Part shown: piece by piece, positions 1 through 64,000 of the stretch
Layout: every line of letters begins with the position of its first letter
How positions within the stretch are numbered: the stretch's first letter is position 1
Source: Nitrospina sp.
GTDB taxonomy: Bacteria; Nitrospinota; Nitrospinia; Nitrospinales; JACRGP01
Direction: 5' to 3'
DNA: 64,000 nt
Assembly: GCA_024648695.1 (NCBI GenBank)
Contig: JACAVV010000018.1
Location: 1 to 64,000 of the forward strand
The notes under the pieces: generated by a model
Database searches by the model: none
Seen by the model: only the letters and a program-made list of their open reading frames with translations
What the model was told of the DNA's origin: nothing
Position numbers and translations under genes: made by a program

Positions 1-28
1 CTGAAAATACGGTTCCTACTTGGGTCAT
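1..28 (-). CDS. 5' end of a gene leaving the window (partial)
   Basis: An ATG at 26-28 (minus strand) is preceded by GGAGG with 8 nt spacing and opens a frame reading MTQVGTVFS to the window edge. The start signal is convincing, but nine residues are too few to name the product. It lies downstream of gspD on the same strand, 178 bp after its stop, and could be the next gene of the operon or a separate unit. Confidence 0.5.
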
Positions 29-186
29 GGCTTGATCCTCCAGTTTAGATAACGTTTTTTCGCAATCACATTATCTCATTGCTGAAGGGGTTAAGCCATG
101 ACTCTCATTTTTTACCGGACACTAGTGAGGAATATTAAGGATCAAATAAAGAATGCTAAACTTCCTAATAATATTTGAATCATTAA

Positions 187-205
187 GTCTGAAAGTTTTT
201 CAGAC
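187..205 (-). terminator. hairpin just after gspD
   Basis: A perfect 8-bp inverted repeat (GTCTGAAA/TTTCAGAC, 3-nt loop) begins 1 nt after the gspD stop. On the minus strand it is followed only by TTAATGATT, not a clean U-run, so it is a weak terminator or an RNA-stabilising hairpin at the end of the T2SS operon. Confidence 0.35.
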
Positions 206-206
206 A

Positions 207-2756
207 TTATTTCCCAGTAATCCTCTTTAAATTTTGAATACGGTTTTTGAATTGATTGGTGACGTAGGTGGCGTCGTCGGTGTTGGAGATGACGTGCGGT
301 GTTAAGAAAAGCATCAACTCGGTTTTGCTATTGTTTTGGACTTCTGTACCAAATAATTTTCCTATGTAAGGAATATCCTTTAGCAAGGGGATACCCTCAC
401 TGGTAATATTGATTCGGTTTCGCATTAGGCCCCCCATCACCAGGGATTGATTGTCTTTCAAAACCACTTCAGTCGATACTGTCCGGGTGTTGAAGGTGGG
501 TTGTTGGGTCGTCGTATCTCTAACCCCAAGTTCACTGATTTCGTGATCGATTTTCAGATTTACAAAATTTTCATTATTGATTTTTGGTTCGATGTTCAAG
601 ATGACACCTACGCTACGAAACTCAACCTGTTGGGTGATCTGGCTACCTGAAGTACTGGGTGTCGATGTGGTGGTTACAATTGGGACTTCATCCGTAATGG
701 ATATGCTGGCAGGCTTGTTATCTGAAGTAACCAGGATAGGGTTGGCCACCACGTTTACATCTGAATCTGTAGCGACTGCCTGGATTTGGGAAACAAATTG
801 ATTTGCTGAGCCTGCAAATAAACTCATTCCTGAAGCTAAAGTACCCGTGGCAGTGCCAATTGAACCGCCCAATAAGGACTCAGCGGCAGTAGAACCAAAC
901 TGAATATTGTTATCTCCAATTTTAGTTTCAAAAATGCCTTCAATTCCTATTCGGAGGTCTTCGGTAATTGTTAAATCCAGAATCAACACCTCAATAAGAA
1001 CCTGTTGCGGCATGAGATCAAGCTTGTTCAATAATTCAAGAATAGCCGGGTAATTCCTCGGGCTGGTGCGTATGATCAGGGAATTTGTATCCTTATCCGG
1101 AATTACTGTTAATTCGCCTTCTACGTCCTCATCTATCCCTCCCGTCACCTTCACCGTTGTTGATTTGGTAGCGGCGGTTGCTGTGGCGGCGTTAGTTCGG
1201 GGTTTAGTGATGTCTTTTTGGGGTTTGGTTTTGGTGTCTTTATCATCAGTCTTTGTGCTGGTGGATTTGGAGCCTTTGGTTGTTTTTGTGGTTTTGCTTT
1301 TTGAACCCTTTTTCGTTTTCGTATCGGCCTTCTTTTCCTGAAAGATGGATTTCAGCAAACTTGCCAGGGTATCGGCTTCTGCGTTTTGTACGTAATAGAC
1401 GAAGGTACTGAGTTTGCTCACGCCAATGAATACGGGATGGTCCAGCTTGTCCATCCAGAACTCGATAGTTGGGGTAAGGTTTTCGAAACTGTTCACCACG
1501 AGCACGGCGTTCAATCGCTCGATCGCCAAAAAGTTTAATGATTCTCCCAACACTTCCTTATAACCGATGGTGGAGAAGATTTCGTTCAACTCGTCTACCA
1601 GGATGATGGCGTCGGCGTGATCTACTTTATACAATTGCACGTTCGATTGTGCCAGCTTGTCGATGTCCAAAGCCTGCACCACTTTGATGATTCGCTTTAC
1701 GTTGGAGGCCAATTCTACAATCATCAGGTTGCTGGTTTCGGGCACATCGATGAATGTGGCATTTTTGGTGAGCAGGGGCGAAATGATTTTCTTGATTGAT
1801 TCCACTGAGATGTGCTTCAAGGGAATGATCTGGATGACCAGCCTGTCATTGTCCGGCAGATTCGATTTTTCTCCAAAATGAATGCTGACCGGTTTCTTCA
1901 CGGCATCGGGGATTGGCAGGAAACGGTAAAAATTTCCGCTCTTCACAACAGTAATATTGTTTATGGCGATGATCTGTTCCAGCACCGAATATAAATCTTC
2001 CACTGCAATGTTTTTAAAAGTTTGCAAAGTAATTTTTCCCGACACGGCACCTTCGATCACATAGTTGATTTGCAGTAATTCGCAGAAGGTGGTGATGACG
2101 TCATAGATGTCGGTATTCTCAAAATTGAGTGTGATGAATTTGGCATCGACCAACTCCTTGGGCAGGGGAGGGGTCGGATCAAATATCGTTTCCATTTTCT
2201 TGAGAGATACCTTTTCCTGCAGTTTCACCAGTTCTTTATCGTGTGTGATCTGGGAATACAAACTCGATACAAAGTACCGGTTGCCCCTGCGGTCCTGAAC
2301 GAGATACCAGTCTTCCGCATTGTCCGGTCCTTTGGTGATCTGCATCAAGGTGAACACATCGCCTTTACGAGTGGTGGTCGCAATCTTGAATTTGCGTCCG
2401 GGTCCTTTTCTCAACTTAACGCTTTCGCCGGTGATGGTGACGGTTTTGGAAGTCAGGTCCACCGGCAGTTTATCTAGCTTGATTTCCAGATCGCGCGCGA
2501 TGTTGGACCCGGGGATGGTTTCTGGTAGCGACCGGCCGCCCTTTAACGGAACATTTTTATTGATCGGGCCGTTGGCGTTGCCTCCGGTAGAGCCGTGTGG
2601 TAATTTCATGGCGTCTACTGGGTCCAAAATGGAATCACTTTGATCCAGGACACCTATTGGAGAATTTTCCAGGGCCGTTTTGACGGGCCTGTCGGTTTCA
2701 CAAGCTGTGAATATAAACAGGGCGCTGAGTAGAAGTGCGGTTGTTCTAATGATCAT
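207..2756 (-). CDS. gspD: Type II secretion secretin GspD with N-terminal SH3-like domain
   Basis: Outer-membrane secretin channel of the T2SS. The 849-aa protein has a lipoprotein-type signal ending FTAC (Cys19), a disordered stretch, a bacterial SH3-like module at about residues 104-170 (VKLRKGPG, EDWYLV), N0/N1/N2 periplasmic domains (about 205-440), N3 interrupted by a Lys/Thr-rich insertion (about 475-545) and the secretin barrel (about 600-835; VPIVTTT, VGVILNIEP, LVMGGLM, PYIGKLFG). The lipobox may replace a GspS pilotin for outer-membrane targeting; that is inference. It is the last gene of the operon and overlaps gspM by ATGA. The usual position of gspD is second, after gspC. Confidence 0.95.
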   Translation of the reverse strand: MIIRTTALLLSALFIFTACETDRPVKTALENSPIGVLDQSDSILDPVDAMKLPHGSTGGNANGPINKNVPLKGGRSLPETIPGSNIARDLEIKLDKLPVDLTSKTVTITGESVKLRKGPGRKFKIATTTRKGDVFTLMQITKGPDNAEDWYLVQDRRGNRYFVSSLYSQITHDKELVKLQEKVSLKKMETIFDPTPPLPKELVDAKFITLNFENTDIYDVITTFCELLQINYVIEGAVSGKITLQTFKNIAVEDLYSVLEQIIAINNITVVKSGNFYRFLPIPDAVKKPVSIHFGEKSNLPDNDRLVIQIIPLKHISVESIKKIISPLLTKNATFIDVPETSNLMIVELASNVKRIIKVVQALDIDKLAQSNVQLYKVDHADAIILVDELNEIFSTIGYKEVLGESLNFLAIERLNAVLVVNSFENLTPTIEFWMDKLDHPVFIGVSKLSTFVYYVQNAEADTLASLLKSIFQEKKADTKTKKGSKSKTTKTTKGSKSTSTKTDDKDTKTKPQKDITKPRTNAATATAATKSTTVKVTGGIDEDVEGELTVIPDKDTNSLIIRTSPRNYPAILELLNKLDLMPQQVLIEVLILDLTITEDLRIGIEGIFETKIGDNNIQFGSTAAESLLGGSIGTATGTLASGMSLFAGSANQFVSQIQAVATDSDVNVVANPILVTSDNKPASISITDEVPIVTTTSTPSTSGSQITQQVEFRSVGVILNIEPKINNENFVNLKIDHEISELGVRDTTTQQPTFNTRTVSTEVVLKDNQSLVMGGLMRNRINITSEGIPLLKDIPYIGKLFGTEVQNNSKTELMLFLTPHVISNTDDATYVTNQFKNRIQNLKRITGK

Positions 2757-3331
2757 GATCGTTTGGCCTTGGGCGGTTCGAGCTGTTTAAGGAATCCGTT
2801 GACCCGGAGCTTGGTTTTCAATTGCTCGGGACTTTCATTTTTACCCATTTTCTTTATCGAGATTTCTTCGATAAGTATGAGCTTTTTATGGTTTTCAATT
2901 TTTGTTAAGAATCTGGACAGGTTTTTCAACGTAGATTGGACAGTGGTTTCGACCGATATGGTAAACAGGCCCTCTGTGTATTTGGTCTTTTCCGTCCGGG
3001 TGCTGATGATGGCTACAGATGACTCCCTGGCGAAGGATTCCAGAATTTTTTGCAACGTAGCTGAAGCCAGTGACGCCTTTTTCTGATTGAAAAACTGTTC
3101 GTCCAGGCTGGTTTTCAGGATTTGGTTCGACTGCTTTTTATTCTTATAGTAGGTTCCGTTGTTCAGGATTTCATAATATTTTTTAATGAACAGCGCTTTG
3201 CTTTCTATTTTGGAGTCGATGCCCTTGCTTTTTTTGTAAAAAGGCTCAATGCCATAAACATAGAGACAATAAACAATGATACATAAAAACCCAACCAACA
3301 AAAACTTTTTTTCCCTGGATGATGCGTTCAT
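2753..3331 (-). CDS. gspM: T2SS inner-membrane platform protein GspM-like
   Basis: 192 aa with a short cytoplasmic N-terminus, one transmembrane segment (about residues 9-28) and a periplasmic coiled-coil plus ferredoxin-like region, the PilO/GspM architecture. Sequence identity in this family is low, so the call rests on topology, size and position. The gene overlaps gspL upstream and gspD downstream by ATGA each. Its product is expected to pair with GspL in the inner-membrane assembly platform. Confidence 0.8.
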   Translation of the reverse strand: MNASSREKKFLLVGFLCIIVYCLYVYGIEPFYKKSKGIDSKIESKALFIKKYYEILNNGTYYKNKKQSNQILKTSLDEQFFNQKKASLASATLQKILESFARESSVAIISTRTEKTKYTEGLFTISVETTVQSTLKNLSRFLTKIENHKKLILIEEISIKKMGKNESPEQLKTKLRVNGFLKQLEPPKAKRS

Positions 3332-4812
3332 GACGGCGGTATTCCTTCAAGGGTGGACTGGATGGTAAACTTTTCTCCCCGGTTGGACTTCACAATGCTT
3401 CCTTTAAAAGAAGTGTCTTTTAACAGAGGCGAATTTTCCAAAATCTGGATCAGCCCCGATGCCGCTTTGGAGTATCCTTTGATCTGCAACACATCCTCAT
3501 CCACATTGATGTCCGAAAGGTAAGTTCCTTCCGGAATGATGCGTGACAGCTCCTGCAGGATTGGCAGTTTGGAAGGCAGACGTTTTTCGAGCCGTGTGAT
3601 GATTTCGGCGTACTGGTTGAGATCATCAAATTCAATATCGATTTGCTCGAAAGGTGCCGCCTGGGTCTGGACCTCCTTCAATTGTTTGTTGAGAGTGGCC
3701 AGTGCACGTACCTTGGAATAATACTCGCTTCCCAGTGCGGCCAGCAAAGCGACGAAAACAACAATCACCAATCCTACAGTGATCTTGTAATTTACCTTTT
3801 TCTTTTTCGGCCGGATTTCGGGAGGAAGCAGGTTCAATTCGGCAACCGGCGAACGAATCTCCCGGCACGCCAGGCCAAAGGCAGTGCTGTAAAAAGCCGG
3901 ATTGAATTGCGCGCTGTTGGCTCCATTGCCATTGCTAAAAAATTCCAGGCATCGCGTCGAGACTTGCGCTTCCTCCTGAATTTCGTGCATCAGGCTTTGT
4001 AAAAACGGCCCGCCACCGGTGACGAAAATTTGATCGACTTCCTCATCGCTGTCAATTTTTGTGCAGGAGGCCAGGGTGGTCATGATTTCACTCAGAACCG
4101 TTTTGGAAAACTTTTTGCCCAGGGCATTTAAATGTTGTGGAGGGATTTCCTCCATGAAGAAGCCTTTTTTGATGTTCGAATCATTTATGGGAATCGAACG
4201 CGTGGCAATCATCATGCCGTTTTTGGCCAGGCAAATTTCCATCCTTTGCGAGTCGATATCCACTACACAGAAGAGACTGCCTGCATTTTTCTCGCTTTGC
4301 CAAACCAAATTCAAATGGGAAAATGTAGAAACGTCCAGAGCCGTAGGCTTGATCGAAAGTTTCTCCATCAATTCCAGGTAATAATTGACGATCTCCTTGC
4401 GCAAGGAACACAGGGTCACCTGAAAATTGTTTTCGTATTCGGCTATGGCATGGTAGGAAAAATACAAATCCTCGGCTTTGGAAAAAAAATGCCGCTCCAG
4501 TTCGAACTCCACCATGGAGTCGATCACGTTGAGATCGGGTGCCGGCAGAGGAAAGGTCTGAAAACTCACCAGGTTACGCGGCAAACTGATGACTACGGTG
4601 GGAGTGTAGGCATTGTATTGCATCAGGAATTTGTTGATGCCGTCCAGGAATGCCTTTTCCGTGCGTTCGTCGGCCGGGTCGAGGGGTTTGATGTGGAAAT
4701 GATCGTATCCCAGAACATCAATTCCCTTAAACTGTTTGCCTAAATAGGCGAGCGCGACCGACTCTTCACGAATGTCGATGCCTAGTACTTTATCAAGATA
4801 AATGGGTTTCAT
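3328..4812 (-). CDS. gspL: T2SS protein GspL, PilM/PilN-like fusion
   Basis: 494 aa. Residues about 1-320 form an actin-like cytoplasmic domain of the PilM/GspL type (GIDIREESVALAYLG near the N-terminus; FVTGGGP at about 235). One membrane span lies at about 345-365, followed by a PilN-like periplasmic coiled coil and ferredoxin-like domain. GspL bridges the GspE ATPase to the pseudopilus platform with GspM. ATGA overlaps on both sides imply translational coupling. A 203-aa open frame on the opposite strand (4132-4743) is a shadow. Confidence 0.88.
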   Translation of the reverse strand: MKPIYLDKVLGIDIREESVALAYLGKQFKGIDVLGYDHFHIKPLDPADERTEKAFLDGINKFLMQYNAYTPTVVISLPRNLVSFQTFPLPAPDLNVIDSMVEFELERHFFSKAEDLYFSYHAIAEYENNFQVTLCSLRKEIVNYYLELMEKLSIKPTALDVSTFSHLNLVWQSEKNAGSLFCVVDIDSQRMEICLAKNGMMIATRSIPINDSNIKKGFFMEEIPPQHLNALGKKFSKTVLSEIMTTLASCTKIDSDEEVDQIFVTGGGPFLQSLMHEIQEEAQVSTRCLEFFSNGNGANSAQFNPAFYSTAFGLACREIRSPVAELNLLPPEIRPKKKKVNYKITVGLVIVVFVALLAALGSEYYSKVRALATLNKQLKEVQTQAAPFEQIDIEFDDLNQYAEIITRLEKRLPSKLPILQELSRIIPEGTYLSDINVDEDVLQIKGYSKAASGLIQILENSPLLKDTSFKGSIVKSNRGEKFTIQSTLEGIPPS

Positions 4813-5885
4813 GATTCGATAAGGTTGTCGTTCCAGTAGCGGATCAGTAAAGTCGCTTTCTCGCCTGCACCCAATTTCTCTATTATAGCGGTGATGGTGT
4901 GCCTGGTTTTGCTGTCGTTCAGCTTTCCCGTTGAGACAATCCTGAAATGAGTCGACTTAATATTGTTATAATACCCCTTTTCGGCAATGGCTTCGTTAAT
5001 TTCCTGAATTTGTTGTTCCGAGTAAAACATTTCCAGCATTTCAGGTTCTGCTGTGTTGGGATTGAAGTTACCGATATTTTGTGTGGTGAAATAATTGACC
5101 AGACCAAGGTACTGAGCGCTTTCGGGATCTACATTCTCCGTTTGTTCTGAACCATATAGAATCTCTTCCGTCACTCCCCTCACTTTGATCAATTCCTCGA
5201 CACTGTCCAGAGGCCCATTTTTCGCCTTATAAGAAGTGGACTGCGTTTTGTAATAAAACGTTTCCGCCCCATTCAAGCGGTGTTTGCTGTCGGGATCGAT
5301 CCAGTCGAGAATGGAATCCGCAATGGTGTCGCGCAGTTCACCAATTTCCAGTCCGGAAGCCGTGAGGGCTTTCACCAGGACGGAACGGGACGCAGTGTTG
5401 ATATTGATCTTGCTGTTTTCATCTTTGATGCTGTAGGTGATAGTACCGTTCCCCAGCGGAATATCTTCCCTCACCACGGGTTCGATGACAGACTCTGATT
5501 CCGATTCGGTTTCCTCATCAATGGACACTTTATTGGTCAAGGGTTCCACCTTATTCGTTTTTTCCTCAGAGTTTTGATCAACGCCCTCCTCACCTTCTTT
5601 TTCAGGTTTGCTTCCAAAAATGAAACCAGTTTCTTCGCTAAAAGCGTGGTAGTCGACCTTTTTGAGAATTTCCGCCATCGCAAGATTGATGCCCGCTTTG
5701 GCGAGGTAATAGGATTCGAAATCTTCTTTATAATTCATAGTGGCATTCACTTCGGTTTTGATGGACAAGGCGAACTCGGTGCCAAGAGCGGTCAGGAGGA
5801 CGAGAATCCACACCACCATCATAAGGGCAATGCCCCTTTGATTGTTTACCAGGAGATGACGAATGAAAGAATCAGCCCGTTTCAT
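4809..5885 (-). CDS. gspK: T2SS minor pseudopilin GspK
   Basis: Minor pseudopilin expected at the pseudopilus tip with GspI and GspJ. It has a prepilin-type N-terminus (NNQRGIALMMVVWILVLLTA) and the large alpha-helical insertion typical of GspK, including helix-hairpin-helix-like segments (NINTASRSVLVKAL; NFNPNTAEPEMLEMF). An Asp/Glu-rich stretch lies at about 85-135. I prefer the ATG at 5885 (358 aa) because GGAGG sits 6 nt upstream; an in-frame ATG at 5903 would add 6 residues. It overlaps gspJ by 14 bp and gspL by ATGA. Confidence 0.9.
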   Translation of the reverse strand: MKRADSFIRHLLVNNQRGIALMMVVWILVLLTALGTEFALSIKTEVNATMNYKEDFESYYLAKAGINLAMAEILKKVDYHAFSEETGFIFGSKPEKEGEEGVDQNSEEKTNKVEPLTNKVSIDEETESESESVIEPVVREDIPLGNGTITYSIKDENSKININTASRSVLVKALTASGLEIGELRDTIADSILDWIDPDSKHRLNGAETFYYKTQSTSYKAKNGPLDSVEELIKVRGVTEEILYGSEQTENVDPESAQYLGLVNYFTTQNIGNFNPNTAEPEMLEMFYSEQQIQEINEAIAEKGYYNNIKSTHFRIVSTGKLNDSKTRHTITAIIEKLGAGEKATLLIRYWNDNLIES

Positions 5886-6768
5886 CTCCGGCCTCCTCTT
5901 CATCGGTTTCCACTACAGTTCGAATAAACTCGATCCCGTTATTGAAGGGGATAATCACCGTTGGCAGTTCAATCGGTTTCGTCTCCTCCTCATCGTCCTC
6001 TTTTCCGGGCCTGGCTACGGGAGTCAATGAAAGGGAAACCTCAATCGCGCGCGGCATGGTGATATCCTTTTTGTCAATTTTGTTCTCCTTCACCTGAGTC
6101 CGGGCTGCACTGTTGATTTCGTCCTGCACCTCTTCCACCTGAAAAATCACTTCATCAATCCACTCTCCCTGAAATTTGACCTTCTCATCCTCCTGAAACT
6201 CCAACTCTTCCTGGGAAAGCTTATCCACCTTGTAATACCGGAAACTCAGATCGGAAACGTTTTTGGCCAGCAGGATATACCGCGTTGCCTCGTCCTGGGG
6301 ATCGGGTGTGCTGAAGACATCGTCGTATGCGATTTCACGTTCCATCATGATCACTCCGAAATCCTCGGTTCCAGGTTTTTCGCCCAGGTAAAACTGAACC
6401 TCATGCATCAGCGGTTTGCGCTCGTAAGCCGTCATTGTGTCGGCGAAAGAAACGAAACGTATCGAATTTCTCAGTCCTTCAAAAGCCATCAGTTTTTTTC
6501 TGGATTTGGGACGTTCCGCCGGAGTGTCGGCGTCTTCGCCCTGGTCCGGGTCATAAAACAGGGGGTGGAAGGATCGAATGGTACGCGCCATCTGGTCCTG
6601 AATGAACCGCAGGCGTTGATAGGTGTCCGCTTTTTGTTCACCAATCTCGCGCGAAGCGACCCCCATTTTGATGCCACCCAGAGCGACCGCTACGATACCC
6701 ACGATGATGGTCATTGAGATCATTAGCTCAAGGAGGGTGAATCCGCATTGATTCTTGTATTTGTTCAT
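5872..6768 (-). CDS. gspJ: T2SS minor pseudopilin GspJ
   Basis: 298 aa with the leader/cleavage motif QCG^FTLLELMISMTII (Glu5 of the mature protein present), then a globular domain. It is longer than typical GspJ (about 200 aa) because of charged insertions and an acidic C-terminal tail (EEEAGDETG). It starts at ATG 6768, 2 nt after the gspI stop. GspJ forms the tip complex with GspI and GspK. Confidence 0.88.
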   Translation of the reverse strand: MNKYKNQCGFTLLELMISMTIIVGIVAVALGGIKMGVASREIGEQKADTYQRLRFIQDQMARTIRSFHPLFYDPDQGEDADTPAERPKSRKKLMAFEGLRNSIRFVSFADTMTAYERKPLMHEVQFYLGEKPGTEDFGVIMMEREIAYDDVFSTPDPQDEATRYILLAKNVSDLSFRYYKVDKLSQEELEFQEDEKVKFQGEWIDEVIFQVEEVQDEINSAARTQVKENKIDKKDITMPRAIEVSLSLTPVARPGKEDDEEETKPIELPTVIIPFNNGIEFIRTVVETDEEEAGDETG

Positions 6769-6770
6769 CG

Positions 6771-7427
6771 CTAGGACCCCGAAATATTCGAAGTGCCAGA
6801 GGTGGTCGCACCGCTGATGTTGGAGGAGGGGGTGGTACTTCCGGAAACGTTGGATCCCGTGGGACCCGTTCCCGTTCCCGAACCCGAAGTTCCGCCGGAA
6901 GAACCGAGAGCGTTCTGTGTCTTTTCTCCTCCGCCACTGCCTTTTTTATTCTTTCCCCAAAGGACATCATTGGAGGAGGGATAGGTTTTGCCCATTGTTT
7001 TAAGGGATACGAGTTCCAGGTTTCTTTCCGTGCCTATGTCCCCCCAGAGCACTCTAAGGGTTACCCGGTTGACGCGGATATTTTCTTTTTCGTTGGTGAG
7101 GGGAGTCTCAAAAGGTTCAACGATCAATTCCCAGCGGTACTCGGGGGAGTCCTCCTCTTCCTCCGGAAAGGTGCCTGAGGCCTCTTCCACTTCGAAATCG
7201 AGCAATTCCAGTTCGCCCATTTTGTGGTTGGCCAGCGCAACCCCTTTCATATATTGACTGGAAAGGTCGAGGGAACGCACACTGCCGGAAAAAACCCGAA
7301 GTATGAGGACAAAGCCAGCCGCCATGATCGCCATGGCGACTACAATTTCGATAAGCGTGAAACCCTGTTCAGGTTTCTTCTTCGGAAATTTCAGCTTTGC
7401 CAGTGACCTGATCCAGTTCAATGACAT
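6771..7427 (-). CDS. gspI: T2SS minor pseudopilin GspI with Gly/Ser/Thr-rich tail
   Basis: Prepilin leader PEQG^FTLIEIVVAMAIMAAG followed by a GspI-like domain. I place the start at ATG 7427 (MSLNW, 218 aa), giving a 22-residue leader and a 59-bp overlap with gspH; frames extending further upstream only shadow gspH. The last 55 or so residues are almost entirely Gly, Ser and Thr with repeated NISG/NVSG motifs, absent from ordinary GspI (about 120 aa). The tail may be flexible or surface exposed; its function is unknown. Confidence 0.85.
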   Translation of the reverse strand: MSLNWIRSLAKLKFPKKKPEQGFTLIEIVVAMAIMAAGFVLILRVFSGSVRSLDLSSQYMKGVALANHKMGELELLDFEVEEASGTFPEEEEDSPEYRWELIVEPFETPLTNEKENIRVNRVTLRVLWGDIGTERNLELVSLKTMGKTYPSSNDVLWGKNKKGSGGGEKTQNALGSSGGTSGSGTGTGPTGSNVSGSTTPSSNISGATTSGTSNISGS

Positions 7428-7968
7428 AATGGGTTTCGTCGTCCTCGGAATGTTTACTGACCAGGTTGATGAGTCCCCCGCTGGTGTTACCCTGGGGATA
7501 GAACACGATAAAAAATTCACCGTCATGGACGGTTTCTTCATCGTCCGAAAACTCCTTGATTCGGATATTGTTTCCCACATCGTAGAGTTTTTGTGGTTTT
7601 GCATCAGATTCCGTACCAATTTCTCCGCCATCTTCCTCCCCGGACGGGCCGCTCAACCAATAACGGTTGTCGTCGATATTGGCTGTAAACCGGAAGGGTA
7701 CTTTTTGCGCAATGGCCTGACTTCTTGCCAACCGCAGGGACGATGCAATCTTGCGGACCTCGCTATGGATCTGGTTTCGGTGCAATGTAGACATCACGAA
7801 GGGAGTCACCATGCCAGCCATGAAGCCGACCAGGACCAAAACAAGAATCAGTTCCAGCAGGGAAAACCCTTGCTGACCAGACCGGTACCGCAAAAGTTTA
7901 ATCGAGCCCTTTCCAGCTAACGATATCCTGGTCGTTACCCTCACCGCCTTCGGCATTGTCGGCACCAT
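7369..7968 (-). CDS. gspH: T2SS minor pseudopilin GspH
   Basis: Pseudopilin with prepilin motif SGQQG^FSLLELILVLVLVGF and a GspH-type beta domain. The longest frame (ATG 7968, 199 aa) overlaps gspG by 71 bp and gives a 34-residue leader whose first part only shadows gspG. A TTG at 7893, just after the gspG stop and about 12 nt downstream of AAAGGG, would give an 8-9 residue leader and is a realistic alternative start. GspH caps or extends the pseudopilus below the GspI/J/K tip. Confidence 0.85.
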   Translation of the reverse strand: MVPTMPKAVRVTTRISLAGKGSIKLLRYRSGQQGFSLLELILVLVLVGFMAGMVTPFVMSTLHRNQIHSEVRKIASSLRLARSQAIAQKVPFRFTANIDDNRYWLSGPSGEEDGGEIGTESDAKPQKLYDVGNNIRIKEFSDDEETVHDGEFFIVFYPQGNTSGGLINLVSKHSEDDETHYVIELDQVTGKAEISEEET

Positions 7969-8335
7969 AAGATATTAAATCATAATCGCCATGATCTCCC
8001 GGAGACCGGTAAACGTACTCATTTCCCCAGGGGTCTTTGGGGAGATCTTTTTTCATATAAGGACGAAGGATTGCCAGGCCCTCCTCTGTGGTCGGGTATT
8101 TGTGCTTTTCCAGCCGGTAAATATCGAGAGTTTGTCCCAGCAGTTCGATTTGCGCTTGTGCGTCCTTTTGCTTCGCCTGGTCCACCTGACCAAATAATTT
8201 GGGGCCGACCAGACCGGCTAAAAGACCGATGATGACCAGAACCACCAATAACTCGATCAGTGAAAATCCGCGGGAGTTATTAAGCAGTGTGGTCTTTAAA
8301 TCGTATTTGGATGTTGGCATTGTTTTCCGTTTCAT
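7898..8335 (-). CDS. gspG: T2SS major pseudopilin GspG
   Basis: 145 aa. The N-terminus carries the prepilin motif SRG^FSLIELLVVLVIIGLLAG; the C-terminal domain has the GspG signatures YPTTEEGL, LPKDPWGNEY and a Ca-binding-type loop (GADNAEGGEGNDQD). It is the main subunit of the pseudopilus. ATG 8335 is used; an internal ATG at 8320 is possible. It lies 11 bp downstream of gspF. Confidence 0.95.
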   Translation of the reverse strand: MKRKTMPTSKYDLKTTLLNNSRGFSLIELLVVLVIIGLLAGLVGPKLFGQVDQAKQKDAQAQIELLGQTLDIYRLEKHKYPTTEEGLAILRPYMKKDLPKDPWGNEYVYRSPGDHGDYDLISYGADNAEGGEGNDQDIVSWKGLD

Positions 8336-8346
8336 TGAGTGAGAGG

Positions 8347-9573
8347 TTAAAGTGGGATCTCGTTCATACTGAAGATACCCATCAACATGGAAATAACTAT
8401 AAAGCCGATGATACAGGCCATCATTAAAATCATCATAGGCTCCATAAGTGAAATGATTTGTTTGATCGACCGCTCTACTTCCTTGTCGTAGATGGTTGCA
8501 ATTTTTAAAAGCATGTCGTCAAGAGAACCGGTTTCTTCGCCCACCGTTATCATGTGGATCGCAAGGGGAGGAAACACATTAATTTTTCTGAGCGGTTCCG
8601 TGATGCCTTTACCGCTTTTCAGTCCGTCGTGCAGATGTTCCATAGCCTTGGAAATCACCTTGTTGGTTAAAATGCTCCTGGTAATGAGCAAAGCTTGTAG
8701 CACCGGTACGCCGCTTTTTAATAAGGTGGACATGGTACGGCTGAACCGGGACACTTCTACTTTTTGAATGAGGCTACCCAGCAAAGGCACCTTGAGTTTA
8801 AGCGCGTCCCATTGATGCCCTCCGCGTTCAGTGTTGGTGTAGTTTCGAAAGACGAGTCCTGAAAACACCAAACCTAAAAGGAGAGCCCACCAGTAATCGA
8901 TGAACAAATGACTCATGGAAATGACCAGAAGCGTGGTTACCGGAAGACCTTGCATATCCTCTCCAAAGACTGAGGAAAGTTGAGGAACCACGAAAAGCAT
9001 CAGGAACACCAGCGCTGATCCACACACCAGAACCAGAATGGCTGGATAGATCATAGCCGATGCGACCTTGCCTTTTAATTCCTGCAGGTCTTCAAGGAAT
9101 TCTTCCAGACGATCCAAAACCGAACCCAGGACGCCACCTGCTTCTCCAGCGCGCACCATGTTCATGTAAAGTTTGGAGAACACTTTAGGGTGTTCGGCAA
9201 GCGCCGCCGAAAAGGTGCTCCCGGCATGGACCCGCTTGTGAATATCCGACAGCACGTTGCGGGTTTTATCCTTTTCCGTCAGTTTGACCAGGGTTCCCAG
9301 ACTTTCGTCCAGGGTCAGCCCGGAATTGATGAGCGTTGATAACTGCTGGGTAAAATTAAGCAACTCTTTTGGCGAGACGGGCGGAAAAAGTTCGTAAGAA
9401 GGGAGTTGGATGTCCAGCGAAAAGCTTTTTTTGGGTTTTTGCGTGTGGATCTGGATCGGGAAATGATTGATGCTCCTGATTTTTTGAATAGCTGTGCGCT
9501 GATCGGGAGCTTCAATATCTCCCTCAACAAACTTGCCTTTTGAATCCGTCGCCTGATAAAAAAACTGTGCCAT
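8347..9573 (-). CDS. gspF: T2SS inner-membrane platform protein GspF
   Basis: 408 aa, polytopic, with two T2SSF domains (about 70-195 and 273-395) separated by membrane spans (LVLVCGSALVFLMLFVV; YWWALLLGLVFSG). Signature stretches include RAGEAGG and TVGEETGSLDDML. It forms the core of the assembly platform that couples GspE ATPase activity to pseudopilus growth. It lies 31 bp after gspE. Confidence 0.94.
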   Translation of the reverse strand: MAQFFYQATDSKGKFVEGDIEAPDQRTAIQKIRSINHFPIQIHTQKPKKSFSLDIQLPSYELFPPVSPKELLNFTQQLSTLINSGLTLDESLGTLVKLTEKDKTRNVLSDIHKRVHAGSTFSAALAEHPKVFSKLYMNMVRAGEAGGVLGSVLDRLEEFLEDLQELKGKVASAMIYPAILVLVCGSALVFLMLFVVPQLSSVFGEDMQGLPVTTLLVISMSHLFIDYWWALLLGLVFSGLVFRNYTNTERGGHQWDALKLKVPLLGSLIQKVEVSRFSRTMSTLLKSGVPVLQALLITRSILTNKVISKAMEHLHDGLKSGKGITEPLRKINVFPPLAIHMITVGEETGSLDDMLLKIATIYDKEVERSIKQIISLMEPMMILMMACIIGFIVISMLMGIFSMNEIPL

Positions 9574-9604
9574 GGAATTAAGCTCAAATCACAAGTTGCA
9601 ATGT

Positions 9605-11311
9605 TTAACCCTGATCGTCCAAAGTGACACGTAACACCTCTTCCACTGTGGTTTGACCATTGAGGACTTTATCCCAACCGTCTTCACGCAGGGTGCGCAT
9701 TCCCGTTTTGCGGGCTTGACTGCGGATGATATGAGAACTGGCTTTGGATAAAATTAGCTCGCGGACCGCTTCGTCAATGACTAAAAGTTCGTAAATGCCG
9801 CATCGTCCACGAAACCCGGTGTGCGCGCATTTTTTGCATCCCTGTCCTCGGAACACTTTCATGCCTTCTTTTCCCCAGGGCCCCATTTCCTTGACCAGAG
9901 CGGGTTCCAAAGGAAGTTCCAGTTTGCAATGCTGGCAAATCACGCGAACCAGTCGTTGCGCCAATACGCCAAGAAGAGCGGACGAAATCAAAAAACTTTC
10001 AATCCCCATATCCTGCAATCGCGTGATGGCGCCTGCAGAATCGTTCGTATGAACAGTGCTGAATACCAGATGGCCGGTTAACGCGGCCTGAATGGAAATG
10101 TCGGCAGTTTCCGGGTCGCGAATCTCACCAACCATAATCACATCAGGATCCTGGCGCACAATAGATCGAAGGCCATTTACAAAAGTCAGGCCGATACTGG
10201 GTTTTACGTGGATCTGATTGACGCCCCGCAGTTGGTATTCTACCGGGTCTTCAATGGTGATGATTTTCTTGTCAGGTGTGTTGATCTTTTGCAGGGACGC
10301 GTACAGTGTCGTCGACTTACCGCTCCCTGTGGGGCCGGTTACAAGAATTTTGCCATAAGGCTTTTGGATCAAGGATTGAAAACTTTGTAGCTCTTTATCT
10401 GGAAATCCAAGATGGTCGAGATCGACCATGATATTGCCGCGATCCAGAATACGCATGACCACACTTTCCCCGTAAAGCGTGGGTAGGGTGGAGACCCGTA
10501 AATCAATGTCTTTGCCCATTGCCTTCAAACGAATCCTTCCATCCTGCGGCAATCGCCTTTCGGAGATATCCAGTTTTGCCATGATTTTTATTCGGGTGCT
10601 TAAGGCCGAGTGCAGTTTTTTCGGAGGCGACTCAAAATCGTGAAGCATGCCGTCAATGCGGTAGCGCAAAATCATGTCGTCAAGAAAAGGTTCCAGATGA
10701 ATATCGCTGGCGCCCAATTCGATGGCCTGACTCAGAATATGGTTGACCAGTTTTATGACAGGTGCCTCAGACGCCATGTCCTTGATATGTTCGGTACTGT
10801 CCTCTTCGGCATCAAGATCTGTGATGTCCTCACCCTGAATGCTCTCCACCATGCGGTCCATGGCCGAGCTTCCCTGGCCATAAAATGTTTCGATGGCTTG
10901 AAGAATATCTTCTTCACTACTCAGGCAAATTTCAATTTCCCTGCCGATCGCAAGGTTCAATTCTTCCAGGGCGAAGTGGTTGAAGGGATTGAACACGCAG
11001 ATGGTCAATTTCCCTTCATCCATTTTTAATGGAAAAATCATTTGGTCCCTCAGGAAGGCATCGGACACTTCGAACTCCGGTATCGGTAAACTTTCTTTGG
11101 GGTAATCCTCATATCTCAGATATGGAAGGTTCATCTGTTGGCTCAATGTCTCTAAAAGCGTTTGAGAATTGATGTAGCCATGTTCCACCAGAGTTTTACC
11201 CAGATAGTTTCCATTGCGGAAATTATTGGTTTTGATTTCCTTCAGAGTTTGCGAATTTATTTTTTCCTGATCCAAAAGTATTTGTTCAAGAGGATCGACT
11301 TTTTTTAACAT
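9605..11311 (-). CDS. gspE: T2SS assembly ATPase GspE
   Basis: 568 aa. It has an N-terminal MshEN/GspE-N domain (about 1-150), Walker A GPTGSGKSTTLY, an Asp box around ITIEDPVEYQ, Walker B region VGEIRDPETADI and a His box (TGHLVFSTVHTNDS). The C-terminal zinc-binding element has paired cysteines (CQHC and CKKC). It is the cytoplasmic hexameric ATPase powering the T2SS. It lies 13 bp after gspC. Confidence 0.96.
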   Translation of the reverse strand: MLKKVDPLEQILLDQEKINSQTLKEIKTNNFRNGNYLGKTLVEHGYINSQTLLETLSQQMNLPYLRYEDYPKESLPIPEFEVSDAFLRDQMIFPLKMDEGKLTICVFNPFNHFALEELNLAIGREIEICLSSEEDILQAIETFYGQGSSAMDRMVESIQGEDITDLDAEEDSTEHIKDMASEAPVIKLVNHILSQAIELGASDIHLEPFLDDMILRYRIDGMLHDFESPPKKLHSALSTRIKIMAKLDISERRLPQDGRIRLKAMGKDIDLRVSTLPTLYGESVVMRILDRGNIMVDLDHLGFPDKELQSFQSLIQKPYGKILVTGPTGSGKSTTLYASLQKINTPDKKIITIEDPVEYQLRGVNQIHVKPSIGLTFVNGLRSIVRQDPDVIMVGEIRDPETADISIQAALTGHLVFSTVHTNDSAGAITRLQDMGIESFLISSALLGVLAQRLVRVICQHCKLELPLEPALVKEMGPWGKEGMKVFRGQGCKKCAHTGFRGRCGIYELLVIDEAVRELILSKASSHIIRSQARKTGMRTLREDGWDKVLNGQTTVEEVLRVTLDDQG

Positions 11312-11324
11312 GGGAAATTATCCA

Positions 11325-12140
11325 TCATCGTCCGGAAATGTGAGACCCAGAAGTACCCGCTCCACTCACCGCGGCCCGCCGGTTTTTATTACCTGATATG
11401 CGATCTATAACGGAAAGCCTTCTTTCCGCTTCCGGAACCGTTCGCCTGCCTGAAACCCTGGCAGGGGGAGGCCTTTTCGCCTGATTGGCCTGATTCTTAT
11501 TGGCATTGCTCGCCTTTTTAATTTCAGCGGGACTGGGTCGTTTTCCTTTATGGTAGAAGTGGTTGCCGTCCCTTTTTATCTGAAATTTTTCCTCCCGCGG
11601 TTCCAGGCTCACTTTGACGATACTGCCTTCGCGGTCATCCAGAGTCACAGTTTTTCGGTTGACGTCTGTAATAAAATAAGTGCCGATTTGAGATCCAACC
11701 TTATAACCCTTTTTCTTCAGCTTTTTCTTCTCGAAATCCCGTTCCCCCTTAAATATGGAATATTCCCCTTCCAACACGGCAATTTTTTTAGTGCCGAGAA
11801 GCATGATGCCGTTCACTTTCAATTTGGGTGGAGGCACTTTTGGTTTCGGAGGAGGAGGAGGCGGTGCGGCTGGAGGGGCTGGTGGCGGAGGGGGTGGTTT
11901 TACGTATTCCTTACGCTCCTTACGAAACAAGTTGTTTTGAGATACCTCTTCGATCACTTCGGGACTGTATGCCTGACGCAGGGAACCGGGAGCCATGAAC
12001 TTTTTGTCCAGAGCCACCACTTGGTCTCCATCCACTTTATCGGGATGTTTCGGGTGATACCAGATATCCACCAACCAAGCGACAAAGACGAGAATGGTTA
12101 AGCCCAAAACAATATTTATAAAAGAAAATGTTTTGTACAT
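11325..12140 (-). CDS. gspC: T2SS linker protein GspC-like
   Basis: 271 aa with one N-terminal membrane segment (about 7-26), a proline-rich linker (about 82-108, runs of 6 Pro) and a homology-region-like beta domain (LKVNGIMLLG...IAVLEGEYSIF, about 110-185). A basic low-complexity C-terminus ends SGSHISGR; no PDZ domain is visible. In the family, HR binds the N0 domain of GspD and links inner and outer membrane parts. It is the first gene of the operon, with ATG 12140 24 nt from the predicted transcription start. Confidence 0.8.
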   Translation of the reverse strand: MYKTFSFINIVLGLTILVFVAWLVDIWYHPKHPDKVDGDQVVALDKKFMAPGSLRQAYSPEVIEEVSQNNLFRKERKEYVKPPPPPPAPPAAPPPPPPKPKVPPPKLKVNGIMLLGTKKIAVLEGEYSIFKGERDFEKKKLKKKGYKVGSQIGTYFITDVNRKTVTLDDREGSIVKVSLEPREEKFQIKRDGNHFYHKGKRPSPAEIKKASNANKNQANQAKRPPPARVSGRRTVPEAERRLSVIDRISGNKNRRAAVSGAGTSGSHISGR

Positions 12141-12510
12141 GGCGCGATTTAATTTCCTTGAGTTCCATCCAAGTTACTGAATTTATTAGCCCTTGTCAAG
12201 GTTGATCGGAAGAGGGTAAGGGGCAGGAGGGGATGGTTCCTGATGCCAATTAAATCAAATTAAAAATATGAACTCCTGTTCGTTTCTTGAAAAATCCCCG
12301 AAAAATAGAATGACAGATAAAAATGGTTCGAAGCTCTGGTATCTCCCGGAAGTGAAATTTTGAAAATTACTCTGCTAAATTGATTTTTTAGAACCTGGAA
12401 TTGTTTTTTGATATTATATCGTAGCCAATGTTGGTGAATCAATCATGCTGTGGATTAAAAAATTTTAAGATTTTCAGCATTTCAGGATTAAATTTGCAAA
12501 GGAAAGCAGA
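12141..12510. other. divergent intergenic region between gspC and 12511
   Basis: 370 bp without a supported gene. It contains the gspC promoter near its left end and an AT-rich right half that must hold the promoter for the plus-strand gene at 12511. A 60-codon frame on the minus strand here has no ribosome-binding site or coding character. Confidence 0.6.
12171..12199 (-). promoter_or_regulatory. candidate sigma70 promoter of the T2SS operon
   Basis: On the minus strand TTGACA (12194-12199) is followed after exactly 17 nt by TAACTT (12171-12176), giving a start about 24 nt before the gspC ATG. The -35 is perfect; the -10 matches at only three positions. Confidence 0.5.
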
Positions 12511-12867
12511 ATGAGTTCACAGGGATTATTAACGGAAATCAAAAAACACCTTCCGTTTCGGGTTTATGGAAAAGGGCCAGTGCTGGAATTATTCAAGGCA
12601 GGCGGCCATTTTGTTAATAAAAAGACAGAGCTGGAAGCAACAGAGGTGTTTCGTTCGGATGAGTCGGGAGAACTGGTTTGCACCGTGGTGTTTGATGGAA
12701 AGGAAAAAATATCTGCGGCTCTCACCAATTTAAAACTGGATATTTCCCATCCGCTATTCAATAAGGTCAGAAATTATCGAAGAGAGGTCGAAGTGGAACT
12801 TTCGCAACAGGAGGCTCCGGATGTCAACCGAGCGTCTTTTCGGATTAAAGATCTTTACAAAAAATAA
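12511..12867 (+). CDS. conserved-looking small cytoplasmic protein, unknown
   Basis: 118 aa, not recognised. No signal peptide or membrane span; mixed alpha/beta pattern with a charged C-terminus. Support for a real gene: AAGGA 7 nt before ATG 12511, balanced amino-acid composition and codon use like the neighbours. It stands alone, divergent from the T2SS operon and 430 bp before the cpoB-like gene, so context gives no function. Confidence 0.7.
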   Translation: MSSQGLLTEIKKHLPFRVYGKGPVLELFKAGGHFVNKKTELEATEVFRSDESGELVCTVVFDGKEKISAALTNLKLDISHPLFNKVRNYRREVEVELSQQEAPDVNRASFRIKDLYKK

Positions 12868-13301
12868 ATTCTTATCACTATCCAATTAGCTGGGGGGTCA
12901 TCCGTGACAATAATTTTATAAATAATTTCAGTGGTTTAATATTAAAAATAGGGTAAAATAAGCAAAACATGAATATGCAAAGATTTAATTCTATTATAAA
13001 CCTTAGCAAAATTGTTTTACTTCCGTTTAAACACCCGTAGAAAAATTCATTAAAATTCCCCTCGTTAAATCGAAACCACCTGTCCTGCAATTTCATTGAT
13101 GAGTTTATCCAACGCCAATAAAGCTCTGAATATCAATCCCGGTCACCCGCAACCCAAGATAATGCACAGTGGAATTTAATCAAATTACATGTAATTTATA
13201 GAAAATTATTGTAAATACTTATTATATTGACAAAACGAGTCGACATTATATAATTCTTTGAAATAAAAGGAGTAAATATCCTTCCTTCCATGGAGACGAA
13301 C
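12868..13301. other. AT-rich intergenic region with cpoB promoter
   Basis: 434 bp with no supported gene. A 72-codon minus-strand frame (12878-13096) lacks a ribosome-binding site and is AT-biased noise. The right end holds a strong promoter at 13227-13254. No clear terminator for the 12511 gene was found. Confidence 0.6.
13227..13254 (+). promoter_or_regulatory. sigma70 promoter of the cpoB-like gene
   Basis: TTGACA (13227-13232) and TATAAT (13249-13254) are both perfect consensus hexamers separated by 16 nt. Transcription would begin near 13261, about 40 nt before the start codon. Confidence 0.75.
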
Positions 13302-14240
13302 ATGTCCAAGATGAGAAACTTTCCCCGCCTGTTTATTTTAGTCCTGATGCTGTTCACCGTGTCCTTTTCCGGCTGTAGTTATTTGCCCTGGGGAGGTGAT
13401 GATGAGGAAGACCTTGCTTTTGAGGACGATGCCTTGTTTGAAGAGGAGGCAGGATTTGAAAACCAAGGTCAAGGTGGAGGAAGTGAGGATGATTTTTTTG
13501 CCGATGAAGGTGGCGGTGGAAGAGATGGCGGGTTCGCCAGCGTGGAGCCTTCTGTTGAAGTCAATGAAGTCAAGCAAAACGTCGAAAGTCTTCAGCAACA
13601 ACAGGTCGCGCTGATCGGGCGGGTGCGTGAACTGGATGAACAGTTGAGGTCTTTGGAACCGAGAGTCGATGCGACTCAGCAACGATTGGAAGGAAGTCTG
13701 AGTACCATGTCCGAAAAATCGGAGTTTCTGGAACCTGAAGTGGATGACTTGAGAAACCAGATCGCTAAATTAAATGAAGAGATCACTGTATTAAAAGCCG
13801 AGCAGGTGAAAATTCAGTCGGCTCCAAAAGTAAGGGCTCCGGCACGAAGGCGAAGTGGTCGTGGCGGCATGCGGATACCGCAGGAGTATAAGGATGCTTT
13901 GGCGGCCTATAAACGGTCGGATTACAACAACTCCATCCTACTTTTCCAGAATTATGCAACCAAGAACCCTCCCGTGCATTTGCAGGATAATATCGCTTTC
14001 TGGATCGGAACCAATTATTACAAATTGAAAATGTTCGATGATGCGATCCGCATGTTCCAAACGGTGGAATCTCAATTCCCGCGTGGCAACAAGGTGCACG
14101 ATTCCAGGTACATGCTGGGTTCCTGCTATTTGGCCCAGGGAGACAGGGCTAGGGCGTCGGACGTACTTGAGGCGGCCCTGAGGGGAAACCCGCCGCGCGA
14201 CGTACGCGCAAAAATTGAAAAAAAATTAGGTGAATTGTAA
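13302..14240 (+). CDS. cpoB: CpoB/YbgF-like lipoprotein with coiled coil and TPRs
   Basis: Predicted lipoprotein: signal peptide ending FSGC, acidic linker (EDDALFEEEAGFE), trimerising-type coiled coil (about 90-165) and three C-terminal TPRs (about 195-310; FWIGTNYYKL, SRYMLGSCYLAQG) as in YbgF/CpoB, the Tol-Pal partner linking cell-wall synthesis to outer-membrane constriction. A lipid anchor is unusual for CpoB, which is normally soluble periplasmic. I use ATG 13302 (312 aa) because GGAG lies 6 nt upstream; the ATG at 13290 has its nearest SD 17 nt away. No tol or pal gene is adjacent, so the role is inferred from domains only. Confidence 0.78.
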   Translation: MSKMRNFPRLFILVLMLFTVSFSGCSYLPWGGDDEEDLAFEDDALFEEEAGFENQGQGGGSEDDFFADEGGGGRDGGFASVEPSVEVNEVKQNVESLQQQQVALIGRVRELDEQLRSLEPRVDATQQRLEGSLSTMSEKSEFLEPEVDDLRNQIAKLNEEITVLKAEQVKIQSAPKVRAPARRRSGRGGMRIPQEYKDALAAYKRSDYNNSILLFQNYATKNPPVHLQDNIAFWIGTNYYKLKMFDDAIRMFQTVESQFPRGNKVHDSRYMLGSCYLAQGDRARASDVLEAALRGNPPRDVRAKIEKKLGEL

Positions 14241-14300
14241 TCCGGAATATTTGTTCTTTACGGTCCTATCATTTAATCTTTTTCCCGGATTGATTGCATA

Positions 14301-15452
14301 ATGAGAGTGGCCCTGGTCCATGACTGGCTGACCGGGATGCGTGGCGGCGAGAAATGCCTGGAAGTGTTTTGCCGCTTGTTTCCAGAAGCTGACTTGTTCA
14401 CCTTACTCCATATTCCGGGTAAGATGTCGCCGGTCATTGAATCGATGAAGATTCATACCTCCTGCCTTCAGAAAATCCCGTTTATCGGTAACCGGTACCG
14501 CTACTTTTTACCCATTATGCCCTGGGTCATCAGACAATTTGATTTGCAGGATTATGATTTTATCCTCAGTAGTAGCCATTGTGTGGCCAAAGGGATTCGA
14601 CCCGGGCCCAACAGCCTTCATGTCTGTTACTGCTATACTCCCATGCGTTATATTTGGGATCAATATGACCATTATTTTGGAAAAGGCAACACGAGCTTCC
14701 TGGTTGCGCAAGCTATGCGGCAGGTGCGTCCCTGGTTGAGAAGGTGGGATGTGAAGACCAGCCGTAAGGTGGATCATTTTATCGCGATCTCGCAATTTGT
14801 TCAAAAGCGTATTGAAACTTATTATCACCGCGAGTCAGACGTCATTTACCCTCCCGTGGATACAGGTTTTTTTTCGCCAACCGGAGAAAACGCGGAGGAT
14901 TATTTTCTTATCGTATCCGCTCTAGCCCCTTATAAACGCATAGATTTAGCTATTGAAGCGTTCAATGAATTGGGTTATCCTTTGAAAATTGTTGGAGAGG
15001 GACAGGACTCCGGTCCATTGCAGGAACGTGCCCGGTCCAATATTGAATTTTCAGGTTGGTTATCCGATTCAGAGGTCCGGTCCTGTTATGCGAGGTGCCG
15101 GGCTTTTATTTTTCCCGGTGAAGAGGATTTCGGCATCACTCCCCTGGAGGCTCAGGCCATGGGACGTCCTGTCATCGCATTGGCGAGGGGAGGAGCCTTG
15201 GAAACGGTGATCCCCGATAAAACGTTCAGAAAAAATGGTTTTTCATCTTCCAGTCGTGAGGCTTTTGCTCCGACAGGTGTTTTTTTTGAGGAACCCTCTG
15301 TGGAAGCGCTGATCGGGGCCATCAGGCATTTTGAATCTATTGAACACCAATTTGATCCCCCGTCGATTCGCGATCATGCCCGCAAGTTTGATTCGAACGT
15401 ATTCACCGACCAGATCCGAAACCGGATTGGGGTCCATATCCAAAACCATTGA
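14301..15452 (+). CDS. GT4-family glycosyltransferase (WbaZ-like)
   Basis: 383 aa GT-B glycosyltransferase. The N-terminus (VALVHDWLTGMRGGEKCLE) and TPMRYIWDQYD motif match the WbaZ mannosyltransferase-like subgroup. The C-terminal nucleotide-sugar site has FPGEEDFGITPLEAQAMGRPV with the EX7E-type glutamates. It probably adds a hexose to a lipid-linked surface polysaccharide on the cytoplasmic face. The stop overlaps the next start (TGATG), so it is translationally coupled to the phosphosugar transferase. Confidence 0.88.
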   Translation: MRVALVHDWLTGMRGGEKCLEVFCRLFPEADLFTLLHIPGKMSPVIESMKIHTSCLQKIPFIGNRYRYFLPIMPWVIRQFDLQDYDFILSSSHCVAKGIRPGPNSLHVCYCYTPMRYIWDQYDHYFGKGNTSFLVAQAMRQVRPWLRRWDVKTSRKVDHFIAISQFVQKRIETYYHRESDVIYPPVDTGFFSPTGENAEDYFLIVSALAPYKRIDLAIEAFNELGYPLKIVGEGQDSGPLQERARSNIEFSGWLSDSEVRSCYARCRAFIFPGEEDFGITPLEAQAMGRPVIALARGGALETVIPDKTFRKNGFSSSSREAFAPTGVFFEEPSVEALIGAIRHFESIEHQFDPPSIRDHARKFDSNVFTDQIRNRIGVHIQNH

Positions 15453-16855
15453 TGTTGAAAAAGTACGGTCAGCTTTTTTTATCCCTCCTTTATTTGACAG
15501 ACACCCTTGTCATCTTTTTTTCCTGGATTCTTTCTTATTACATCCGGTTTGACCTTGAGGTGGCTCCGGTAACGCTGGGGGTTCCTTCCTTTGACCAATA
15601 TTTGATCGCTGTGATCCCGATTCTGGTCATTTTCCTTTTCAATATTAAAGTTTGTGATTTGTATGAACCCTTGCGTGGACGGTCTTCACTGACGGAATTC
15701 TATAATATTATCAAGGTGACTTCGCTGTCGATTTTGATGATTGCGGCGCTGAGTTTTTTTTACAGGGGTGAGTCCTATTCGCGTTTAGTCGTCCTTATTT
15801 TCTGGGGCGTCTCAACGGTGATGATGATAGGATCTCATTTGTTTGTAAGACGGCTTATCCTGCAAATCCGGAAAAAAGGATATTATCTGAACAAGGTTCT
15901 GGTGGTTGGCGCCGGAGAATTGGGGCAAAGAGTGGCCCATACGATTGATCTCCACCCTGAAATAGGGTTTTCGGTGGCCGGGTATCTGAGCACCCATAAA
16001 GATAAAGTGGGAAAGACATTTGGTGAGCATAAGGTCCTGGGTTTGGTGCAGGATATTTCCGAATACATTAAAGAACATAAGGTCACCCAGATATTTGTCG
16101 CATTGCCCTTATGGGCGCATGAGCGGTTGGAGCAAACGCTTGAAAATATGGGAACCGAAACGGTGGATATTAAAGTCGTACCGGACCTGCTAAAGTATAT
16201 GAATATGAATGCCGGAGTCGACGATTTTGACGGTTTGCCCATTGTGAACCTGACTGGATCTCCGCTCTACGGTTGGAACCTGGTGATCAAGAGGACAGTG
16301 GATTTTTTAATTTCCTCGTTTGCAATCCTGATCACCAGTCCCATAATGTTGGGTATCGCGATTCTGATTAAGCTGGAGTCCAGGGGACCCGTCCTCTTTT
16401 GTCAGGAAAGAATGGGGCTGGATGGTAAAATTTTCTCGATGATGAAGTTTCGCTCCATGCACCAGGATGCTGAAGTTCAAACAGGGCCTGTCTGGGCGCA
16501 ACCGAATGATGTACGCTGTACACGGATTGGTTCCATTTTAAGGCGCTACAGCCTGGATGAATTGCCGCAATTGTTCAATGTGTTTAAAGGTGACATGAGC
16601 CTGGTTGGACCGCGTCCGGAAAGGCCTGTGTTTGTGGAGGATTTCAAAAAATCGATTCCACGCTACATGCTTCGCCTGAAGATGAAAGCAGGAATTACCG
16701 GTTGGGCACAGGTGAACGGGTGGCGAGGTAATACCTGTCTGCAAACGCGTATTGACCACGATATTTATTATATCAAGAACTGGTCTCTATTTTTTGATAT
16801 CAGAATCATGATCATGACTTTATGGAGAGGATTCATAAACCGCCATGCCTACTAG
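15452..16855 (+). CDS. polyprenyl-phosphate sugar phosphotransferase (WbaP/WcaJ type)
   Basis: Starts surface-polysaccharide repeat units by moving a sugar-1-phosphate from an NDP-sugar to undecaprenyl phosphate. 467 aa from ATG 15452. Four N-terminal membrane segments, a Rossmann-like central domain (VLVVGAGELGQ, about 150) and the catalytic C-terminal domain after a membrane re-entrant helix (KRTVDFLISSF), with MMKFRSM, RRYSLDELPQL, LVGPRPERP and AGITGWAQVNG. It overlaps the upstream glycosyltransferase and the downstream kdsB, suggesting one operon. The donor sugar cannot be read from sequence. Confidence 0.9.
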   Translation: MLKKYGQLFLSLLYLTDTLVIFFSWILSYYIRFDLEVAPVTLGVPSFDQYLIAVIPILVIFLFNIKVCDLYEPLRGRSSLTEFYNIIKVTSLSILMIAALSFFYRGESYSRLVVLIFWGVSTVMMIGSHLFVRRLILQIRKKGYYLNKVLVVGAGELGQRVAHTIDLHPEIGFSVAGYLSTHKDKVGKTFGEHKVLGLVQDISEYIKEHKVTQIFVALPLWAHERLEQTLENMGTETVDIKVVPDLLKYMNMNAGVDDFDGLPIVNLTGSPLYGWNLVIKRTVDFLISSFAILITSPIMLGIAILIKLESRGPVLFCQERMGLDGKIFSMMKFRSMHQDAEVQTGPVWAQPNDVRCTRIGSILRRYSLDELPQLFNVFKGDMSLVGPRPERPVFVEDFKKSIPRYMLRLKMKAGITGWAQVNGWRGNTCLQTRIDHDIYYIKNWSLFFDIRIMIMTLWRGFINRHAY

Positions 16856-17603
16856 GCCCCGATTTCTTGGAGTCATTCCCGCACGTTGGGCATCCACTCG
16901 ATTTCCAGGAAAACCTCTGCAGGGTATTTCGGGAAAACCTATGGTTCAATGGGTCTATGAAAGTGCAAAAGGTGCGCAAAGTTTGTCTGAGGTGTTGGTG
17001 GCTACAGATGACCAGAGGATCTTTGAGGCCGTCATAGCGTTTGGAGGAAAGGTGGTGATGACCTCACCGGACCATGTGACGGGAACCGACAGGGTGGCTG
17101 AGGTGTCTGCACAATATGATTATGATGTTGTTGTAAATATTCAGGGAGATGAACCCTTCATCCCATCCGAGAATATCGACCGCGTGGTGCAACCTTTTTT
17201 GGAAGGGGAGGATATTGCGGTCTCGACTTTAAAAATTCCTGTTCAAGATGAAAAAGACGCGTTGGATCCAAATATCGTAAAGGTCGTTTGTGACAAAAAT
17301 GGGTTTGCGCTTTACTTTTCAAGATCGCCGATACCGTACCGGCGTGACAGCGGCGACAATCATTCCGTGGGCTTTCAGCATATGGACCAGCATATCGGAC
17401 TTTACGCCTATTCAAAAAAGTTTTTGAATCAACTTTCTTCCTTATCTCCTTCGCCCCTGGAGAAAGCGGAAAAACTGGAACAATTGCGATTTCTTGAAAA
17501 CGGGATTGCCATTAAAGTGATGAAAGCTGATAAGATATCTTTCGGGATCGACTGCCCTGAAGATTTGAAAAAAGCCGAGCTCTATTTGAAGGAAACGGTG
17601 TAA
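16845..17603 (+). CDS. kdsB: 3-deoxy-manno-octulosonate cytidylyltransferase
   Basis: 252 aa, full length for KdsB, which makes CMP-Kdo from CTP and Kdo for the LPS inner core. It shows the N-terminal PARWASTRFPGKPL nucleotide-binding motif, TDD, GTDR, VNIQGDEPF and the late IDCPEDL. The gene overlaps the preceding transferase by 11 bp. Its presence shows a Kdo-containing outer membrane. Lying just before pyrG, it places the CTP supplier next to a CTP consumer. Confidence 0.95.
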   Translation: MPTRPRFLGVIPARWASTRFPGKPLQGISGKPMVQWVYESAKGAQSLSEVLVATDDQRIFEAVIAFGGKVVMTSPDHVTGTDRVAEVSAQYDYDVVVNIQGDEPFIPSENIDRVVQPFLEGEDIAVSTLKIPVQDEKDALDPNIVKVVCDKNGFALYFSRSPIPYRRDSGDNHSVGFQHMDQHIGLYAYSKKFLNQLSSLSPSPLEKAEKLEQLRFLENGIAIKVMKADKISFGIDCPEDLKKAELYLKETV

Positions 17604-17609
17604 CCGTAA

Positions 17610-19268
<1,659 letters not shown>

Positions 19269-19328
19269 TTTATTACCGGCTGACAGGATTTTTTTATAGT
19301 TGCTTGAAAATAACTGAAGACACAAAGT

Positions 19329-19395
19329 GTCCGTTGCCAGGGGGAGGTTGCAAATGGTCGTTCGTTCCCTCATTATTTTTACCCTGGCAACGGAC
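19329..19395. repeat. perfect 14-bp inverted repeat with 39-nt loop
   Basis: GTCCGTTGCCAGGG (19329-19342) is exactly complementary to CCCTGGCAACGGAC (19382-19395). The arms are GC-rich in an AT-rich gap between pyrG and the convergent gene at 19507. No U-run follows on either strand, so it is not a standard terminator. It could be a structured RNA, a mobile palindromic repeat or a protein-binding site. Confidence 0.6.
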
Positions 19396-19506
19396 GATCC
19401 CAAACAGGTTTTTAATAAAGATATCTAAAGTCTGATATTATTCCCGGAAAGTCTAAAATTTATTGGCTTTTCAAAATTGAAGGTGAGAGAAGAAAGGCTT
19501 TAAAGG

Positions 19507-19917
19507 TCAGGGTTTTTCTGCTTCTAAAGGATCTTTTTCCAAAATTTTTGTCAAGCCTGTGGGGGTTACTTCTTCTATAACCATTTCAAACTCTTTCCAC
19601 CCTAAATTCCTCCATTGGTGAAAATCTTCGTATTCATGAAGTCTGATGGCCTCCCGGAGGAATCGGGTTCCCTCATTATTGAAAATTTTTGAGTAAATTT
19701 TTTCGAGGGCATCAAATTTTTCCTGTTGTTCAACGATATCGTATTTTTCCAGGGCGGCACATCCGAAACCAAAAATATAGCCAAGGCACGCGGAACCCTG
19801 CATACGTTTTTTCATTTGAAACCGGTTTAATTCGGGAGCCCGGGTAATTTGTTCCTGAAGTATTGATGTGACTCCCTTGACAATTCCCAGTTGCAATTCC
19901 TCGTTTTCTTCAGACAT
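19507..19917 (-). CDS. hypothetical cytoplasmic protein
   Basis: 136 aa, not recognised; mostly alpha-helical, acidic, no signal peptide. One glycine/aromatic patch (GYIFGFGCAALEKYD) stands out. The start is ATG 19917 with GGAGG 5 nt upstream; a TTG at 19929 overlaps that SD and is unlikely. It is monocistronic, convergent with pyrG. Confidence 0.75.
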   Translation of the reverse strand: MSEENEELQLGIVKGVTSILQEQITRAPELNRFQMKKRMQGSACLGYIFGFGCAALEKYDIVEQQEKFDALEKIYSKIFNNEGTRFLREAIRLHEYEDFHQWRNLGWKEFEMVIEEVTPTGLTKILEKDPLEAEKP

Positions 19918-20064
19918 CCATTCCTCCAAAAATATTTTGCACTACTATCTTAAACCATTGACTGTCTAATGTGATCTTATGAAAAAAGCCAACTGAATTT
20001 ATGAAAAGTCGGATTATACATTATCATCCTGCACTTGCTCAATTTCCATATTGTAATATCGGTT

Positions 20065-21150
20065 TTACTGTGTGGGCAAGGTGACCACGATTCCACCCAT
20101 GACATCGAATAATTTGAAATCATGTTTCGGGCTATTTGGATGGGCATTGTGGCAGGAAACGCAAGCCGGCGTAACTGCCAGATCTGGATAAATGGCTTGA
20201 AAATACTTTTTTTCGCCCAGCGTCAGCCTTCCAATATAGGGTCTTAAGGGATGGTGCGCTACCGACTCCAGGCCACTTCGTTCAAATTCATTTGCGGCGC
20301 CGTTGTGTTTATTGATGGGCCATAAGCTTATCAACCTGAAATCAAGTTGCGATTGGTGGTTCCGGATCAGGTCGGAGGCGTTCAGTAAAAATTGCGCTGG
20401 AAGCAGAAGGGTGTTTTCTTCCCACCAGTTTTCTGTGGCAGATATGACGTTGTTTTTTTGAAGGCGGTTGACAATGTGTTTTGCATAAACGGTTCGGTCT
20501 GATTCCAAAATGGAGTGGACATAGTCTGCCACAACTTCGGGTGGCAGGAATTCTTTTTTCTCGGTTCCCAAAGGAAGGGTGATGACGATTCCTCCCATGA
20601 CATCTCCCAATTTAAAATCTGATTTTGGACTTTTGGGATGTTGGTTATGGCAGTTCACGCAAGCCTTGGTGACTGCTTTATCAGGATAAACCGCGCGAAA
20701 ATACCAGTGCCCGCCTCTTTCTTCAAAGCCGAAATGTGGTTTTTCCGGCTTGTTTCCGACACTTTCCAGGCCTTTTTTTTCAAAACCGGGTTTTGGGCTA
20801 TTCTCCTTATTGATGGGCCACAGGCTCAATAACCGGTAGTGCATGCCAGTGCCCCGCTTATTGGAGATTTTGGATGACAGGGAAAGAAACTGGGCAGGTA
20901 ACATCAAGGTATTGCTGGTTTCCCAATTTTCAGTAGCTTGAAGTCCTACGGCTTCCCCAAGGCGCTCGACGATGAATTGTGAATAGATAGTCCGATTGGA
21001 CTCAATGATATCGTGAATATACTCTGCCGCTATGCGATGGGGAATGCCTTTTTCAGAAGTTTGTGGCGAGGCAAATGATTTGGAAACAATCAACAGAATA
21101 AAAAGTATAACGCTTAGCAGTGAGGAAGCTTTTATTGAAGTGGTGTGCAT
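20065..21150 (-). CDS. exported tandem DUF3365 (Tll0287-like) c-type haem protein
   Basis: 361 aa with an N-terminal signal peptide (ends KSFA), then two homologous DUF3365 domains of about 150 aa. Each repeats ATENW, LLPAQF, LISLWPINK/LLSLWPINK and a C-terminal haem site: CVNCH in the first, CVSCH in the second, both followed by DFKL.DVMGGIV. DUF3365 proteins are PAS-like periplasmic haem proteins proposed to sense redox state or ligands. Here the whole domain is duplicated, predicting a dihaem protein without attached kinase or cyclase. Start ATG 21150 has GGGAGG 7 nt upstream; the TTG at 21165 is rejected. Confidence 0.85.
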   Translation of the reverse strand: MHTTSIKASSLLSVILFILLIVSKSFASPQTSEKGIPHRIAAEYIHDIIESNRTIYSQFIVERLGEAVGLQATENWETSNTLMLPAQFLSLSSKISNKRGTGMHYRLLSLWPINKENSPKPGFEKKGLESVGNKPEKPHFGFEERGGHWYFRAVYPDKAVTKACVNCHNQHPKSPKSDFKLGDVMGGIVITLPLGTEKKEFLPPEVVADYVHSILESDRTVYAKHIVNRLQKNNVISATENWWEENTLLLPAQFLLNASDLIRNHQSQLDFRLISLWPINKHNGAANEFERSGLESVAHHPLRPYIGRLTLGEKKYFQAIYPDLAVTPACVSCHNAHPNSPKHDFKLFDVMGGIVVTLPTQ

Positions 21151-21336
21151 AGCTGAACCTCCCAAAGGTATTCAAAAATTCGCGTTTCAATCCTTTTGCT
21201 AAAGACTAAAGGGCTATAAATACGCAACTCTATTATAGCTCTAATAGCAATTTAAAAAACAGAAGAACCTGAAGAGGCTTTCAGTGCTGGGCCAAATCAA
21301 ACCTCCGGAATTTGGAAAGGGAAGGGACCGGAAAAA

Positions 21337-21789
21337 TTATTGTTGCGAAAGGCCTTTGATCAGATCGAGCTTTCCAATGATACCGATCAATTTGCCATTG
21401 TCCATGACGGGTAGGGTATGTACATGCTTTTCGGCCATGATCGTTGCACACTCATCGATGGTTGCATTCTGTTCCACCGTGATCACATTGGGTGTGTAGA
21501 TATCTTCCACCTTGGTGCCCGAAAGCTTTTTGACCTCTTCTTCAAATTTTTGTGACGACTCTAAATAAATGACCGCGTCGAATAAAGAAATAACTGTGGG
21601 GATATGGAGGTTTTTATTTTGATCGATCAGGTCGCCTTCGGTCACGATTCCCATCAGTTTCTTTTCGTCGTCGACCACGGGAATTCCATTGACTTTATGT
21701 TGAATAAATAACTCGGCGAGTTCCTGAGTTGAGGCGTCCTTATGAATAGTCACCACATTTGAAGTCATAATATCTTTGGCGCTTGGCAT
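21337..21789 (-). CDS. two-CBS-domain protein
   Basis: 150 aa made of a pair of CBS motifs (about 7-60 and 95-148): DIMTSNVVTIHKDAS...NGIPVVD and VITVEQNATIDECA...HTLPVMD. CBS pairs bind adenine nucleotides or act as regulatory modules. No catalytic domain is attached, so it is a stand-alone sensor or a partner of another enzyme. ATG 21789. It lies 186 bp upstream of the DUF3365 gene on the same strand. Confidence 0.85.
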   Translation of the reverse strand: MPSAKDIMTSNVVTIHKDASTQELAELFIQHKVNGIPVVDDEKKLMGIVTEGDLIDQNKNLHIPTVISLFDAVIYLESSQKFEEEVKKLSGTKVEDIYTPNVITVEQNATIDECATIMAEKHVHTLPVMDNGKLIGIIGKLDLIKGLSQQ

Positions 21790-21903
21790 TACCGGCTCCC
21801 TGAAAAAACAATTTACGAAAACCCCTTGGGTGAAAAGTGATATTACACTAGAATAGCCCTCTTAAAAAGTTAAATTCTATTTAAAAGGATTACTGATTTT
21901 TCC

Positions 21904-22818
21904 ATGGAAGGTAAAACCAATTCAAAAAGTTGGAAAGACATAACCGTTCTTTTGTTATGGATTCTGGTTGGCATAGACCTTGTGGTAATTTTACTAAATT
22001 ATCTATACAGCCATTTTCAAATTGTGCTTCCCATACCCGCTCCTGGGAGCCGGCTAAATAATCCTATTGGAGCTCTTCTTATACTGTTGTTTATCATTGG
22101 GGTTCTAGATATCAATTTTCGGGAATCGAGTTTTAGCCGAATAAGGAAACTCCTGATATCAGTCCCGCAAAAGTATTATTTCTTTGGAACCTTACTGGCA
22201 TTGGAAATTGTGTTTGAATGCATTCATTTGACTTACCCGAAGGGAACGCCCGAATATCTTTTTTTTTGGGACCTCAATGTCGAACAGGGATACCCCACTT
22301 ATTTTTCCACCTTCCAATTGTATCTGTTGGGAATGGTCACTGTTCGTTTAAGTATTCTTGAAAAAAAGCCCCAGGAAAAATTTTTGGACCGTTGGAAATG
22401 GACTTTTATTTCTTCAATTTTTTTATACCTGGCTCTTGATGAAGTGTTGGGAATCCATGACCAGGTGGGTTGGTTTGGGCACTATCTTCCGGACTTTAAA
22501 ATTATCGATAAGGTATATGTTTGGATGTGGTTTTATGCACCGTTTATTTTCATCACTGCGGTTTACCTTTTATGGTTTTTTATGAGTATTTCTAAAGATA
22601 AAAAAAGTGTCCGGGTCTGTTTTTGTTCGGGGTTGGGTTTGTGGATTTTTTCCTTGTTGGTAGAATCCTTATCAAAACAAAGGCCTGTGGAAGGGTATAT
22701 TTTGCATGCCTGGGAAGAAGGGGCGGAAATGCTGGGAGCGACTTTGCTTATTTTAGGGTTCAGCCTTTACTGGAAGGAAATATACTCTGAAAAAAATGGC
22801 TTTCAATGTTCCAATTGA
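21904..22818 (+). CDS. polytopic membrane protein, unknown
   Basis: 304 aa with about seven hydrophobic segments (near residues 12-32, 55-75, 95-113, 138-155, 170-188, 215-240, 250-265 and 275-295). Conserved-looking acidic/His patch DEVLGIHDQVGW between spans. Family not recognised. It is divergent from the CBS gene and its end overlaps the convergent gene at 22803 by 16 bp. Confidence 0.7.
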   Translation: MEGKTNSKSWKDITVLLLWILVGIDLVVILLNYLYSHFQIVLPIPAPGSRLNNPIGALLILLFIIGVLDINFRESSFSRIRKLLISVPQKYYFFGTLLALEIVFECIHLTYPKGTPEYLFFWDLNVEQGYPTYFSTFQLYLLGMVTVRLSILEKKPQEKFLDRWKWTFISSIFLYLALDEVLGIHDQVGWFGHYLPDFKIIDKVYVWMWFYAPFIFITAVYLLWFFMSISKDKKSVRVCFCSGLGLWIFSLLVESLSKQRPVEGYILHAWEEGAEMLGATLLILGFSLYWKEIYSEKNGFQCSN

Positions 22819-23279
22819 TGAATTTGCTTCAAAAGTTCTTCATTAGAAAAGGTCCATGCGGATAAGCCTGAAGTTTCAGGTCGTGAAGAGTCTTTTGTGA
22901 ATATTGAGATTTGCCTGAATAGCTCTGCTTCGTCAGTAGCAAATGGGAGGATATATTCTGTTAATGATAGACTGTCGTGGCTGAGGAAAGAGGATATGAT
23001 CTGAAACAAATCCTGGTCATCCTGATGGAACTCATTGAATTGCTCATATAGCTGGTTGTCTTTTATGTTTCCAATAAATGATGCCCAATCGGTTTCATTT
23101 TCATTTTTATTCAAACCGTATGAATCCAGTAGTTTTGGTGAGCTAAAACTCAGAGTGCCATCAATAGATGACAGGGTATTCAAATCCATAGCTTTACTGG
23201 AAATGGCGAAACAGGGGGTAATTGAGAAACATATCAAAAGCAAAACCAGCAGGAACCAAAATTTATATTTAAAATTCAT
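22803..23279 (-). CDS. small exported protein, unknown
   Basis: 158 aa with a clear Sec signal peptide (hydrophobic core LLVLLLICFSI, cleavage after CFA). The mature part is acidic and Ser/Leu/Phe-rich, without recognisable domain or cysteines. It is tail-to-tail with the membrane-protein gene, overlapping by 16 bp. Function unknown. Confidence 0.65.
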   Translation of the reverse strand: MNFKYKFWFLLVLLLICFSITPCFAISSKAMDLNTLSSIDGTLSFSSPKLLDSYGLNKNENETDWASFIGNIKDNQLYEQFNEFHQDDQDLFQIISSFLSHDSLSLTEYILPFATDEAELFRQISIFTKDSSRPETSGLSAWTFSNEELLKQIHQLEH

Positions 23280-23363
23280 TATAAAATAGTTATTAGGATA
23301 TCATAGGATACTATTAATAAAATTATACCTCAAATGAGGTAAATGTAAACAGTGATTTTTTAT

Positions 23364-23399
23364 ACCCCTTTTTATTTGTAAATATTTCTAAAAAGGGGT
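23364..23399. repeat. 11-bp perfect hairpin downstream of lptF
   Basis: ACCCCTTTTTA (23364-23374) pairs perfectly with TAAAAAGGGGT (23389-23399), 14-nt loop. It lies between the lptF stop and the start of the 22803-23279 gene, both on the minus strand. There is no U-run after the stem in the minus direction, so terminator function is uncertain. Confidence 0.45.
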
Positions 23400-23436
23400 T
23401 TACCTATATGGAGGTATCGGGACCTGGCAAGATATT

Positions 23437-24639
23437 TTAGGGAAGGGTTTTCTCGGGCTCTAAATATTTTTGATATTTGATTTTGAGAAATTCGATCAGA
23501 GTTTCTATCAGGCTTTGAATTTTTTCCAAAATTTTGAAAGGGATTTCCTTCTGCATTTTAATAACCATGTATAACATGATAATGAAAAACAAGATATTGG
23601 GTACCCACACCGAGATATAGGGGTTTACCTTACCCAGGGACCCAATATTTTGCATGGATATAAAGCCCACATAATAAACTGCTATCGCAATGGTTGCGAC
23701 GGTATAACTGCCGGATTTTCCAGACCGACTGGATTTAATTCCCAAGGGTGCTCCGAACAATCCAAAAATAAGGCAGGTGAAGGGAATAGAAAATTTTTTA
23801 CTAACCTCGACCTCAACCTTGGATGTTTTTCTTCCCTCACTTTTATACCGCTCTATTTTCTTCAGCAGGTCTTTATAAGAAAGTTCGCGATTCCCCAGCA
23901 TGGCTTTTCTTTTGAGCCGGCGTGTGCTGGGCAGGTCAAGAGTCAGGTCGTAGCGGTCAAAATTCAGCAGTTGGTAATGGGTTCTTTTTTCACCGAGATC
24001 ATGGATGGTTCCGTTTTTTAATTGCAGTTGAATTTTAAGCAGCTCCGTATTGGCTATGATCAAGGCTTCATCAGCTACAATGATTTTTTGCGCTTTGGGG
24101 TCGTTGTTATCAGAAATAAATACGTGCTTGAATACAGAACGGTTTTTTCTTTCCTTGATGAGTAATACCAGGTTATCAAAGTCTGTGTTAAAAACATTTG
24201 GCTTGATTTCAAAGTTCGCTCGGGATTGAATGATATCGAATATAAGCCTTTTAAAAGATTGATTGCCCCAGGGAAGGGCGTAAAACATCACCAGGTTGGT
24301 TAGTACATAGGCTAAAAGAGAAAAATATACGACAGGTTTCATCAGATTCAGAAAGCTCCACCCGTTGGCTTTCATGGCCACCCATTCGCTGTCTGCGGAC
24401 ATCTGACTAAAGACCACGATGGATGCGGCCAGGACACCAATTGGAAGCGTGAGAGCCAAAAACGCGGGGGAGATATACACCATCATTCGGATGACTTCAA
24501 ACAAAGTGACCCCTCTGTTAATGATGAGGCCGGTTAAAAACAAAGCTTTGTCTAAAAACAAAATCATCGTTAGGAAACATACAGTTAAAAGGAATATCTT
24601 GAGTAATTCCTTTAATATGTAGCGATTGATGATATCCAT
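23437..24639 (-). CDS. lptF: LptF/LptG-family LPS export permease
   Basis: 400 aa YjgP/YjgQ-family permease: three N-terminal membrane segments, a periplasmic beta-jellyroll (about 135-260) and three C-terminal segments, ending in a Lys/Glu-rich cytoplasmic tail. Motifs near the N-terminus (DIINRYILKELLKIF; LPIGVLAASIV; EWVAMKANGWS) are typical. With LptB2C it extracts LPS from the inner membrane. FEIKPNVFNTDFDNLVLLI in the jellyroll resembles LptF more than LptG, but only one paralogue is here and the assignment is tentative. Divergent from lipA with only 42 bp between. Confidence 0.82.
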   Translation of the reverse strand: MDIINRYILKELLKIFLLTVCFLTMILFLDKALFLTGLIINRGVTLFEVIRMMVYISPAFLALTLPIGVLAASIVVFSQMSADSEWVAMKANGWSFLNLMKPVVYFSLLAYVLTNLVMFYALPWGNQSFKRLIFDIIQSRANFEIKPNVFNTDFDNLVLLIKERKNRSVFKHVFISDNNDPKAQKIIVADEALIIANTELLKIQLQLKNGTIHDLGEKRTHYQLLNFDRYDLTLDLPSTRRLKRKAMLGNRELSYKDLLKKIERYKSEGRKTSKVEVEVSKKFSIPFTCLIFGLFGAPLGIKSSRSGKSGSYTVATIAIAVYYVGFISMQNIGSLGKVNPYISVWVPNILFFIIMLYMVIKMQKEIPFKILEKIQSLIETLIEFLKIKYQKYLEPEKTLP

Positions 24640-24681
24640 AGAATCAATAAAAGATCTTTAACTCAAAATTGAGGACAGACA

Positions 24682-25557
24682 TTGGAATTGAAAGCGGTCC
24701 AGAGGACAAGATTGCCTGACTGGCTAAAGGCCCCATTGCCAAAAGGTGACAAGTTTTTTGCCTTAAGAAAACTGATCAAAAAGCACAACCTCAACACCGT
24801 TTGCGAATCGGCCAGTTGCCCCAATATAGGCACCTGTTGGGATAGAGGGGCGCTCACTATAATGATTTTGGGTAGTTCATGTTCCAGAAGATGTAGTTTT
24901 TGTGATGTTCCAACAGGGCATTTGCAACCTCCAGATCCCGCAGAACCCCAACAAGTGGCTCAGGTTTTAACACAGCTTGATTTGGCCTATTGTGTAGTCA
25001 CTTCCGTTACCAGAGATGATTTGGTCGATGGAGGGGCCAATCATTGGGTGAGAACTATTCAATCCATAAAAGTCGCTTCCCCTTCACTGGTTTTAGAAAC
25101 ACTGGTTCCTGATTTTAAAGGAAATTCCCGCCAAATTGAAATGATTTGTGAAGCGCGGCCCGACATTTTTTCACACAATATAGAGACGGTAGCCTCTTTG
25201 CAAAAGGAAGTGCGGCCCCAATCCCGGTACGATTGGTCCCTTAAGGCCTTGGCCATTGCGGCAGGCAAGTATGATTTGATTAGTAAAAGCGGTTTAATGC
25301 TGGGGTTTGGCGAAAAGAAATCTGAAGTTCGCGAAACAATCAGGGATCTGGTTCATGTAGGGTGCCAGGTTCTTACCCTGGGTCAGTATTTGAGGCCGTC
25401 CAGAAATCACAAAGTAGTTCAGGAGTATATTCACCCTGATGAATTTGAAGAATTGAAAACCTTTGCCCTCGACTCAGGGTTCAAACACGTAGAGGCAGGT
25501 CCCCTCGTTAGAAGTTCCTATTATGCCGACGAATCCGCCGATTTCCTGAACTTTTGA
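24682..25557 (+). CDS. lipA: lipoyl synthase, TTG start
   Basis: Radical SAM enzyme inserting two sulfurs into octanoyl groups on lipoyl domains. 291 aa with the auxiliary cluster motif CESASCPNIGTC, the radical-SAM CSRRCSFC motif and the C-terminal RSSY. Translation starts at TTG 24682 with GAGG 7 nt upstream; no ATG is available before the conserved region. lipB is not in the window. Confidence 0.95.
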   Translation: MELKAVQRTRLPDWLKAPLPKGDKFFALRKLIKKHNLNTVCESASCPNIGTCWDRGALTIMILGSSCSRRCSFCDVPTGHLQPPDPAEPQQVAQVLTQLDLAYCVVTSVTRDDLVDGGANHWVRTIQSIKVASPSLVLETLVPDFKGNSRQIEMICEARPDIFSHNIETVASLQKEVRPQSRYDWSLKALAIAAGKYDLISKSGLMLGFGEKKSEVRETIRDLVHVGCQVLTLGQYLRPSRNHKVVQEYIHPDEFEELKTFALDSGFKHVEAGPLVRSSYYADESADFLNF

Positions 25558-26167
25558 ACGTTTACCCATAAATTTAATTTCACTGACAGAAGTACCTAAA
25601 TTGGTTTAATGAAAGCTTGAAAATTTCAAATAAAATTAATATTTAAGGTTGATAGAAGCTTTGGTCAAATCATTTAAAACCCTTAAAAATCAATATTTTT
25701 TTAGAAAAATTCTGATGACCTTTTAATTAAATGAGTCAATTTGGATAAATTAATTTGTTTGTTAGAATAAGATTTTGTACTTGATTGGGCTATTTTATAA
25801 ATTTTTATATTAATGAAAAATTAATTAAATAGAAAATAAATATGGAAAAAACAATGACTTTGGTCCATAATGTCAATATATATTTCCTCAATAGATAGTG
25901 TAATTTTAGGGATCAAAAAGGCCTGGTGATTCTGGTTATTTAGATTTTTGTTCTAAACCCCAGAACCCTCCTAATCCCTTTATTTTTATTTTTCGGGACA
26001 AGTATCAAAAAAAAATGACGTAAATAAAGAAATATGGTTTTGTCAAGTTCTTAACCAGGATTTGATGGTAGTGGTTTAATGATGAATTTTTATTAGTAAA
26101 TTGTGTTGATAAAAATTTAATTCAAATATTTATACCCTGAAAAGGTTGCTGAAAAAACCTAACCACC
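25558..26167. other. 610-bp AT-rich non-coding stretch
   Basis: No supported open frame. Very AT-rich with runs of A and T; an imperfect inverted repeat lies around 25935-25975 (TTCTGG...CCAGAA). It separates lipA from the HDOD gene. No tRNA-like fold or clear promoter was recognised. Confidence 0.55.
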
Positions 26168-27016
26168 ATGGTCTTGAGTCCCCAAGAATTGGTAGAAGGA
26201 GCGGTTCGATTATCTTCCCCTCCGGATATCTTTGTCCGAATCAATGAGGTCGTAAACGATCCATACAGTTCGTTTCGTGATGTGGCGCATGTGATCAGCC
26301 ACGATACCTCCCTTTCTGTTCGATTGCTTAAAATTGTCAATAGCTCCTTTTACAATTTTCCTACCCAAATTGACTCCATCACTCATGCGGTTTCTATCGT
26401 TGGGACCCACCAGTTAAGAGAACTGGCTTTAGCCACCATCGTCATCAATAATTTTCAGGGAATTCCTGAAGATTTGGTGAGCATGAATTCCTTTTGGAGG
26501 CACAGTTTGGCCTGTGGCATTGCGGCCAGGGTCATAGCTATTCAAAAAGGTGAGGCCAATTCTGAACGCTATTTTCTTACCGGAATTTTGCATGATGTGG
26601 GTCGGCTGGTAATTTTTCTGAATGCACCTGATGAAGCGCGCGAAATGATAATGCGTTGGCAGGATAATGATGAGCTTTTGTACAAGGTTGAACACGAGGC
26701 ACTGGGTTTTGATCATGGCATGGTAGGTTCTTCACTAATGAAATCCTGGCAGATTCCTTTTCGAATTGAAGAGATCATCGAATGCCACCATAATCCCTTG
26801 ATGTCCAGCAAGTTTCCCCTCGAAACCAGCATCATCCATTTGGCGGATACCATGGTCAAGGCTTTGGAACTGGGATGTAGTGGAGACTATTACGTGCCTC
26901 CTCTGGAACCCCTTGCCTGGGAAACCATAGGGCTTTCTGCAAATGAGCTTCCTGTCATTTGGAAACAGGTGGAAAGCCAATATAAACAAACAGCGGAGTT
27001 TTTTCTTTCTGTTTAA
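26168..27016 (+). CDS. HDOD-domain signalling protein
   Basis: 282 aa. An HDOD domain spans about residues 10-210, with HD-like elements LTGILHDVGRL and VEHEALGFDHG, and the N-terminal LPSPP-like element seen as LSSPPDIFVRINEVV. HDOD proteins lack the full metal-binding HD set and usually regulate signalling or c-di-GMP networks. It ends 2 bp before the GGDEF/EAL gene, strongly suggesting a two-gene signalling operon. Confidence 0.88.
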   Translation: MVLSPQELVEGAVRLSSPPDIFVRINEVVNDPYSSFRDVAHVISHDTSLSVRLLKIVNSSFYNFPTQIDSITHAVSIVGTHQLRELALATIVINNFQGIPEDLVSMNSFWRHSLACGIAARVIAIQKGEANSERYFLTGILHDVGRLVIFLNAPDEAREMIMRWQDNDELLYKVEHEALGFDHGMVGSSLMKSWQIPFRIEEIIECHHNPLMSSKFPLETSIIHLADTMVKALELGCSGDYYVPPLEPLAWETIGLSANELPVIWKQVESQYKQTAEFFLSV

Positions 27017-27018
27017 TT

Positions 27019-29400
27019 ATGGATAAAAATAGTCCTGCGGGTCCAGAAGAAATTGATCAGTTGAAGGCAAGAATCGAATTCCTTGAAAAAGGAAGCCGGT
27101 GGAATTTTTTTGCTATTGAGTTGTTGCGTTCCCTCGGGGACTTGCACAAAAATGCCAACTGGGATCGGTCTCCAAAGGACTTGTTCAAGGCCACTCAGAA
27201 ATACCTCAAGCAGTTGACCCATTGTGAGTCCCTGGGATTCCTGATGGTCAATGAAATGGATAGTACGTTTGAACTGGTATGTTGCGAGCCTTCGGCCCAT
27301 AAGTCTCAACTGAACAGGGAAATGGATTGGTACATAGAAAACGGAGTTTTCGCCTGGGCTTTGAAAGAAAATCGTCCTTATATAGTTGATGAGGGTCCTT
27401 TAAAGGCCAATCTCATGTTTCATGTTCTGGCTACAAACAGTCAGGTCCTGGGAATGTTTGTTGGAAAATTTGGAAAAAATTATCCTCCACCTCCCCCGGA
27501 TCAACTCAGTCTCATCTCCATAGTTCTGCATAATATTGCCTACGCCATGGAAAACGGTAAGCTCTACCAAATGCTCAGCCAGCAAAATCATGATCTTGAA
27601 AAAATGGTGCTTGATAGAACCGGAGAATTAGAAAAGCAAACCCATGAGCTTCAGCAGGAGGTTCAGGACAGAAAAAAAGCTGAAAGAGAGTTGATGCGAA
27701 TCAGCCGTCAAAAAGAGTCCATATTAGGATCTGCCGGAGAAGGAATTCTTGGGGTGGATAACGATGGCCGATTCACTCTCATCAACTTTTTGGGAGCCAC
27801 CATGATCGGATATTCGGTCAAAGAATTGATTGGCAAACCCATTGACCTGATTTTGCATCCGCCGGATTCAAATGAATCTCAAAATCCGGACCGCAGTTCA
27901 CCCATTTACAGGGCTCTGGATGAAAGTATTTCCAGCCATGTTTATGATGAAAAGTTTTGGCGAAAAGATGGTACCTGTTTTTCTGTGGAATTCACATGTA
28001 ATCCTCTGAATCATAGCGATTCACAAGAGGGTGCTGTGGTGACATTTCGAGACATCACGCAACGTCTTGAGATGGAAGAAAAAATCACCCACATGGCTTA
28101 TTATGATTCTTTAACCCATCTTCCAAACAGGAATCTGGTAGCGGATCGATTGTCAATGGCATTAGCGCATGCAGATCGCTCGAAACATATGGTAGGCGTT
28201 CTGCTTTTGGATATGGATAATTTCAAGACGATTAACGATTCCTTAGGTCACAATGCCGGGGACTTGCTTCTCAAGGATGTTGCCAAACGCTTGTCCTGTT
28301 GCCTGCGAAAAGAGGATACTGTGGGGCGAATCGGGGGTGACGAATTTGTGGTTTTGGTGACGGGAATTCAAAACGAAAACGATATCACGGCCCTTGCTAA
28401 AAAAATAATTCAAAACCTGAAGCCTTCTTTTCCTATACAGACCCATGAAATTTTTACCAGTTTCAGTATTGGAATTTCCGTGTTTCCCCGAGACGGCCTC
28501 GATCCGCAAACGTTGTTTAAAAATGCTGATGCCGCAATGTACCAGGCCAAGGAAAAAGGTAAAAACACCTACCAAACCTACAGTCCCTCAATGGTATTCC
28601 GGGCGACCAAACAAATGGCTTTGGAAAGCGGACTTCGAAAAGCTTTGGATCGCGGGGAATTATTTATTAACTATCAACCCAAATTTGATTTAAAGACCCA
28701 GCAGATAATGGGTATGGAAGCTCTTCTCCGATGGATGCATCCGACCAATGGCTTGATATCGCCTGATGATTTTATTCCAATTGCAGAAGAGAGCCGTTTG
28801 ATCGTCCCCATTGGTGAGTGGGTTTTAAGATCTGCTTGCGAGCAAATGAGAATATGGGAATCTATGGGGTTTCCGCCGCTAAATATGGCCATCAATTTGT
28901 CAGGATATCAATTTAACCAGGCCAATTTGATTCACATAGTCAGTGATACCATTGAATGTACTGGCATCGATCCGCATTTTCTGGAACTGGAAATTACCGA
29001 AACGGTTTTGATGGATAATCTCGATTCGGCCATTTCAAGGCTCCATCTACTTAATGATATGGGTCTTCATTTATCTATCGATGACTTTGGTACGGGTTAC
29101 TCGTCTTTAACCTATTTAAAAACCCTTCCTATCAGTTCATTGAAAATTGACCGGTCATTTATTCAGGACCTTTCTTCAGAAGCCAATACGGCCATAATCA
29201 AAGCGATATTATCTCTTGCCAAAACCCTGAAATTAAGGACCGTCGCCGAAGGTCTGGAGACTGAGGAACAAATGGAGTTTCTGGCCTCGGTCGATTGCGA
29301 TTGGGGGCAGGGTTATTATTTCAGTCATCCTTTAGGCGTCGAAGAGATGACGCAGTTGATTGCTTCCCAACCCAATGCTATAAAAAAAGAGATTCCCTGA
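27019..29400 (+). CDS. GAF-PAS-GGDEF-EAL c-di-GMP enzyme
   Basis: 793 aa, cytoplasmic. GAF-like sensor (about 1-190), coiled-coil linker (190-232), PAS (235-348), GGDEF (352-520) and EAL (535-785). The cyclase has an intact GGDEF with the inhibitory RxxD site (RKED) 5 residues before it. The phosphodiesterase half keeps EALLRW, the NLS, ELEITE, DDFGTGYSS, K in LKIDRSF and the late AEGLE. Both halves look competent, so net activity likely depends on signals at GAF/PAS. It is the partner of the HDOD gene immediately upstream. Confidence 0.93.
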   Translation: MDKNSPAGPEEIDQLKARIEFLEKGSRWNFFAIELLRSLGDLHKNANWDRSPKDLFKATQKYLKQLTHCESLGFLMVNEMDSTFELVCCEPSAHKSQLNREMDWYIENGVFAWALKENRPYIVDEGPLKANLMFHVLATNSQVLGMFVGKFGKNYPPPPPDQLSLISIVLHNIAYAMENGKLYQMLSQQNHDLEKMVLDRTGELEKQTHELQQEVQDRKKAERELMRISRQKESILGSAGEGILGVDNDGRFTLINFLGATMIGYSVKELIGKPIDLILHPPDSNESQNPDRSSPIYRALDESISSHVYDEKFWRKDGTCFSVEFTCNPLNHSDSQEGAVVTFRDITQRLEMEEKITHMAYYDSLTHLPNRNLVADRLSMALAHADRSKHMVGVLLLDMDNFKTINDSLGHNAGDLLLKDVAKRLSCCLRKEDTVGRIGGDEFVVLVTGIQNENDITALAKKIIQNLKPSFPIQTHEIFTSFSIGISVFPRDGLDPQTLFKNADAAMYQAKEKGKNTYQTYSPSMVFRATKQMALESGLRKALDRGELFINYQPKFDLKTQQIMGMEALLRWMHPTNGLISPDDFIPIAEESRLIVPIGEWVLRSACEQMRIWESMGFPPLNMAINLSGYQFNQANLIHIVSDTIECTGIDPHFLELEITETVLMDNLDSAISRLHLLNDMGLHLSIDDFGTGYSSLTYLKTLPISSLKIDRSFIQDLSSEANTAIIKAILSLAKTLKLRTVAEGLETEEQMEFLASVDCDWGQGYYFSHPLGVEEMTQLIASQPNAIKKEIP

Positions 29401-29580
29401 CTCTTTTCCTCTTTTTGAATCTTGTAACACTCCTATCTAAAATCCATTTCCGGTTCCTGTTTAGTGCTGGATTTGCTTCGGAATTTGGTTTAGTCTAATG
29501 TTAGAGTTCCTTTCGTAAATCGATCGATCAACGGTATTTGGTTTACATTCTTTCCTTCCTCAATTCATCAGGTACACATT

Positions 29581-30723
29581 ATGTCAGGTGCTTTTCATTC
29601 CAGAAAAATGCAATCGCGTTCTCAAATTGAAAACCTGTGGAGTCAATTGGACGAGTTTCGGTATTGGACCGGTGAAGCGGCGGTTCTGCGGAAAGCTGAA
29701 ATAATAAAAAAATTGTGCGCCCATGACCAAAATTTACCTTCGTTTGAGAAAATGGAATTGTCTGAAATCGACCTCTTCGGCCAGAATTTAAGCGGCGTTA
29801 ATTTTAGTGAAGCCAATTTGGGCAATAGCGTAATGAGCCGGGTCAACATGAGCAAAGCTAACTTAACCCGAGCCAATTTCAATCACGCCAATCTCAAACA
29901 CGCCAACCTCGAAAAAGGCAATTTGCAAAAAGTCAATTTTAAGGGGGCCAAACTTTTCCAGGCTAATTGCAATGAATCGGTCTTGGAAGAAGCTGTAATG
30001 ACTTCGGCAAACCTAATAGGCTCGCGGTTCGATAAGGCCAAATTGAACCGGGCCAATCTGGAGCGGAGTCAATTGAATCGCTCATCTTTGCAGTCGGCTG
30101 TGTTGGTTGAGTCTTTTATGGATCATGCGGATTTAAGTCAATCGGATTTGCGGGATGTTAATTTGAATCGTGCCAGTTTAAAACAATCCGATTTGAGTGA
30201 GTGTCAAATGACGGGAGCCAGATTAAACTGGGCGAATTTGCAAAATGCAAATCTGCGTGGCGCTAATTTAACCGGGGCAAACTTGAGTGAAACTATTTTA
30301 AAAGATTCGAATTTAGCCTGGGCGATCCTTGCCGAAGCTTGCCTGAATCGGACCCAGTTGCAAGGGGCGAAATTATCATGGGCCAATTTGAAGGACAGCC
30401 AATTGAACTGGGCAAATTTTGAAGGGGCGGATTTAAGTTTTGCAAATCTGGTTCGAGCAGATTTTCGCGGATCAAACTTAAAGGGCTGTAACTTGAGAGG
30501 TGCCGGTCTGGCAGGTTCCGATTTAAGTAATGTTGCAAACTTGGAGGCGGACCAGATCAATTCCGCTAATGTGACCCAGGAAACCCGGTTGCCGGATTAT
30601 TTGCAACTGACCTGGCATTCCGACACTTCTTTTGTTTGTTCGAAAAAGAAGCCAGTTAATAACTCTGAGGAAAATAGACCGGAACGCGACTTGTCGGAAA
30701 CACTAAATTCCAACGACGATTAG
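29581..30723 (+). CDS. pentapeptide-repeat protein
   Basis: 380 aa. About residues 60-325 are continuous A(N/D)LXX-type pentapeptides (e.g. ANLKHANLEKGNLQK), about 50 repeats, predicting a right-handed quadrilateral beta-helix. No signal peptide. The N-terminal 55 residues are helical and the tail is charged. Some such proteins mimic DNA and protect gyrase, but nothing here assigns that role. ATG 29581. Confidence 0.9.
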   Translation: MSGAFHSRKMQSRSQIENLWSQLDEFRYWTGEAAVLRKAEIIKKLCAHDQNLPSFEKMELSEIDLFGQNLSGVNFSEANLGNSVMSRVNMSKANLTRANFNHANLKHANLEKGNLQKVNFKGAKLFQANCNESVLEEAVMTSANLIGSRFDKAKLNRANLERSQLNRSSLQSAVLVESFMDHADLSQSDLRDVNLNRASLKQSDLSECQMTGARLNWANLQNANLRGANLTGANLSETILKDSNLAWAILAEACLNRTQLQGAKLSWANLKDSQLNWANFEGADLSFANLVRADFRGSNLKGCNLRGAGLAGSDLSNVANLEADQINSANVTQETRLPDYLQLTWHSDTSFVCSKKKPVNNSEENRPERDLSETLNSNDD

Positions 30724-30866
30724 CCAAAAATACTGTCAAAACTTCAGGGTTCCGAACATTTTAGTGTAAACTGTTAAATTCTTTGTATTAAAAATTAGAA
30801 TAAATATGGAAAAAGTCTGATAATTTGCTATAATTGATAAACCGAAAATTTCAGGGAATTTCAATA

Positions 30867-33800
30867 ATGATTATAGCGATCCGGTATCTAATTCTCTTTT
30901 TTGTTTTATTTGCACTCTCTCAATCCTCCTATGCAGACTCGGTAATTCGAGGTCCTTACCTTCAAATGGGTTCCCATGATGGAATGACCCTACGTTGGCG
31001 GACTGATGTGGCCAGCGATTCCAAGGTTCAATATGGAACCTCTCCCGGTAATTTGGATCAGTCGGTAACTACGGATACAGGTAATCCTGTCACCAATCAC
31101 GAGGTTCGGGTCACCGGCCTGTTGTCGAACACTCAATACTATTATAGTGTGGGCAGTAGCACTCAGGTGTTAGCGGGTGGAGACTCCAGCTATGTCTTTT
31201 TAACCTCACCTTTTCCCGGAACAGTGAAGGCCACTCGCTTTTGGGTTCTCGGCGATTCCGGAACGGCAAACAGCAATGCCCAAAGTGTTCGCGACGCCTA
31301 CAAGAGTTTTACAGGTACCCGCGGAACCGACCTGTGGCTGATGCTTGGTGATAATGCGTATAGCGATGGTACCGACCAACAGTATCAAGCGGCTGTTTTT
31401 GATATGTATCCTGAAATGTTACGGCAGGCTTCCTTATGGCCCACTTTGGGAAATCATGACGGCCATAGCGCCGACTCGGCAACTCAAACGGGACCCTATT
31501 ACGATATTTTTTCCCTTCCCACTGCGGGTGAAGCAGGAGGATTGGCCTCCGGAACGGAAGCTTATTATTCCTTCGAATACGCAAATATTCATTTTGTTGT
31601 TCTGGATTCCTATGACACAGACCGGTCGGTGAACAGTCCCATGCTCACCTGGCTTGAAAATGATCTGGCGGCGACCACTCAGGACTGGATAATCGCCTTT
31701 TGGCATCACCCGCCCTACACAAAAGGATCTCATAACTCTGATGTGGAATCGGCTCTCATCGATATGAGAGAAAATGTCTTGCCCATCCTGGACAGCTATG
31801 GAGCCGATGTTGTGCTGGCCGGTCACAGCCATTCTTATGAACGGTCGTTTTTAGTGGATGGCCATTACGGCACTTCAGATACATTGAATCCTGCGACCAT
31901 GATTCTGGACAATGGCAGTGGTCGTGAAGATGGCGACGGAACCTATAAAAAGTCTGAGGGCCCCACAATAGGAAATGAAGGTGTGGTGTATGCGGTGGCT
32001 GGCAGTTCTGGAAAAACAAGCGGCGGGACCTTGAACCACCCGGTGATGTATTTATCTTTGAACAGTCTTGGTTCCATGGTGTTTGATGTGAATGGCAATC
32101 GCCTGGATGCACAATTTATTGATGCGAATGGAAATGTCCAGGATTATTTCGCCATCGAAAAAGGGCAGGATACCATCCCTCCCACCCTGATGCTGGCAGA
32201 GGCAGTTGATGCAACTCATGTTGAAGTCATATACTCCGAAAAGGTGGAAATCGTTTCTTCTGAATCCGCCTCGAATTACAGTATAAATAACGGGGTTTCC
32301 GTGTTGGATGCCGTCCTGCAGTCAGATGAGAAGAAGGTAATGCTTACCACATCATCCATGACGAATGGGGTGAATTATATTCTCACGGTAAATGATGTAA
32401 TGGACCCCTCAGGAAATATCATTGCGAATAACAGCCAGCTACCGTTCACTTTTGTAAACCTCATCACCAGGGATTTCCAAAATGGTGTGTCGCCCACTTC
32501 GGGATATACTGGAACACAGGATGCTTATATTTCACAAAATGCACCGGGTTCCAATTTCGGGCTTTCGACCACACTATTGACGGATGGTGATGATCCTGGT
32601 GGATCGGGAAATGATAAAGCCACTTTAATCCAATGGGACCTGTCCGGTATTCCTTCGGATGCCTTGGTTGAAAGTGCTCAAATAACGTTTAATATATTTA
32701 ATGTCAGTCCACACAATTATGAGATTTACGCTCTGAATAAAGATTGGGAGGAATTGGAAACCACCTGGGATCAGGCGGCCAATGGTTCTTCCTGGCAACA
32801 GCCGGGTGCCCAGGGTTCCACTGATAGAGATAGTTTGGTGTTGGGTACTTTAAACTCCGGAACTACCGGGTTGCGAACCCTGAACCTTAATAGTTCCGGA
32901 GTTGCGGAAATTCAATCCTGGGTGGATGGCAGTTCTCCTAATTTTGGATTCATTATTGCCAATAGCCAATCCACTGACGGCGCCGATTTTTCATCCAGCG
33001 AAGCGGGTGATCTGGCGAACCGGCCAAAATTGACCGTGATTTATAGCGTGTCCTCGGGCGGAACGGATATTGAACCTCCCAGTCCACCTGTCAATCTAGC
33101 GGCGACAGACATCCAAACCAATTCAATATCTCTTGCCTGGGACCCTTGCCTCAATTACCCAACGACACCTTGTGATAATGTAGGTGTCACGGGATATAAA
33201 GTGTATCGGGACGATATTCTGGTTGGGACTCCCACACAAACCAACTTCACAGATACCGGATTGCAGGAGGATACGACTTATGATTACGCCGTTACCGGAT
33301 TTGATGCCGAGGGTAATGAATCGGCCGCCAGCAATTCTCCTGCTTTGCAGGTTACTACCGACTCGGCCAGTATATCTACGATGCATGTAGAGGATATCGC
33401 CATCAGTCTCGTTCCGGTCGGGAACAAGTTTCAAAAGAGTGAATCTCGAGTAACGGTTCTCGATCAAAACTCGCAACCTGTTTCCGGAGCAAATGTTTCC
33501 GGTGATTGGTCGGGATTGACGCAACAAAGCGCCAACGGATTAACCGACGGCAACGGGGTCGTGATTTTCAGTTCTGATAAGGTTCGTGAAAATGTTCAGG
33601 GCGAATTCCAGTTCACTGTAAACAATTTATCGGCATCCGGGTTTCAGTACGATGAGTCTCTAAACCTCGAAACCAGCGATTGTATAGATACTTCGGGAGC
33701 TTCGTGTTCGGGTCCACCACAGCCTGAATCTAACATGGCTACGGGAACATTTTCTGTACAGGTGGTTCCCAACAATAAGCATTGGCGTGGCCAGGCCAAC

Positions 33801-34073
33801 CTTTCCATGGTCGATTTGGATAATGGCAATACGCCATTGGAAGGTGTGTTTGTTGAAGGCGGGTGGACTTTTATTCCTTTAAAGGGTGGCTCTGAGGTCA
33901 TTGGTAATTCCAATGGAACAACAGGTGCTGACGGAACAGTGGAGATTCTTTCTCCAAAAAAACGCGGAGAAATCGGAGATGTCTTTGAATTCAATATATC
34001 ATCGGTTGAAAAATCCGGATACGAATTTAATCCCATCTCAGGACCCACTACCGGGTCTGCTCCCATTCCGTAA
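30867..34073 (+). CDS. exported purple-acid-phosphatase-like multidomain protein
   Basis: 1068 aa from ATG 30867 (AGGGA upstream; a TTG at 30834 is rejected because it would bury the signal peptide). Signal peptide to SYA, Fn3-like PAP N-domain (about 22-110), metallophosphatase domain (about 115-430) with GDSG, GDNAY, GNHD, WHHPPY and GHSHSYER metal ligands, an Ig-like domain, a DNRLRE/CBM96-type domain (about 555-730), an Fn3 domain (about 735-835) and two related C-terminal beta domains (about 840-935, 955-1065). Predicted secreted or surface phosphoesterase, possibly for phosphate scavenging and possibly T2SS cargo (inference). Confidence 0.88.
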   Translation: MIIAIRYLILFFVLFALSQSSYADSVIRGPYLQMGSHDGMTLRWRTDVASDSKVQYGTSPGNLDQSVTTDTGNPVTNHEVRVTGLLSNTQYYYSVGSSTQVLAGGDSSYVFLTSPFPGTVKATRFWVLGDSGTANSNAQSVRDAYKSFTGTRGTDLWLMLGDNAYSDGTDQQYQAAVFDMYPEMLRQASLWPTLGNHDGHSADSATQTGPYYDIFSLPTAGEAGGLASGTEAYYSFEYANIHFVVLDSYDTDRSVNSPMLTWLENDLAATTQDWIIAFWHHPPYTKGSHNSDVESALIDMRENVLPILDSYGADVVLAGHSHSYERSFLVDGHYGTSDTLNPATMILDNGSGREDGDGTYKKSEGPTIGNEGVVYAVAGSSGKTSGGTLNHPVMYLSLNSLGSMVFDVNGNRLDAQFIDANGNVQDYFAIEKGQDTIPPTLMLAEAVDATHVEVIYSEKVEIVSSESASNYSINNGVSVLDAVLQSDEKKVMLTTSSMTNGVNYILTVNDVMDPSGNIIANNSQLPFTFVNLITRDFQNGVSPTSGYTGTQDAYISQNAPGSNFGLSTTLLTDGDDPGGSGNDKATLIQWDLSGIPSDALVESAQITFNIFNVSPHNYEIYALNKDWEELETTWDQAANGSSWQQPGAQGSTDRDSLVLGTLNSGTTGLRTLNLNSSGVAEIQSWVDGSSPNFGFIIANSQSTDGADFSSSEAGDLANRPKLTVIYSVSSGGTDIEPPSPPVNLAATDIQTNSISLAWDPCLNYPTTPCDNVGVTGYKVYRDDILVGTPTQTNFTDTGLQEDTTYDYAVTGFDAEGNESAASNSPALQVTTDSASISTMHVEDIAISLVPVGNKFQKSESRVTVLDQNSQPVSGANVSGDWSGLTQQSANGLTDGNGVVIFSSDKVRENVQGEFQFTVNNLSASGFQYDESLNLETSDCIDTSGASCSGPPQPESNMATGTFSVQVVPNNKHWRGQANLSMVDLDNGNTPLEGVFVEGGWTFIPLKGGSEVIGNSNGTTGADGTVEILSPKKRGEIGDVFEFNISSVEKSGYEFNPISGPTTGSAPIP

Positions 34074-34085
34074 GGAATTTCAGGT

Positions 34086-34928
34086 TTGTATCGAATAATT
34101 TGTGTTTTGATAATTTCGGTCTTTTGGATGGCGAGTGCCTGGAAAACAAGCGTATTTTCTCACCCCTCAACCTTGAGCCGACTGGAAGAATTGAATCACC
34201 TGATTTCAGAAGATCCTGAATCTCCGGATTATTATCTGCAACGTGGAGAGCTACACAGAAGGCATGACAGGTTTCAAAAAGCCCTGAGGGATTTTAAAAA
34301 AGCTCAGGTTTTAGATCCAGATCTCGTTATTTCAGATTATTATCTGGCCCGACTTTTGCTCGATATGGATAAGCCCAAACAGGCTTGGGAGCGAATCAGG
34401 ACCTATGTTCAAAAAGTACCCACGGATCCCAATGGCTTTTTGGTAAAAGCAAGGATTGCGATTGCCAGGGACAAATTGGATCTTTCCGAAATTAGCTATT
34501 CACGGGTTATCGCCCTGATGCCCCGGCCTACGCCCGATATTTACATCGACCGTGCGCGCGTGCAAATGAAGCAGGGACAGATGGGCCTGATAAAAGCGGA
34601 TGAGGGGATAGATGAGGCCATCAAAGCCCTTGGACCTTTGGTGAGTTTAATTGAGCTTTGTATTGAAATACAAATGGCCCAAAAAGCCTTTATCTCTGCT
34701 ATAGATTGCATCGACCGTTTACCCTCCAAAATTGCAGATCAACCCAAATGGTTGGCCCGCAAGGGAGAACTATTTGTTTTGGCGAAATCTCCTGAAAAAG
34801 CCAGGACTGCTTTTGAAGGCGCCTTGATGTCTTTAAAGTCCTTGCCTGTCAATCGCCGTTCCACCCGGGCTATGGTCAAACAGGAAAAAAAGATTGTAAA
34901 TGCGCTGGAAAATTTGCAACTGGATTAA
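34086..34928 (+). CDS. exported TPR protein, TTG start
   Basis: 280 aa. TTG 34086 (AAGGAA 7 nt upstream) opens a signal-like N-terminus (IICVLIISVFWMASA) followed by TPR helices (about 40-270; SPDYYLQRGELHRRH, SDYYLARLLL). It begins 12 bp after the phosphatase gene and precedes the HEAT-like gene by 50 bp, suggesting co-transcription. The partner is unknown. Confidence 0.75.
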   Translation: MYRIICVLIISVFWMASAWKTSVFSHPSTLSRLEELNHLISEDPESPDYYLQRGELHRRHDRFQKALRDFKKAQVLDPDLVISDYYLARLLLDMDKPKQAWERIRTYVQKVPTDPNGFLVKARIAIARDKLDLSEISYSRVIALMPRPTPDIYIDRARVQMKQGQMGLIKADEGIDEAIKALGPLVSLIELCIEIQMAQKAFISAIDCIDRLPSKIADQPKWLARKGELFVLAKSPEKARTAFEGALMSLKSLPVNRRSTRAMVKQEKKIVNALENLQLD

Positions 34929-34978
34929 TATTCTGTTTTCTGATCAGTCTTATGGAATGGACTTGAGGGGATATTGAA

Positions 34979-35707
34979 ATGAACAATAAGGTATTTGCCG
35001 TCTTTTTGGGGTTTTGTATGTTTGCTGTCGTTTTGGCGGGAATGTTTTCTTACATGGGCTCCGATTCTGGAAAAACGAAGTCGAGTTCGAATCAGGGAGC
35101 TTCTATCAAAGATCCCTGGATAAAGCCGGAAGGCGATGCGGAGGTGCTTGCAGAACGTTATTCTCTGGATGAACTTATTGAGCGTTGGAACGTTTGGCCC
35201 CGGAAAAGTGGAAGGCTTTCCTTTCACTCGGTTTATGCCGAAGCCATCGGTTTATACGGAGAAGATGCGGTGGATGCGGTGGTGCATCTAGAACCGGCTG
35301 TTCGCCATAGTGATCCGAATTTAAGGCGCAGGGTGATGAACTCCCTGGTTGAAATTGGAGAGGACGGGTTGTCTCCCTTGTACGACGCTTTGGAGTATTG
35401 GCCAGAGGAGGACCCTGAAAAACTGGCTTTAAATATCCGTTGGGATGCCGCAGAGTTTTTGGCGAAAGGTGCAAAAAAGGGGCTGGATATGGCCGAAGGG
35501 GTTTCGATATTGGCAACGACCCTGACTCACCCGGATAGCTATTTTATGACACGGGGCTATGCGGCGGACGCCCTGATTTTAATGGGTTCTCCGGAAGCAG
35601 TTGAGGCCCTTAAAAAGGGGCGAGACTGGTTTTATGATCAACCCGGACTATCTGTTGAAGACAATGCGATTTTGAAAAAAATTAATATTGCACTCAAAAG
35701 GTTTTAA
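34979..35707 (+). CDS. membrane-anchored HEAT-like repeat protein
   Basis: 242 aa with one N-terminal hydrophobic segment (FLGFCMFAVVLAGMFSYMG), a short linker and alpha-helical HEAT/armadillo-like repeats (about 75-240; LRRRVMNSLVEIGEDGLSPL, GYAADALILMGSPEAVEAL). No catalytic motif. Likely a scaffold facing the periplasm; exact role unknown. Confidence 0.72.
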   Translation: MNNKVFAVFLGFCMFAVVLAGMFSYMGSDSGKTKSSSNQGASIKDPWIKPEGDAEVLAERYSLDELIERWNVWPRKSGRLSFHSVYAEAIGLYGEDAVDAVVHLEPAVRHSDPNLRRRVMNSLVEIGEDGLSPLYDALEYWPEEDPEKLALNIRWDAAEFLAKGAKKGLDMAEGVSILATTLTHPDSYFMTRGYAADALILMGSPEAVEALKKGRDWFYDQPGLSVEDNAILKKINIALKRF

Positions 35708-35801
35708 TTTTTTTCAACCCCTTATAACGGATTTTCACCGAAGGTACAGAATTTGCTTTTTATAGAAAAAGAACGTCAACCGTCAAAATTCTATAAAGTA
35801 C

Positions 35802-36641
35802 ATGATACCTGTAAATCCTCCGGACAAATATTCAATCGATTCTCTTTTAAGTCATCTTAATAAAAATAGTGTTTCCAGGGACAATTTTTCCAGCGAACTC
35901 AAGAAGCTCCTGCTATTCCAAAAACACCTGCAGGTTCAAGTCTGGACTGATCCCGGTTCGGGACCGAACTATTCAACAGGGTCTCCAATGGCCTTGTCCA
36001 AAAGTTTATTGGGATTATTTTTAAACGATAAGGTCGACTCAGGCGCACAACACGTTTCCCGAAATTTATGGCTAAAGAATAAAGTACATTCCCAATATAT
36101 CCAGGAAAGCACTGAAACCGCGAAAACGCCTTCGTATTTAGAAAATAAGGGAAACTCTTTTCACTCCATAAAAGAAATGATACACCAGAAAGCCGAAAAA
36201 TATGGACTGGACAAGGAATGGTTCCAGAAATTAATTCATGCAGAATCGGGCTTCAATCCTAAGGCAGAGTCGAGGCAGGGGGCAATGGGACTCGGTCAAA
36301 TCATGCCTGCAACGGCGAAGGAACTGGGTCTGAGGGTAGGGGAACCTGAAGATGATAGTGAAGGGTCTGTATGGAATTCTGAGTCCAACCTGGATGCTTC
36401 GGCGAGATATCTTCGGCAATTGCAGGATATGTATTCCTCCATGGGAATCGCGGAATCGGAAATCAGATCATTCACGGCGGCGGCTTATAACGCCGGTATG
36501 GGAAACCTTCAAAAAGCCATCGATAAATTGGGAGATTTTGAAAAGCTGAGTTGGAATTCCGTTGCTAAAACTTTGCCCGAAATAACCGGGTCCGCTTCCA
36601 GGGAAACGTTGAATTATGTGAAAAAACTGGAAGCAGGTTAG
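35802..36641 (+). CDS. SLT-domain lytic transglycosylase
   Basis: 279 aa. C-terminal SLT domain (about 120-275) with catalytic Glu in HAESGFNPKAES, GAMGLGQIMPATA and AYNAGMGN, the family signature. Cleaves peptidoglycan between MurNAc and GlcNAc with 1,6-anhydro product formation. No Sec signal is visible in the first 120 residues, which are polar and unassigned, so export may be by another route (rod/flagellar or phage-type transglycosylases behave this way). Confidence 0.85.
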   Translation: MIPVNPPDKYSIDSLLSHLNKNSVSRDNFSSELKKLLLFQKHLQVQVWTDPGSGPNYSTGSPMALSKSLLGLFLNDKVDSGAQHVSRNLWLKNKVHSQYIQESTETAKTPSYLENKGNSFHSIKEMIHQKAEKYGLDKEWFQKLIHAESGFNPKAESRQGAMGLGQIMPATAKELGLRVGEPEDDSEGSVWNSESNLDASARYLRQLQDMYSSMGIAESEIRSFTAAAYNAGMGNLQKAIDKLGDFEKLSWNSVAKTLPEITGSASRETLNYVKKLEAG

Positions 36642-36798
36642 GCAATTGAATACTAACAATTTTAAATTTACTGAAGTGAATGAATAATTTAAATTAAAAG
36701 AAAAATTTAATAATTTAAAATATATATTGCAAAAAGTTTGGAATCTCGGATAATGTTGCTGATAGTTATTTCAGTGAGTGCTTATTCATGGGGGGGAA

Positions 36799-39700
36799 AT
36801 GTTCACTTCCCGAAGCCGTCTTTTTTTATTCAGCATTATTTTTTGGGGCTATTTATCGTTACCGGGTTTAACCAAAGAATTGCAACCCGCCAATCCTGCC
36901 TACACTTATTCATCAATTGAATCTTTCAAAGAAAAAATTGTTCACGATTTCAGGGATTATATAAATACATTTGACCCGCTTTGGAGTCATCAAGAGCTTA
37001 ACGCGTTTCAACAGTCAACAAGCGGTGGCTTTAATTTCAATAAAAAACTTGGGCTAGTAAAACAGATTTCTTTCCCCGGAATTCTGGATAGAAGTCATCC
37101 CATTATCCTGCATACCCAAATGGGTCGGGTTGAACAAACTCTGGATATTGAAGAACAGTTTGAAGGCCAGTTGCTTGGCAGGTATCTGCTGTATAAAGGA
37201 AATCGTCGGTCCATTTTTTTTAGATATGATTCAGAACAGCAATCCCTCCGTGAATATGTATTTATATCTCATCCTTCCTCATTGATTCAAGCCAGGCAAG
37301 TGGTTCGATGGAAGTATTCTGGCGCAACAATACAGACCCTGGGTTTGGGTCGAATGGTTTTAATGCAAAAGAAGGATACCTTATCCTCCAAGGAGAGTAT
37401 CAAGGGCAAAAATATGAGGGCCAGAGTGTCCCGGTTCCTTCAAGATGAGTTGGAGAGTTTTACCGAGGAGGAAAATCAGCTTAGACCCATTTTAATAATT
37501 CCCCCTCCTGAATATATTGATGCAAAAGGTTTGACCCAAACCACGGGGCTCGAATATGTGTTGGATGACCAAACCTTGAAATTGGCTTTCAATACGGATG
37601 ATAAGGTCGATTATCCCATTTGGGTAGACCCCTCACTTACCGCCGCGAATGATGCGGAATTAACTGTTTTCGGCGATGTCAACGAGGCCCTTTTAGGGTT
37701 TTCTGTTGCCAATGCGGGAGATGTGAATGGGGATGAAATCAACGATGTGGTTGTAGGTGCATATAATGAAAACACCAATGGGGAAAGTGCTGGTCGCGCA
37801 TACATTTTTTTAGGCAGGTCTCTGGTTCAAAAAACGGAGTTCTTTCTTAGGTTGGGCGCGGATGTGATAATTAATGGCGAGCCCGGTAGCTTCTTTGGAT
37901 ATTCGGTTGCAGGTGCGGGGGATTTCAATGGCGACGGATTAAAAGATATTATCGTAGGTGCCCCCTATGCAGATCGTAATGGAGAAACCGATTCAGGTGC
38001 CGCTTATATTATTTTTGGTTCTTCAGATTTCAATGTCAATTCCCAACCCGTATTGAATGCAGTGGATTCCCCGGTTATTTTAGAGGGACAAGACGCTGGG
38101 GATCATTTTGGTTTTTCTGTATCGACGGCCCTGGATTTTAGAAATGACGGCAATGGCAAGGATGATGTGATTGTAGGATCTCCTGAGGACGATAACAATA
38201 ATGAAGACGGTTCAGGCAGTGCTCATATTTTCGCAGGGCGTACCGTTACGGACCCTATTACGTTGAGGGCCGATAGCTCTGCTTCCCACCGATTCGATGG
38301 GCAGGGAACGGATGGTACTAATTTCGAAAGGTTTAATGATAGTTTTGGCTGGTCCGTCGCCTCTGCTGGTGATTTTAACAACGATGATATTGATGATGTG
38401 ATTATTGGAGCGCCCGGTGATGATAATACGGGATTGATGGATAGTGACGTGTTCGATGATTCAGGTTCCGCTTTTATTTTCTTTGGTGGAATCGCTGACG
38501 GGGTGTACCGGGCGGACGATGATGCGGAGGTGATTCTAAACGGACAAAGTGTTCAGGATAACTTTGGATTTTCCGTAGCGGGAGCCGGAGATTTTAACGG
38601 CGATGATTTTGATGATGTCATAGTTGGAGCCCCCTTTGATGATAATAACGGTGAGAATATGTCCGGAAGCGCCTTTATATTTTTTGGTAACGAACCTGGA
38701 TCGCAACAGGTTCAAAAGGCAGATATTAACGCGAGTATTATTTTAAACGGGCAAGACGAAGAGGACCGGTTCGGATGGTCGGTTGCCACCGCCGGAGATT
38801 TTAACGGGGACACCAGAAGCGATGTAATCGTTGGGGCACCCAAGGATGGAAATGGCGGAGAAATAGGTTCCGGATCCGCTTTTATTTTCTTTGGTCAAAA
38901 TCCCGGTATGCAAACTATCCTCAGGGCAGATGAGGATGCGGGTGTGATCCTCAACGGCCAAAACGGTAACAATACGGCCTCTGAACAGGGTGATGAATTT
39001 GGAGTGTCCGTGGCCTCTGGGGGAGTATTTGGCAATACGGGAGTGGAAAGCGTCGTTGTTGGCGCCTGGCTGTATGATGAAGAGGGTGAAGGTGCCGTCA
39101 ACTCGGGGGCGGCATATCTTTTCTACGGATTGAGCGCTTCTTTCGATGAGGAGGTTTCATCGGGACTGGAGTCGGAATCCAATGTAAGCATTAATGTTTC
39201 CCTAAACATACCCAATCCCCTGCCGGCAGATGTTACCGTAAACTATGCGCTAAGTAATGGGGATGTGACGATTGCCAACGATTCCATAGTCTTTTCACAG
39301 GGCGAGCAAACCAAACCCATTACCTTTTTCGTTAATGATGACAGTGATGATGAAGATGATGAAGGTCTGTTTCTTACCCTGATTTCCGTAGTCAACGCGG
39401 GTTTGGGGGATATCGTTTCCCACTCCTACACGATCATAGATAATGACGGGGATGACACCAAAGAAGAGGGAAATGACAATGCGGCTTCTCCCAAGGTTTA
39501 TTTTGAAACCACGAAATCTTCAGGGTCTGAGTCCACAAGCGATGTGAGTCTGAATGTAGTCCTGAGCAATTCTGCCTTAAATACGGTTGGAGTCGGATTC
39601 AGCATCAGCGGCGGCACAGCTACGGAAGATACTGATTTCACATTAGAGGGAACGTCTCTTACGTTTGATCCGGGTGAAACGACGCAATCGATTTCACTGG

Positions 39701-40644
39701 CTATCGAAGACGATTCCATTATGGAAAAGGATGAAACGGTCGAGATCGTTCTTGCCAATCCTTTCAATACCTCCATTGGCATTAATAGCACACATACCTA
39801 CACCATTGAAGATGATGAAACCACTCTGCCAACGGTAGCCTTCAATTCCAACATTTTGGAAAGTTCCGAATCGGGTAGCGACCCGAGTTTTAATGTCGTT
39901 CTTTCTCAAGAAAGTGGAAAAGTGGTTACGGTGGATTTTTCTGTTTCCGGACAGACTCAGGGGGGGGACAGTTTTTCTTTAACAGGAGGAACCATAACAT
40001 TTAATCAGGGCATAACAACACGCGAAATAGAGGCTTCTATCATCAATGATAACAATTTCGATCCCACTGAGATTGTTGAAATGACCCTGCATCACCCGGT
40101 GAATGCCACTTTGGGCGATCCTTCTTCGCATACCTTCACTATTCTTGACGATGATTTGCCACCCTTCCGGGGTGTCGTTTCTCCCTATTGGCAAACCGAT
40201 GAAGGGTCTTATACTTTTATCGCCATCACTCATCCTTCCCTGACAGGAATGAGTTCAAGGATCGGATTGCATATGGAAGCCAAATTAAATTCGGGAGGAG
40301 GGCAGGGCATTGATTTTACGATTTCTCCAAATGATACCCAAAGACTCTTTATCGTCGGGACCAATAACCCTGTGATCAATCCGGAAATTATTCCTACCGC
40401 CGAGTTTATTATCATTGGCACCCAAAATTTTCGCCACGGTCAATTGAATATTCAATCGGTCCGATTCAACGAACTGGAGGGGTCGGAGATCCTGAAAGCG
40501 TTTGATCTGGCAGATATCCGAATGCTGAGTTTCTGGGGGGCTATAGTCGCCCAGTCCACCAGCACCGGATTTTCCATGGAATTTCTGGGAGATGTCCAGG
40601 ATTCACGCGCCTTTCAAACGCCCAATGTGAGCGGAGTGAATTAA
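36799..40644 (+). CDS. exported FG-GAP (integrin-like propeller) and Calx-beta protein
   Basis: 1281 aa from ATG 36799 (signal peptide FLFSIIFWGYLSLPG); the upstream GTG 36778 only extends the leader. An unassigned N-domain (about 25-290) precedes seven FG-GAP repeats (about 300-790), each with GDFNGD-type Ca-binding loops and DDVIVGAP, forming a seven-blade beta-propeller. Three Calx-beta domains follow (about 795-1120; each ends YTI.DND/DDE-like) and a C-terminal domain of about 150 aa. Predicted Ca-binding adhesin or surface protein. The repeats account for the regular periodicity visible in the DNA. Confidence 0.9.
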   Translation: MFTSRSRLFLFSIIFWGYLSLPGLTKELQPANPAYTYSSIESFKEKIVHDFRDYINTFDPLWSHQELNAFQQSTSGGFNFNKKLGLVKQISFPGILDRSHPIILHTQMGRVEQTLDIEEQFEGQLLGRYLLYKGNRRSIFFRYDSEQQSLREYVFISHPSSLIQARQVVRWKYSGATIQTLGLGRMVLMQKKDTLSSKESIKGKNMRARVSRFLQDELESFTEEENQLRPILIIPPPEYIDAKGLTQTTGLEYVLDDQTLKLAFNTDDKVDYPIWVDPSLTAANDAELTVFGDVNEALLGFSVANAGDVNGDEINDVVVGAYNENTNGESAGRAYIFLGRSLVQKTEFFLRLGADVIINGEPGSFFGYSVAGAGDFNGDGLKDIIVGAPYADRNGETDSGAAYIIFGSSDFNVNSQPVLNAVDSPVILEGQDAGDHFGFSVSTALDFRNDGNGKDDVIVGSPEDDNNNEDGSGSAHIFAGRTVTDPITLRADSSASHRFDGQGTDGTNFERFNDSFGWSVASAGDFNNDDIDDVIIGAPGDDNTGLMDSDVFDDSGSAFIFFGGIADGVYRADDDAEVILNGQSVQDNFGFSVAGAGDFNGDDFDDVIVGAPFDDNNGENMSGSAFIFFGNEPGSQQVQKADINASIILNGQDEEDRFGWSVATAGDFNGDTRSDVIVGAPKDGNGGEIGSGSAFIFFGQNPGMQTILRADEDAGVILNGQNGNNTASEQGDEFGVSVASGGVFGNTGVESVVVGAWLYDEEGEGAVNSGAAYLFYGLSASFDEEVSSGLESESNVSINVSLNIPNPLPADVTVNYALSNGDVTIANDSIVFSQGEQTKPITFFVNDDSDDEDDEGLFLTLISVVNAGLGDIVSHSYTIIDNDGDDTKEEGNDNAASPKVYFETTKSSGSESTSDVSLNVVLSNSALNTVGVGFSISGGTATEDTDFTLEGTSLTFDPGETTQSISLAIEDDSIMEKDETVEIVLANPFNTSIGINSTHTYTIEDDETTLPTVAFNSNILESSESGSDPSFNVVLSQESGKVVTVDFSVSGQTQGGDSFSLTGGTITFNQGITTREIEASIINDNNFDPTEIVEMTLHHPVNATLGDPSSHTFTILDDDLPPFRGVVSPYWQTDEGSYTFIAITHPSLTGMSSRIGLHMEAKLNSGGGQGIDFTISPNDTQRLFIVGTNNPVINPEIIPTAEFIIIGTQNFRHGQLNIQSVRFNELEGSEILKAFDLADIRMLSFWGAIVAQSTSTGFSMEFLGDVQDSRAFQTPNVSGVN

Positions 40645-40874
40645 TCCGTAGACGGTTGAAAATAATTATTTATCAATTACCAAAACCTGCCTCACCTGTC
40701 CGGCAATGCATGGGAAAAGTGTGTCTCAAAATTCCTGAAAACTTTCGTTTTTCAGACAAGAGGGAAAGAACCCTGCGCTCATTTCTTTAAAAAATTTAAC
40801 AGCGAATCTTCAACAAAGAACCTATATTAATTGCATAACAACTTTTTCGGGACATTGCATCCCAGGGAGGTTTT

Positions 40875-42554
40875 ATGCCTTCAACAAAAAGTCCATGCAG
40901 TGTAGGTTCTTATCTGATTGACAGGCTTTATGATTTAGGGGTCCGCCATATTTTTGGTGTTCCCGGAGATTTCAGTTTGAAATTTTGCAAGCTGTTGGAA
41001 AATGGGAAAAAAATCTCATTCATCGGTACAACACGAGAAGATACCGCCGGTTTTGCGGCCGATGGTTATGCGCGTCGACTGGACCAGGGCATTGGTGTGG
41101 TGCTGGTTACCCATGGTGTGGGTGCGTTAAGCACGGTCAACCCAATTGCCGGGGCCTATGCTGAATCTTCACCAGTTCTTGTAATCAGTGGCGCGCCCGG
41201 TCTAAGAGAACGAATGGAACATCCTTTAATTCATCATAGTTTTGGAACACGGGACGCCCAAAGAAGAATTTTTCAAAACATCACTTGCAAAACAACGGTG
41301 ATAGACGATTTGCATACGGCGTCACGTGAAATGGATGCGGTTCTGGAATGTATCTGGAATCTTAAAAAGCCGGGTTATATAGAGTTGCCACGTGACATGA
41401 TTGACAGGGTAATTAACACGGACCGGGGATTGGATTCATTTTGTCAATATCGGCCCAGCGATGGTGAATCCTTAAATGAGGCGGTGACCGAAACGCTGGA
41501 AAGGTTGAAAAAAGCCAAATCTCCTGTATTGCTCGCGGGTGTCGAATTGCATCGCTTTAATGCCCAGGTGGAGTTGGAGAGTCTCGTTGAAAAGGGTGAT
41601 TTCCCCGTTGCCGCAAGCATCATGGGAAAATCAGTGATTGATGAGCGCCATTTGAATTACCTCGGCATTTACCAAGGTGGCGTGGGATCGGAACTGGCGC
41701 GTAAGAAGGTCGAAGATTCAGATTTGGTTTTGAGCCTTGGCATGATGTTTACCGATATCAATCTGGGAATGTACACTGCGCATCTTGATCCGAACCGGAT
41801 GATCAGGGTCAACCAGGGAGAGGTTTTGATAAGTCACCACCGTTACACAAATATCATGTTAAAAGATTTCCTTAATGTGTTGAACAACAGAATGGTGCCT
41901 TTGAAAAAAGTTCATACTGTAATAAATAAAACCCTCCAAGTGCAAGTGGAGGAAAATAACAATAAATACCACGATAAGCATCTGGAAATAGCAGATATTA
42001 TTTCTACCTTGAATTCTGAAATCACACCAGACCTGAACGTCGTTTGTGATACAGGTGATTGTTTATTCGCGGCATCTGAATTGGAAATGCCGGGGCACTC
42101 TTCATTTTTTGCTTCTGCCTATTACACCACCATGGGCTTTGCTGTCCCTGCGGCATTGGGAATAGCTTGCGCAAAACCAGGGGCGCGCCCCCTAATCCTT
42201 GTAGGTGACGGTGCATTTCAAATGACGGGCACGGAACTGGCCTCATTTCAAAAACTGGGACACCATCCTGTCGTGGTCTTGATCAATAATAAGGGTTACG
42301 CTACCGAGCGAATCATAATGGAGGGAACGTTCAATGACATTCCGGAATGGAATTATGAAGCCATATGTCAATTGATTGATCAAGGTTGCGGTTGCAAAGT
42401 GGATACTGTATTTGAATTCCAGACGGCTCTCGAAAAAGCATTGGCGGACCCGGAACAAATGTATGTGATCAACGCCGAAGTAAAGGATTCTTCGCAGGGG
42501 ATGCAAAAACTGGCGACGGAAGTGAGTCACCGCATGCAGGCTACATTGGTTTAA
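40875..42554 (+). CDS. pyruvate/indolepyruvate decarboxylase-family TPP enzyme
   Basis: 559 aa, full length for the PDC/IPDC family (2-oxo acid to aldehyde plus CO2). N-terminal PYR domain with FGVPGD, the catalytic Glu in TTREDTAGFAADGYAR and a His pair in LIHHSFG; middle domain; PP domain with the TPP motif GDGAFQMTGTE...INNKGY. The strong SD GGGAGG lies 4 nt before ATG 40875. Substrate (pyruvate, indolepyruvate, phenylpyruvate) cannot be told from sequence. Monocistronic, convergent with comM. Confidence 0.85.
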   Translation: MPSTKSPCSVGSYLIDRLYDLGVRHIFGVPGDFSLKFCKLLENGKKISFIGTTREDTAGFAADGYARRLDQGIGVVLVTHGVGALSTVNPIAGAYAESSPVLVISGAPGLRERMEHPLIHHSFGTRDAQRRIFQNITCKTTVIDDLHTASREMDAVLECIWNLKKPGYIELPRDMIDRVINTDRGLDSFCQYRPSDGESLNEAVTETLERLKKAKSPVLLAGVELHRFNAQVELESLVEKGDFPVAASIMGKSVIDERHLNYLGIYQGGVGSELARKKVEDSDLVLSLGMMFTDINLGMYTAHLDPNRMIRVNQGEVLISHHRYTNIMLKDFLNVLNNRMVPLKKVHTVINKTLQVQVEENNNKYHDKHLEIADIISTLNSEITPDLNVVCDTGDCLFAASELEMPGHSSFFASAYYTTMGFAVPAALGIACAKPGARPLILVGDGAFQMTGTELASFQKLGHHPVVVLINNKGYATERIIMEGTFNDIPEWNYEAICQLIDQGCGCKVDTVFEFQTALEKALADPEQMYVINAEVKDSSQGMQKLATEVSHRMQATLV

Positions 42555-42622
42555 GGTTTTATCCCTCCTCGCGTTTGGAAAAGAAAAGGGTGCGGGGGAA
42601 TCAAAAGTCGGTTGGAAAAAAA

Positions 42623-44149
42623 TCAAATCAAGTTATCCCTGTCGAGAGAGCGGTATTGAATAGCTTCCGCGACGTGGGCCGACTCAATCGCTTCCGTTCC
42701 TGCCAAATCGGCGATGGTGCGTGCTACTTTTAAAATACCGTCATGAGCCCGGGCGCTGAGACCTAATTTGTCGATGGCCAGTCCCATGATTTTTTTCGAC
42801 GCTTCGTCCAGCTTGCAATGCGATTTCAGTTGCCGCGTGTTCATTCCCGCATTGAAAAAGTTTTTTGCCCGCTTGAATCGGTCCAACTGAATCCCGCGGG
42901 CGCCTTCGACGCGGAACCGGATCGCCGAGGAGGGTTCGCCTATTGTGTCGGATGACAGTTCCCTATACTCCAGGCTGGGAACTTCAATATGCAAATCAAT
43001 CCGGTCGAGAAGCGGACCCGATATGCGTGACATGTATTTTTTGATCTGTAACGGACTGCAAGAGCAGTTGCGTTTGGGATCTCCTTTGTAGCCGCAGGGA
43101 CAAGGGTTCATCGCGCCTGCGAGAATAAAGTTTGCAGGGAAAGTGATGGAACCCGAAGCGCGTGTGATGGTGGCTTGTCCATCTTCCAGGGGTTGGCGAA
43201 GAACTTCCAGGACGTTGCGTTTGAATTCTGGCATTTCGTCAAGAAACAACACGCCATTATGGGCAAACGAGACTTCTCCCGGCATGGGATTGCTCCCGCC
43301 TCCCACCAGTCCCGCATCGGAAATGGTGTGGTGGGGTGCGCGAAACGTTCGCGTTTCGATCAGTCCCGTACTGTTCAAACCCACTACACTGAAGATTTTC
43401 GTTGTCTGGATAGCTTCTTCAAGGGTTAAAGAAGGCAGGATGGTCGGGATACGCTTGGCCAACATCGACTTCCCACTTCCTGGGGGGCCAAACAGCAAAA
43501 TATTGTGTCCCCCTGCCGCGGCGATTTCCAAGGCTCGCTTTACGTGGTGCTGACCTTTGACATCAGTGAAATCGACATCGTAATTCGAACCGTTGAATGG
43601 TTTGAGGTGATCACTCTTTTGATAGGGTTCGATCTCGGTCTGTCCGTTCAGGAATTCCACCGCAGAAGGCAGGTTGTCTACAGGATACACTGTCAAGCCC
43701 TCGACGACCGCCGCCTCCGGAGCGTTTTCACGCGGTACCATAATCCCTTCCATACCCTGGGAGCGGGCCATCATCGCAAGGGATAGGGTGCCCCGGACCG
43801 GCTTCACCCGACCGTCGAGAGACAGTTCACCCAAAACAACATGTTTCGTCAGGTTTTGTTTTTGAACAATATCGTTGGCCGCCAAAATGCCCAGAGCGAT
43901 GGGAAGATCGAAGGCGGATCCTTCTTTTTTAATATCCGCTGGAGCCAGATTGACGGTGATTTTGCAAGGATCCGAAGCGTACAGTGTGTTTTTGATTGCC
44001 GCCTCGACCCGGTCACTGCTTTCCTTAACCGCCGCGTTGGGAAGCCCGACTATGGACATTGCGGGTAATCCGGTAGAAAGGTTCACCTCAACCTCGACCA
44101 AATAGCCATCGATTCCCAAAATAGCACCGCTTAGAACACGGGACATCAT
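42623..44149 (-). CDS. comM: YifB/ComM-family AAA+ helicase
   Basis: 508 aa. N-terminal Lon-like S5-fold domain, Mg-chelatase-type AAA+ core with Walker A GPPGSGKSMLAKR and Walker B VLFLDEMPEF, a four-Cys zinc element (CPCGYKGDPKRNCSC) and the C-terminal Mg_chelatase_C domain. In Vibrio and relatives ComM drives branch migration during natural transformation; most bacteria carry it. ATG 44149 or 44146. Confidence 0.93.
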   Translation of the reverse strand: MMSRVLSGAILGIDGYLVEVEVNLSTGLPAMSIVGLPNAAVKESSDRVEAAIKNTLYASDPCKITVNLAPADIKKEGSAFDLPIALGILAANDIVQKQNLTKHVVLGELSLDGRVKPVRGTLSLAMMARSQGMEGIMVPRENAPEAAVVEGLTVYPVDNLPSAVEFLNGQTEIEPYQKSDHLKPFNGSNYDVDFTDVKGQHHVKRALEIAAAGGHNILLFGPPGSGKSMLAKRIPTILPSLTLEEAIQTTKIFSVVGLNSTGLIETRTFRAPHHTISDAGLVGGGSNPMPGEVSFAHNGVLFLDEMPEFKRNVLEVLRQPLEDGQATITRASGSITFPANFILAGAMNPCPCGYKGDPKRNCSCSPLQIKKYMSRISGPLLDRIDLHIEVPSLEYRELSSDTIGEPSSAIRFRVEGARGIQLDRFKRAKNFFNAGMNTRQLKSHCKLDEASKKIMGLAIDKLGLSARAHDGILKVARTIADLAGTEAIESAHVAEAIQYRSLDRDNLI

Positions 44150-44240
44150 ATTATGTAGCCTCGGTTTGCAAAGGGTTTTGAAATCAGGTAATCCGAAAAA
44201 CAGGATATCTTAGCAAATATGATCATGAAAAAAAATGGCC

Positions 44241-44273
44241 AAAAAAAACCGGCGGCCCAATTGGACCGCCGGT
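44241..44273 (-). terminator. rho-independent terminator of the 44295 gene
   Basis: A 10-bp GC-rich stem (ACCGGCGGCC/GACCGCCGGT with one G-U) and a 6-nt loop is followed on the minus strand by a run of seven to eight T. It lies 21 bp after the stop of the secreted protein gene and before comM. Confidence 0.85.
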
Positions 44274-44294
44274 GAAAAAAATATCCAGTTTTTA

Positions 44295-45191
44295 CTATTT
44301 TATATCAAAAATGTCAAAACAGGCCAATTGCTGTTCGTGATTACAGGTAGCACGATCACGACCTTTTAGTCCCGTACAATTGTCTGCGATCAACGTAGAA
44401 ACACATTCGCCGAGCGTTTCAAATTCAGGTGGTGGTTCGAAATCGTACGATTCACTGAATCCATCTCCTGAAGAGTGGGAAATGGAGACATCGTCAAAAT
44501 AGCCGATCTGGCCCTGGTTATAGCTCCCTACCCCTATACTTACTCGAACCAGTTCAGCGTCTCCAAAGTCGGATGAGGATTCGGATAGCCACTCGGCCAA
44601 AGTTTTGTAGGGCGGACCTCCTCCAGAATTGCCAAATCCAAAACCACCAGTGGTCCAAAATACACCGGTATTTTGATCGATATTGACAGTGGTCCAGGTG
44701 TCCAGGGTTGGCGTCGGGCCGTCATCATTCAAGTATGGCTCGTAAACCAATGTCGCAAAGCAATCACCGCTACTTGCCACATCATCACAAACAGAGTTAA
44801 AAAAGGTCAACTTGATAGAAGGTGCCGCAGACAGGTTCTGCCCGGCATTGGTGGCTTTGTGATAGGAGTAGGCAACGTTCAGCGTGGAAAAAATATTAGT
44901 CGGCTGGCCATATTCATTCAACACGCCGACTTCAGCTTTTGCGGAGTTTGTCAGATCGGTAGTGATTTTTGCCGCACCGACCGGGATTGGCTGATTGTTT
45001 TCGAGATCACCGCCCTGTCCAACCAAATCAGCAATACTGGCGGTTCCCCCGGTACGGACATCGTTTTCATACCAAACGCCTAAATCGGTATTGGAGCTCG
45101 GAGCAAAGGATGTGACGGTCGTCTGTGCGAACGAGGTGGATGCAAAAGCCAAAAGGCTGACCACCAATAGAAAATGCCTTAATTTAATCAT
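44295..45191 (-). CDS. secreted protein, unknown
   Basis: 298 aa with a Sec signal peptide cleaved after SFAQ or nearby. The mature part is beta-rich with Gly/Asn/Ser/Thr bias (about 40-245; GQIGYFDDVSISHSS resembles the end of jelly-roll carbohydrate-binding domains) and a C-terminal Cys-rich segment with four to five Cys. No membrane anchor. A strong terminator follows. Family not identified; a lectin-like fold is a guess. Confidence 0.75.
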   Translation of the reverse strand: MIKLRHFLLVVSLLAFASTSFAQTTVTSFAPSSNTDLGVWYENDVRTGGTASIADLVGQGGDLENNQPIPVGAAKITTDLTNSAKAEVGVLNEYGQPTNIFSTLNVAYSYHKATNAGQNLSAAPSIKLTFFNSVCDDVASSGDCFATLVYEPYLNDDGPTPTLDTWTTVNIDQNTGVFWTTGGFGFGNSGGGPPYKTLAEWLSESSSDFGDAELVRVSIGVGSYNQGQIGYFDDVSISHSSGDGFSESYDFEPPPEFETLGECVSTLIADNCTGLKGRDRATCNHEQQLACFDIFDIK

Positions 45192-45584
45192 TTATAACCC
45201 TCCTGTAAAAAATTGATAAATTCCGAACCAGTTAGGATTTGCTTACAATGAAATTCGTGGTAGAAATAATTGGTCTGCCGAAATATAGAATGGCAACCAT
45301 ACCGGATTTGCGACTAAAAACATACCTTAACTCAGGTATAATGAAAATATTTTTAAATGGTAGAGGCAAGCTTTTGAAAATAGAGTTGGCTATGAGTTTC
45401 CTTCTGGGTTGGGGAAAGGAAATTCTGGTGGGTTGATTAATTCTAGGGGATGGATAGTAAAAATGACAGAAAACCTTAAAATGGTTTAAAGCATCGACCG
45501 GTCCAAACCGGAATATTAATTAAATTGGATAGATGATACTTAAAAAAATGCGAATGTTTTAGAACCTAAAAAAAGATAAGTTTG
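45192..45584. other. intergenic region upstream of the secreted protein gene
   Basis: 393 bp, no supported gene. A 65-codon plus-strand frame (45239-45436) has no ribosome-binding site and no coding character. The left part must hold the promoter of the 44295 gene; CCTCCTG-complement (AGGAGG) just upstream of 45191 is its SD. Confidence 0.55.
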
Positions 45585-46367
45585 TTATAACTTTTTTGCC
45601 TCCTGCCAATAGCGTTCCATTTCTTCAAGAGGAGTGTCCTTGAGTTCTTTACCTTGTTTTGCAACTGCACGCTCAATGTGCTGGAACCGCTTTATGAATT
45701 TGTTGTTAGTCGAGCGCAAGGCTTCCTCGGCATCGATTTTTTTGAATCGGGCAAGGTTCACCAAAACGAACAGTATATCTCCCAACTCGCTGTGGGCTTC
45801 TTCTTCGTTGCCATCCTGAAAGGCTTGTTTGAATTCGGCGATTTCCTCATCGAGTTTGACAAAAACTTCCTCGATGTGTTCCCAATCGAAACCCTGTTTG
45901 GCCGCCTTTTTTTGTAGTTTTTGAGCACGCGCCAAGCCGGGGAGATGCTTCGGGATGTTATCCAGAATGGACTTTTGATCCTGATTATTCTTTTCTTCCT
46001 TCTTGATTTCCTCCCATTGGTTGACCACCTGATCGGGGGTATCGATATCTCCGTCACCAAATACGTGAGGGTGGCGCCGTACCATTTTTTCACTAATAGA
46101 ACAGATAACATCATTTATATTAAACTCTTGTTTTTGTTCACCTATTTTTGCATGAAAAAGGATCTGGTAAAGCAGGTCCCCGAGTTCTTCCTTGATCTTT
46201 TCCGGATGGTTTTCGTCGAGGGCCTCCAACACTTCGTAGGATTCTTCCACCAGATACGGTTTCAAGGTTTCCCGGGTCTGGACCCGGTCCCAGGGACAAC
46301 CGTTTTCCCCCATCAGGGTGTCGACGATTTCAGTCAGTTTTTGGAATGCGTTAGCAGGATCACTCAT
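45585..46367 (-). CDS. mazG: nucleoside triphosphate pyrophosphohydrolase MazG
   Basis: 260 aa with two tandem MazG domains. The N-terminal one has CPWDRVQT and the metal-binding EESYEVLEAL...EELGDLLYQ; the C-terminal one has EEIAEFKQAF...SELGDILFVLVN. Hydrolyses (d)NTPs to NMP and PPi, cleaning non-canonical nucleotides. ATG 46367. It lies 18 bp after the TPR gene on the same strand. Confidence 0.94.
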   Translation of the reverse strand: MSDPANAFQKLTEIVDTLMGENGCPWDRVQTRETLKPYLVEESYEVLEALDENHPEKIKEELGDLLYQILFHAKIGEQKQEFNINDVICSISEKMVRRHPHVFGDGDIDTPDQVVNQWEEIKKEEKNNQDQKSILDNIPKHLPGLARAQKLQKKAAKQGFDWEHIEEVFVKLDEEIAEFKQAFQDGNEEEAHSELGDILFVLVNLARFKKIDAEEALRSTNNKFIKRFQHIERAVAKQGKELKDTPLEEMERYWQEAKKL

Positions 46368-46385
46368 AATATCAATGTACCCAGG

Positions 46386-46994
46386 TTAAGGATTTAGGCC
46401 GGGAAGGGCAGGGGTAACTTTAAATTTATTGGCCAGATCTCTTTCTTTTTTTGCTTTATCTTTCATTCCTTTACCCTCATAAGCTTCAGCTAAAAACTCA
46501 TGGTATTGTGCGCTGGTTGGTATGCGCTTGTTAGCCTCTTCCAGATAGGGTATCGCATCATCAAATCGTTTTTGGAGCAGATACACTTCTCCAAGGTTGG
46601 CATAAGCTACGTCCATATCTTTAAAGGCTTCTATGGATTTTTTCAAATGACTTTCCGCAAGATCGTATTGGCCTCTTTCCTTATAGATTTGGGCGATATT
46701 GTTTAAAGTCATAGAAAAATCTGGATTGATTTCCAGAGCTTTTTTGTAGGCCTCAAGAGCTTTATCGTTTTGGCCGGTTTTAAAGTAAACCATTCCCATG
46801 TTGTTGTAGGCATAAAAATTATTGGGATTTGCAGAAGCGATTTCCTGAAACACTTTAAGGGATTCGCCATTTTTTCCTTTGAGACTGAGCTGAATGGCCC
46901 GGTGCATTTTTTCGTTGATGTTTTCGGCGGAAACTGAAGCGGTAATAAACAAAAGAACGGTGGTTAGTGGTACTGCGAGGAATCCAGATTTCAT
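46386..46994 (-). CDS. exported TPR protein
   Basis: 202 aa with a signal peptide (cleavage near VSA, residues 20-23) and four TPRs (about 25-175; NNMGMVYFKTGQNDKALEAYK, YANLGEVYLLQKRFDDAIPY). A periplasmic protein-protein adaptor of unknown partner. It lies 13 bp downstream of hemW and 18 bp upstream of mazG, so it sits in that operon. Confidence 0.82.
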   Translation of the reverse strand: MKSGFLAVPLTTVLLFITASVSAENINEKMHRAIQLSLKGKNGESLKVFQEIASANPNNFYAYNNMGMVYFKTGQNDKALEAYKKALEINPDFSMTLNNIAQIYKERGQYDLAESHLKKSIEAFKDMDVAYANLGEVYLLQKRFDDAIPYLEEANKRIPTSAQYHEFLAEAYEGKGMKDKAKKERDLANKFKVTPALPGLNP

Positions 46995-47007
46995 AGTCTC
47001 TCCTGTT

Positions 47008-48147
47008 TTAGTTCATGAATTCAAGAATAACGGAATCGGCCAGATACAGGCCTTTGGATGTCAAAGCACAGGTATTTTTTTCTAGAGTGATGAGATCTTT
47101 TTGAAGTAAAGTGTCCAGTTCAGACCGGTAGGTATCGTAAAAAGAGGTTTGAAACCTGCTCTCGAAAGCATCTATTTTTACACCCCTCATCAACCTCAAA
47201 CCCACCATCATGGCCTCACCCATAGCTTCACGCCCTTGTAATTGTTCCCTGGATTCTACTGGCAATTGACCCTCCTCAAGACAACGTATATATTTCGATG
47301 GTAACTTTAAGTTTTTATATCTAACTAATTGTTTATATGAAGAAGAACCTGCTCCTAAACCGAGGTATTCTCCGTTGTTCCAATAGTTCAGATTGTGCCG
47401 GCAGGCCTTTCCCGGTTTGGCGAAATTGGATATTTCGTAGTGTTCGAACCCCGCAGATTTTAACTCGGTGATGGTATATTGGAATAATTCTAATTGAAAA
47501 TCATCAGGCGGTAATTCCAGTTTTCCCATCGATTGCAATTTGTAAAAAGCGGTCTCAGGTTCAATGGTCAAATTGTAAGCCGACAGATGATCGGGGTTTA
47601 ATGACAAGGCTTGCGATAAGTTGTCCTTCCAGGTATTGGAGGTCTGACCGGGTAGGGCAAACATCAAATCCAGGGAAAAATTGTCGAATCCGGCCTTTTT
47701 TACATTATCTACCGTTGAATAAACTTCATCAGGCGAATGAATGCGGTCCAAACGTTGCAATTCCTCCGCATTAAAAGATTGCACCCCAATACTCACTCTA
47801 TTAAACCCTTTTTCCCTCAATTCCGGAAAATAACAGGTTTCGCCTGTAGCAGGATTAACCTCGATTGTGATTTCAGCTTTTGAATCGACGGGGAAATTTT
47901 CAATACAACGGTTCAATATGCTGTTCAAAGAGGAAGAGGGGAGTGTACTGGGTGTTCCGCCTCCAAAAAAAATACTGGTGACCAGGTAGTCTTGGCCGAC
48001 CGTTTTCGCGTAATGGTCCATTTCCAGCAAAAGCGCGTTTACATAGGAGCCCACTTCCTTTTCGTTGATGGGATGCGAGTTAAAATCGCAGTACCCGCAT
48101 TTGTGCAGGCAATATGGAATGTGGATATAGAGTCCCAAGGGATTCAT
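47008..48147 (-). CDS. hemW: HemW-type radical SAM protein
   Basis: 379 aa. N-terminal radical-SAM cluster CLHKCGYC in YIHIPYCLHKCGYCDFN, glycine motif FFGGGTPS, and the C-terminal HemN_C domain. It lacks the N-terminal extension of true HemN, as in HemW, a haem-binding protein thought to deliver haem to respiratory enzymes. Often misnamed coproporphyrinogen III oxidase. First gene of the hemW-TPR-mazG run, divergent from era. Confidence 0.9.
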   Translation of the reverse strand: MNPLGLYIHIPYCLHKCGYCDFNSHPINEKEVGSYVNALLLEMDHYAKTVGQDYLVTSIFFGGGTPSTLPSSSLNSILNRCIENFPVDSKAEITIEVNPATGETCYFPELREKGFNRVSIGVQSFNAEELQRLDRIHSPDEVYSTVDNVKKAGFDNFSLDLMFALPGQTSNTWKDNLSQALSLNPDHLSAYNLTIEPETAFYKLQSMGKLELPPDDFQLELFQYTITELKSAGFEHYEISNFAKPGKACRHNLNYWNNGEYLGLGAGSSSYKQLVRYKNLKLPSKYIRCLEEGQLPVESREQLQGREAMGEAMMVGLRLMRGVKIDAFESRFQTSFYDTYRSELDTLLQKDLITLEKNTCALTSKGLYLADSVILEFMN

Positions 48148-48265
48148 ATTTCAAGGTTTTTTGAGGGTAAATTGAAAAAATCTGAAAGAAGTGTGTGATA
48201 TCATGGTTTATCCATATATAATACCCCCTTTTTTTTAGCGGGGAAATGAAAATTGGAGAGATTTT

Positions 48266-49189
48266 CTGGACGAGATTTTACAGGATAAAAGAAAAGGGTT
48301 CAGATCCGGCTTTGCCAGCATCGTTGGGAAACCCAATGTCGGCAAATCGACCCTGCTGAACCGTCTGGTTCTGGAGAAGATTGCCGCGATTTCCAATCGG
48401 CCCCAAACCACCCGCAATAAGATTCGTGGAATCTGCCACCTTCCGGGCGGGCAAATCATCCTTCTGGACACTCCAGGGATTCATCAATCGACTGCCAAAT
48501 TCAATCAGTATATGGTGAAAACCGCCCTCAGCACTTATGACGACGTCGATTTGATTCTTTTCGTTATTGATGCCAGGCAGAAGTTTTGCGAGGAAGACGA
48601 ATTTGTCTTAAAATCGCTCATTAAGACCCAGGCTCCAAAACTCTTGATTGTAAATAAAATTGATTTGATTCCTAAGCCGGAAATTCTGGAATTGATTCAT
48701 ACTCTGCATGACAGGGATAACTTCAAAGCCATCATTCCCGTTTCTGCCTTGAAAAAAGATGGGCTCGATATTTTATCAAATGCCATTCTGGAACACTTGC
48801 CCGAGGGACCCGAGTACTACCCTTTTGGAACTGTAACCGATTGCCCGGAAAAATTCATTCTGGCCGAAATGATTCGGGAAAAGTTCGTCCGTACCACGCA
48901 TATGGAATTACCCCATTCCGTGGCGGTTGAGGTGGATTCCTTCTACGAAGGTAAACGGGGAATGAATGTGGTCGAGGCCACCGTATTTTGTGAAAAGGAA
49001 TCGCATAAGAAAATTCTTATTGGAAATAAGGGGTCACGATTAAAAAACATCGGCACCCTGGCCAGAGAAGAAATTGAGAAACGTTTTGGCAGTAAAGTTT
49101 ATCTAAATCTTTTTGTTAAATTAAAGAAAAACTGGCGAACCAACGATGCTTATCTGAAGGAATTGGGTTACACACATGATTCATATTAA
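48266..49189 (+). CDS. era: GTPase Era with non-canonical start
   Basis: Ribosome-assembly GTPase binding the 16S rRNA 3' end. G1 GKPNVGKS lies at 48329-48352, G3 DTPG, G4 NKID and the C-terminal KH domain with IGNKGSRLKNIG are all in one frame to the stop at 49187. The frame is closed by TAG at 48236 and has no ATG, GTG or TTG before the G1 motif. CTG 48266 with GGAGAG 5 nt upstream gives 307 aa, normal for Era; ATT 48275 is a second choice. An out-of-frame ATG at 48246 would join the frame if one A were added to AAAA, so a sequencing indel is possible. Overlaps map by 14 bp. Confidence 0.85.
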   Translation: MDEILQDKRKGFRSGFASIVGKPNVGKSTLLNRLVLEKIAAISNRPQTTRNKIRGICHLPGGQIILLDTPGIHQSTAKFNQYMVKTALSTYDDVDLILFVIDARQKFCEEDEFVLKSLIKTQAPKLLIVNKIDLIPKPEILELIHTLHDRDNFKAIIPVSALKKDGLDILSNAILEHLPEGPEYYPFGTVTDCPEKFILAEMIREKFVRTTHMELPHSVAVEVDSFYEGKRGMNVVEATVFCEKESHKKILIGNKGSRLKNIGTLAREEIEKRFGSKVYLNLFVKLKKNWRTNDAYLKELGYTHDSY

Positions 49190-49937
49190 AACCGACGAAG
49201 AAATCGAGTTGATGCGCAAGTCTTGTCGACTGGCGGCGGAGACGCTCCTCATGATCGAACCCTATATCAAGCCAGGTGTGACAACCAATCGTTTGAACGA
49301 TATTTGCCACGACTTTATCGTGAGCCACGATGCCTACCCCTCACCTTTAAACTACAGAGGATTCCCAAAAAGTATCTGTTCTTCCGTAAATGAAGAAATA
49401 TGCCATGGAATTCCATCCGACCGCAAATTGCGCAACGGCGATATTGTCAACTTGGACATCACCACATTTTTAAACGGTTTTCATGGTGATACCAACCGAA
49501 CTTTTTATGTCGGGTCGCCTCGAAAAAATGCGCAAAAATTGATGGAAGTGACCCTGGAATGCTTTCACAAAGCTATTGATGTAGTTCGACCCGGCGCACA
49601 TTTGGGTGATATTGGCGCGACCATTCAGCAACATGTCGAGAGTAGAGGGTTTTCGGTGGTCCGTGAATTTTGCGGGCATGGAATTGGCAGAAACTTTCAT
49701 GAAGAACCGCAGGTTTTGCATTTTGGCAGTTTTGGGCAGGGGGTTAAATTGAAAAAAGGCATGACTTTCACCATCGAACCCATGATCAACGCCGGCAAAC
49801 CCGAGCTCCGAATTTTAAGCGATAACTGGACTGCCGTGACTATGGACGGATCTCTTTCCTGCCAGTTCGAACACACCATTCTGGTGACTGAAGACGGCCA
49901 TGAAGTCATGACCCGAATCGAAGGCACCCCGGTTTAA
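49176..49937 (+). CDS. map: methionine aminopeptidase
   Basis: 253 aa type-I MetAP removing N-terminal Met. Conserved metal ligands are visible: NLDITTFLNGFHGDTNRTF (two Asp), the His in CGHGIGRNFHEEP, Glu in FTIEPM and Glu in QFEHTILV. The start overlaps the era end by 14 bp, so translation is probably coupled. No zinc-finger N-extension. Confidence 0.95.
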   Translation: MIHIKTDEEIELMRKSCRLAAETLLMIEPYIKPGVTTNRLNDICHDFIVSHDAYPSPLNYRGFPKSICSSVNEEICHGIPSDRKLRNGDIVNLDITTFLNGFHGDTNRTFYVGSPRKNAQKLMEVTLECFHKAIDVVRPGAHLGDIGATIQQHVESRGFSVVREFCGHGIGRNFHEEPQVLHFGSFGQGVKLKKGMTFTIEPMINAGKPELRILSDNWTAVTMDGSLSCQFEHTILVTEDGHEVMTRIEGTPV

Positions 49938-49946
49938 ATTCTCCCC

Positions 49947-49980
49947 GAATCGCATTCCTGTTGATATCGATTCTTATTTT
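49947..49980 (+). terminator. weak terminator after map
   Basis: GAATCG (49947-49952) pairs with CGATTC (49968-49973), 15-nt loop, followed by TTATTTT. Short stem, so only a moderate candidate. Confidence 0.4.
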
Positions 49981-50013
49981 CCATATCAATAATAAAATAT
50001 TTAAATTCAATGG

Positions 50014-50041
50014 TTTACAAGTTATTTTTGTATGTTATACT
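50014..50041 (+). promoter_or_regulatory. candidate sigma70 promoter of bfr
   Basis: TTTACA (50014-50019) and TATACT (50036-50041), 5/6 matches each, 16-nt spacer. No Fur-type palindrome was seen here, unlike the neighbouring promoters. Confidence 0.6.
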
Positions 50042-50082
50042 TTGCCAAAAGAGTGATTAATAATTAACATTTGGAGGTAACT

Positions 50083-50559
50083 ATGAAAGGTCATGATGAA
50101 ATAATTGAAGCCCTTAATGATGTGTTAATGGCGGAATTAACGGCGATCAATATTTATTTCATTCATTACAAAATGGAAGAAAACTGGGGCTTTGAAAAAC
50201 TGGCTCAACACGCCAAAAAAGAGTCTTTTGGTGAGATGAAGCATGCTGAAGAAATTATCGAACGAATTCTGTTTTTGGAAGGCGTGCCCAATATGTCCCG
50301 CTATGATGCTGTATTGGTTGGGGAAACTTGCGAAGAGCATTTAAACAATCAATACAAAATCGAGACCCAGCATGTCGAGCGTTTGCGAAAAGCCATTCAG
50401 TTAAGTATGGAAAAGCAGGATTTTGGTACCAAGGAAATGCTGGACCATATTCTACAGGAAACTGAGGAAAGCGCCGATTGGTTGGAAACCCAGTTTCAAC
50501 GAATCAAGGACGTCGGAATTCAAAATTACCTGTCTGAGCATATGCATGTTGAAGAATAA
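50083..50559 (+). CDS. bfr: bacterioferritin with altered ferroxidase site
   Basis: 158 aa, the exact length of E. coli Bfr and alignable without gaps. Haem ligand Met52 is present (GEMKHAE), as are Glu18, Glu51, His54 and Glu94. The positions of ferroxidase ligands Glu127 and His130 are Thr and Ser (ETEESADWLET against DEEGHIDWLET). The diiron site is therefore incomplete, as in haem-carrying subunits of two-subunit bacterioferritins. A second, ferroxidase-competent subunit would be expected elsewhere. Start ATG 50083 with GGAGG 5 nt upstream; TTG 50071 rejected. Convergent with fur. Confidence 0.95.
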   Translation: MKGHDEIIEALNDVLMAELTAINIYFIHYKMEENWGFEKLAQHAKKESFGEMKHAEEIIERILFLEGVPNMSRYDAVLVGETCEEHLNNQYKIETQHVERLRKAIQLSMEKQDFGTKEMLDHILQETEESADWLETQFQRIKDVGIQNYLSEHMHVEE

Positions 50560-50583
50560 AAAATAAAGATTAACAATTTTTCA

Positions 50584-50612
50584 GTGGGGGAGGGTAACTC
50601 AATCTCCCCCAC
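50584..50612. terminator. bidirectional terminator between bfr and fur
   Basis: Perfect 9-bp stem GTGGGGGAG/CTCCCCCAC with an 11-nt loop. T-rich sequence follows on the plus strand (CTGGTTTTACTTTTT) and, for fur, TGAAAAATTG on the minus. It sits between two convergent stops. Confidence 0.75.
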
Positions 50613-50618
50613 CTGGTT

Positions 50619-51047
50619 TTACTTTTTACAATCTTCGCAAATTCCAATAAGGGTTAAACGGTGATAATAAATGCTAAACCCTCGGGATTGCGCCACCTCC
50701 TCCTGATATTGTCGAATTTTAGGATGTTCGAATTCGATAATCTTTCCGCAAACTTCGCAAACCAGATGGTCATGTTGTTCCTGGGTTGAAGACTTTTCAA
50801 ACAGGATGCTTCCGTTAGGCATTATAAACTCCCTGGCCAAACTGCAGGCCGTTAATAATTTCATAGTTCTGTAAACCGTTGCGATTCCGATTTGGGGATC
50901 CAGGTCGCTTGCTTTTTGAAACAGTTTTTCAACGGAAAAATGACCTTCTGTTTGAAGAAAAACTTCAAAAATGAGAACTCTTTGGGGTGTGAGGCGTAAA
51001 CCCAAAGTTTTTATGTGATCCCGAAACCTGTTGAATTCTAATGACAT
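50619..51047 (-). CDS. fur: Fur-family metalloregulator
   Basis: 142 aa from ATG 51047. Winged helix (about 10-85; LTPQRVLIFEVFLQTEGHFS, ATVYRTMKLL), the HDHLVCEVCG metal motif and a C-terminal CEDC, giving two CxxC pairs for structural zinc. An in-frame ATG at 51080 would place the Fur box inside the coding region, so I reject it, although the SD of 51047 (GAAGG) is only 2 nt away. Fe-dependent repressor by context: four matching boxes lie at its own and adjacent promoters. PerR is a less likely alternative. Confidence 0.88.
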   Translation of the reverse strand: MSLEFNRFRDHIKTLGLRLTPQRVLIFEVFLQTEGHFSVEKLFQKASDLDPQIGIATVYRTMKLLTACSLAREFIMPNGSILFEKSSTQEQHDHLVCEVCGKIIEFEHPKIRQYQEEVAQSRGFSIYYHRLTLIGICEDCKK

Positions 51048-51064
51048 AACCTTCTTATTTAAAA

Positions 51065-51079
51065 TGAGAATCATTTTCA
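51065..51079 (-). promoter_or_regulatory. Fur box upstream of fur (autoregulation)
   Basis: TGAGAAT-C-ATTTTCA, a 7-1-7 palindrome with 12 of 14 matches to TGATAATnATTATCA, starting 18 bp upstream of the fur start codon. Confidence 0.75.
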
Positions 51080-51209
51080 TTATTATATGATAACAGGAGA
51101 AATGTCAAAAAAATAATTGGTTAAGGTGGGGAGAGGGCTATAATAAGTATTTATTTACAAAGGTTTAAAAAATAAAATGAAATTTCCTGTATTTTTAAGA
51201 ACATTTTAG

Positions 51210-51238
51210 TTGACAAAAGGGAAGTAATCTTTTAAGCT
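51210..51238 (+). promoter_or_regulatory. promoter of the [2Fe-2S] protein gene
   Basis: Perfect TTGACA (51210-51215), 17-nt spacer, weak -10 TAAGCT (51233-51238). A Fur box lies 4 bp downstream of the -10. Confidence 0.55.
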
Positions 51239-51242
51239 GTTT

Positions 51243-51257
51243 TGAGAATGGTTATCA
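51243..51257 (+). promoter_or_regulatory. Fur box before the [2Fe-2S] protein gene
   Basis: TGAGAAT-G-GTTATCA, 12/14 match to the 7-1-7 Fur consensus, between the -10 and the ATG at 51276, over the expected transcription start. Confidence 0.75.
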
Positions 51258-51275
51258 AAATTAATTGGGTGAGCT

Positions 51276-51551
51276 ATGAAAACGACGATTGAGCGGAAAG
51301 AGACTATTGCAGTATGTTCTGGAGCAGGGTGCAGGGCGTGGTCTTCTGAAACGATTTCAAAAAAGCTAAACAATTTGTCCGGTTTATACTCAGAAATGGG
51401 TTACGAAATTGTAGAAGTACCCTGTTTAAAAAAGTGTGGGGGTGGAGCCACGGTTCAGATGAGTGGTTGCTCTCGAGAAGTCAAGATTCGAAAGCCTGAA
51501 GAGGCTTTGCAACTTTTATTTTCTCAGCAAGTGGAGATGGCCATCGCGTAG
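51276..51551 (+). CDS. small thioredoxin-fold [2Fe-2S] ferredoxin-like protein
   Basis: 91 aa. Cysteines C14 and C19 (CSGAGC) and C50 and C54 (CLKKC) give C-x4-C-x30-C-x3-C, the cluster pattern of NuoE/HoxE and of the N-terminal domain of NuoF-like hydrogenase subunits; a fifth Cys (C65) follows. It stands alone as a single domain with its own Fur-controlled promoter, not beside any Nuo or hydrogenase gene. An electron carrier or Fe-S sensor made under iron limitation is plausible, but no specific role is known. Confidence 0.75.
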   Translation: MKTTIERKETIAVCSGAGCRAWSSETISKKLNNLSGLYSEMGYEIVEVPCLKKCGGGATVQMSGCSREVKIRKPEEALQLLFSQQVEMAIA

Positions 51552-51591
51552 TTTAGAAATAAATATTTAATAAAAATTTTTATCATTATTT

Positions 51592-51612
51592 TGAGAATGA
51601 TAATCATTATTG
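51592..51612 (+). promoter_or_regulatory. overlapping double Fur box before the DUF2325 gene
   Basis: Sequence from 51592 matches the 19-bp consensus GATAATGATAATCATTATC at 17 positions (51593-51611). It can be read as two overlapping 7-1-7 motifs (51592-51606 and 51598-51612). It is the best box of the four, 45 bp before ATG 51657. Confidence 0.85.
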
Positions 51613-51656
51613 ATATTAATTGATTGCCGCTACAGGCAATTTTGGAGGTTCTATAA

Positions 51657-51941
51657 ATGAGTATTGGAATTTTAGGTGGTTTGGATCGTTTGAAAAGAAA
51701 TTATGAAAAAGAGGGGCGGGACCGGGGATACAAGGTCAAGGTGTTTGGTCAACGGGTTCCAAATCTTTTGCAACGTCTATCCGGGGTGAATGGCATTGTA
51801 CTCTTTACCGGTATGGTATCGCATCCTTTAGCGATGGAAGCCATTCGGTTTGCCAAGCAAAATAACATTCCGGTAGAGCGAACTCATTCCAGCGGTATGT
51901 CCGGATTCAAAAAGTGCCTGGACGAAATATCACTCTTTTGA
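51657..51941 (+). CDS. DUF2325 protein
   Basis: 94 aa matching the DUF2325 pattern: N-terminal GILGGLDRLKRNYEKEGRDRG, central VNGIVLFTGMVSHP and C-terminal HSSGMSGFKKCLDEI. Family function is unknown to me. GGAGG lies 8 nt upstream. Its own strong Fur box and its place between an Fe-S protein and a porin point to a job in iron metabolism (inference). Confidence 0.8.
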   Translation: MSIGILGGLDRLKRNYEKEGRDRGYKVKVFGQRVPNLLQRLSGVNGIVLFTGMVSHPLAMEAIRFAKQNNIPVERTHSSGMSGFKKCLDEISLF

Positions 51942-52052
51942 ACTATAATTTTTAATACTATTCTCATTATTTAAGGGTAAGGCAATGCATAGGTTGATGG
52001 TGGGATTATTTATATAGTTCTGTTTTTTTATTGAAAAAAAGCTGAATTTCTA

Positions 52053-52081
52053 TTGACAAACTTAATGCATTGTTTTAAAAA
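52053..52081 (+). promoter_or_regulatory. promoter of the porin gene
   Basis: Perfect TTGACA (52053-52058), 17-nt spacer and -10 TAAAAA (52076-52081, 4/6). The Fur box begins on the next base. About 140 nt of leader precede the ATG at 52234; no other feature was recognised in 51942-52233. Confidence 0.6.
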
Positions 52082-52096
52082 TGAGAACCATTTTCA
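52082..52096 (+). promoter_or_regulatory. Fur box before the porin gene
   Basis: TGAGAAC-C-ATTTTCA, 11/14 match to the 7-1-7 consensus, abutting the -10 so that bound Fur would block RNA polymerase. Confidence 0.7.
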
Positions 52097-52233
52097 AAAT
52101 TAAATTGTTTTTTGTGTTTGATGGAAGCTACCCTGGGTTAGGGTAATACTTTAAAAAAATAAGTTCTCTTTCCTGAGGAGAGAGCGCTTTAGTTAAATTT
52201 CGTTTACAAACTTTGACGAGGAGAAAAGGTTTA

Positions 52234-53511
52234 ATGAACTCTATTAGGTCAATTTTCAGGATTTCTTTAATGAGTTGCCTGATTTTCATGGTTCCTTCCC
52301 TTGCGGTGGCCGTGGATGTAACTCAGGAAAAACTCAGTTTGGAAGAAGTTCAGCAACGTTTGGATATTTTATCTGATGAACTGGACGATCTGGCTTCCGG
52401 AAATTTAGCCAGCGGATCCCAGGGTTTTAGAACCAACGTGTTTGGTTACGGTGAATTGCACTACACGAATTTTACGGACGGTAGCAATTTTGATAGATTT
52501 GACAAGCATCGTTTTGTATTAGGTGTTTATTCTCGAATTGCAGATTGGATCCAGCTAAACGCCGAATTGGATTATGAGCATGCGGGTCAACAAATTGAAT
52601 TTGAATTGGGCTATCTGGATTTTCTTTTCAGTCCCAAATTCAACTTTCGTGCTGGTGTTGTCCTTGTACCCGTTGGTTTCATAAACGAATACCACGAGCC
52701 TAACCTGTATTGGACGGTGGAGCGTCCTGTGTTACAAAACCGGGTCATTCCTACCAGTTGGCAAGGGTCGGGTGCCGGGTTCTGGGGAACTCCGATTCCA
52801 GGGTTCAACTACCGCTTTTATATTTTAAACGCTGTACAGTCCATTCGCCCTACCAATTGTACAAATGGTTCTGGTGTTGGAAACGGTGGAAACTGCGGAC
52901 GTTTTCAGGGCTCCAGTGGTATTCGGAGCGGTCGATTGCAGGCTAACAACGCCATCGGTGAGGATTTTGCGTTCACCGGGCGCCTGGAATACAGCAATTC
53001 CCGTATTCCTGGTTTGCAACTTGGGTTTTCCTGGTACACTGCTGAAACCACCCACGATATTATCGATGAAGGTGGACGGACCACTTTACTGGAAGGTGAT
53101 GTGAAATACCGGAGAAAATGGTTCGAAATGAATGCCACTGTAGTTAACATTGATATTGGCGATGCTCAGGAACTCAATGAATTCGCTTTTGCTGAAGGAA
53201 CCAATAGCGGTGTTATTCCGGAGCAAATATTTGGATACAATATCCAAGTAGGAGTTCATCTCTTACAATTATTAAAAATGAGAACCCAGCATGATGTAGT
53301 TCCGTATATTTTTTGGGAGGATATCGACCTTCATAAAGATGTTCCAGATGGGTTTGCAAAGAATGAAGTCAGGAATATGGATATTATTACAGCGGGAATC
53401 GCCTACTTGCCGGTTCCTCAAGTATCCCTGAAACTGGACTTCACAAACACCAATTTTGGAAATGGTACTCATGAGAATAAGCTAGGTATGGCGGTTTCTT
53501 ATTTGTATTGA
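52234..53511 (+). CDS. outer-membrane porin-like beta-barrel protein
   Basis: 425 aa. Signal peptide (MSCLIFMVPSLAVAV), short coiled coil (LSLEEVQQRLDILSDELDDL) and then alternating beta strands to the C-terminus ending SYLY, aromatic-terminal as expected for a BAM substrate. Resembles phosphate-selective/OprP-type barrels in layout (FGYGELHYTNF; GAGFWGTPIPGF). Start ATG 52234 with AAAAGG 4 nt upstream; TTG 52213 rejected. The Fur-type operator suggests uptake of an iron form across the outer membrane without TonB; that is inference. Confidence 0.82.
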   Translation: MNSIRSIFRISLMSCLIFMVPSLAVAVDVTQEKLSLEEVQQRLDILSDELDDLASGNLASGSQGFRTNVFGYGELHYTNFTDGSNFDRFDKHRFVLGVYSRIADWIQLNAELDYEHAGQQIEFELGYLDFLFSPKFNFRAGVVLVPVGFINEYHEPNLYWTVERPVLQNRVIPTSWQGSGAGFWGTPIPGFNYRFYILNAVQSIRPTNCTNGSGVGNGGNCGRFQGSSGIRSGRLQANNAIGEDFAFTGRLEYSNSRIPGLQLGFSWYTAETTHDIIDEGGRTTLLEGDVKYRRKWFEMNATVVNIDIGDAQELNEFAFAEGTNSGVIPEQIFGYNIQVGVHLLQLLKMRTQHDVVPYIFWEDIDLHKDVPDGFAKNEVRNMDIITAGIAYLPVPQVSLKLDFTNTNFGNGTHENKLGMAVSYLY

Positions 53512-53538
53512 TTTCAATGTTGTACCACCTCCTTGTCT

Positions 53539-53574
53539 AGATGGGCTCTTCCCTTTTTGGGGAGGAGCCCATCT
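53539..53574 (+). terminator. terminator-like hairpin after the porin gene
   Basis: AGATGGGCTC (53539-53548) pairs with GAGCCCATCT (53565-53574); an inner CCC/GGG extends the stem. It is 27 bp after the porin stop, with only a modest T-rich tail (TGTTATTTG). Confidence 0.6.
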
Positions 53575-53673
53575 TGTTATTTGAGGGAAAAACAACTATT
53601 ATGGACTACGCAATATCTTTTGATTTCCAAATTCAACTCTCCGAGTTTCCTGAAATTTTTCCGGACAATTATT

Positions 53674-54258
53674 TTGAATTTTTCCAGTTCCAAATTTAGT
53701 AAGGTTGGTTGTTTTTTGCTTTTGTGGCTATTTTTGGTGCCACAGGACTTTTTATTTGCCCAGGCTGTGGAGAAAAAGGTTTTGCGCCTTCAGGTTTTCC
53801 TGACTAAAAAGGAAGCCCTTGATCTGGCTTTTCCGGGCGCTGATGAAATATTAAAAAAGAAGTATTGGTTGAAAGACGAGCACCGCGAGGCAATTGGAAA
53901 ATTATGCCAACAAAAAATTGATGATCGTCGGATTACCTATTATATTGGGAAAAAAGCGGGCAATATAATGGGCTATATGGTCATTGATCACAGAATCGGT
54001 AAAAACTACCCGATTACTTATATGGTGGTCATTAATCCCGACGGCACCGTGCGGGATGTCGAAATTATGGTGTACAGGGAACCGCATGGGTGGGAGGTTC
54101 GGTTTGAGACATTTATGCGCCAGTTTTTTGGAAAAAATGTAGATTCCGATTTTAACGATATCACCTCCATTACGGGAGCGACCTTATCGGTAAACTCCAT
54201 GCGAGCAAGCGTCTATAAAGCGGTTTCTGCCTTTAAGGTGCTGGTATTGGATCAGTAG
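53674..54258 (+). CDS. exported FMN-binding domain protein
   Basis: About 194 aa. FMN_bind domain (RnfG/NqrC type) in the C-terminal half, with the flavinylation-type motif SITGATLS for covalent FMN on Thr. The frame is open from 53533 but has no ATG or GTG in front. TTG 53674 gives a good signal peptide (CFLLLWLFLVPQDFLFAQA); TTG 53620 is an alternative, and anything before 53575 would run through the porin terminator hairpin. Function by family is extracytoplasmic electron transfer; next to the porin it could reduce ferric iron in the periplasm (inference). Confidence 0.78.
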   Translation: MNFSSSKFSKVGCFLLLWLFLVPQDFLFAQAVEKKVLRLQVFLTKKEALDLAFPGADEILKKKYWLKDEHREAIGKLCQQKIDDRRITYYIGKKAGNIMGYMVIDHRIGKNYPITYMVVINPDGTVRDVEIMVYREPHGWEVRFETFMRQFFGKNVDSDFNDITSITGATLSVNSMRASVYKAVSAFKVLVLDQ

Positions 54259-54347
54259 TTCCCAGAGGGGTAAGGCCTTTCACTGGATTTAAGTTATGTA
54301 TTATCTGGAACCTTGTTTCAATCTTCATAACAGGGAAAAAACGTTTT

Positions 54348-56087
54348 TTAGAGAGGAGCGCCTTGCTTTTCAGGCAGGTAAATTTGAAATTTGGTGCCAT
54401 GGGGCGACCGGTTTTTAACAGTCATTTTGCCTCCATGACGGACTATTATCTTATTACAAATGGTAAGACCCAGTCCAGTTCCTTCATATTCCATTCTATT
54501 GTGTAGTCGTTGAAAAGGTTTAAATATTTTATCTATATATTGTTCATCGATTCCAATACCGTTATCTTCAATTGATATTGCCCATTCTCCGTTTCCGTCC
54601 ATTGAGCTATCCAAAATAACTTCAGGTGGCACTCCTTCGCGTGAATATTTCAAAGCGTTTCCAATCAGATTTTGAAATAGTTGATGCATTTGGGTAGGGT
54701 CCGCTTCCAGCTTTGGCAGGGTTTTTATGGCTACCGAGCCCTGGCTTCTGGCGATTCGGGTTTCCAGTCCGTTTAATACATTTTTAACCACCATATTGAG
54801 ATCCACAGATTGAAATAATTGATCTCTTACCCCCAGTCTGGAATAAGCCAAAAGGTCTTCTATCAATACTTTCATGGCTTCAGCGGTTTTCCGCATACGG
54901 GCTAAATAATCCAGGGTGATCTCGTCTGCATCCCCGAGTTTTGCGGCAATCATATCCCCGAATGTAATAATTTTTCTTAAAGGTTCCTGAAGGTCGTGGG
55001 ATGCCACTAGAGTAAAGTCCTCCAACTCACTGGAATATTTTGAGAGGTTTTCTTCAGATCGTTTTAGTTCGATGGCGACGCCAGCAACGTAAGCACAACA
55101 TTGGACGATTTCCAACTCCAATTCAGTGGCGGGTTGTTTCTTTGAAAAGGTAAGAGCAAACGTCCCCAGCACTCTTTCTTTGGAGTCCAGGATGGGTGCT
55201 GAAAAACAGGATTTTAATCCCTGGGTCTGTGCAAAGTCTTTAAACGCCTCCCAACGGGGATCCGTACTGATATCCTCCACAATAACCAATTCTTTAGTAT
55301 AGGCCGCTGTACCACAGGATCCTGCCAGGGGGCCAATGACTAATCCATTAAAGGCGTCTTTAACCTCCTTGGAAAAGCTGGGTGTCGACCCATCGATCAA
55401 TCGTGTTCCACAATTGTCCAACAACAAAATGGAGGCAAATGCATTTTCTACAAAACCTTCCGCTCCCAGGGTCAGGTAATCAAAAATTTCACCCAACGGC
55501 TTCCCGGAAGCCAATTTGTTTAAAACCTCTTTCTGGCATTCTAAAAAGCTGTGGAGTTGGTTCAATCTTTTTGTTGCAACCTGCTTTTCTCCCATTAATT
55601 GTTCAATGACTTTATCTTTGGTCAGGCCATTGAGATGACTCTCAATCTGCTCCTTGCCTTGAAGAAGAAGTTTCTCCGCGTTTATTACAAAAAATTTTTC
55701 TTTATCATCCTGAATGCAAAGGACACCAAAAAGTCTTCCGTCCGGCCAAAATAACGGTAAGCCCAAATAGGCAATATTGTTGTTATGGGCAGAAGCCTGA
55801 ATAGCCCAGATCGGATCCTGAAAAGCATTGGGGATAAAAACCTTGCATTTTTCCTTCAGGGTCCTTTTGCAATAATGGAAGAGAATGTCTGTATGATCTC
55901 CTGAATAGGGGAAAGCTTCAGGTGGAGGCCAGGAGGCAATAATCTTGGGATTGGGTTCTTTTGGGATTAATATTCCCGCAAAGGGAATTACCAGAACCTG
56001 GGCCAAGGTCTGCAACATTCCTTTCCATTTGTTTAATTGATCCAGGTTTAGGAGATCTTTGTTAAATTCTTGGGTTACGGTGTCCAT
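54348..56087 (-). CDS. GAF-GAF sensor histidine kinase
   Basis: 579 aa, soluble. GAF-like domain (about 20-160), coiled coil, second GAF (about 185-335; AGSCGTAAYTKELVIVEDISTDPRWE), HisKA with phospho-acceptor in VASHDLQEPLRKI and HATPase_c (N box NLIGNALKYS, G1 EDNGIGI, G2 GTGLGL). The DLQEP H-box is that of phytochrome-like kinases. No response regulator is adjacent. ATG 56087. Confidence 0.92.
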   Translation of the reverse strand: MDTVTQEFNKDLLNLDQLNKWKGMLQTLAQVLVIPFAGILIPKEPNPKIIASWPPPEAFPYSGDHTDILFHYCKRTLKEKCKVFIPNAFQDPIWAIQASAHNNNIAYLGLPLFWPDGRLFGVLCIQDDKEKFFVINAEKLLLQGKEQIESHLNGLTKDKVIEQLMGEKQVATKRLNQLHSFLECQKEVLNKLASGKPLGEIFDYLTLGAEGFVENAFASILLLDNCGTRLIDGSTPSFSKEVKDAFNGLVIGPLAGSCGTAAYTKELVIVEDISTDPRWEAFKDFAQTQGLKSCFSAPILDSKERVLGTFALTFSKKQPATELELEIVQCCAYVAGVAIELKRSEENLSKYSSELEDFTLVASHDLQEPLRKIITFGDMIAAKLGDADEITLDYLARMRKTAEAMKVLIEDLLAYSRLGVRDQLFQSVDLNMVVKNVLNGLETRIARSQGSVAIKTLPKLEADPTQMHQLFQNLIGNALKYSREGVPPEVILDSSMDGNGEWAISIEDNGIGIDEQYIDKIFKPFQRLHNRMEYEGTGLGLTICNKIIVRHGGKMTVKNRSPHGTKFQIYLPEKQGAPL

Positions 56088-56229
56088 TTTCTCGGGTGGA
56101 ATAAATGGAATGCTGGTTTGTTTTGGGAGATATTCCTGAAAATACTACAATAAAAATTCCTTAAAGGAAAACTTTTATTCCATGAATTTATTGATTTTAA
56201 AAAAGGGAAAGAGTTGGGAATAAATAGTG

Positions 56230-56258
56230 GTTATTGAACCTGTTGAAAATTCAATAAC
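56230..56258 (-). terminator. weak hairpin after the GT2 gene
   Basis: GTTATTGAA/TTCAATAAC 9-bp stem, 11-nt loop, starting at the gene's stop codon. AT-rich stem and no U-run beyond ATTTATT; low-confidence operon end. Confidence 0.35.
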
Positions 56259-57227
56259 TTATTGGCTGGAACAGATTTTCGGGTTGATTTTGGTCAAAGT
56301 TTCTTTGTCGCCATACAAACAAAAGCGTTTCTCCATTTTTCGACCCTTTAGGGCCTGAGGCAATCTTTCAAAGGCCATTGCGATTGCGATCCAAAACCTT
56401 GTTTTGAAGCGAAACAGGTCTCGAATCAAAAACAGAGGAATGTATATTAAAAATTCCCGGGTCATGTTTTTATCAAGAATATTTTTCCAAACAAACAGGT
56501 AGTTATTGCGGGCAGAAGTGAGCCCGATTTGTTTTTTCTTTTTTTGTCGTGTGATGGTTTGCTGGACTTTGTGATAAGCAATGGATTCAGGTTCATACTC
56601 TATCTTCCACCCTCGTTTCAAAGCACGATAAGACAGGTCGATTTCTTCATAATAAAGTGGATGGTACATGTTGTCGAATCCACCCAGTTCAAGATAACGT
56701 TTGCGGTCCACCAAGAATGCGCCACCGCATGCAAACAGGGTCTGGCTGTCATCGTTGGGCTCCTTTTCGTAAAGGTAAAAGTGGCCCCTTCTGAAATAGC
56801 CACCTCGGTTGCCATAGAGAAAAGTGGTCTTGTCAAAACCAAAAAACTTACCGCTTATTGAAAAGAGGTTTTGGTCCGTTTCAGGGTTTTGAATGGGGTC
56901 GAAATGTTTGGCCAGGTGGAAAAGCGCTTTTTCTTCCAGCTTGATATCATTATTCATTGGCATGACCAATGGAGAATCAGCCATTCTCACAGCATAATTG
57001 TTCGCCTCCTGAAACCCCAGATTGTGAGGTGTTTTTTCGCGGCGCACCCAGGGAAACTCTTTTTCCAAAACAGAAAGACTGTTATCGCAACTGCAATCGT
57101 CGATGACCATCACTTCATAAGTGTGGGCGGAATCGAATCGCACTGCCTTTTGAATCGTTGGAAGGCATTCTTTCAGGAGCGCTTCTCCATTCCAGTTGGT
57201 GATGATCAAAGTGATGTCCGTAGCCAT
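56259..57227 (-). CDS. GT2-family glycosyltransferase
   Basis: 322 aa GT-A glycosyltransferase: N-terminal LIITNWNGEALLKECLPTI, VIDDCSCDNS, DXD-equivalent MNNDIKL and the acceptor region GGAFLVDRKRYLELGGFD...YEEIDLSYRALKRGW. A C-terminal amphipathic/hydrophobic segment (about 260-285) may anchor it to the membrane. It follows the GT28-like gene by 23 bp. Likely polysaccharide or glycolipid synthesis; substrates unknown. Confidence 0.9.
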   Translation of the reverse strand: MATDITLIITNWNGEALLKECLPTIQKAVRFDSAHTYEVMVIDDCSCDNSLSVLEKEFPWVRREKTPHNLGFQEANNYAVRMADSPLVMPMNNDIKLEEKALFHLAKHFDPIQNPETDQNLFSISGKFFGFDKTTFLYGNRGGYFRRGHFYLYEKEPNDDSQTLFACGGAFLVDRKRYLELGGFDNMYHPLYYEEIDLSYRALKRGWKIEYEPESIAYHKVQQTITRQKKKKQIGLTSARNNYLFVWKNILDKNMTREFLIYIPLFLIRDLFRFKTRFWIAIAMAFERLPQALKGRKMEKRFCLYGDKETLTKINPKICSSQ

Positions 57228-57250
57228 ACAGCCTTTTGATTGCGAATTCC

Positions 57251-58339
57251 TTAGGATACTGAATGAGCGGATTTGAGCTGACGGTCTATGAGTTCACGCA
57301 CAGTTTTCTCACCATTCAGGGGTACTTTTCCTTTAACGGAAAGTTGTTCGGCTTTCTTGAGAGCCGCGGACCAGTCACAGGCCATGAAGGTTTCGAGACC
57401 GAATACAATTCCGATCTGGTGGGCATTCAGGTAGTCTTTCATAACATCGATTTCAGCGAAACCGAATCGATCGCAGGAGATGACAGGTTTATAATGGGAA
57501 AAGGCGGTGGCGAGAGTGGAATATCCTGCCTTGGTGCAAACGATGTCTGAACTGGCAACCAGGTCCGGGTATTTGTAACGCGCATCCAAAATGGAAAGGT
57601 TGTCAGGGAGGCTGGATAATTCCAGGGGGTCCCGCGTTAAAAAATGATAATCCTTAAATGCTTCCAATCGTTGCCAGTTTAATTGGGTTGCATCGAATTG
57701 GCCGAGATAAATGAACACCAGCTTTTTGTTTTTCAACCTCCCCTTAAAATCGTCTTCCAGTCGGTCACGAATGTTTTCTCCACGGATTGCGATGAACCCG
57801 ATTTCCCTGCTTTGCGCGGCCAGGGTACTTTTGAAATGGCACTGTGGCATGAGGTGCAAGTCAGCGTGCGGGTATTCCTCCTCCAGCGGTTTGATTAAAT
57901 CCAAACGTTTCAACTTTTCCAGTTGAGGGAAATAGATGTCGTGCCAGGTGAAATTACTGATCAATAACGAAGGAATTCTGGAAGCCCCGGCGACTTTGAA
58001 TGGAAAACTGGGTACGTCTGAAACTACAAGATCCGGTCGCACCTCATCGAGCCATGCTTGTTCTTCAACCAATCGTTGAGGGTGATATTTAAGAAACTGT
58101 TCCCACGCCCTTATAGTATTTTCCCAATCGATACGAACGAAATCTTTTTGCAGGCATCCGGCATCCACTTCCTGAGAAACAACACTGTAATTTCCCTCCA
58201 GATAAATTTGAAAAAATTCCGGAGGAATCCGCGTTTTTATAACAACCTGATACTTGGTCAGCAGGTTTTTTAAAATGGGAATAGATCGGCTGGCGTGACC
58301 GTACCCATGCGAACTGATGTAGTAAGCTATGCGTTTTAT
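57251..58339 (-). CDS. GT28/MurG-like glycosyltransferase with ATA start
   Basis: 362 aa. The conserved N-terminus KRIAYYISSHGYGHASRS (GT-B, first loop) is fully coded but no ATG, GTG or TTG precedes it. ATA 58339 gives MKRIAYYI..., the expected form; CTG 58357 is the other candidate. A GTG at 58168 would cut 57 conserved residues. The C-terminal half has the UDP-sugar region (VCTKAGYSTLATAFSHYKPV, about 255-275). Related domains occur in L-arabinokinase N-termini. It sits between a hypothetical gene (54 bp upstream) and the GT2 gene. Confidence 0.78.
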   Translation of the reverse strand: MKRIAYYISSHGYGHASRSIPILKNLLTKYQVVIKTRIPPEFFQIYLEGNYSVVSQEVDAGCLQKDFVRIDWENTIRAWEQFLKYHPQRLVEEQAWLDEVRPDLVVSDVPSFPFKVAGASRIPSLLISNFTWHDIYFPQLEKLKRLDLIKPLEEEYPHADLHLMPQCHFKSTLAAQSREIGFIAIRGENIRDRLEDDFKGRLKNKKLVFIYLGQFDATQLNWQRLEAFKDYHFLTRDPLELSSLPDNLSILDARYKYPDLVASSDIVCTKAGYSTLATAFSHYKPVISCDRFGFAEIDVMKDYLNAHQIGIVFGLETFMACDWSAALKKAEQLSVKGKVPLNGEKTVRELIDRQLKSAHSVS

Positions 58340-58392
58340 AAGGGCACCGGATGACAGGAAGTTGGGAAATGGTGGACCGTATTCGTTTCGAA

Positions 58393-59028
58393 CTACTTAA
58401 CCGGTTTGTAAGTAAAGGAACAGGATTTGCCCAGCTTGGCGAACTGGTTTTTCAGATCCAGTTTGACATAATCCTGTCGCGCATTAGCCGGGATTTGGTC
58501 ATACAGGCAGGCGGTGGCTATGAAGTCCTGTCGACCGAAGCGAATCAGAAATTCACTGAACCAGCATTTTTTCATTTTATAAGTCCATTCCTTTTCATCC
58601 GCCCTTTTATGATCCAGCATAAAGGTAGGCCAGCTATAAATGTCGTCCACTCGTGGTTGATGGTTTTCGACGAAGGCTTTAAACGAGTTGTCTGATGCTT
58701 TTTCCTCAGCAACCTGCTTTTCAATCTCCTCAGCTTTCCATTTTCTTAAAGCCTCGACGATAGGTTCCCGAGCTTTATCTACCTTGACATTCGCTTCATC
58801 TAAAATAATATGGGCATAATAAATAAACAGGCCGATGGTGGTCAGAAGCTGAATATCCGGTTCCAAAGTATCGCCTTCGTCGAAGTCCCACATCTGGCAA
58901 AAACGTTCGCTGATGAGATCTTTATTGATTTCCACTCCGGGAACGTCAAGATGGGCTAATATGGCATCGATACGTTCCTTAGCAATGGTTGAGGTTTGAG
59001 GGTCGTTGGTGTTCGCATTGTCTTCCAT
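58393..59028 (-). CDS. hypothetical protein, possibly ATC-hydrolase-like
   Basis: 211 aa, cytoplasmic, helical. The C-terminal part (KKCWFSEFLIRFGRQDFIAT, later CLYDQIPA) faintly recalls L-2-amino-thiazoline-4-carboxylate hydrolase-type proteins (Cys followed by an alpha-helical core), but this is a weak resemblance only. It heads the three-gene glycosyltransferase operon, divergent from thiO. ATG 59028. Confidence 0.65.
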   Translation of the reverse strand: MEDNANTNDPQTSTIAKERIDAILAHLDVPGVEINKDLISERFCQMWDFDEGDTLEPDIQLLTTIGLFIYYAHIILDEANVKVDKAREPIVEALRKWKAEEIEKQVAEEKASDNSFKAFVENHQPRVDDIYSWPTFMLDHKRADEKEWTYKMKKCWFSEFLIRFGRQDFIATACLYDQIPANARQDYVKLDLKNQFAKLGKSCSFTYKPVK

Positions 59029-59281
59029 AATGGTTCGGGTCTTTCCTGGGCAAATAGATTTTAGGTATTATATGTTGGACGGTTAAAGTACCGTAAACGA
59101 ATTCACTTTTATTTCCATTAAAAGTACCATATTCGCAAGTTCAATAGCAAGCTGGCAAAAGCCTTGGACCACGTGTTAAAAGTTGTTAATGGGGTTATAA
59201 TAAATGATTTTTTAGCCCCTGATCGGCACCAATTGGGAGGTTGGTCTTTGTTAAGGAAAATTATTTGTTGAAAGGGATTGC

Positions 59282-60388
59282 ATGCCCGTTTTTGATATTG
59301 TCATTATTGGAGCCGGAGTCATAGGTTACAGCATCGCCTTTCGGTTGAAGCAGACTCGACCGGAATTACGAATCGCTCTCCTTGGTGACAAGGTAAATTC
59401 TCACATGGCCAGTCGTGCCGCCGCAGGGATGTTGGCTCCTTATGGGGAATGCGAACAAGGTGATCGGTTTTTTCATTTTTGCCATGACTCTCTGAAACAG
59501 TATCCGCAGTTTGTAAAGGAATTGATGGAAGTGAGCGGGGTTCCCGTTTATATATCAATGGCAGGATCTATTCTGCCCTCCATTTCCTATTCTCATTGCT
59601 GGGATGAACGGTTGCAGTTTTTTCGAAGCGAGGGGATAAGTCATGAAATTTGGTCCAGGCAAACTCTGAATGAAAAGGTTCCATTACTATCCTCAAAAAT
59701 ATTTGAGGCTATCTGGGTTGCGGAAGGGCAGGTCAATAATAGGCAAATGCACGATGCACTGGTCGCCGCCACGGAAAAGCTGGGCGTTCATTTGATCCCG
59801 GACACGGTGACCGGATTCCAAAAGGATGAATCGCTTGTGAGGTCGGCTGTGACCGATTCGAAAGAGGTGATCGGAAAAAAATTCGTACTGGCCAGTGGTA
59901 GTTGGGCGGCGTCTTTGGCTCAGGGTCTGGGAGTGAATTTTCCAATGAAACCCGTCAAAGGGCAAATGTGTCGCCTGCAAATGTCATCAAAAGATCTTGC
60001 CTTTACCATTCATGGTATTTTGACTTACATCGCTCCCTGGGGAGAAGGTGAAGGGTTCGTGATTGGCTCAACGATGGAAGATAAAGGTTTTGATTCCAGC
60101 ATTGAAGAGGAAGTGATCCAGGGTTTGATTGACCGCGCGTCAGAAATTCTACCCTGCCTGAAGGATGCACCCGTGATGGAAACCTGGGTCGGGTTTCGCC
60201 CCGCCGCCGAGGACAAGATGCCTGTTATGGGAAAAAGCGGAACATTTGAAAATCTGTATTACTCAAGCGGACATTTCCGCAACGGTATTTTGCAAACACC
60301 CGCTCAGGCCGATTATATGTCCGCCTGCATTCTGGGCACTCTGGAAAACGAAATTCCGGAATTCGCTCCTTCGCGTTTTAACCTCTAA
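59282..60388 (+). CDS. thiO: glycine oxidase ThiO-like FAD enzyme
   Basis: 368 aa DAO-family flavoenzyme. N-terminal FAD-binding GAGVIGYSIAFRL, the ThiO-type ASRAAAGMLAPYGE, FVLASGSWAASLA and C-terminal GFRPAAEDKMPVMG and SGHFRNGILQTP. ThiO oxidises glycine to iminoglycine for the thiazole ring of thiamine in aerobes. No other thi gene is near; bioA follows after 9 bp. AAAGGG lies 6 nt before ATG 59282. Confidence 0.88.
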   Translation: MPVFDIVIIGAGVIGYSIAFRLKQTRPELRIALLGDKVNSHMASRAAAGMLAPYGECEQGDRFFHFCHDSLKQYPQFVKELMEVSGVPVYISMAGSILPSISYSHCWDERLQFFRSEGISHEIWSRQTLNEKVPLLSSKIFEAIWVAEGQVNNRQMHDALVAATEKLGVHLIPDTVTGFQKDESLVRSAVTDSKEVIGKKFVLASGSWAASLAQGLGVNFPMKPVKGQMCRLQMSSKDLAFTIHGILTYIAPWGEGEGFVIGSTMEDKGFDSSIEEEVIQGLIDRASEILPCLKDAPVMETWVGFRPAAEDKMPVMGKSGTFENLYYSSGHFRNGILQTPAQADYMSACILGTLENEIPEFAPSRFNL

Positions 60389-60397
60389 GGATCTTCC

Positions 60398-61753
60398 ATG
60401 CTGGATTCATCTCCCAACAACGATTTTAATCGCGATATTAATTACGTCTGGCATCCCTGCACTCAAATGAAGGATCATGAGGCTTATCCCCCCTTATGGA
60501 TTGAGAAGGCGAATGGACTATATTTGTATGACAAGGAAGGCAAATCCTATCTGGATGTGATCTCTTCCTGGTGGGTCAACCTTTTCGGGCACAACCATCC
60601 CCGGTTGAACAAGGCGCTCAATGAACAATTAAGTAAAATGGCACATGTGATGTTTGCCGGCATCACTCACACGCCCGCGGTCGACCTGGCGGAAAGTCTG
60701 GTTGGGCTGACCCCGGAAAACCTCACCCGTGTTTTTTTCTCGGATAACGGGTCGACTTCCATAGAAGTGGCCTTGAAGATGAGCCTGCAATACTGGAGTC
60801 AAACGGGACAACCTCAAAAGGCCCGTTTTGCTTATTTAAAAGGAGGGTACCACGGTGAAACCTTAGGCGCCTTGTCCGTATGCGGTATGGACTTGTTCAG
60901 AAAGCCTTTCGATTCTGTACTGATGAATAATATTGAAGTAGAAGGACCCGATTGTTTTAAGTGTCCATACGGACTAAAACCTGAATCCTGTTCGGCAGAA
61001 TGTTTTGAGGTCATGGAAAGGACATTGACTCAGAATGCCTCCTCACTGGCCGGAGTCATTGTCGAGCCATTGGTGCAGGGTGCGGCTGGAATGAAGATGT
61101 ACCCTCCCGTTTACCTGGAGAAACTTCTGGAAGCGTGCGAGGCGCAACAGGTTCATTCCATCTTTGATGAAGTGGCTGTGGGTTTTGGCAGAACCGGCAC
61201 ACTGTTTGTATGCGAAGGGTGTAATTTGAAACCCACCTTTTTATGTTTGTCCAAAGGTATCACCTCCGGCTACCTTCCACTGGCGGCTACCTTGGCCGAG
61301 GAGTCCGTTTATCAGGTTTTTCTAGGAGACTATGCGAGTTTTAAATTGTTTATTCACAGCCATAGTTATTCCGCCAATCCTCTGGCTTGTGCGGTGGCTA
61401 ACGAATCTTTAAAAATGCTTCAGGAAGAGGAATTTTTCAATAAGCTGAGTCCCAAAATTGATGCCTTTAAAGGAGGGGAAACCTTATTCACCGAACTTCC
61501 CTGGTGTGGAGAGTATCGCCAAACAGGGATGATCGCGGCTTGTGAACTGGTGCAGGACAAAGCAACTCTACAACCGTTTCCCCTGGAAAAGCGAGTGGGA
61601 TTTGCAATCTATCAGGAAGGCTTGAAAAGAGGATTGTTTTTAAGGCCATTGGGAAACGTTATTTATTTCCTGCCTCCCTTGATTATTAGTGAAAATGAAA
61701 TTCGCAGGCTTCTGGAAGAGGCAAGAGATTGCATTCGGGCCGTTCTGGCATAA
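60398..61753 (+). CDS. bioA: adenosylmethionine-8-amino-7-oxononanoate aminotransferase
   Basis: 451 aa class-III aminotransferase making DAPA in biotin synthesis with SAM as amino donor. HPCTQMKDH, SSWWVNLFGHNHP, MFAGITHTPA, YHGETLGALSV, DEVAVGFGRTG and the PLP lysine in LSKGITSGYLPL identify BioA over other class-III enzymes. It lies 9 bp after thiO. The other bio genes are not in the window. Confidence 0.95.
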   Translation: MLDSSPNNDFNRDINYVWHPCTQMKDHEAYPPLWIEKANGLYLYDKEGKSYLDVISSWWVNLFGHNHPRLNKALNEQLSKMAHVMFAGITHTPAVDLAESLVGLTPENLTRVFFSDNGSTSIEVALKMSLQYWSQTGQPQKARFAYLKGGYHGETLGALSVCGMDLFRKPFDSVLMNNIEVEGPDCFKCPYGLKPESCSAECFEVMERTLTQNASSLAGVIVEPLVQGAAGMKMYPPVYLEKLLEACEAQQVHSIFDEVAVGFGRTGTLFVCEGCNLKPTFLCLSKGITSGYLPLAATLAEESVYQVFLGDYASFKLFIHSHSYSANPLACAVANESLKMLQEEEFFNKLSPKIDAFKGGETLFTELPWCGEYRQTGMIAACELVQDKATLQPFPLEKRVGFAIYQEGLKRGLFLRPLGNVIYFLPPLIISENEIRRLLEEARDCIRAVLA

Positions 61754-61786
61754 AATCAAACCACTTAAACTCTGGAAAATAGACTC

Positions 61787-62155
61787 ATGTACGAAACCAC
61801 CATCACCACGCATTTCAGTGCCGCTCACCAACTTCGTGATTACCAAGGCAAATACGAAAACCTGCACGGCCATAACTGGACCGCAACTATTACGGTTTTC
61901 GCAAAAGAGGTTGATGAAATGGGTGTCGGAATGGACTTCATCCTTCTAAAGCAAAAAACCGATGCTATATTGTCCAAACTGGATTACCAGAACATCAATG
62001 AAGTGCCACCTTTTGACACATTGAATCCATCCGCCGAAAACATCGCACGTTGGGTATTTGATGAATTAAATAAAGAGATAAAAACCGGAGATATCTGGGT
62101 GCGACGTGTGGAAGTCCGCGAAACGGAACACTGCGGTGGCGCCTACTTCGAGTGA
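61787..62155 (+). CDS. PTPS-family enzyme with PTPS-III-type active site
   Basis: 122 aa, QueD/6-pyruvoyl-tetrahydropterin synthase family. Zinc histidines are in HFSAAH and LHGHNW. In QueD the catalytic Cys lies four residues before HGH (CxxxHGH); here it is Tyr, and the next residue is Glu (KYENLHGH). Loss of the Cys with that Glu is the signature described for PTPS-III, which replaces FolB in folate synthesis by making 6-hydroxymethyl-dihydropterin. So queuosine synthesis (QueD) is doubtful. It lies 33 bp downstream of bioA. Confidence 0.88.
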   Translation: MYETTITTHFSAAHQLRDYQGKYENLHGHNWTATITVFAKEVDEMGVGMDFILLKQKTDAILSKLDYQNINEVPPFDTLNPSAENIARWVFDELNKEIKTGDIWVRRVEVRETEHCGGAYFE

Positions 62156-62181
62156 GTTCAACGGTTGGATAGGGGAGGGTA

Positions 62182-62517
62182 TCAAACACAATACTTGGCG
62201 TGTAGTTTTTTCAACAGTCTATCGGTGGCATTGATGTTTTTCGTGTCGTTATTTTCCTTAAACATCTGGAAAGCCGATTGCGCCGCCTCCCAGGCTAACT
62301 CTCCTTCCTCGACTTTATCATGCATGAGAGCCAGATTAAAATAAGTAGCCCCTTTTTTTAGGAAACCCAGCGAGACTTTGAATTCTTCAATCGACTCCCG
62401 ATACTTACCGTCAATGCGTAAAGCCCAGGCCTTTTTAAAATGAGCCTCCGCTTGGATGGGGTCGGTGTCATTTCTTGCACCTGGGTGGTCTTTTTGATTT
62501 GAATCGATTTCGTTCAT
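62182..62517 (-). CDS. small TPR-like protein
   Basis: 111 aa from ATG 62517; a longer frame from 62694 overlaps the divergent gene and begins with non-coding-looking sequence, so I reject it. About two TPR-like helical repeats (HFKKAWALRIDGKYRESIEEF; TYFNLALMHDKVEEGELAWEAA). No signal peptide and no obvious SD. Convergent with the PTPS gene. Confidence 0.65.
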   Translation of the reverse strand: MNEIDSNQKDHPGARNDTDPIQAEAHFKKAWALRIDGKYRESIEEFKVSLGFLKKGATYFNLALMHDKVEEGELAWEAAQSAFQMFKENNDTKNINATDRLLKKLHAKYCV

Positions 62518-62674
62518 GACGCTTATTATAAGAAAAAACTTCCAAAACCAATGGAAAAAAATTACAATCATTAAAAAATGAGACAGTCCGGTAGTGTGAA
62601 ACCGGAGGACTACAATATTCATTATTCGTGTTAAATAACCTTTCCAGGCGAAGGCTTGGGTATGGGTGGTTCTA

Positions 62675-63043
62675 ATGGTTTGCCCCAAATGCACATCGCA
62701 AATGAAACTAATCCAGTTTCAGGGATATGAGGTTGACCGTTGTGCTAATTGCAAAGGATTGTGGTTCGATAAACTCGAATATGAAGAATTGAAAGTTGCA
62801 GAGAATCCCCAAATTCTCGATGTGGGCGATGCCAATGTGGGCAAACAGTTCAACAAGGTTGATAACATCCAATGCTCTCACTGCCAATGTGATTTAATAA
62901 AAATGGAACCCGATAACCAGCCCGGAATTTGTTACGACGGTTGCCCCGAATGCAACGGTGTGTTTTTCGACGCCGGTGAATTTAAAGATTTCCTCCGAAA
63001 AGATATAATTCTCTCCTTTAAAAACCTGCGCCCGCGGGATTAA
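62675..63043 (+). CDS. double zinc-ribbon (zf-TFIIB-like) protein
   Basis: 122 aa with two CxxC...CxxC modules: CPKC...CANC (about 3-26) and CSHC...CPEC (about 69-93), each followed by a GLWFD/GVFFD-type motif and an acidic LE/EF turn, the zf-TFIIB (PF13453) pattern in tandem. Nucleic-acid or protein binding likely. ATG 62675 preferred; GTG 62666 adds three residues. Confidence 0.8.
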   Translation: MVCPKCTSQMKLIQFQGYEVDRCANCKGLWFDKLEYEELKVAENPQILDVGDANVGKQFNKVDNIQCSHCQCDLIKMEPDNQPGICYDGCPECNGVFFDAGEFKDFLRKDIILSFKNLRPRD

Positions 63044-63363
63044 ATAGGTAATAAGTCTCCTTCAAAGTTTCATGTATTTTGCCCTTTCAGGCGAATAGCT
63101 TAATGCCCAACTGACATTAAATCTCGCCTCTAACAGCCTGTTTTAAAAATTAGTTTTATGTATAAAAATAAAGTATTTATTGAGATAAATTTTTGCAAAA
63201 TTCTTTAGAAAACCTAAAGAATGTAAAAATTAAGGGCTTAAGCCACTTTTAATATCTAATAAAAATTATGAAAATTAATAAAAATTAACTTGAAAAAATT
63301 AAATTAGTGTTTGATATTGTAATTAGGGATGAGAGAGATATTTTTTAACAGGGATTCGTAATC
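63044..63363. other. 320-bp AT-rich intergenic region
   Basis: No supported gene or terminator; extremely AT-rich between 63130 and 63350. It should contain the promoter of the 63364 gene, but no consensus hexamers stand out. Confidence 0.5.
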
Positions 63364-63864
63364 ATGGAAACAAGAAATAGGAAATTTAGGCTAATTCCTT
63401 TATTGCCTGAAATATTGATTATATTTACAGCGTTAAGCTTGGGGCCAACCGCTTTCGCAATGGACTTAAAAGGGACACCCTGGAGTGAAGAGGGATGTTC
63501 AAAGGGGATTGAGGGCAAATGGGAATTGAGAAGTCATTCTCCCAATGCATGGAAGGCCTTGCAAATTGGGAAGAATGCAATTCACGCAATGGAAGACAGG
63601 CAGGTATTGTATTCCTACTCACTTGAACATCCTTTAGATTCCCAAAGTGACGGGTATTTGGTTGCAACTTTGAAAACGGCAGATTCTGAATCGCGTACCC
63701 GTTATATAAAGGTGAGGCCTCATCTGGTGTATCCAGACTGGAGTCGTCGCGATTATGGGGGCAAGGAACCTCAATGCTTGATCAAGCTTTTTCGATTTGG
63801 ATCTTTAAAAGATTCCCTGCAAAACAAATACATCAACTGGGATATCTATCAGCGGTACCCCTGA
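63364..63864 (+). CDS. exported protein, unknown
   Basis: 166 aa with a signal peptide (ILIIFTALSLGPTAFA). The mature domain of about 130 aa is beta-rich and basic (GKWELRSHSPNAWKALQIG; VRPHLVYPDWSRRDYGG), with two cysteines that could form one disulfide. Family not recognised. ATG 63364; an AACAGGGATT element precedes it. Confidence 0.7.
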   Translation: METRNRKFRLIPLLPEILIIFTALSLGPTAFAMDLKGTPWSEEGCSKGIEGKWELRSHSPNAWKALQIGKNAIHAMEDRQVLYSYSLEHPLDSQSDGYLVATLKTADSESRTRYIKVRPHLVYPDWSRRDYGGKEPQCLIKLFRFGSLKDSLQNKYINWDIYQRYP

Positions 63865-63877
63865 TCAAAAACTTAGG

Positions 63878-63947
63878 GAATCCGGCGAAAAGCCTGGGGG
63901 CCTTCCAGTTCTATTGGGGCTTCAATTTAAACTGGATAGTCGGATTC
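63878..63947 (+). other. structured leader candidate before the last gene
   Basis: GAATCCG (63878-63884) pairs with CGGATTC (63941-63947) to close a region holding CCAGTT/AACTGG (63905-63910/63930-63935) and a short GGC-GAAAA-GCC hairpin. It lies between the 63864 stop and the SD of the gene at 63982. Could be a multibranch regulatory leader or a terminator; a T-rich CTCTTTCTCC follows. Confidence 0.35.
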
Positions 63948-63981
63948 TCTTTCTCCAATCTGGTTTCATATGGAGGGAACA

Positions 63982-64000
63982 ATGATGAGAGATTCAAAAA
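63982..64000 (+). CDS. 5' end of a gene leaving the window (partial)
   Basis: ATGATG at 63982 preceded by GGAGGG 4 nt upstream opens a frame MMRDSK to the end of the window. The start signal is good; product unknown. Confidence 0.5.

Follow-up and report, generated by a model that had tools for sequence, protein, structure and literature searches.

Secretins that cross the cell wall or reach the outer membrane without helper proteins have, to our knowledge, been little studied outside the Proteobacteria. Among the secretins of type II secretion systems (T2SS), HxcQ of P. aeruginosa and XpsD of Xanthomonas have lipoprotein signal peptides with lipoboxes, according to a review on Legionella, and a paper on AspS states that HxcQ, itself a lipoprotein, can be targeted by the Lol pathway with no pilotin involved; these descriptions mention no SH3 domain for either protein, and our comparison with them is by description. 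The same Legionella text gives LspD no lipobox but a predicted SPOR domain, in a system where no PulS/AspS pilotin, GspA or GspB was found. A paper on OutB names LspD as the only T2SS protein known to carry a specialised peptidoglycan-binding SPOR domain, located just before N0, and cites the AMIN domains of PilQ, whose peptidoglycan-binding modules also precede N0, although PilQ is a type IV pilus secretin. In other T2SSs the secretin is described as being tied to peptidoglycan by separate proteins, GspB/OutB or GspAB, which also help its assembly. A further relative by description is BfpB, a lipoprotein secretin of a type IVb pilus that is said to need no pilotin and has an extended N3 loop; that loop is a beta-hairpin, and SH3 is not mentioned in the text of the BfpB paper.

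The stretch of DNA analysed here (the window, 64,000 nucleotides of a Nitrospina sp. contig) encodes a secretin that looks like HxcQ and LspD in one chain. Each half of this design has precedent; what is new is the pairing of a predicted SH3 domain before N0 with a predicted lipid anchor, which adds SH3b to AMIN, SPOR and TPR as domains seen in front of secretin N0. The gene, gspD (207..2756; this and the other operon features given here are on the minus strand), encodes 849 amino acids and matched the NCBIfam family type_II_gspD (TIGR02517) at 405.3 bits, over the cut-off of 351.35. Its Pfam matches were PF21305 (N0, 45 bits), PF00263 (Secretin, 159.7 bits) and PF03958 (Secretin_N, three stretches). 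A lipoprotein signal peptide (residues 1-18) and lipobox Cys19 (FTA-C, with Glu at +2; 2700..2756) are followed by a linker (residues 20-104; 2445..2699), the SH3b domain (SH3_3 family, residues 105-171; 2244..2444), and a second linker (residues 172-206; 2139..2243). N0 starts at about residue 207 and ends approximately where indicated (1908..2138; PF21305 at 210-278 against a cut-off of 27), and its model matched the N0 of XcpQ with a Z of 10.9. The N1 and N2 domains (1407..1907, boundaries approximate, from the Secretin_N stretches and structure models), the N3 domain (residues 451-585; 1002..1406, from a Secretin_N match), the Pfam part of the secretin domain (residues 661-823; 288..776) and a 26-residue tail (210..287) complete the chain. 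No SPOR or AMIN domain was matched by Pfam before N0 at E<=1, and judged by its sequence the window protein is a GspD of the liposecretin kind, with the SPOR and AMIN kinds excluded.

This gene is the last of a T2SS operon in the order gspC, E, F, G, H, I, J, K, L, M, D. Upstream of it lie gspM (2753..3331; T2SSM_b at 43.9 bits, cut-off 21.7), a gspL-like gene with a PilM plus PilN match (3328..4812), gspK (4809..5903, Pfam match), gspJ (5872..6768), the gspI ORF (6771..7631), gspH (7369..7968), gspG (7898..8335, Pfam match), gspF (8347..9573), gspE (9605..11311) and gspC (11325..12140). The identities of gspC, gspI and gspJ come mainly from position, accompanied by N_methyl matches for gspI and gspJ and by conserved synteny for gspC, which had no significant Pfam match. 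The GspI ORF ends in SNISGATTSGTSNISGS and its true start is probably further in; GspC ends in SHISGR. Matches to gspM and gspD were adjacent in 38/38 named loci (labelled Nitrospina, Nitrospinaceae or other Nitrospinae/Nitrospinota, save L072, labelled Nitrospirae), and gspC occurred in the same order in 25 of these 38, a count that concerns order and leaves intergenic gaps aside. The 38 named loci share genomes with the 30 unnamed loci used below, and counts from the two sets are not additive.

The preliminary description of this gene predicted lipidation from Cys19 in an FTAC motif and made this depend on conservation of the cysteine. The lipobox is present, and all 30 GspD proteins compared (the window and 29 relatives in its order) have a cysteine aligned with Cys19 at positions 19-21. 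A lipobox cysteine was also present in each of the 36 GspD read from 37 named loci, a set that overlaps the 30; the remaining locus, L044, falls outside the count and seems to come from the same genome as L012, which has Cys19. An Asp at +2 acts as an inner-membrane signal in E. coli, and none of the 36 proteins has Asp there. The gene for LolA was found in 64/77 genomes of the phylum, the window genome included. The lack of a LolB match in the window genome counts against self-piloting, although LolB, which is often missing outside the beta- and gammaproteobacteria, was matched only in E. coli among 14 controls. From the lipobox and LolA we infer that the window GspD is probably lipidated and sorted to the outer membrane. 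A fortuitous lipobox in a protein cut by signal peptidase I would account for the loose motifs of several relatives (WYGC, LPGC, WNSC, GLGC), but the cysteine is kept at 19-21 throughout the 30 although the remaining leader diverges, and an ortholog that lacks the SH3 domain, L109, keeps the lipobox too; we consider this explanation very improbable. A plain signal peptide had been put forward as the norm for GspD, and the window protein does differ from it, but HxcQ and XpsD show that lipidated T2SS secretins were already known.

An SH3-like module had been placed at residues 104-170, ahead of N0, with structure prediction as its test. AlphaFold2, supplied with 34 aligned rows, modelled seven strands at residues 105-171 in blocks mostly of pLDDT 82-93, and the predicted SH3 fold of this region is thus modelled with confidence. 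Foldseek matches re-examined with VIA-align gave a Z of 12.1 (rmsd 1.8, 66 aligned) for 3npf, titled a dipeptidyl-peptidase, and 9.3 (rmsd 2.5, 67 aligned) for 9ovi, titled an SH3-like_bac-type domain; we take the matched portion of 3npf to be its SH3 domain. Other matches were the SH3-like 8b2g (Z 9.2), 2krs, titled SH3 or SH3-like (Z 9.9 but rmsd 7.0), lysostaphin 4lxc (Z 8.2), the muramidase SH3 domain 8b2f solved with triglycine (Z 8.2), and NlpC/P60 proteins and endolysins. Cell-wall enzymes frequently contain SH3 domains of this type. In the window protein itself the family profile stayed under its cut-off of 27: SH3_3 scored 17.8 bits (E 0.0037) against the full protein and 24.7 bits against the segment alone. 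It matched at E<=0.1 in 29/29 segments scanned from the window and 28 relatives (best 1.5e-7; L023 was omitted for undetermined residues), and outside the order the cut-off was exceeded by three orthologs, each in its N-terminal segment (L078, 31.1 bits; L081, 41.0; L107, 34.5). Of 9 SH3_3 matches (E<=0.01) in the window genome, 5 exceed the cut-off, and the secretin belongs to the weak ones. The preliminary description also held that GspD normally begins with N0; SH3 in front of N0 is indeed new, but other peptidoglycan modules were known there, namely SPOR in LspD and AMIN in PilQ.

The first linker is disordered in the AlphaFold2 model (pLDDT mostly <50), as is part of the second, where pLDDT is low. 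Across 37 rows they measure 53-86 aa from the cysteine to SH3 and 34-88 aa from SH3 to N0, lengths that would make it geometrically possible for the lipid to sit in the outer membrane, the SH3 domain at the wall and N0 below.

A family search found GspD over the cut-off in 48/77 genomes of the phylum. A profile of SH3 plus N0 gave full-length matches in 45/387 genomes, all of them Nitrospinota (45/77): 42/64 in the window's order, the window included, and 3/13 elsewhere in its class. One more genome of the order, G042, has the lipobox and half of the SH3 domain at a contig end and is additional to the 45. The distribution of this system is patchy, with the full match missing from 22/64 genomes of the order, some of them >95% complete, and from each of the four relatives that share the window's family, which are 71-86% complete. 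Other members of the phylum have plain GspD with neither lipobox nor SH3, and G076 has both kinds. The SH3-less locus L072 lies on a contig that matches G061, which is placed in the window's class.

Outside the phylum, our SH3 profile found no SH3 domain in the N-termini of 64 GspD, from other phyla that were thinly sampled. These are the proteins fetched for 68 N0 matches, with G115, G132, G264 and G339 left out, each read over only some 1000 bases ahead of N0; L149, L154 and L180 are open at the 5' end. Pfam, run on the 31 proteins whose N0 lies at residue 95 or beyond, matched TPR in 4, AMIN in 2 and an SH3 family at E<=0.01 in none. The search for SH3_3 together with Secretin that had been proposed at the outset points to a GspD form that is widespread in Nitrospinota and found only there among the genomes sampled, with the proviso that a very different SH3 could escape the profile. 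A lipobox was present in 8/64 of the extra-phylum proteins under a strict rule, and in more by eye, so predicted lipoprotein GspD are not rare. Among the titles and abstract openings listed from the open-licence PMC literature, none described an SH3-bearing secretin.

When 42 GspD cores of the phylum were placed on a tree, the SH3 label required 2 changes, against 8.4 in shuffles, and a clade of 34 rows (support 100/99) united every one of the 33 SH3 proteins with L109, an ortholog with the lipobox and no SH3 domain. This fits a history of one gain and one loss, as far as the tree can be read: the supports nearest L109 are modest (94/90 and 90/84), its branch is long, the program warned that long branches meet, and the root is for drawing only. 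Among the alignments, A1 comprises 26 of the 30 rows and A3 14 rows chosen for diversity. Undetermined residues kept L023 out of A2 and L064 out of A5 to A7; cuts at contig ends kept L042 and L068 out of A5 and L037, L042 and L068 out of A7. L037 and L068 are also out of A6, L072 was left out as having no SH3, and L044 is out of the named set.

The family, the operon, the lipobox cysteine, the SH3 fold, the absence of two pilotin families (below), the short tail and LolA are supported at the level of sequence or model. Building on them, we think the chances are slightly better than even that this GspD is a liposecretin that pilots itself and holds the wall with a ring of SH3 domains. Signal peptidase II would leave a lipidated Cys19, and, by analogy with HxcQ, the Lol pathway would deliver each GspD subunit to the outer membrane with no need of a pilotin. 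The copies of the SH3b domain, flanked by the two linkers and directly ahead of N0, would make up a ring at peptidoglycan height and grip the peptidoglycan, a job done elsewhere by GspB/OutB, the SPOR domain of LspD or the AMIN domains of PilQ, and N0-N3 and the barrel would work as in other T2SSs. Held more tentatively is the wider proposal of an accessory-free secretin that is widespread in the phylum and whose single chain would replace both the pilotin (by its lipid) and GspAB or SPOR (by SH3b), with flexible linkers and a ring of lipid-SH3 arms tying the pore to outer membrane and wall. Such a design would join two known tricks, and the question is testable because Cys19 and SH3 can be removed separately.

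Peptidoglycan binding by the SH3 domain, which the preliminary description also suggested, we infer by analogy. The fold on which that suggestion relied is predicted, but an SH3 fold shows no ligand. In its favour, the SH3 domains carry a net charge of +3 to +11 in 29/30 proteins. Their residues invariant across the alignments are GPG, one Trp and one Phe. The net charge of 0 in L012 counts against wall binding, as does the composition of the invariant set, which may be structural throughout; L109, which presumably works without the domain, counts against a need for SH3. The silence of the fold on its ligand equally suits a self-piloting liposecretin whose SH3 domain binds protein instead of peptidoglycan, be it a T2SS subunit, the secretin's own N-domains or an envelope protein. 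SH3 adjoins N0 in the chain, N0 is described as the site where the HR domain of GspB docks in Dickeya, and the conserved C-terminal motifs of GspC and GspI look like ligands. However, proline runs of at least 4 occur in only 11/25 GspC read and also in that of SH3-less L072, and [IV]SG is absent from the GspC of SH3-bearing L043, L044, L066 and L067 and present in that of L072, so that neither motif tracks SH3. Binding of SH3 to a GspC polyproline was rejected on this distribution, although the window GspC has such a stretch, and binding to the HISG tails is likewise unsupported. We regard a protein ligand as unlikely, if a serious candidate.

A further alternative gives SH3 a part in assembly only: it would keep monomers parked at the wall up to the insertion of lipid and barrel, and provide no lasting anchor. 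Published work on Aeromonas has the peptidoglycan-binding ExeAB acting in secretin assembly, and work on E. coli describes normal peptidoglycan as impassable to secretin multimers. The SH3 copies would nevertheless stay in the finished pore, and we judge this role decidedly improbable.

A self-piloting secretin that holds the wall through SH3 may need no accessory proteins, and the preliminary description proposed that the channel may anchor itself without GspS or GspAB, naming pilotin genes as a check. Neither PulS/OutS nor AspS was found in any of the 77 phylum genomes, and for both searches the E. coli control was positive. This absence is only permissive: PulS/OutS and AspS are likewise missing where the phylum has plain GspD, so it does not discriminate between the two kinds. 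The search for GspB gave 0/77 over the cut-off and 9 sub-threshold matches, one in the window genome, and no control was matched. The weak GspB match in the window genome (C4:51554-51664), which has another secretin close to it on C4, is judged from that position only and is more likely of PilP type. The C-terminal tail that follows the secretin domain, 26 residues in the window protein, is 23-39 aa in 29/30 proteins and 85 in one; pilotin-binding S-domains are usually longer, and the tail looks too short to be one, by length only. Downstream of gspD, the genes in 16 loci are presumably mostly metabolic, judged from their sequences. In 2/16 loci a TPR lipoprotein follows gspD directly, and such proteins could be pilotins of another family.

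The preliminary description further singled out a 70-residue Lys/Thr-rich insertion in N3. The stretch is present and does interrupt N3: residues 475-545 (71 aa) are 52% K+T, with as many as 37 K/T in 65 consecutive residues where 2000 shuffles gave no more than 28, and the stretch falls within the Secretin_N match at 451-585 taken as N3. AlphaFold2 gave nearly all of residues 478-541 (model residues 113-176; 1134..1325) pLDDT <50, indicating disorder, and alignments to two solved GspD sequences break at this position. The idea that the insertion is a special device was rejected, since all 30 proteins carry a low-complexity loop there, of 46-63 aa and 18-39% K+T in the 29 relatives. It is an ordinary variable disordered N3 loop, unusual only in composition.

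Repeated x-[IV]-S-G-x motifs were observed in the tails of GspC and GspI, often as the final residues (HISGR, NISGN). The core [IV]SG occurs in the last 60 aa of 21/25 GspC, against 1.0 expected from shuffled tails, and in 23/33 ORFs of the GspI region against 3.6 expected, some of these ORFs probably being misread frames; H[IV]SG is near the end of 20/25 GspC. GspM exceeds chance (9/38 vs 0.7), GspK has 5/38 vs 1.7, and the remaining subunits lie close to background. Wide use of the motif is spoken against by a DNA pattern for its C-terminal form, which was hardly commoner than a reversed control (G000, 15 vs 12; G060, 12 vs 8; G034, 14 vs 9; G061, 9 vs 16), and by the other matches that were read, most of them ORFs of 7-53 aa. 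An internal pattern in G000 gave 103 vs 34, with a control that does not keep codon use. HISG-type repeats also stand at the ends of a pair of adjacent, secreted-looking proteins of the window genome (C34), of one small lipoprotein in G034 and, in G061, of an ORF of 41 residues, and HISGAIT occurs in the linkers of outgroup GspD. The motif may be a docking, sorting or processing tag.

The GspC and GspI tails of these type II secretion systems share a repeated C-terminal motif, H/N-[IV]-S-G-x (the HISG motif), which is far more frequent there than in shuffled tails. In the window it lies at the end of GspC (11325-11342) and at the end of GspI (from 6771 onward), and further sites were found at loci L248, L245 and L230, as well as in the GspD linkers of L081 and L107, which come from genomes outside the window's order. 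A small number of proteins other than GspC and GspI in these genomes also carry the motif, and genome-wide counts of the C-terminal pattern barely exceed the reversed control. The motif may be a tag for docking, sorting or processing.

The GspC proteins of two related loci, L043 and L066, do not have the HISG motif. Both loci encode a TPR lipoprotein directly 3' of gspD (L043:12370-13095 and L066:12382-13113), which is a candidate pilotin from another family.

Upstream of gspC in the window, on the opposite (+) strand, is a gene for a 118-aa protein (12511-12867) that matched nothing in Pfam or NCBIfam at the cut-offs applied. By tblastn, a counterpart in this arrangement was detected at 11 of the 38 named loci, many loci stopping too early to judge.

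Outside the phylum, GspD proteins (L149-L211 and L217) present diverse modules ahead of N0, including TPR (4 of 31 scanned) and AMIN (2 of 31), and a strict rule predicted a lipobox in 8 of 64 N-termini. Within the phylum, other genomes (L212, L214, L215 and L216) have an SH3 domain akin to that of GspD at the C-terminal end of a large protein, which from reading its sequence looks like a PHP-type hydrolase; in L212 this was seen twice.

Follow-up and report, generated by a model that had tools for sequence, protein, structure and literature searches.

The window analysed here, a 64,000-nucleotide stretch of Nitrospina sp. DNA, carries a bacterioferritin (Bfr) gene whose translation gives a 158-residue protein; the opposite strand is stop-ridden there. 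The gene faces that of a Fur-family regulator:

50083..50559, + strand: bfr, bacterioferritin, 158 amino acids plus stop; matches TIGR00754 and PF00210; good Shine-Dalgarno sequence (ggaggt) on the 5' side
50619..51080, - strand: Fur-family regulator, convergent neighbour of bfr (PF01475, 1.5e–31); adjacency kept in many relatives

The gene order hemW-era-map-bfr, usually followed by the Fur-family gene, is common to relatives. A Fur-box-like word upstream of bfr is strong in three of them (G015, G017, G018). Upstream of the window bfr the Fur-box match is not significant (13/19, p = 0.12), and no Fur box is claimed there. An inverted repeat, TTGATAT-15-ATATCAA, lies upstream of bfr at about 49960–50000 of the window; the Fur-box-like words of the relatives lie at a similar distance. 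On the other side, 51276–51551 (+) encodes a 91-aa Cys-containing protein (GAGCRAW...CLKKCGGGATVQ) that has a thioredoxin-like [2Fe-2S] look and no Pfam or NCBIfam match; a gene for a DUF2325 protein (51657–51941, +) lies 3' of it. Both adjoin bfr-fur in several relatives too.

The best model for the window protein is TIGR00754, the NCBIfam equivalog model of bacterioferritin (177.9 bits, cut-off 125.55 bits), and PF00210 is also matched. Solved Bfr chains align with it end to end (phmmer; E = 4.7e–33 for 1bcf). An AlphaFold2 model (pLDDT 94.5, pTM 0.88) has predicted helices at residues 5–35, 38–64, 83–110, 114–144 and 146–152, that is, a four-helix bundle plus a short fifth helix. The top Foldseek matches of this model are all Bfrs, namely Shewanella SoBfr12, P. 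aeruginosa BfrB and E. coli Bfr (1bcf), with TM 0.97–0.98 and rmsd 0.6–1.0 Å. By curated model, predicted fold and Met52, the window protein is assigned to the Bfr subfamily.

Ferroxidase-site residues across Nitrospinales

As a ruler we used the E. coli Bfr sequence, which is identical to 1bcf, and aligned it with MAFFT. In E. coli Bfr, Fe1 is bound by E18 and H54 and Fe2 by E94 and H130, with E51 and E127 as bridges (PMC4771812). The alignment has zero gaps, and E18, Y25, E47, E51, M52, H54 and E94 are kept. In helix D, T127 replaces Glu and S130 replaces His. The positions of interest are the following (37/37 refers to full-length orthologues):

50134..50136, + strand: E18, site-A (Fe1) ligand, kept; 37/37
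50233..50238, + strand: E51, bridging ligand, and M52, axial haem ligand, kept; 37/37
50242..50244, + strand: H54, site-A ligand, kept; 37/37
50362..50364, + strand: E94, helix-C terminal ligand of site B (Fe2), kept; 37/37
50371..50373, + strand: H97 (CAT) at E94+3, proposed substitute Fe-B ligand; 37/37, plus L021 and L066
50461..50463, + strand: T127 (ACT), replaces bridging Glu127; T/S in all orthologues of the alignment
50470..50472, + strand: S130 (AGC), replaces Fe2 ligand His130; S/A in all orthologues of the alignment

Two of the six ligands of the canonical Bfr centre (E18, E51, H54, E94, E127, H130) are gone, and the window protein is, as judged from its sequence, a Bfr variant without that centre. 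The inner-surface residues H46, D50 and Y58 of E. coli Bfr are not kept either; D50 belongs to an inner-surface electron-transfer site that E. coli Bfr needs for its cofactor mechanism (PMC4771812).

The initial annotation had listed E18, E51, M52, H54 and E94 as present, with T127 and S130 in place of E127 and H130, and the gap-free MAFFT alignment bears this out. Realignment does not bring the Glu and His ligands back. The register of helix D is pinned by D132-W133-L134-E135-T136 and, on the other side, by I123-L124. No His occurs around positions 127–130, so that with this register H130 cannot be recovered by a small shift. The invariant H97 and the loss of H46 and D50 had gone without mention in that annotation.

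Orthologues were collected from 40 genomes of the window's order, Nitrospinales, among 77 genomes of the class. Full-length copies number 37; of the others, one (G029) is broken, one is split and one is cut by contig ends. Adding two cut-off copies, L021 and L066, gives 39 orthologues. Pairwise identity among the full-length copies is 60–96%, and E18, Y25, E47, E51, M52, H54, E94, H97, E128, D132 and W133 are invariant in all of them. At position 127, 34 copies have T and three have S, and at position 130, 34 have S and three have A; L021 and L066 agree, so that E127 and H130 are missing from 39/39 orthologues. Gly takes the place of D50 in 33/37, and the B-channel residues N/D34, D/E66 and D132 are retained among the 37.

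Since the T/S127 and S/A130 pair is fixed in all full-length orthologues, T127/S130 reflect neither chance nor sequencing error; misalignment or a frameshift is excluded by the gap-free alignment together with fixation across the order. The closest orthologue pairs have dN/dS of ~0.02–0.07, indicating strong purifying selection. A relaxed or dying gene is excluded by these values and the residue invariance, and by the same measures the Nitrospinales bfr product is a functional protein under selection. In G029, a 98%-complete genome that also encodes Dps, the orthologue (L067, around 317–690) is broken by stops and a frame change and is either a pseudogene or an assembly error.

Candidate partner subunits

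In hetero-Bfrs generally, haem subunits with impaired sites have partners (PMC12120770), and the initial annotation had raised a partner encoded elsewhere, a second bfr with an intact site and without Met52, as one of two options. We searched the window's own genome and the order with PF00210, rubrerythrin and encapsulin models. The window Bfr is the sole PF00210 protein of its genome (97% complete, 2% contamination), where no such second bfr was found, and that option finds no support. About 30 of the 40 carrier genomes, the single-contig G009 and G047 among them, likewise have no further PF00210 match that exceeds the cut-off. The model search found no encapsulin. Two rubrerythrin-family proteins of the own genome (L100, L101) were considered as partners and set aside, as by sequence they are not cage ferritins. 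Dps is additionally present in G006, G028, G029 and G038.

Four genomes (G018, G023, G043, G057) encode a mini-Bfr of 139–141 aa with an intact site. Its best solved match is 9qq4, a 139-aa chain, presumably that of the 12-mer mini-bacterioferritin described in PMC13168243. Bfr paralogues occur in G004, G015 and G018; they have lost more ligands, and Met52 too, and branch within the Nitrospinales clade of the tree. Because of these worse sites and this origin, they do not qualify as intact partners. The G004 paralogue is a tandem second bfr copy in adjacent ORFs (L003/L054), 61% identical, with D18, G47, L52, T127 and Q130; it lacks the haem ligand and is more degenerate. Those of G018 (L055) and G015 (L056, two adjacent copies) are very fast-evolving, with nearly all ferroxidase ligands and Met52 gone (for example L18, A51, L52, N54, N127 and R/Q130, and among them also Q18 and S51).

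Apart from the mini-Bfr of four genomes, no intact Bfr or Ftn partner was found among the Nitrospinales genomes, and for want of one in the order the two-subunit model fails. A hetero-oligomer, in which an intact haem-free partner encoded elsewhere supplies the ferroxidase activity, has precedent in Magnetospirillum and Shewanella (PMC6529640, PMC12120770), and the mini-Bfrs and the paralogues of G004, G015 and G018 might be seen as candidates. However, the own genome, like G009 and G047, has no second PF00210 protein, the sites of the paralogues are worse than that of the window Bfr, and a 12-mer subunit of the 9qq4 type is not expected to join a 24-mer. We give this reading hardly any credence, and for the own genome it is close to refuted.

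His97 and the proposed iron centre

H97 lies one helical turn past E94 on helix C and is present in 39/39 Nitrospinales orthologues. The same position is Gly in E. coli Bfr and mostly Ala, Asn, Val or Gly in the other Bfrs examined. In rubrerythrin, Glu97 serves as an Fe1-side ligand. The rubrerythrin helix-C pair reads E94-x-x-E97 (1b71 sequence); helix C was not aligned in our profile comparison with rubrerythrin, and the equivalence of H97 and Glu97 is one of offset only. The Fe-B ligands of PmFTN, a diatom ferritin, are Glu48, Glu94 and Glu130, and in its E130A variant Asn-97, again at E94+3, coordinates Fe-B; fast oxidation is kept, mineralisation is ~tenfold higher and site B is occupied at 15–35% (PMC4653698). 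In sulerythrin, Glu95 at helix-C Glu+3 lies against a bound dioxygen species (PMC9589262).

These three precedents indicate that a side chain at Glu+3 can reach the metals. Given this reachable offset and its fixation exactly where His130 is missing, H97 is best read as an Fe-B histidine that has shifted from helix D (position 130) to helix C. The iron served by H97 may be A, B or both, and the PmFTN precedent is not exact, as PmFTN retains its own helix-D context. A Verrucomicrobia clade with S127/S130 has Gly97, so H97 is not obligatory after loss of the helix-D ligands; it arose once, with no independent gains by which to judge its link to that loss.

Overall, we lean slightly toward a Bfr that stands alone and binds haem, with a diiron centre remodelled to an asymmetric Ftn-like form, not lost. 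A single self-sufficient subunit would form a homopolymeric 24-mer with Met52-bound haem. Site A would be complete (E18, E51 and H54, with Y25 nearby) and site B would consist of E51, E94 and H97 and have only one bridging carboxylate, such that the near-symmetric, two-Glu-bridged Bfr centre would have given way to an asymmetric, weakly held Ftn-like one. Fe2+ should be able to enter and bind, because site A is complete and N/D34, D/E66 and D132 are kept. It would be oxidised at the centre and then moved into the cavity; such a displacement-type ferroxidase is favoured by the Ftn-like asymmetry and the loss of the D50 site, along with H46 and Y58, although these last two are often missing also from intact Bfrs of other phyla. 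For release, haem and a BFD-type ferredoxin would reduce the iron. BFD-domain proteins are encoded in the own genome; one of them, the C12 protein, has the canonical CxC...CxxC spacing, and since its best NCBIfam match is NifU it counts as a candidate ferredoxin partner only.

The three Glu and two His that remain suffice for one six-coordinate metal, and a mononuclear site that holds one metal tightly (E18, E51, H54, E94, H97), for slow single-ion oxidation or for a structural metal, Zn for instance, is unlikely, if still to be reckoned with. The match of E94xxH97 to the rubrerythrin E94xxE97 position and the low occupancy of site B in PmFTN E130A would suit it. However, centres of the H-chain and Ftn kind work with two irons in the absence of Bfr-type helix-D ligands, and the rubrerythrin profile comparison comes without an alignment of helix C. 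Somewhat less probable again is a ferroxidase-dead, L-chain-like shell, in which oxidation would fall to the mineral surface or to other oxidants and haem would serve release. It would fit the loss of D50 and H46 on top of 2/6 ligands, and E. coli Bfr centre variants still finish oxidation by a slow, centre-independent route (PMC4771812). Against it, none of the four remaining ligands varies among the 37 orthologues (60–96% pairwise identity), nor do Y25 and W133, and truly degenerate paralogues lose the remaining ligands, unlike the Nitrospinales orthologues. With site-A ligands invariant here and lost where Bfr sites really degenerate, the centre is probably remodelled and not degenerate. 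Loss of the bridging carboxylate E127 could nonetheless badly slow diiron chemistry.

Use of another metal, or a role other than storage (for instance redox buffering, or dealing with peroxide through haem and a single metal), strikes us as quite improbable. The adjoining Fur-family gene and the Fur-box-like word upstream in several relatives are compatible with it, but the B-channel residues and the haem ligand are kept and we have no positive evidence for another metal. The second option of the initial annotation, a cage without standard ferroxidase activity, survives as regards the non-standard chemistry; the centre itself is better called remodelled with His97 than lost.

The Nitrospinales Bfr is a real clade-fixed variant for which the two-subunit reading is rejected and a remodelled centre is most likely. 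We propose more tentatively that it represents an undescribed class of haem-Bfr fixed in Nitrospinales, a lone, asymmetric, displacement-type ferroxidase with the His moved from 130 to 97. That this class is a natural hybrid, with Ftn-like iron uptake and release of the Bfr/haem type, is a suggestion made with the same reserve. Among the papers searched, none relevant to Nitrospina bacterioferritin was found. The E. coli Bfr centre acts as a cofactor while Ftn centres pass iron through, and for the question why, a natural, presumably homopolymeric Bfr that has a proposed substitute His and no helix-D ligands is a ready test case. Nitrospina-type nitrite oxidisers live in the ocean and have a high iron demand, and a Bfr of the window type is usually their only cage ferritin. 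As a caution, a Met52 Bfr with missing ligands need not be half of a two-subunit system.

Comparison with known systems

The window Bfr shares with E. coli Bfr and P. aeruginosa BfrB the fold, length, gap-free alignment, M52, E18/E51/H54, E94, Y25, W133 and D132. It differs from them in T/S127, S/A130 and the new invariant H97, and in not keeping H46, D50 and Y58. The E. coli Bfr centre holds iron as a stable cofactor. The Met52 subunits of hetero-Bfrs (Magnetospirillum Bfr2 and the second subunit of Novispirillum) are alike in combining a haem ligand with an incomplete ferroxidase centre. However, they lose site-A ligands and adjoin the gene of an intact haem-free partner, whereas the Nitrospinales have an invariant site A and lack a partner. 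For Magnetospirillum Bfr2 the listed changes affect E18, H54 and the His of helix D (PMC6529640), and the second subunit of Novispirillum has Q18, D54 and A94 in our alignment.

Ftns, which lack the Bfr Glu127/His130 pair, are active ferroxidases, and asymmetric centres are usual among them. Ftn and H-chain centres (E. coli FtnA, PmFTN) resemble that of the window Bfr in having a full site A, the helix-C Glu and no Glu127/His130. In an alignment that included FtnA, Ftns of the phylum read E126-Q127-x-E129-E130 and the window Bfr E126-T127-E-E129-S130. Unlike Ftns, the window protein is a Bfr by sequence, with the haem ligand Met52, T/S instead of Gln/Glu at 127/130, and His97; it shares the asymmetric-centre trait of Ftns but not their sequence membership.

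The nearest relatives in the tree are a Verrucomicrobia Bfr clade (L126–L130; 53% identity) with M52, E18, E51, H54, E94, S127 and S130, but Gly97. Among the five Verrucomicrobia genomes, G201 and G211 encode no further PF00210 protein, a Dps is the sole addition in G077, and G117 and G335 have extra matches. G335 encodes two Bfr copies of the L126–L130 clade. The Nitrospinales proteins form one clade (100/99), which lies with the Verrucomicrobia S127/S130 clade on the same side of a branch that separates them from intact Bfrs (90/89). The loss of the helix-D ligands may thus be shared by the two clades, and H97 is an addition of the Nitrospinales.
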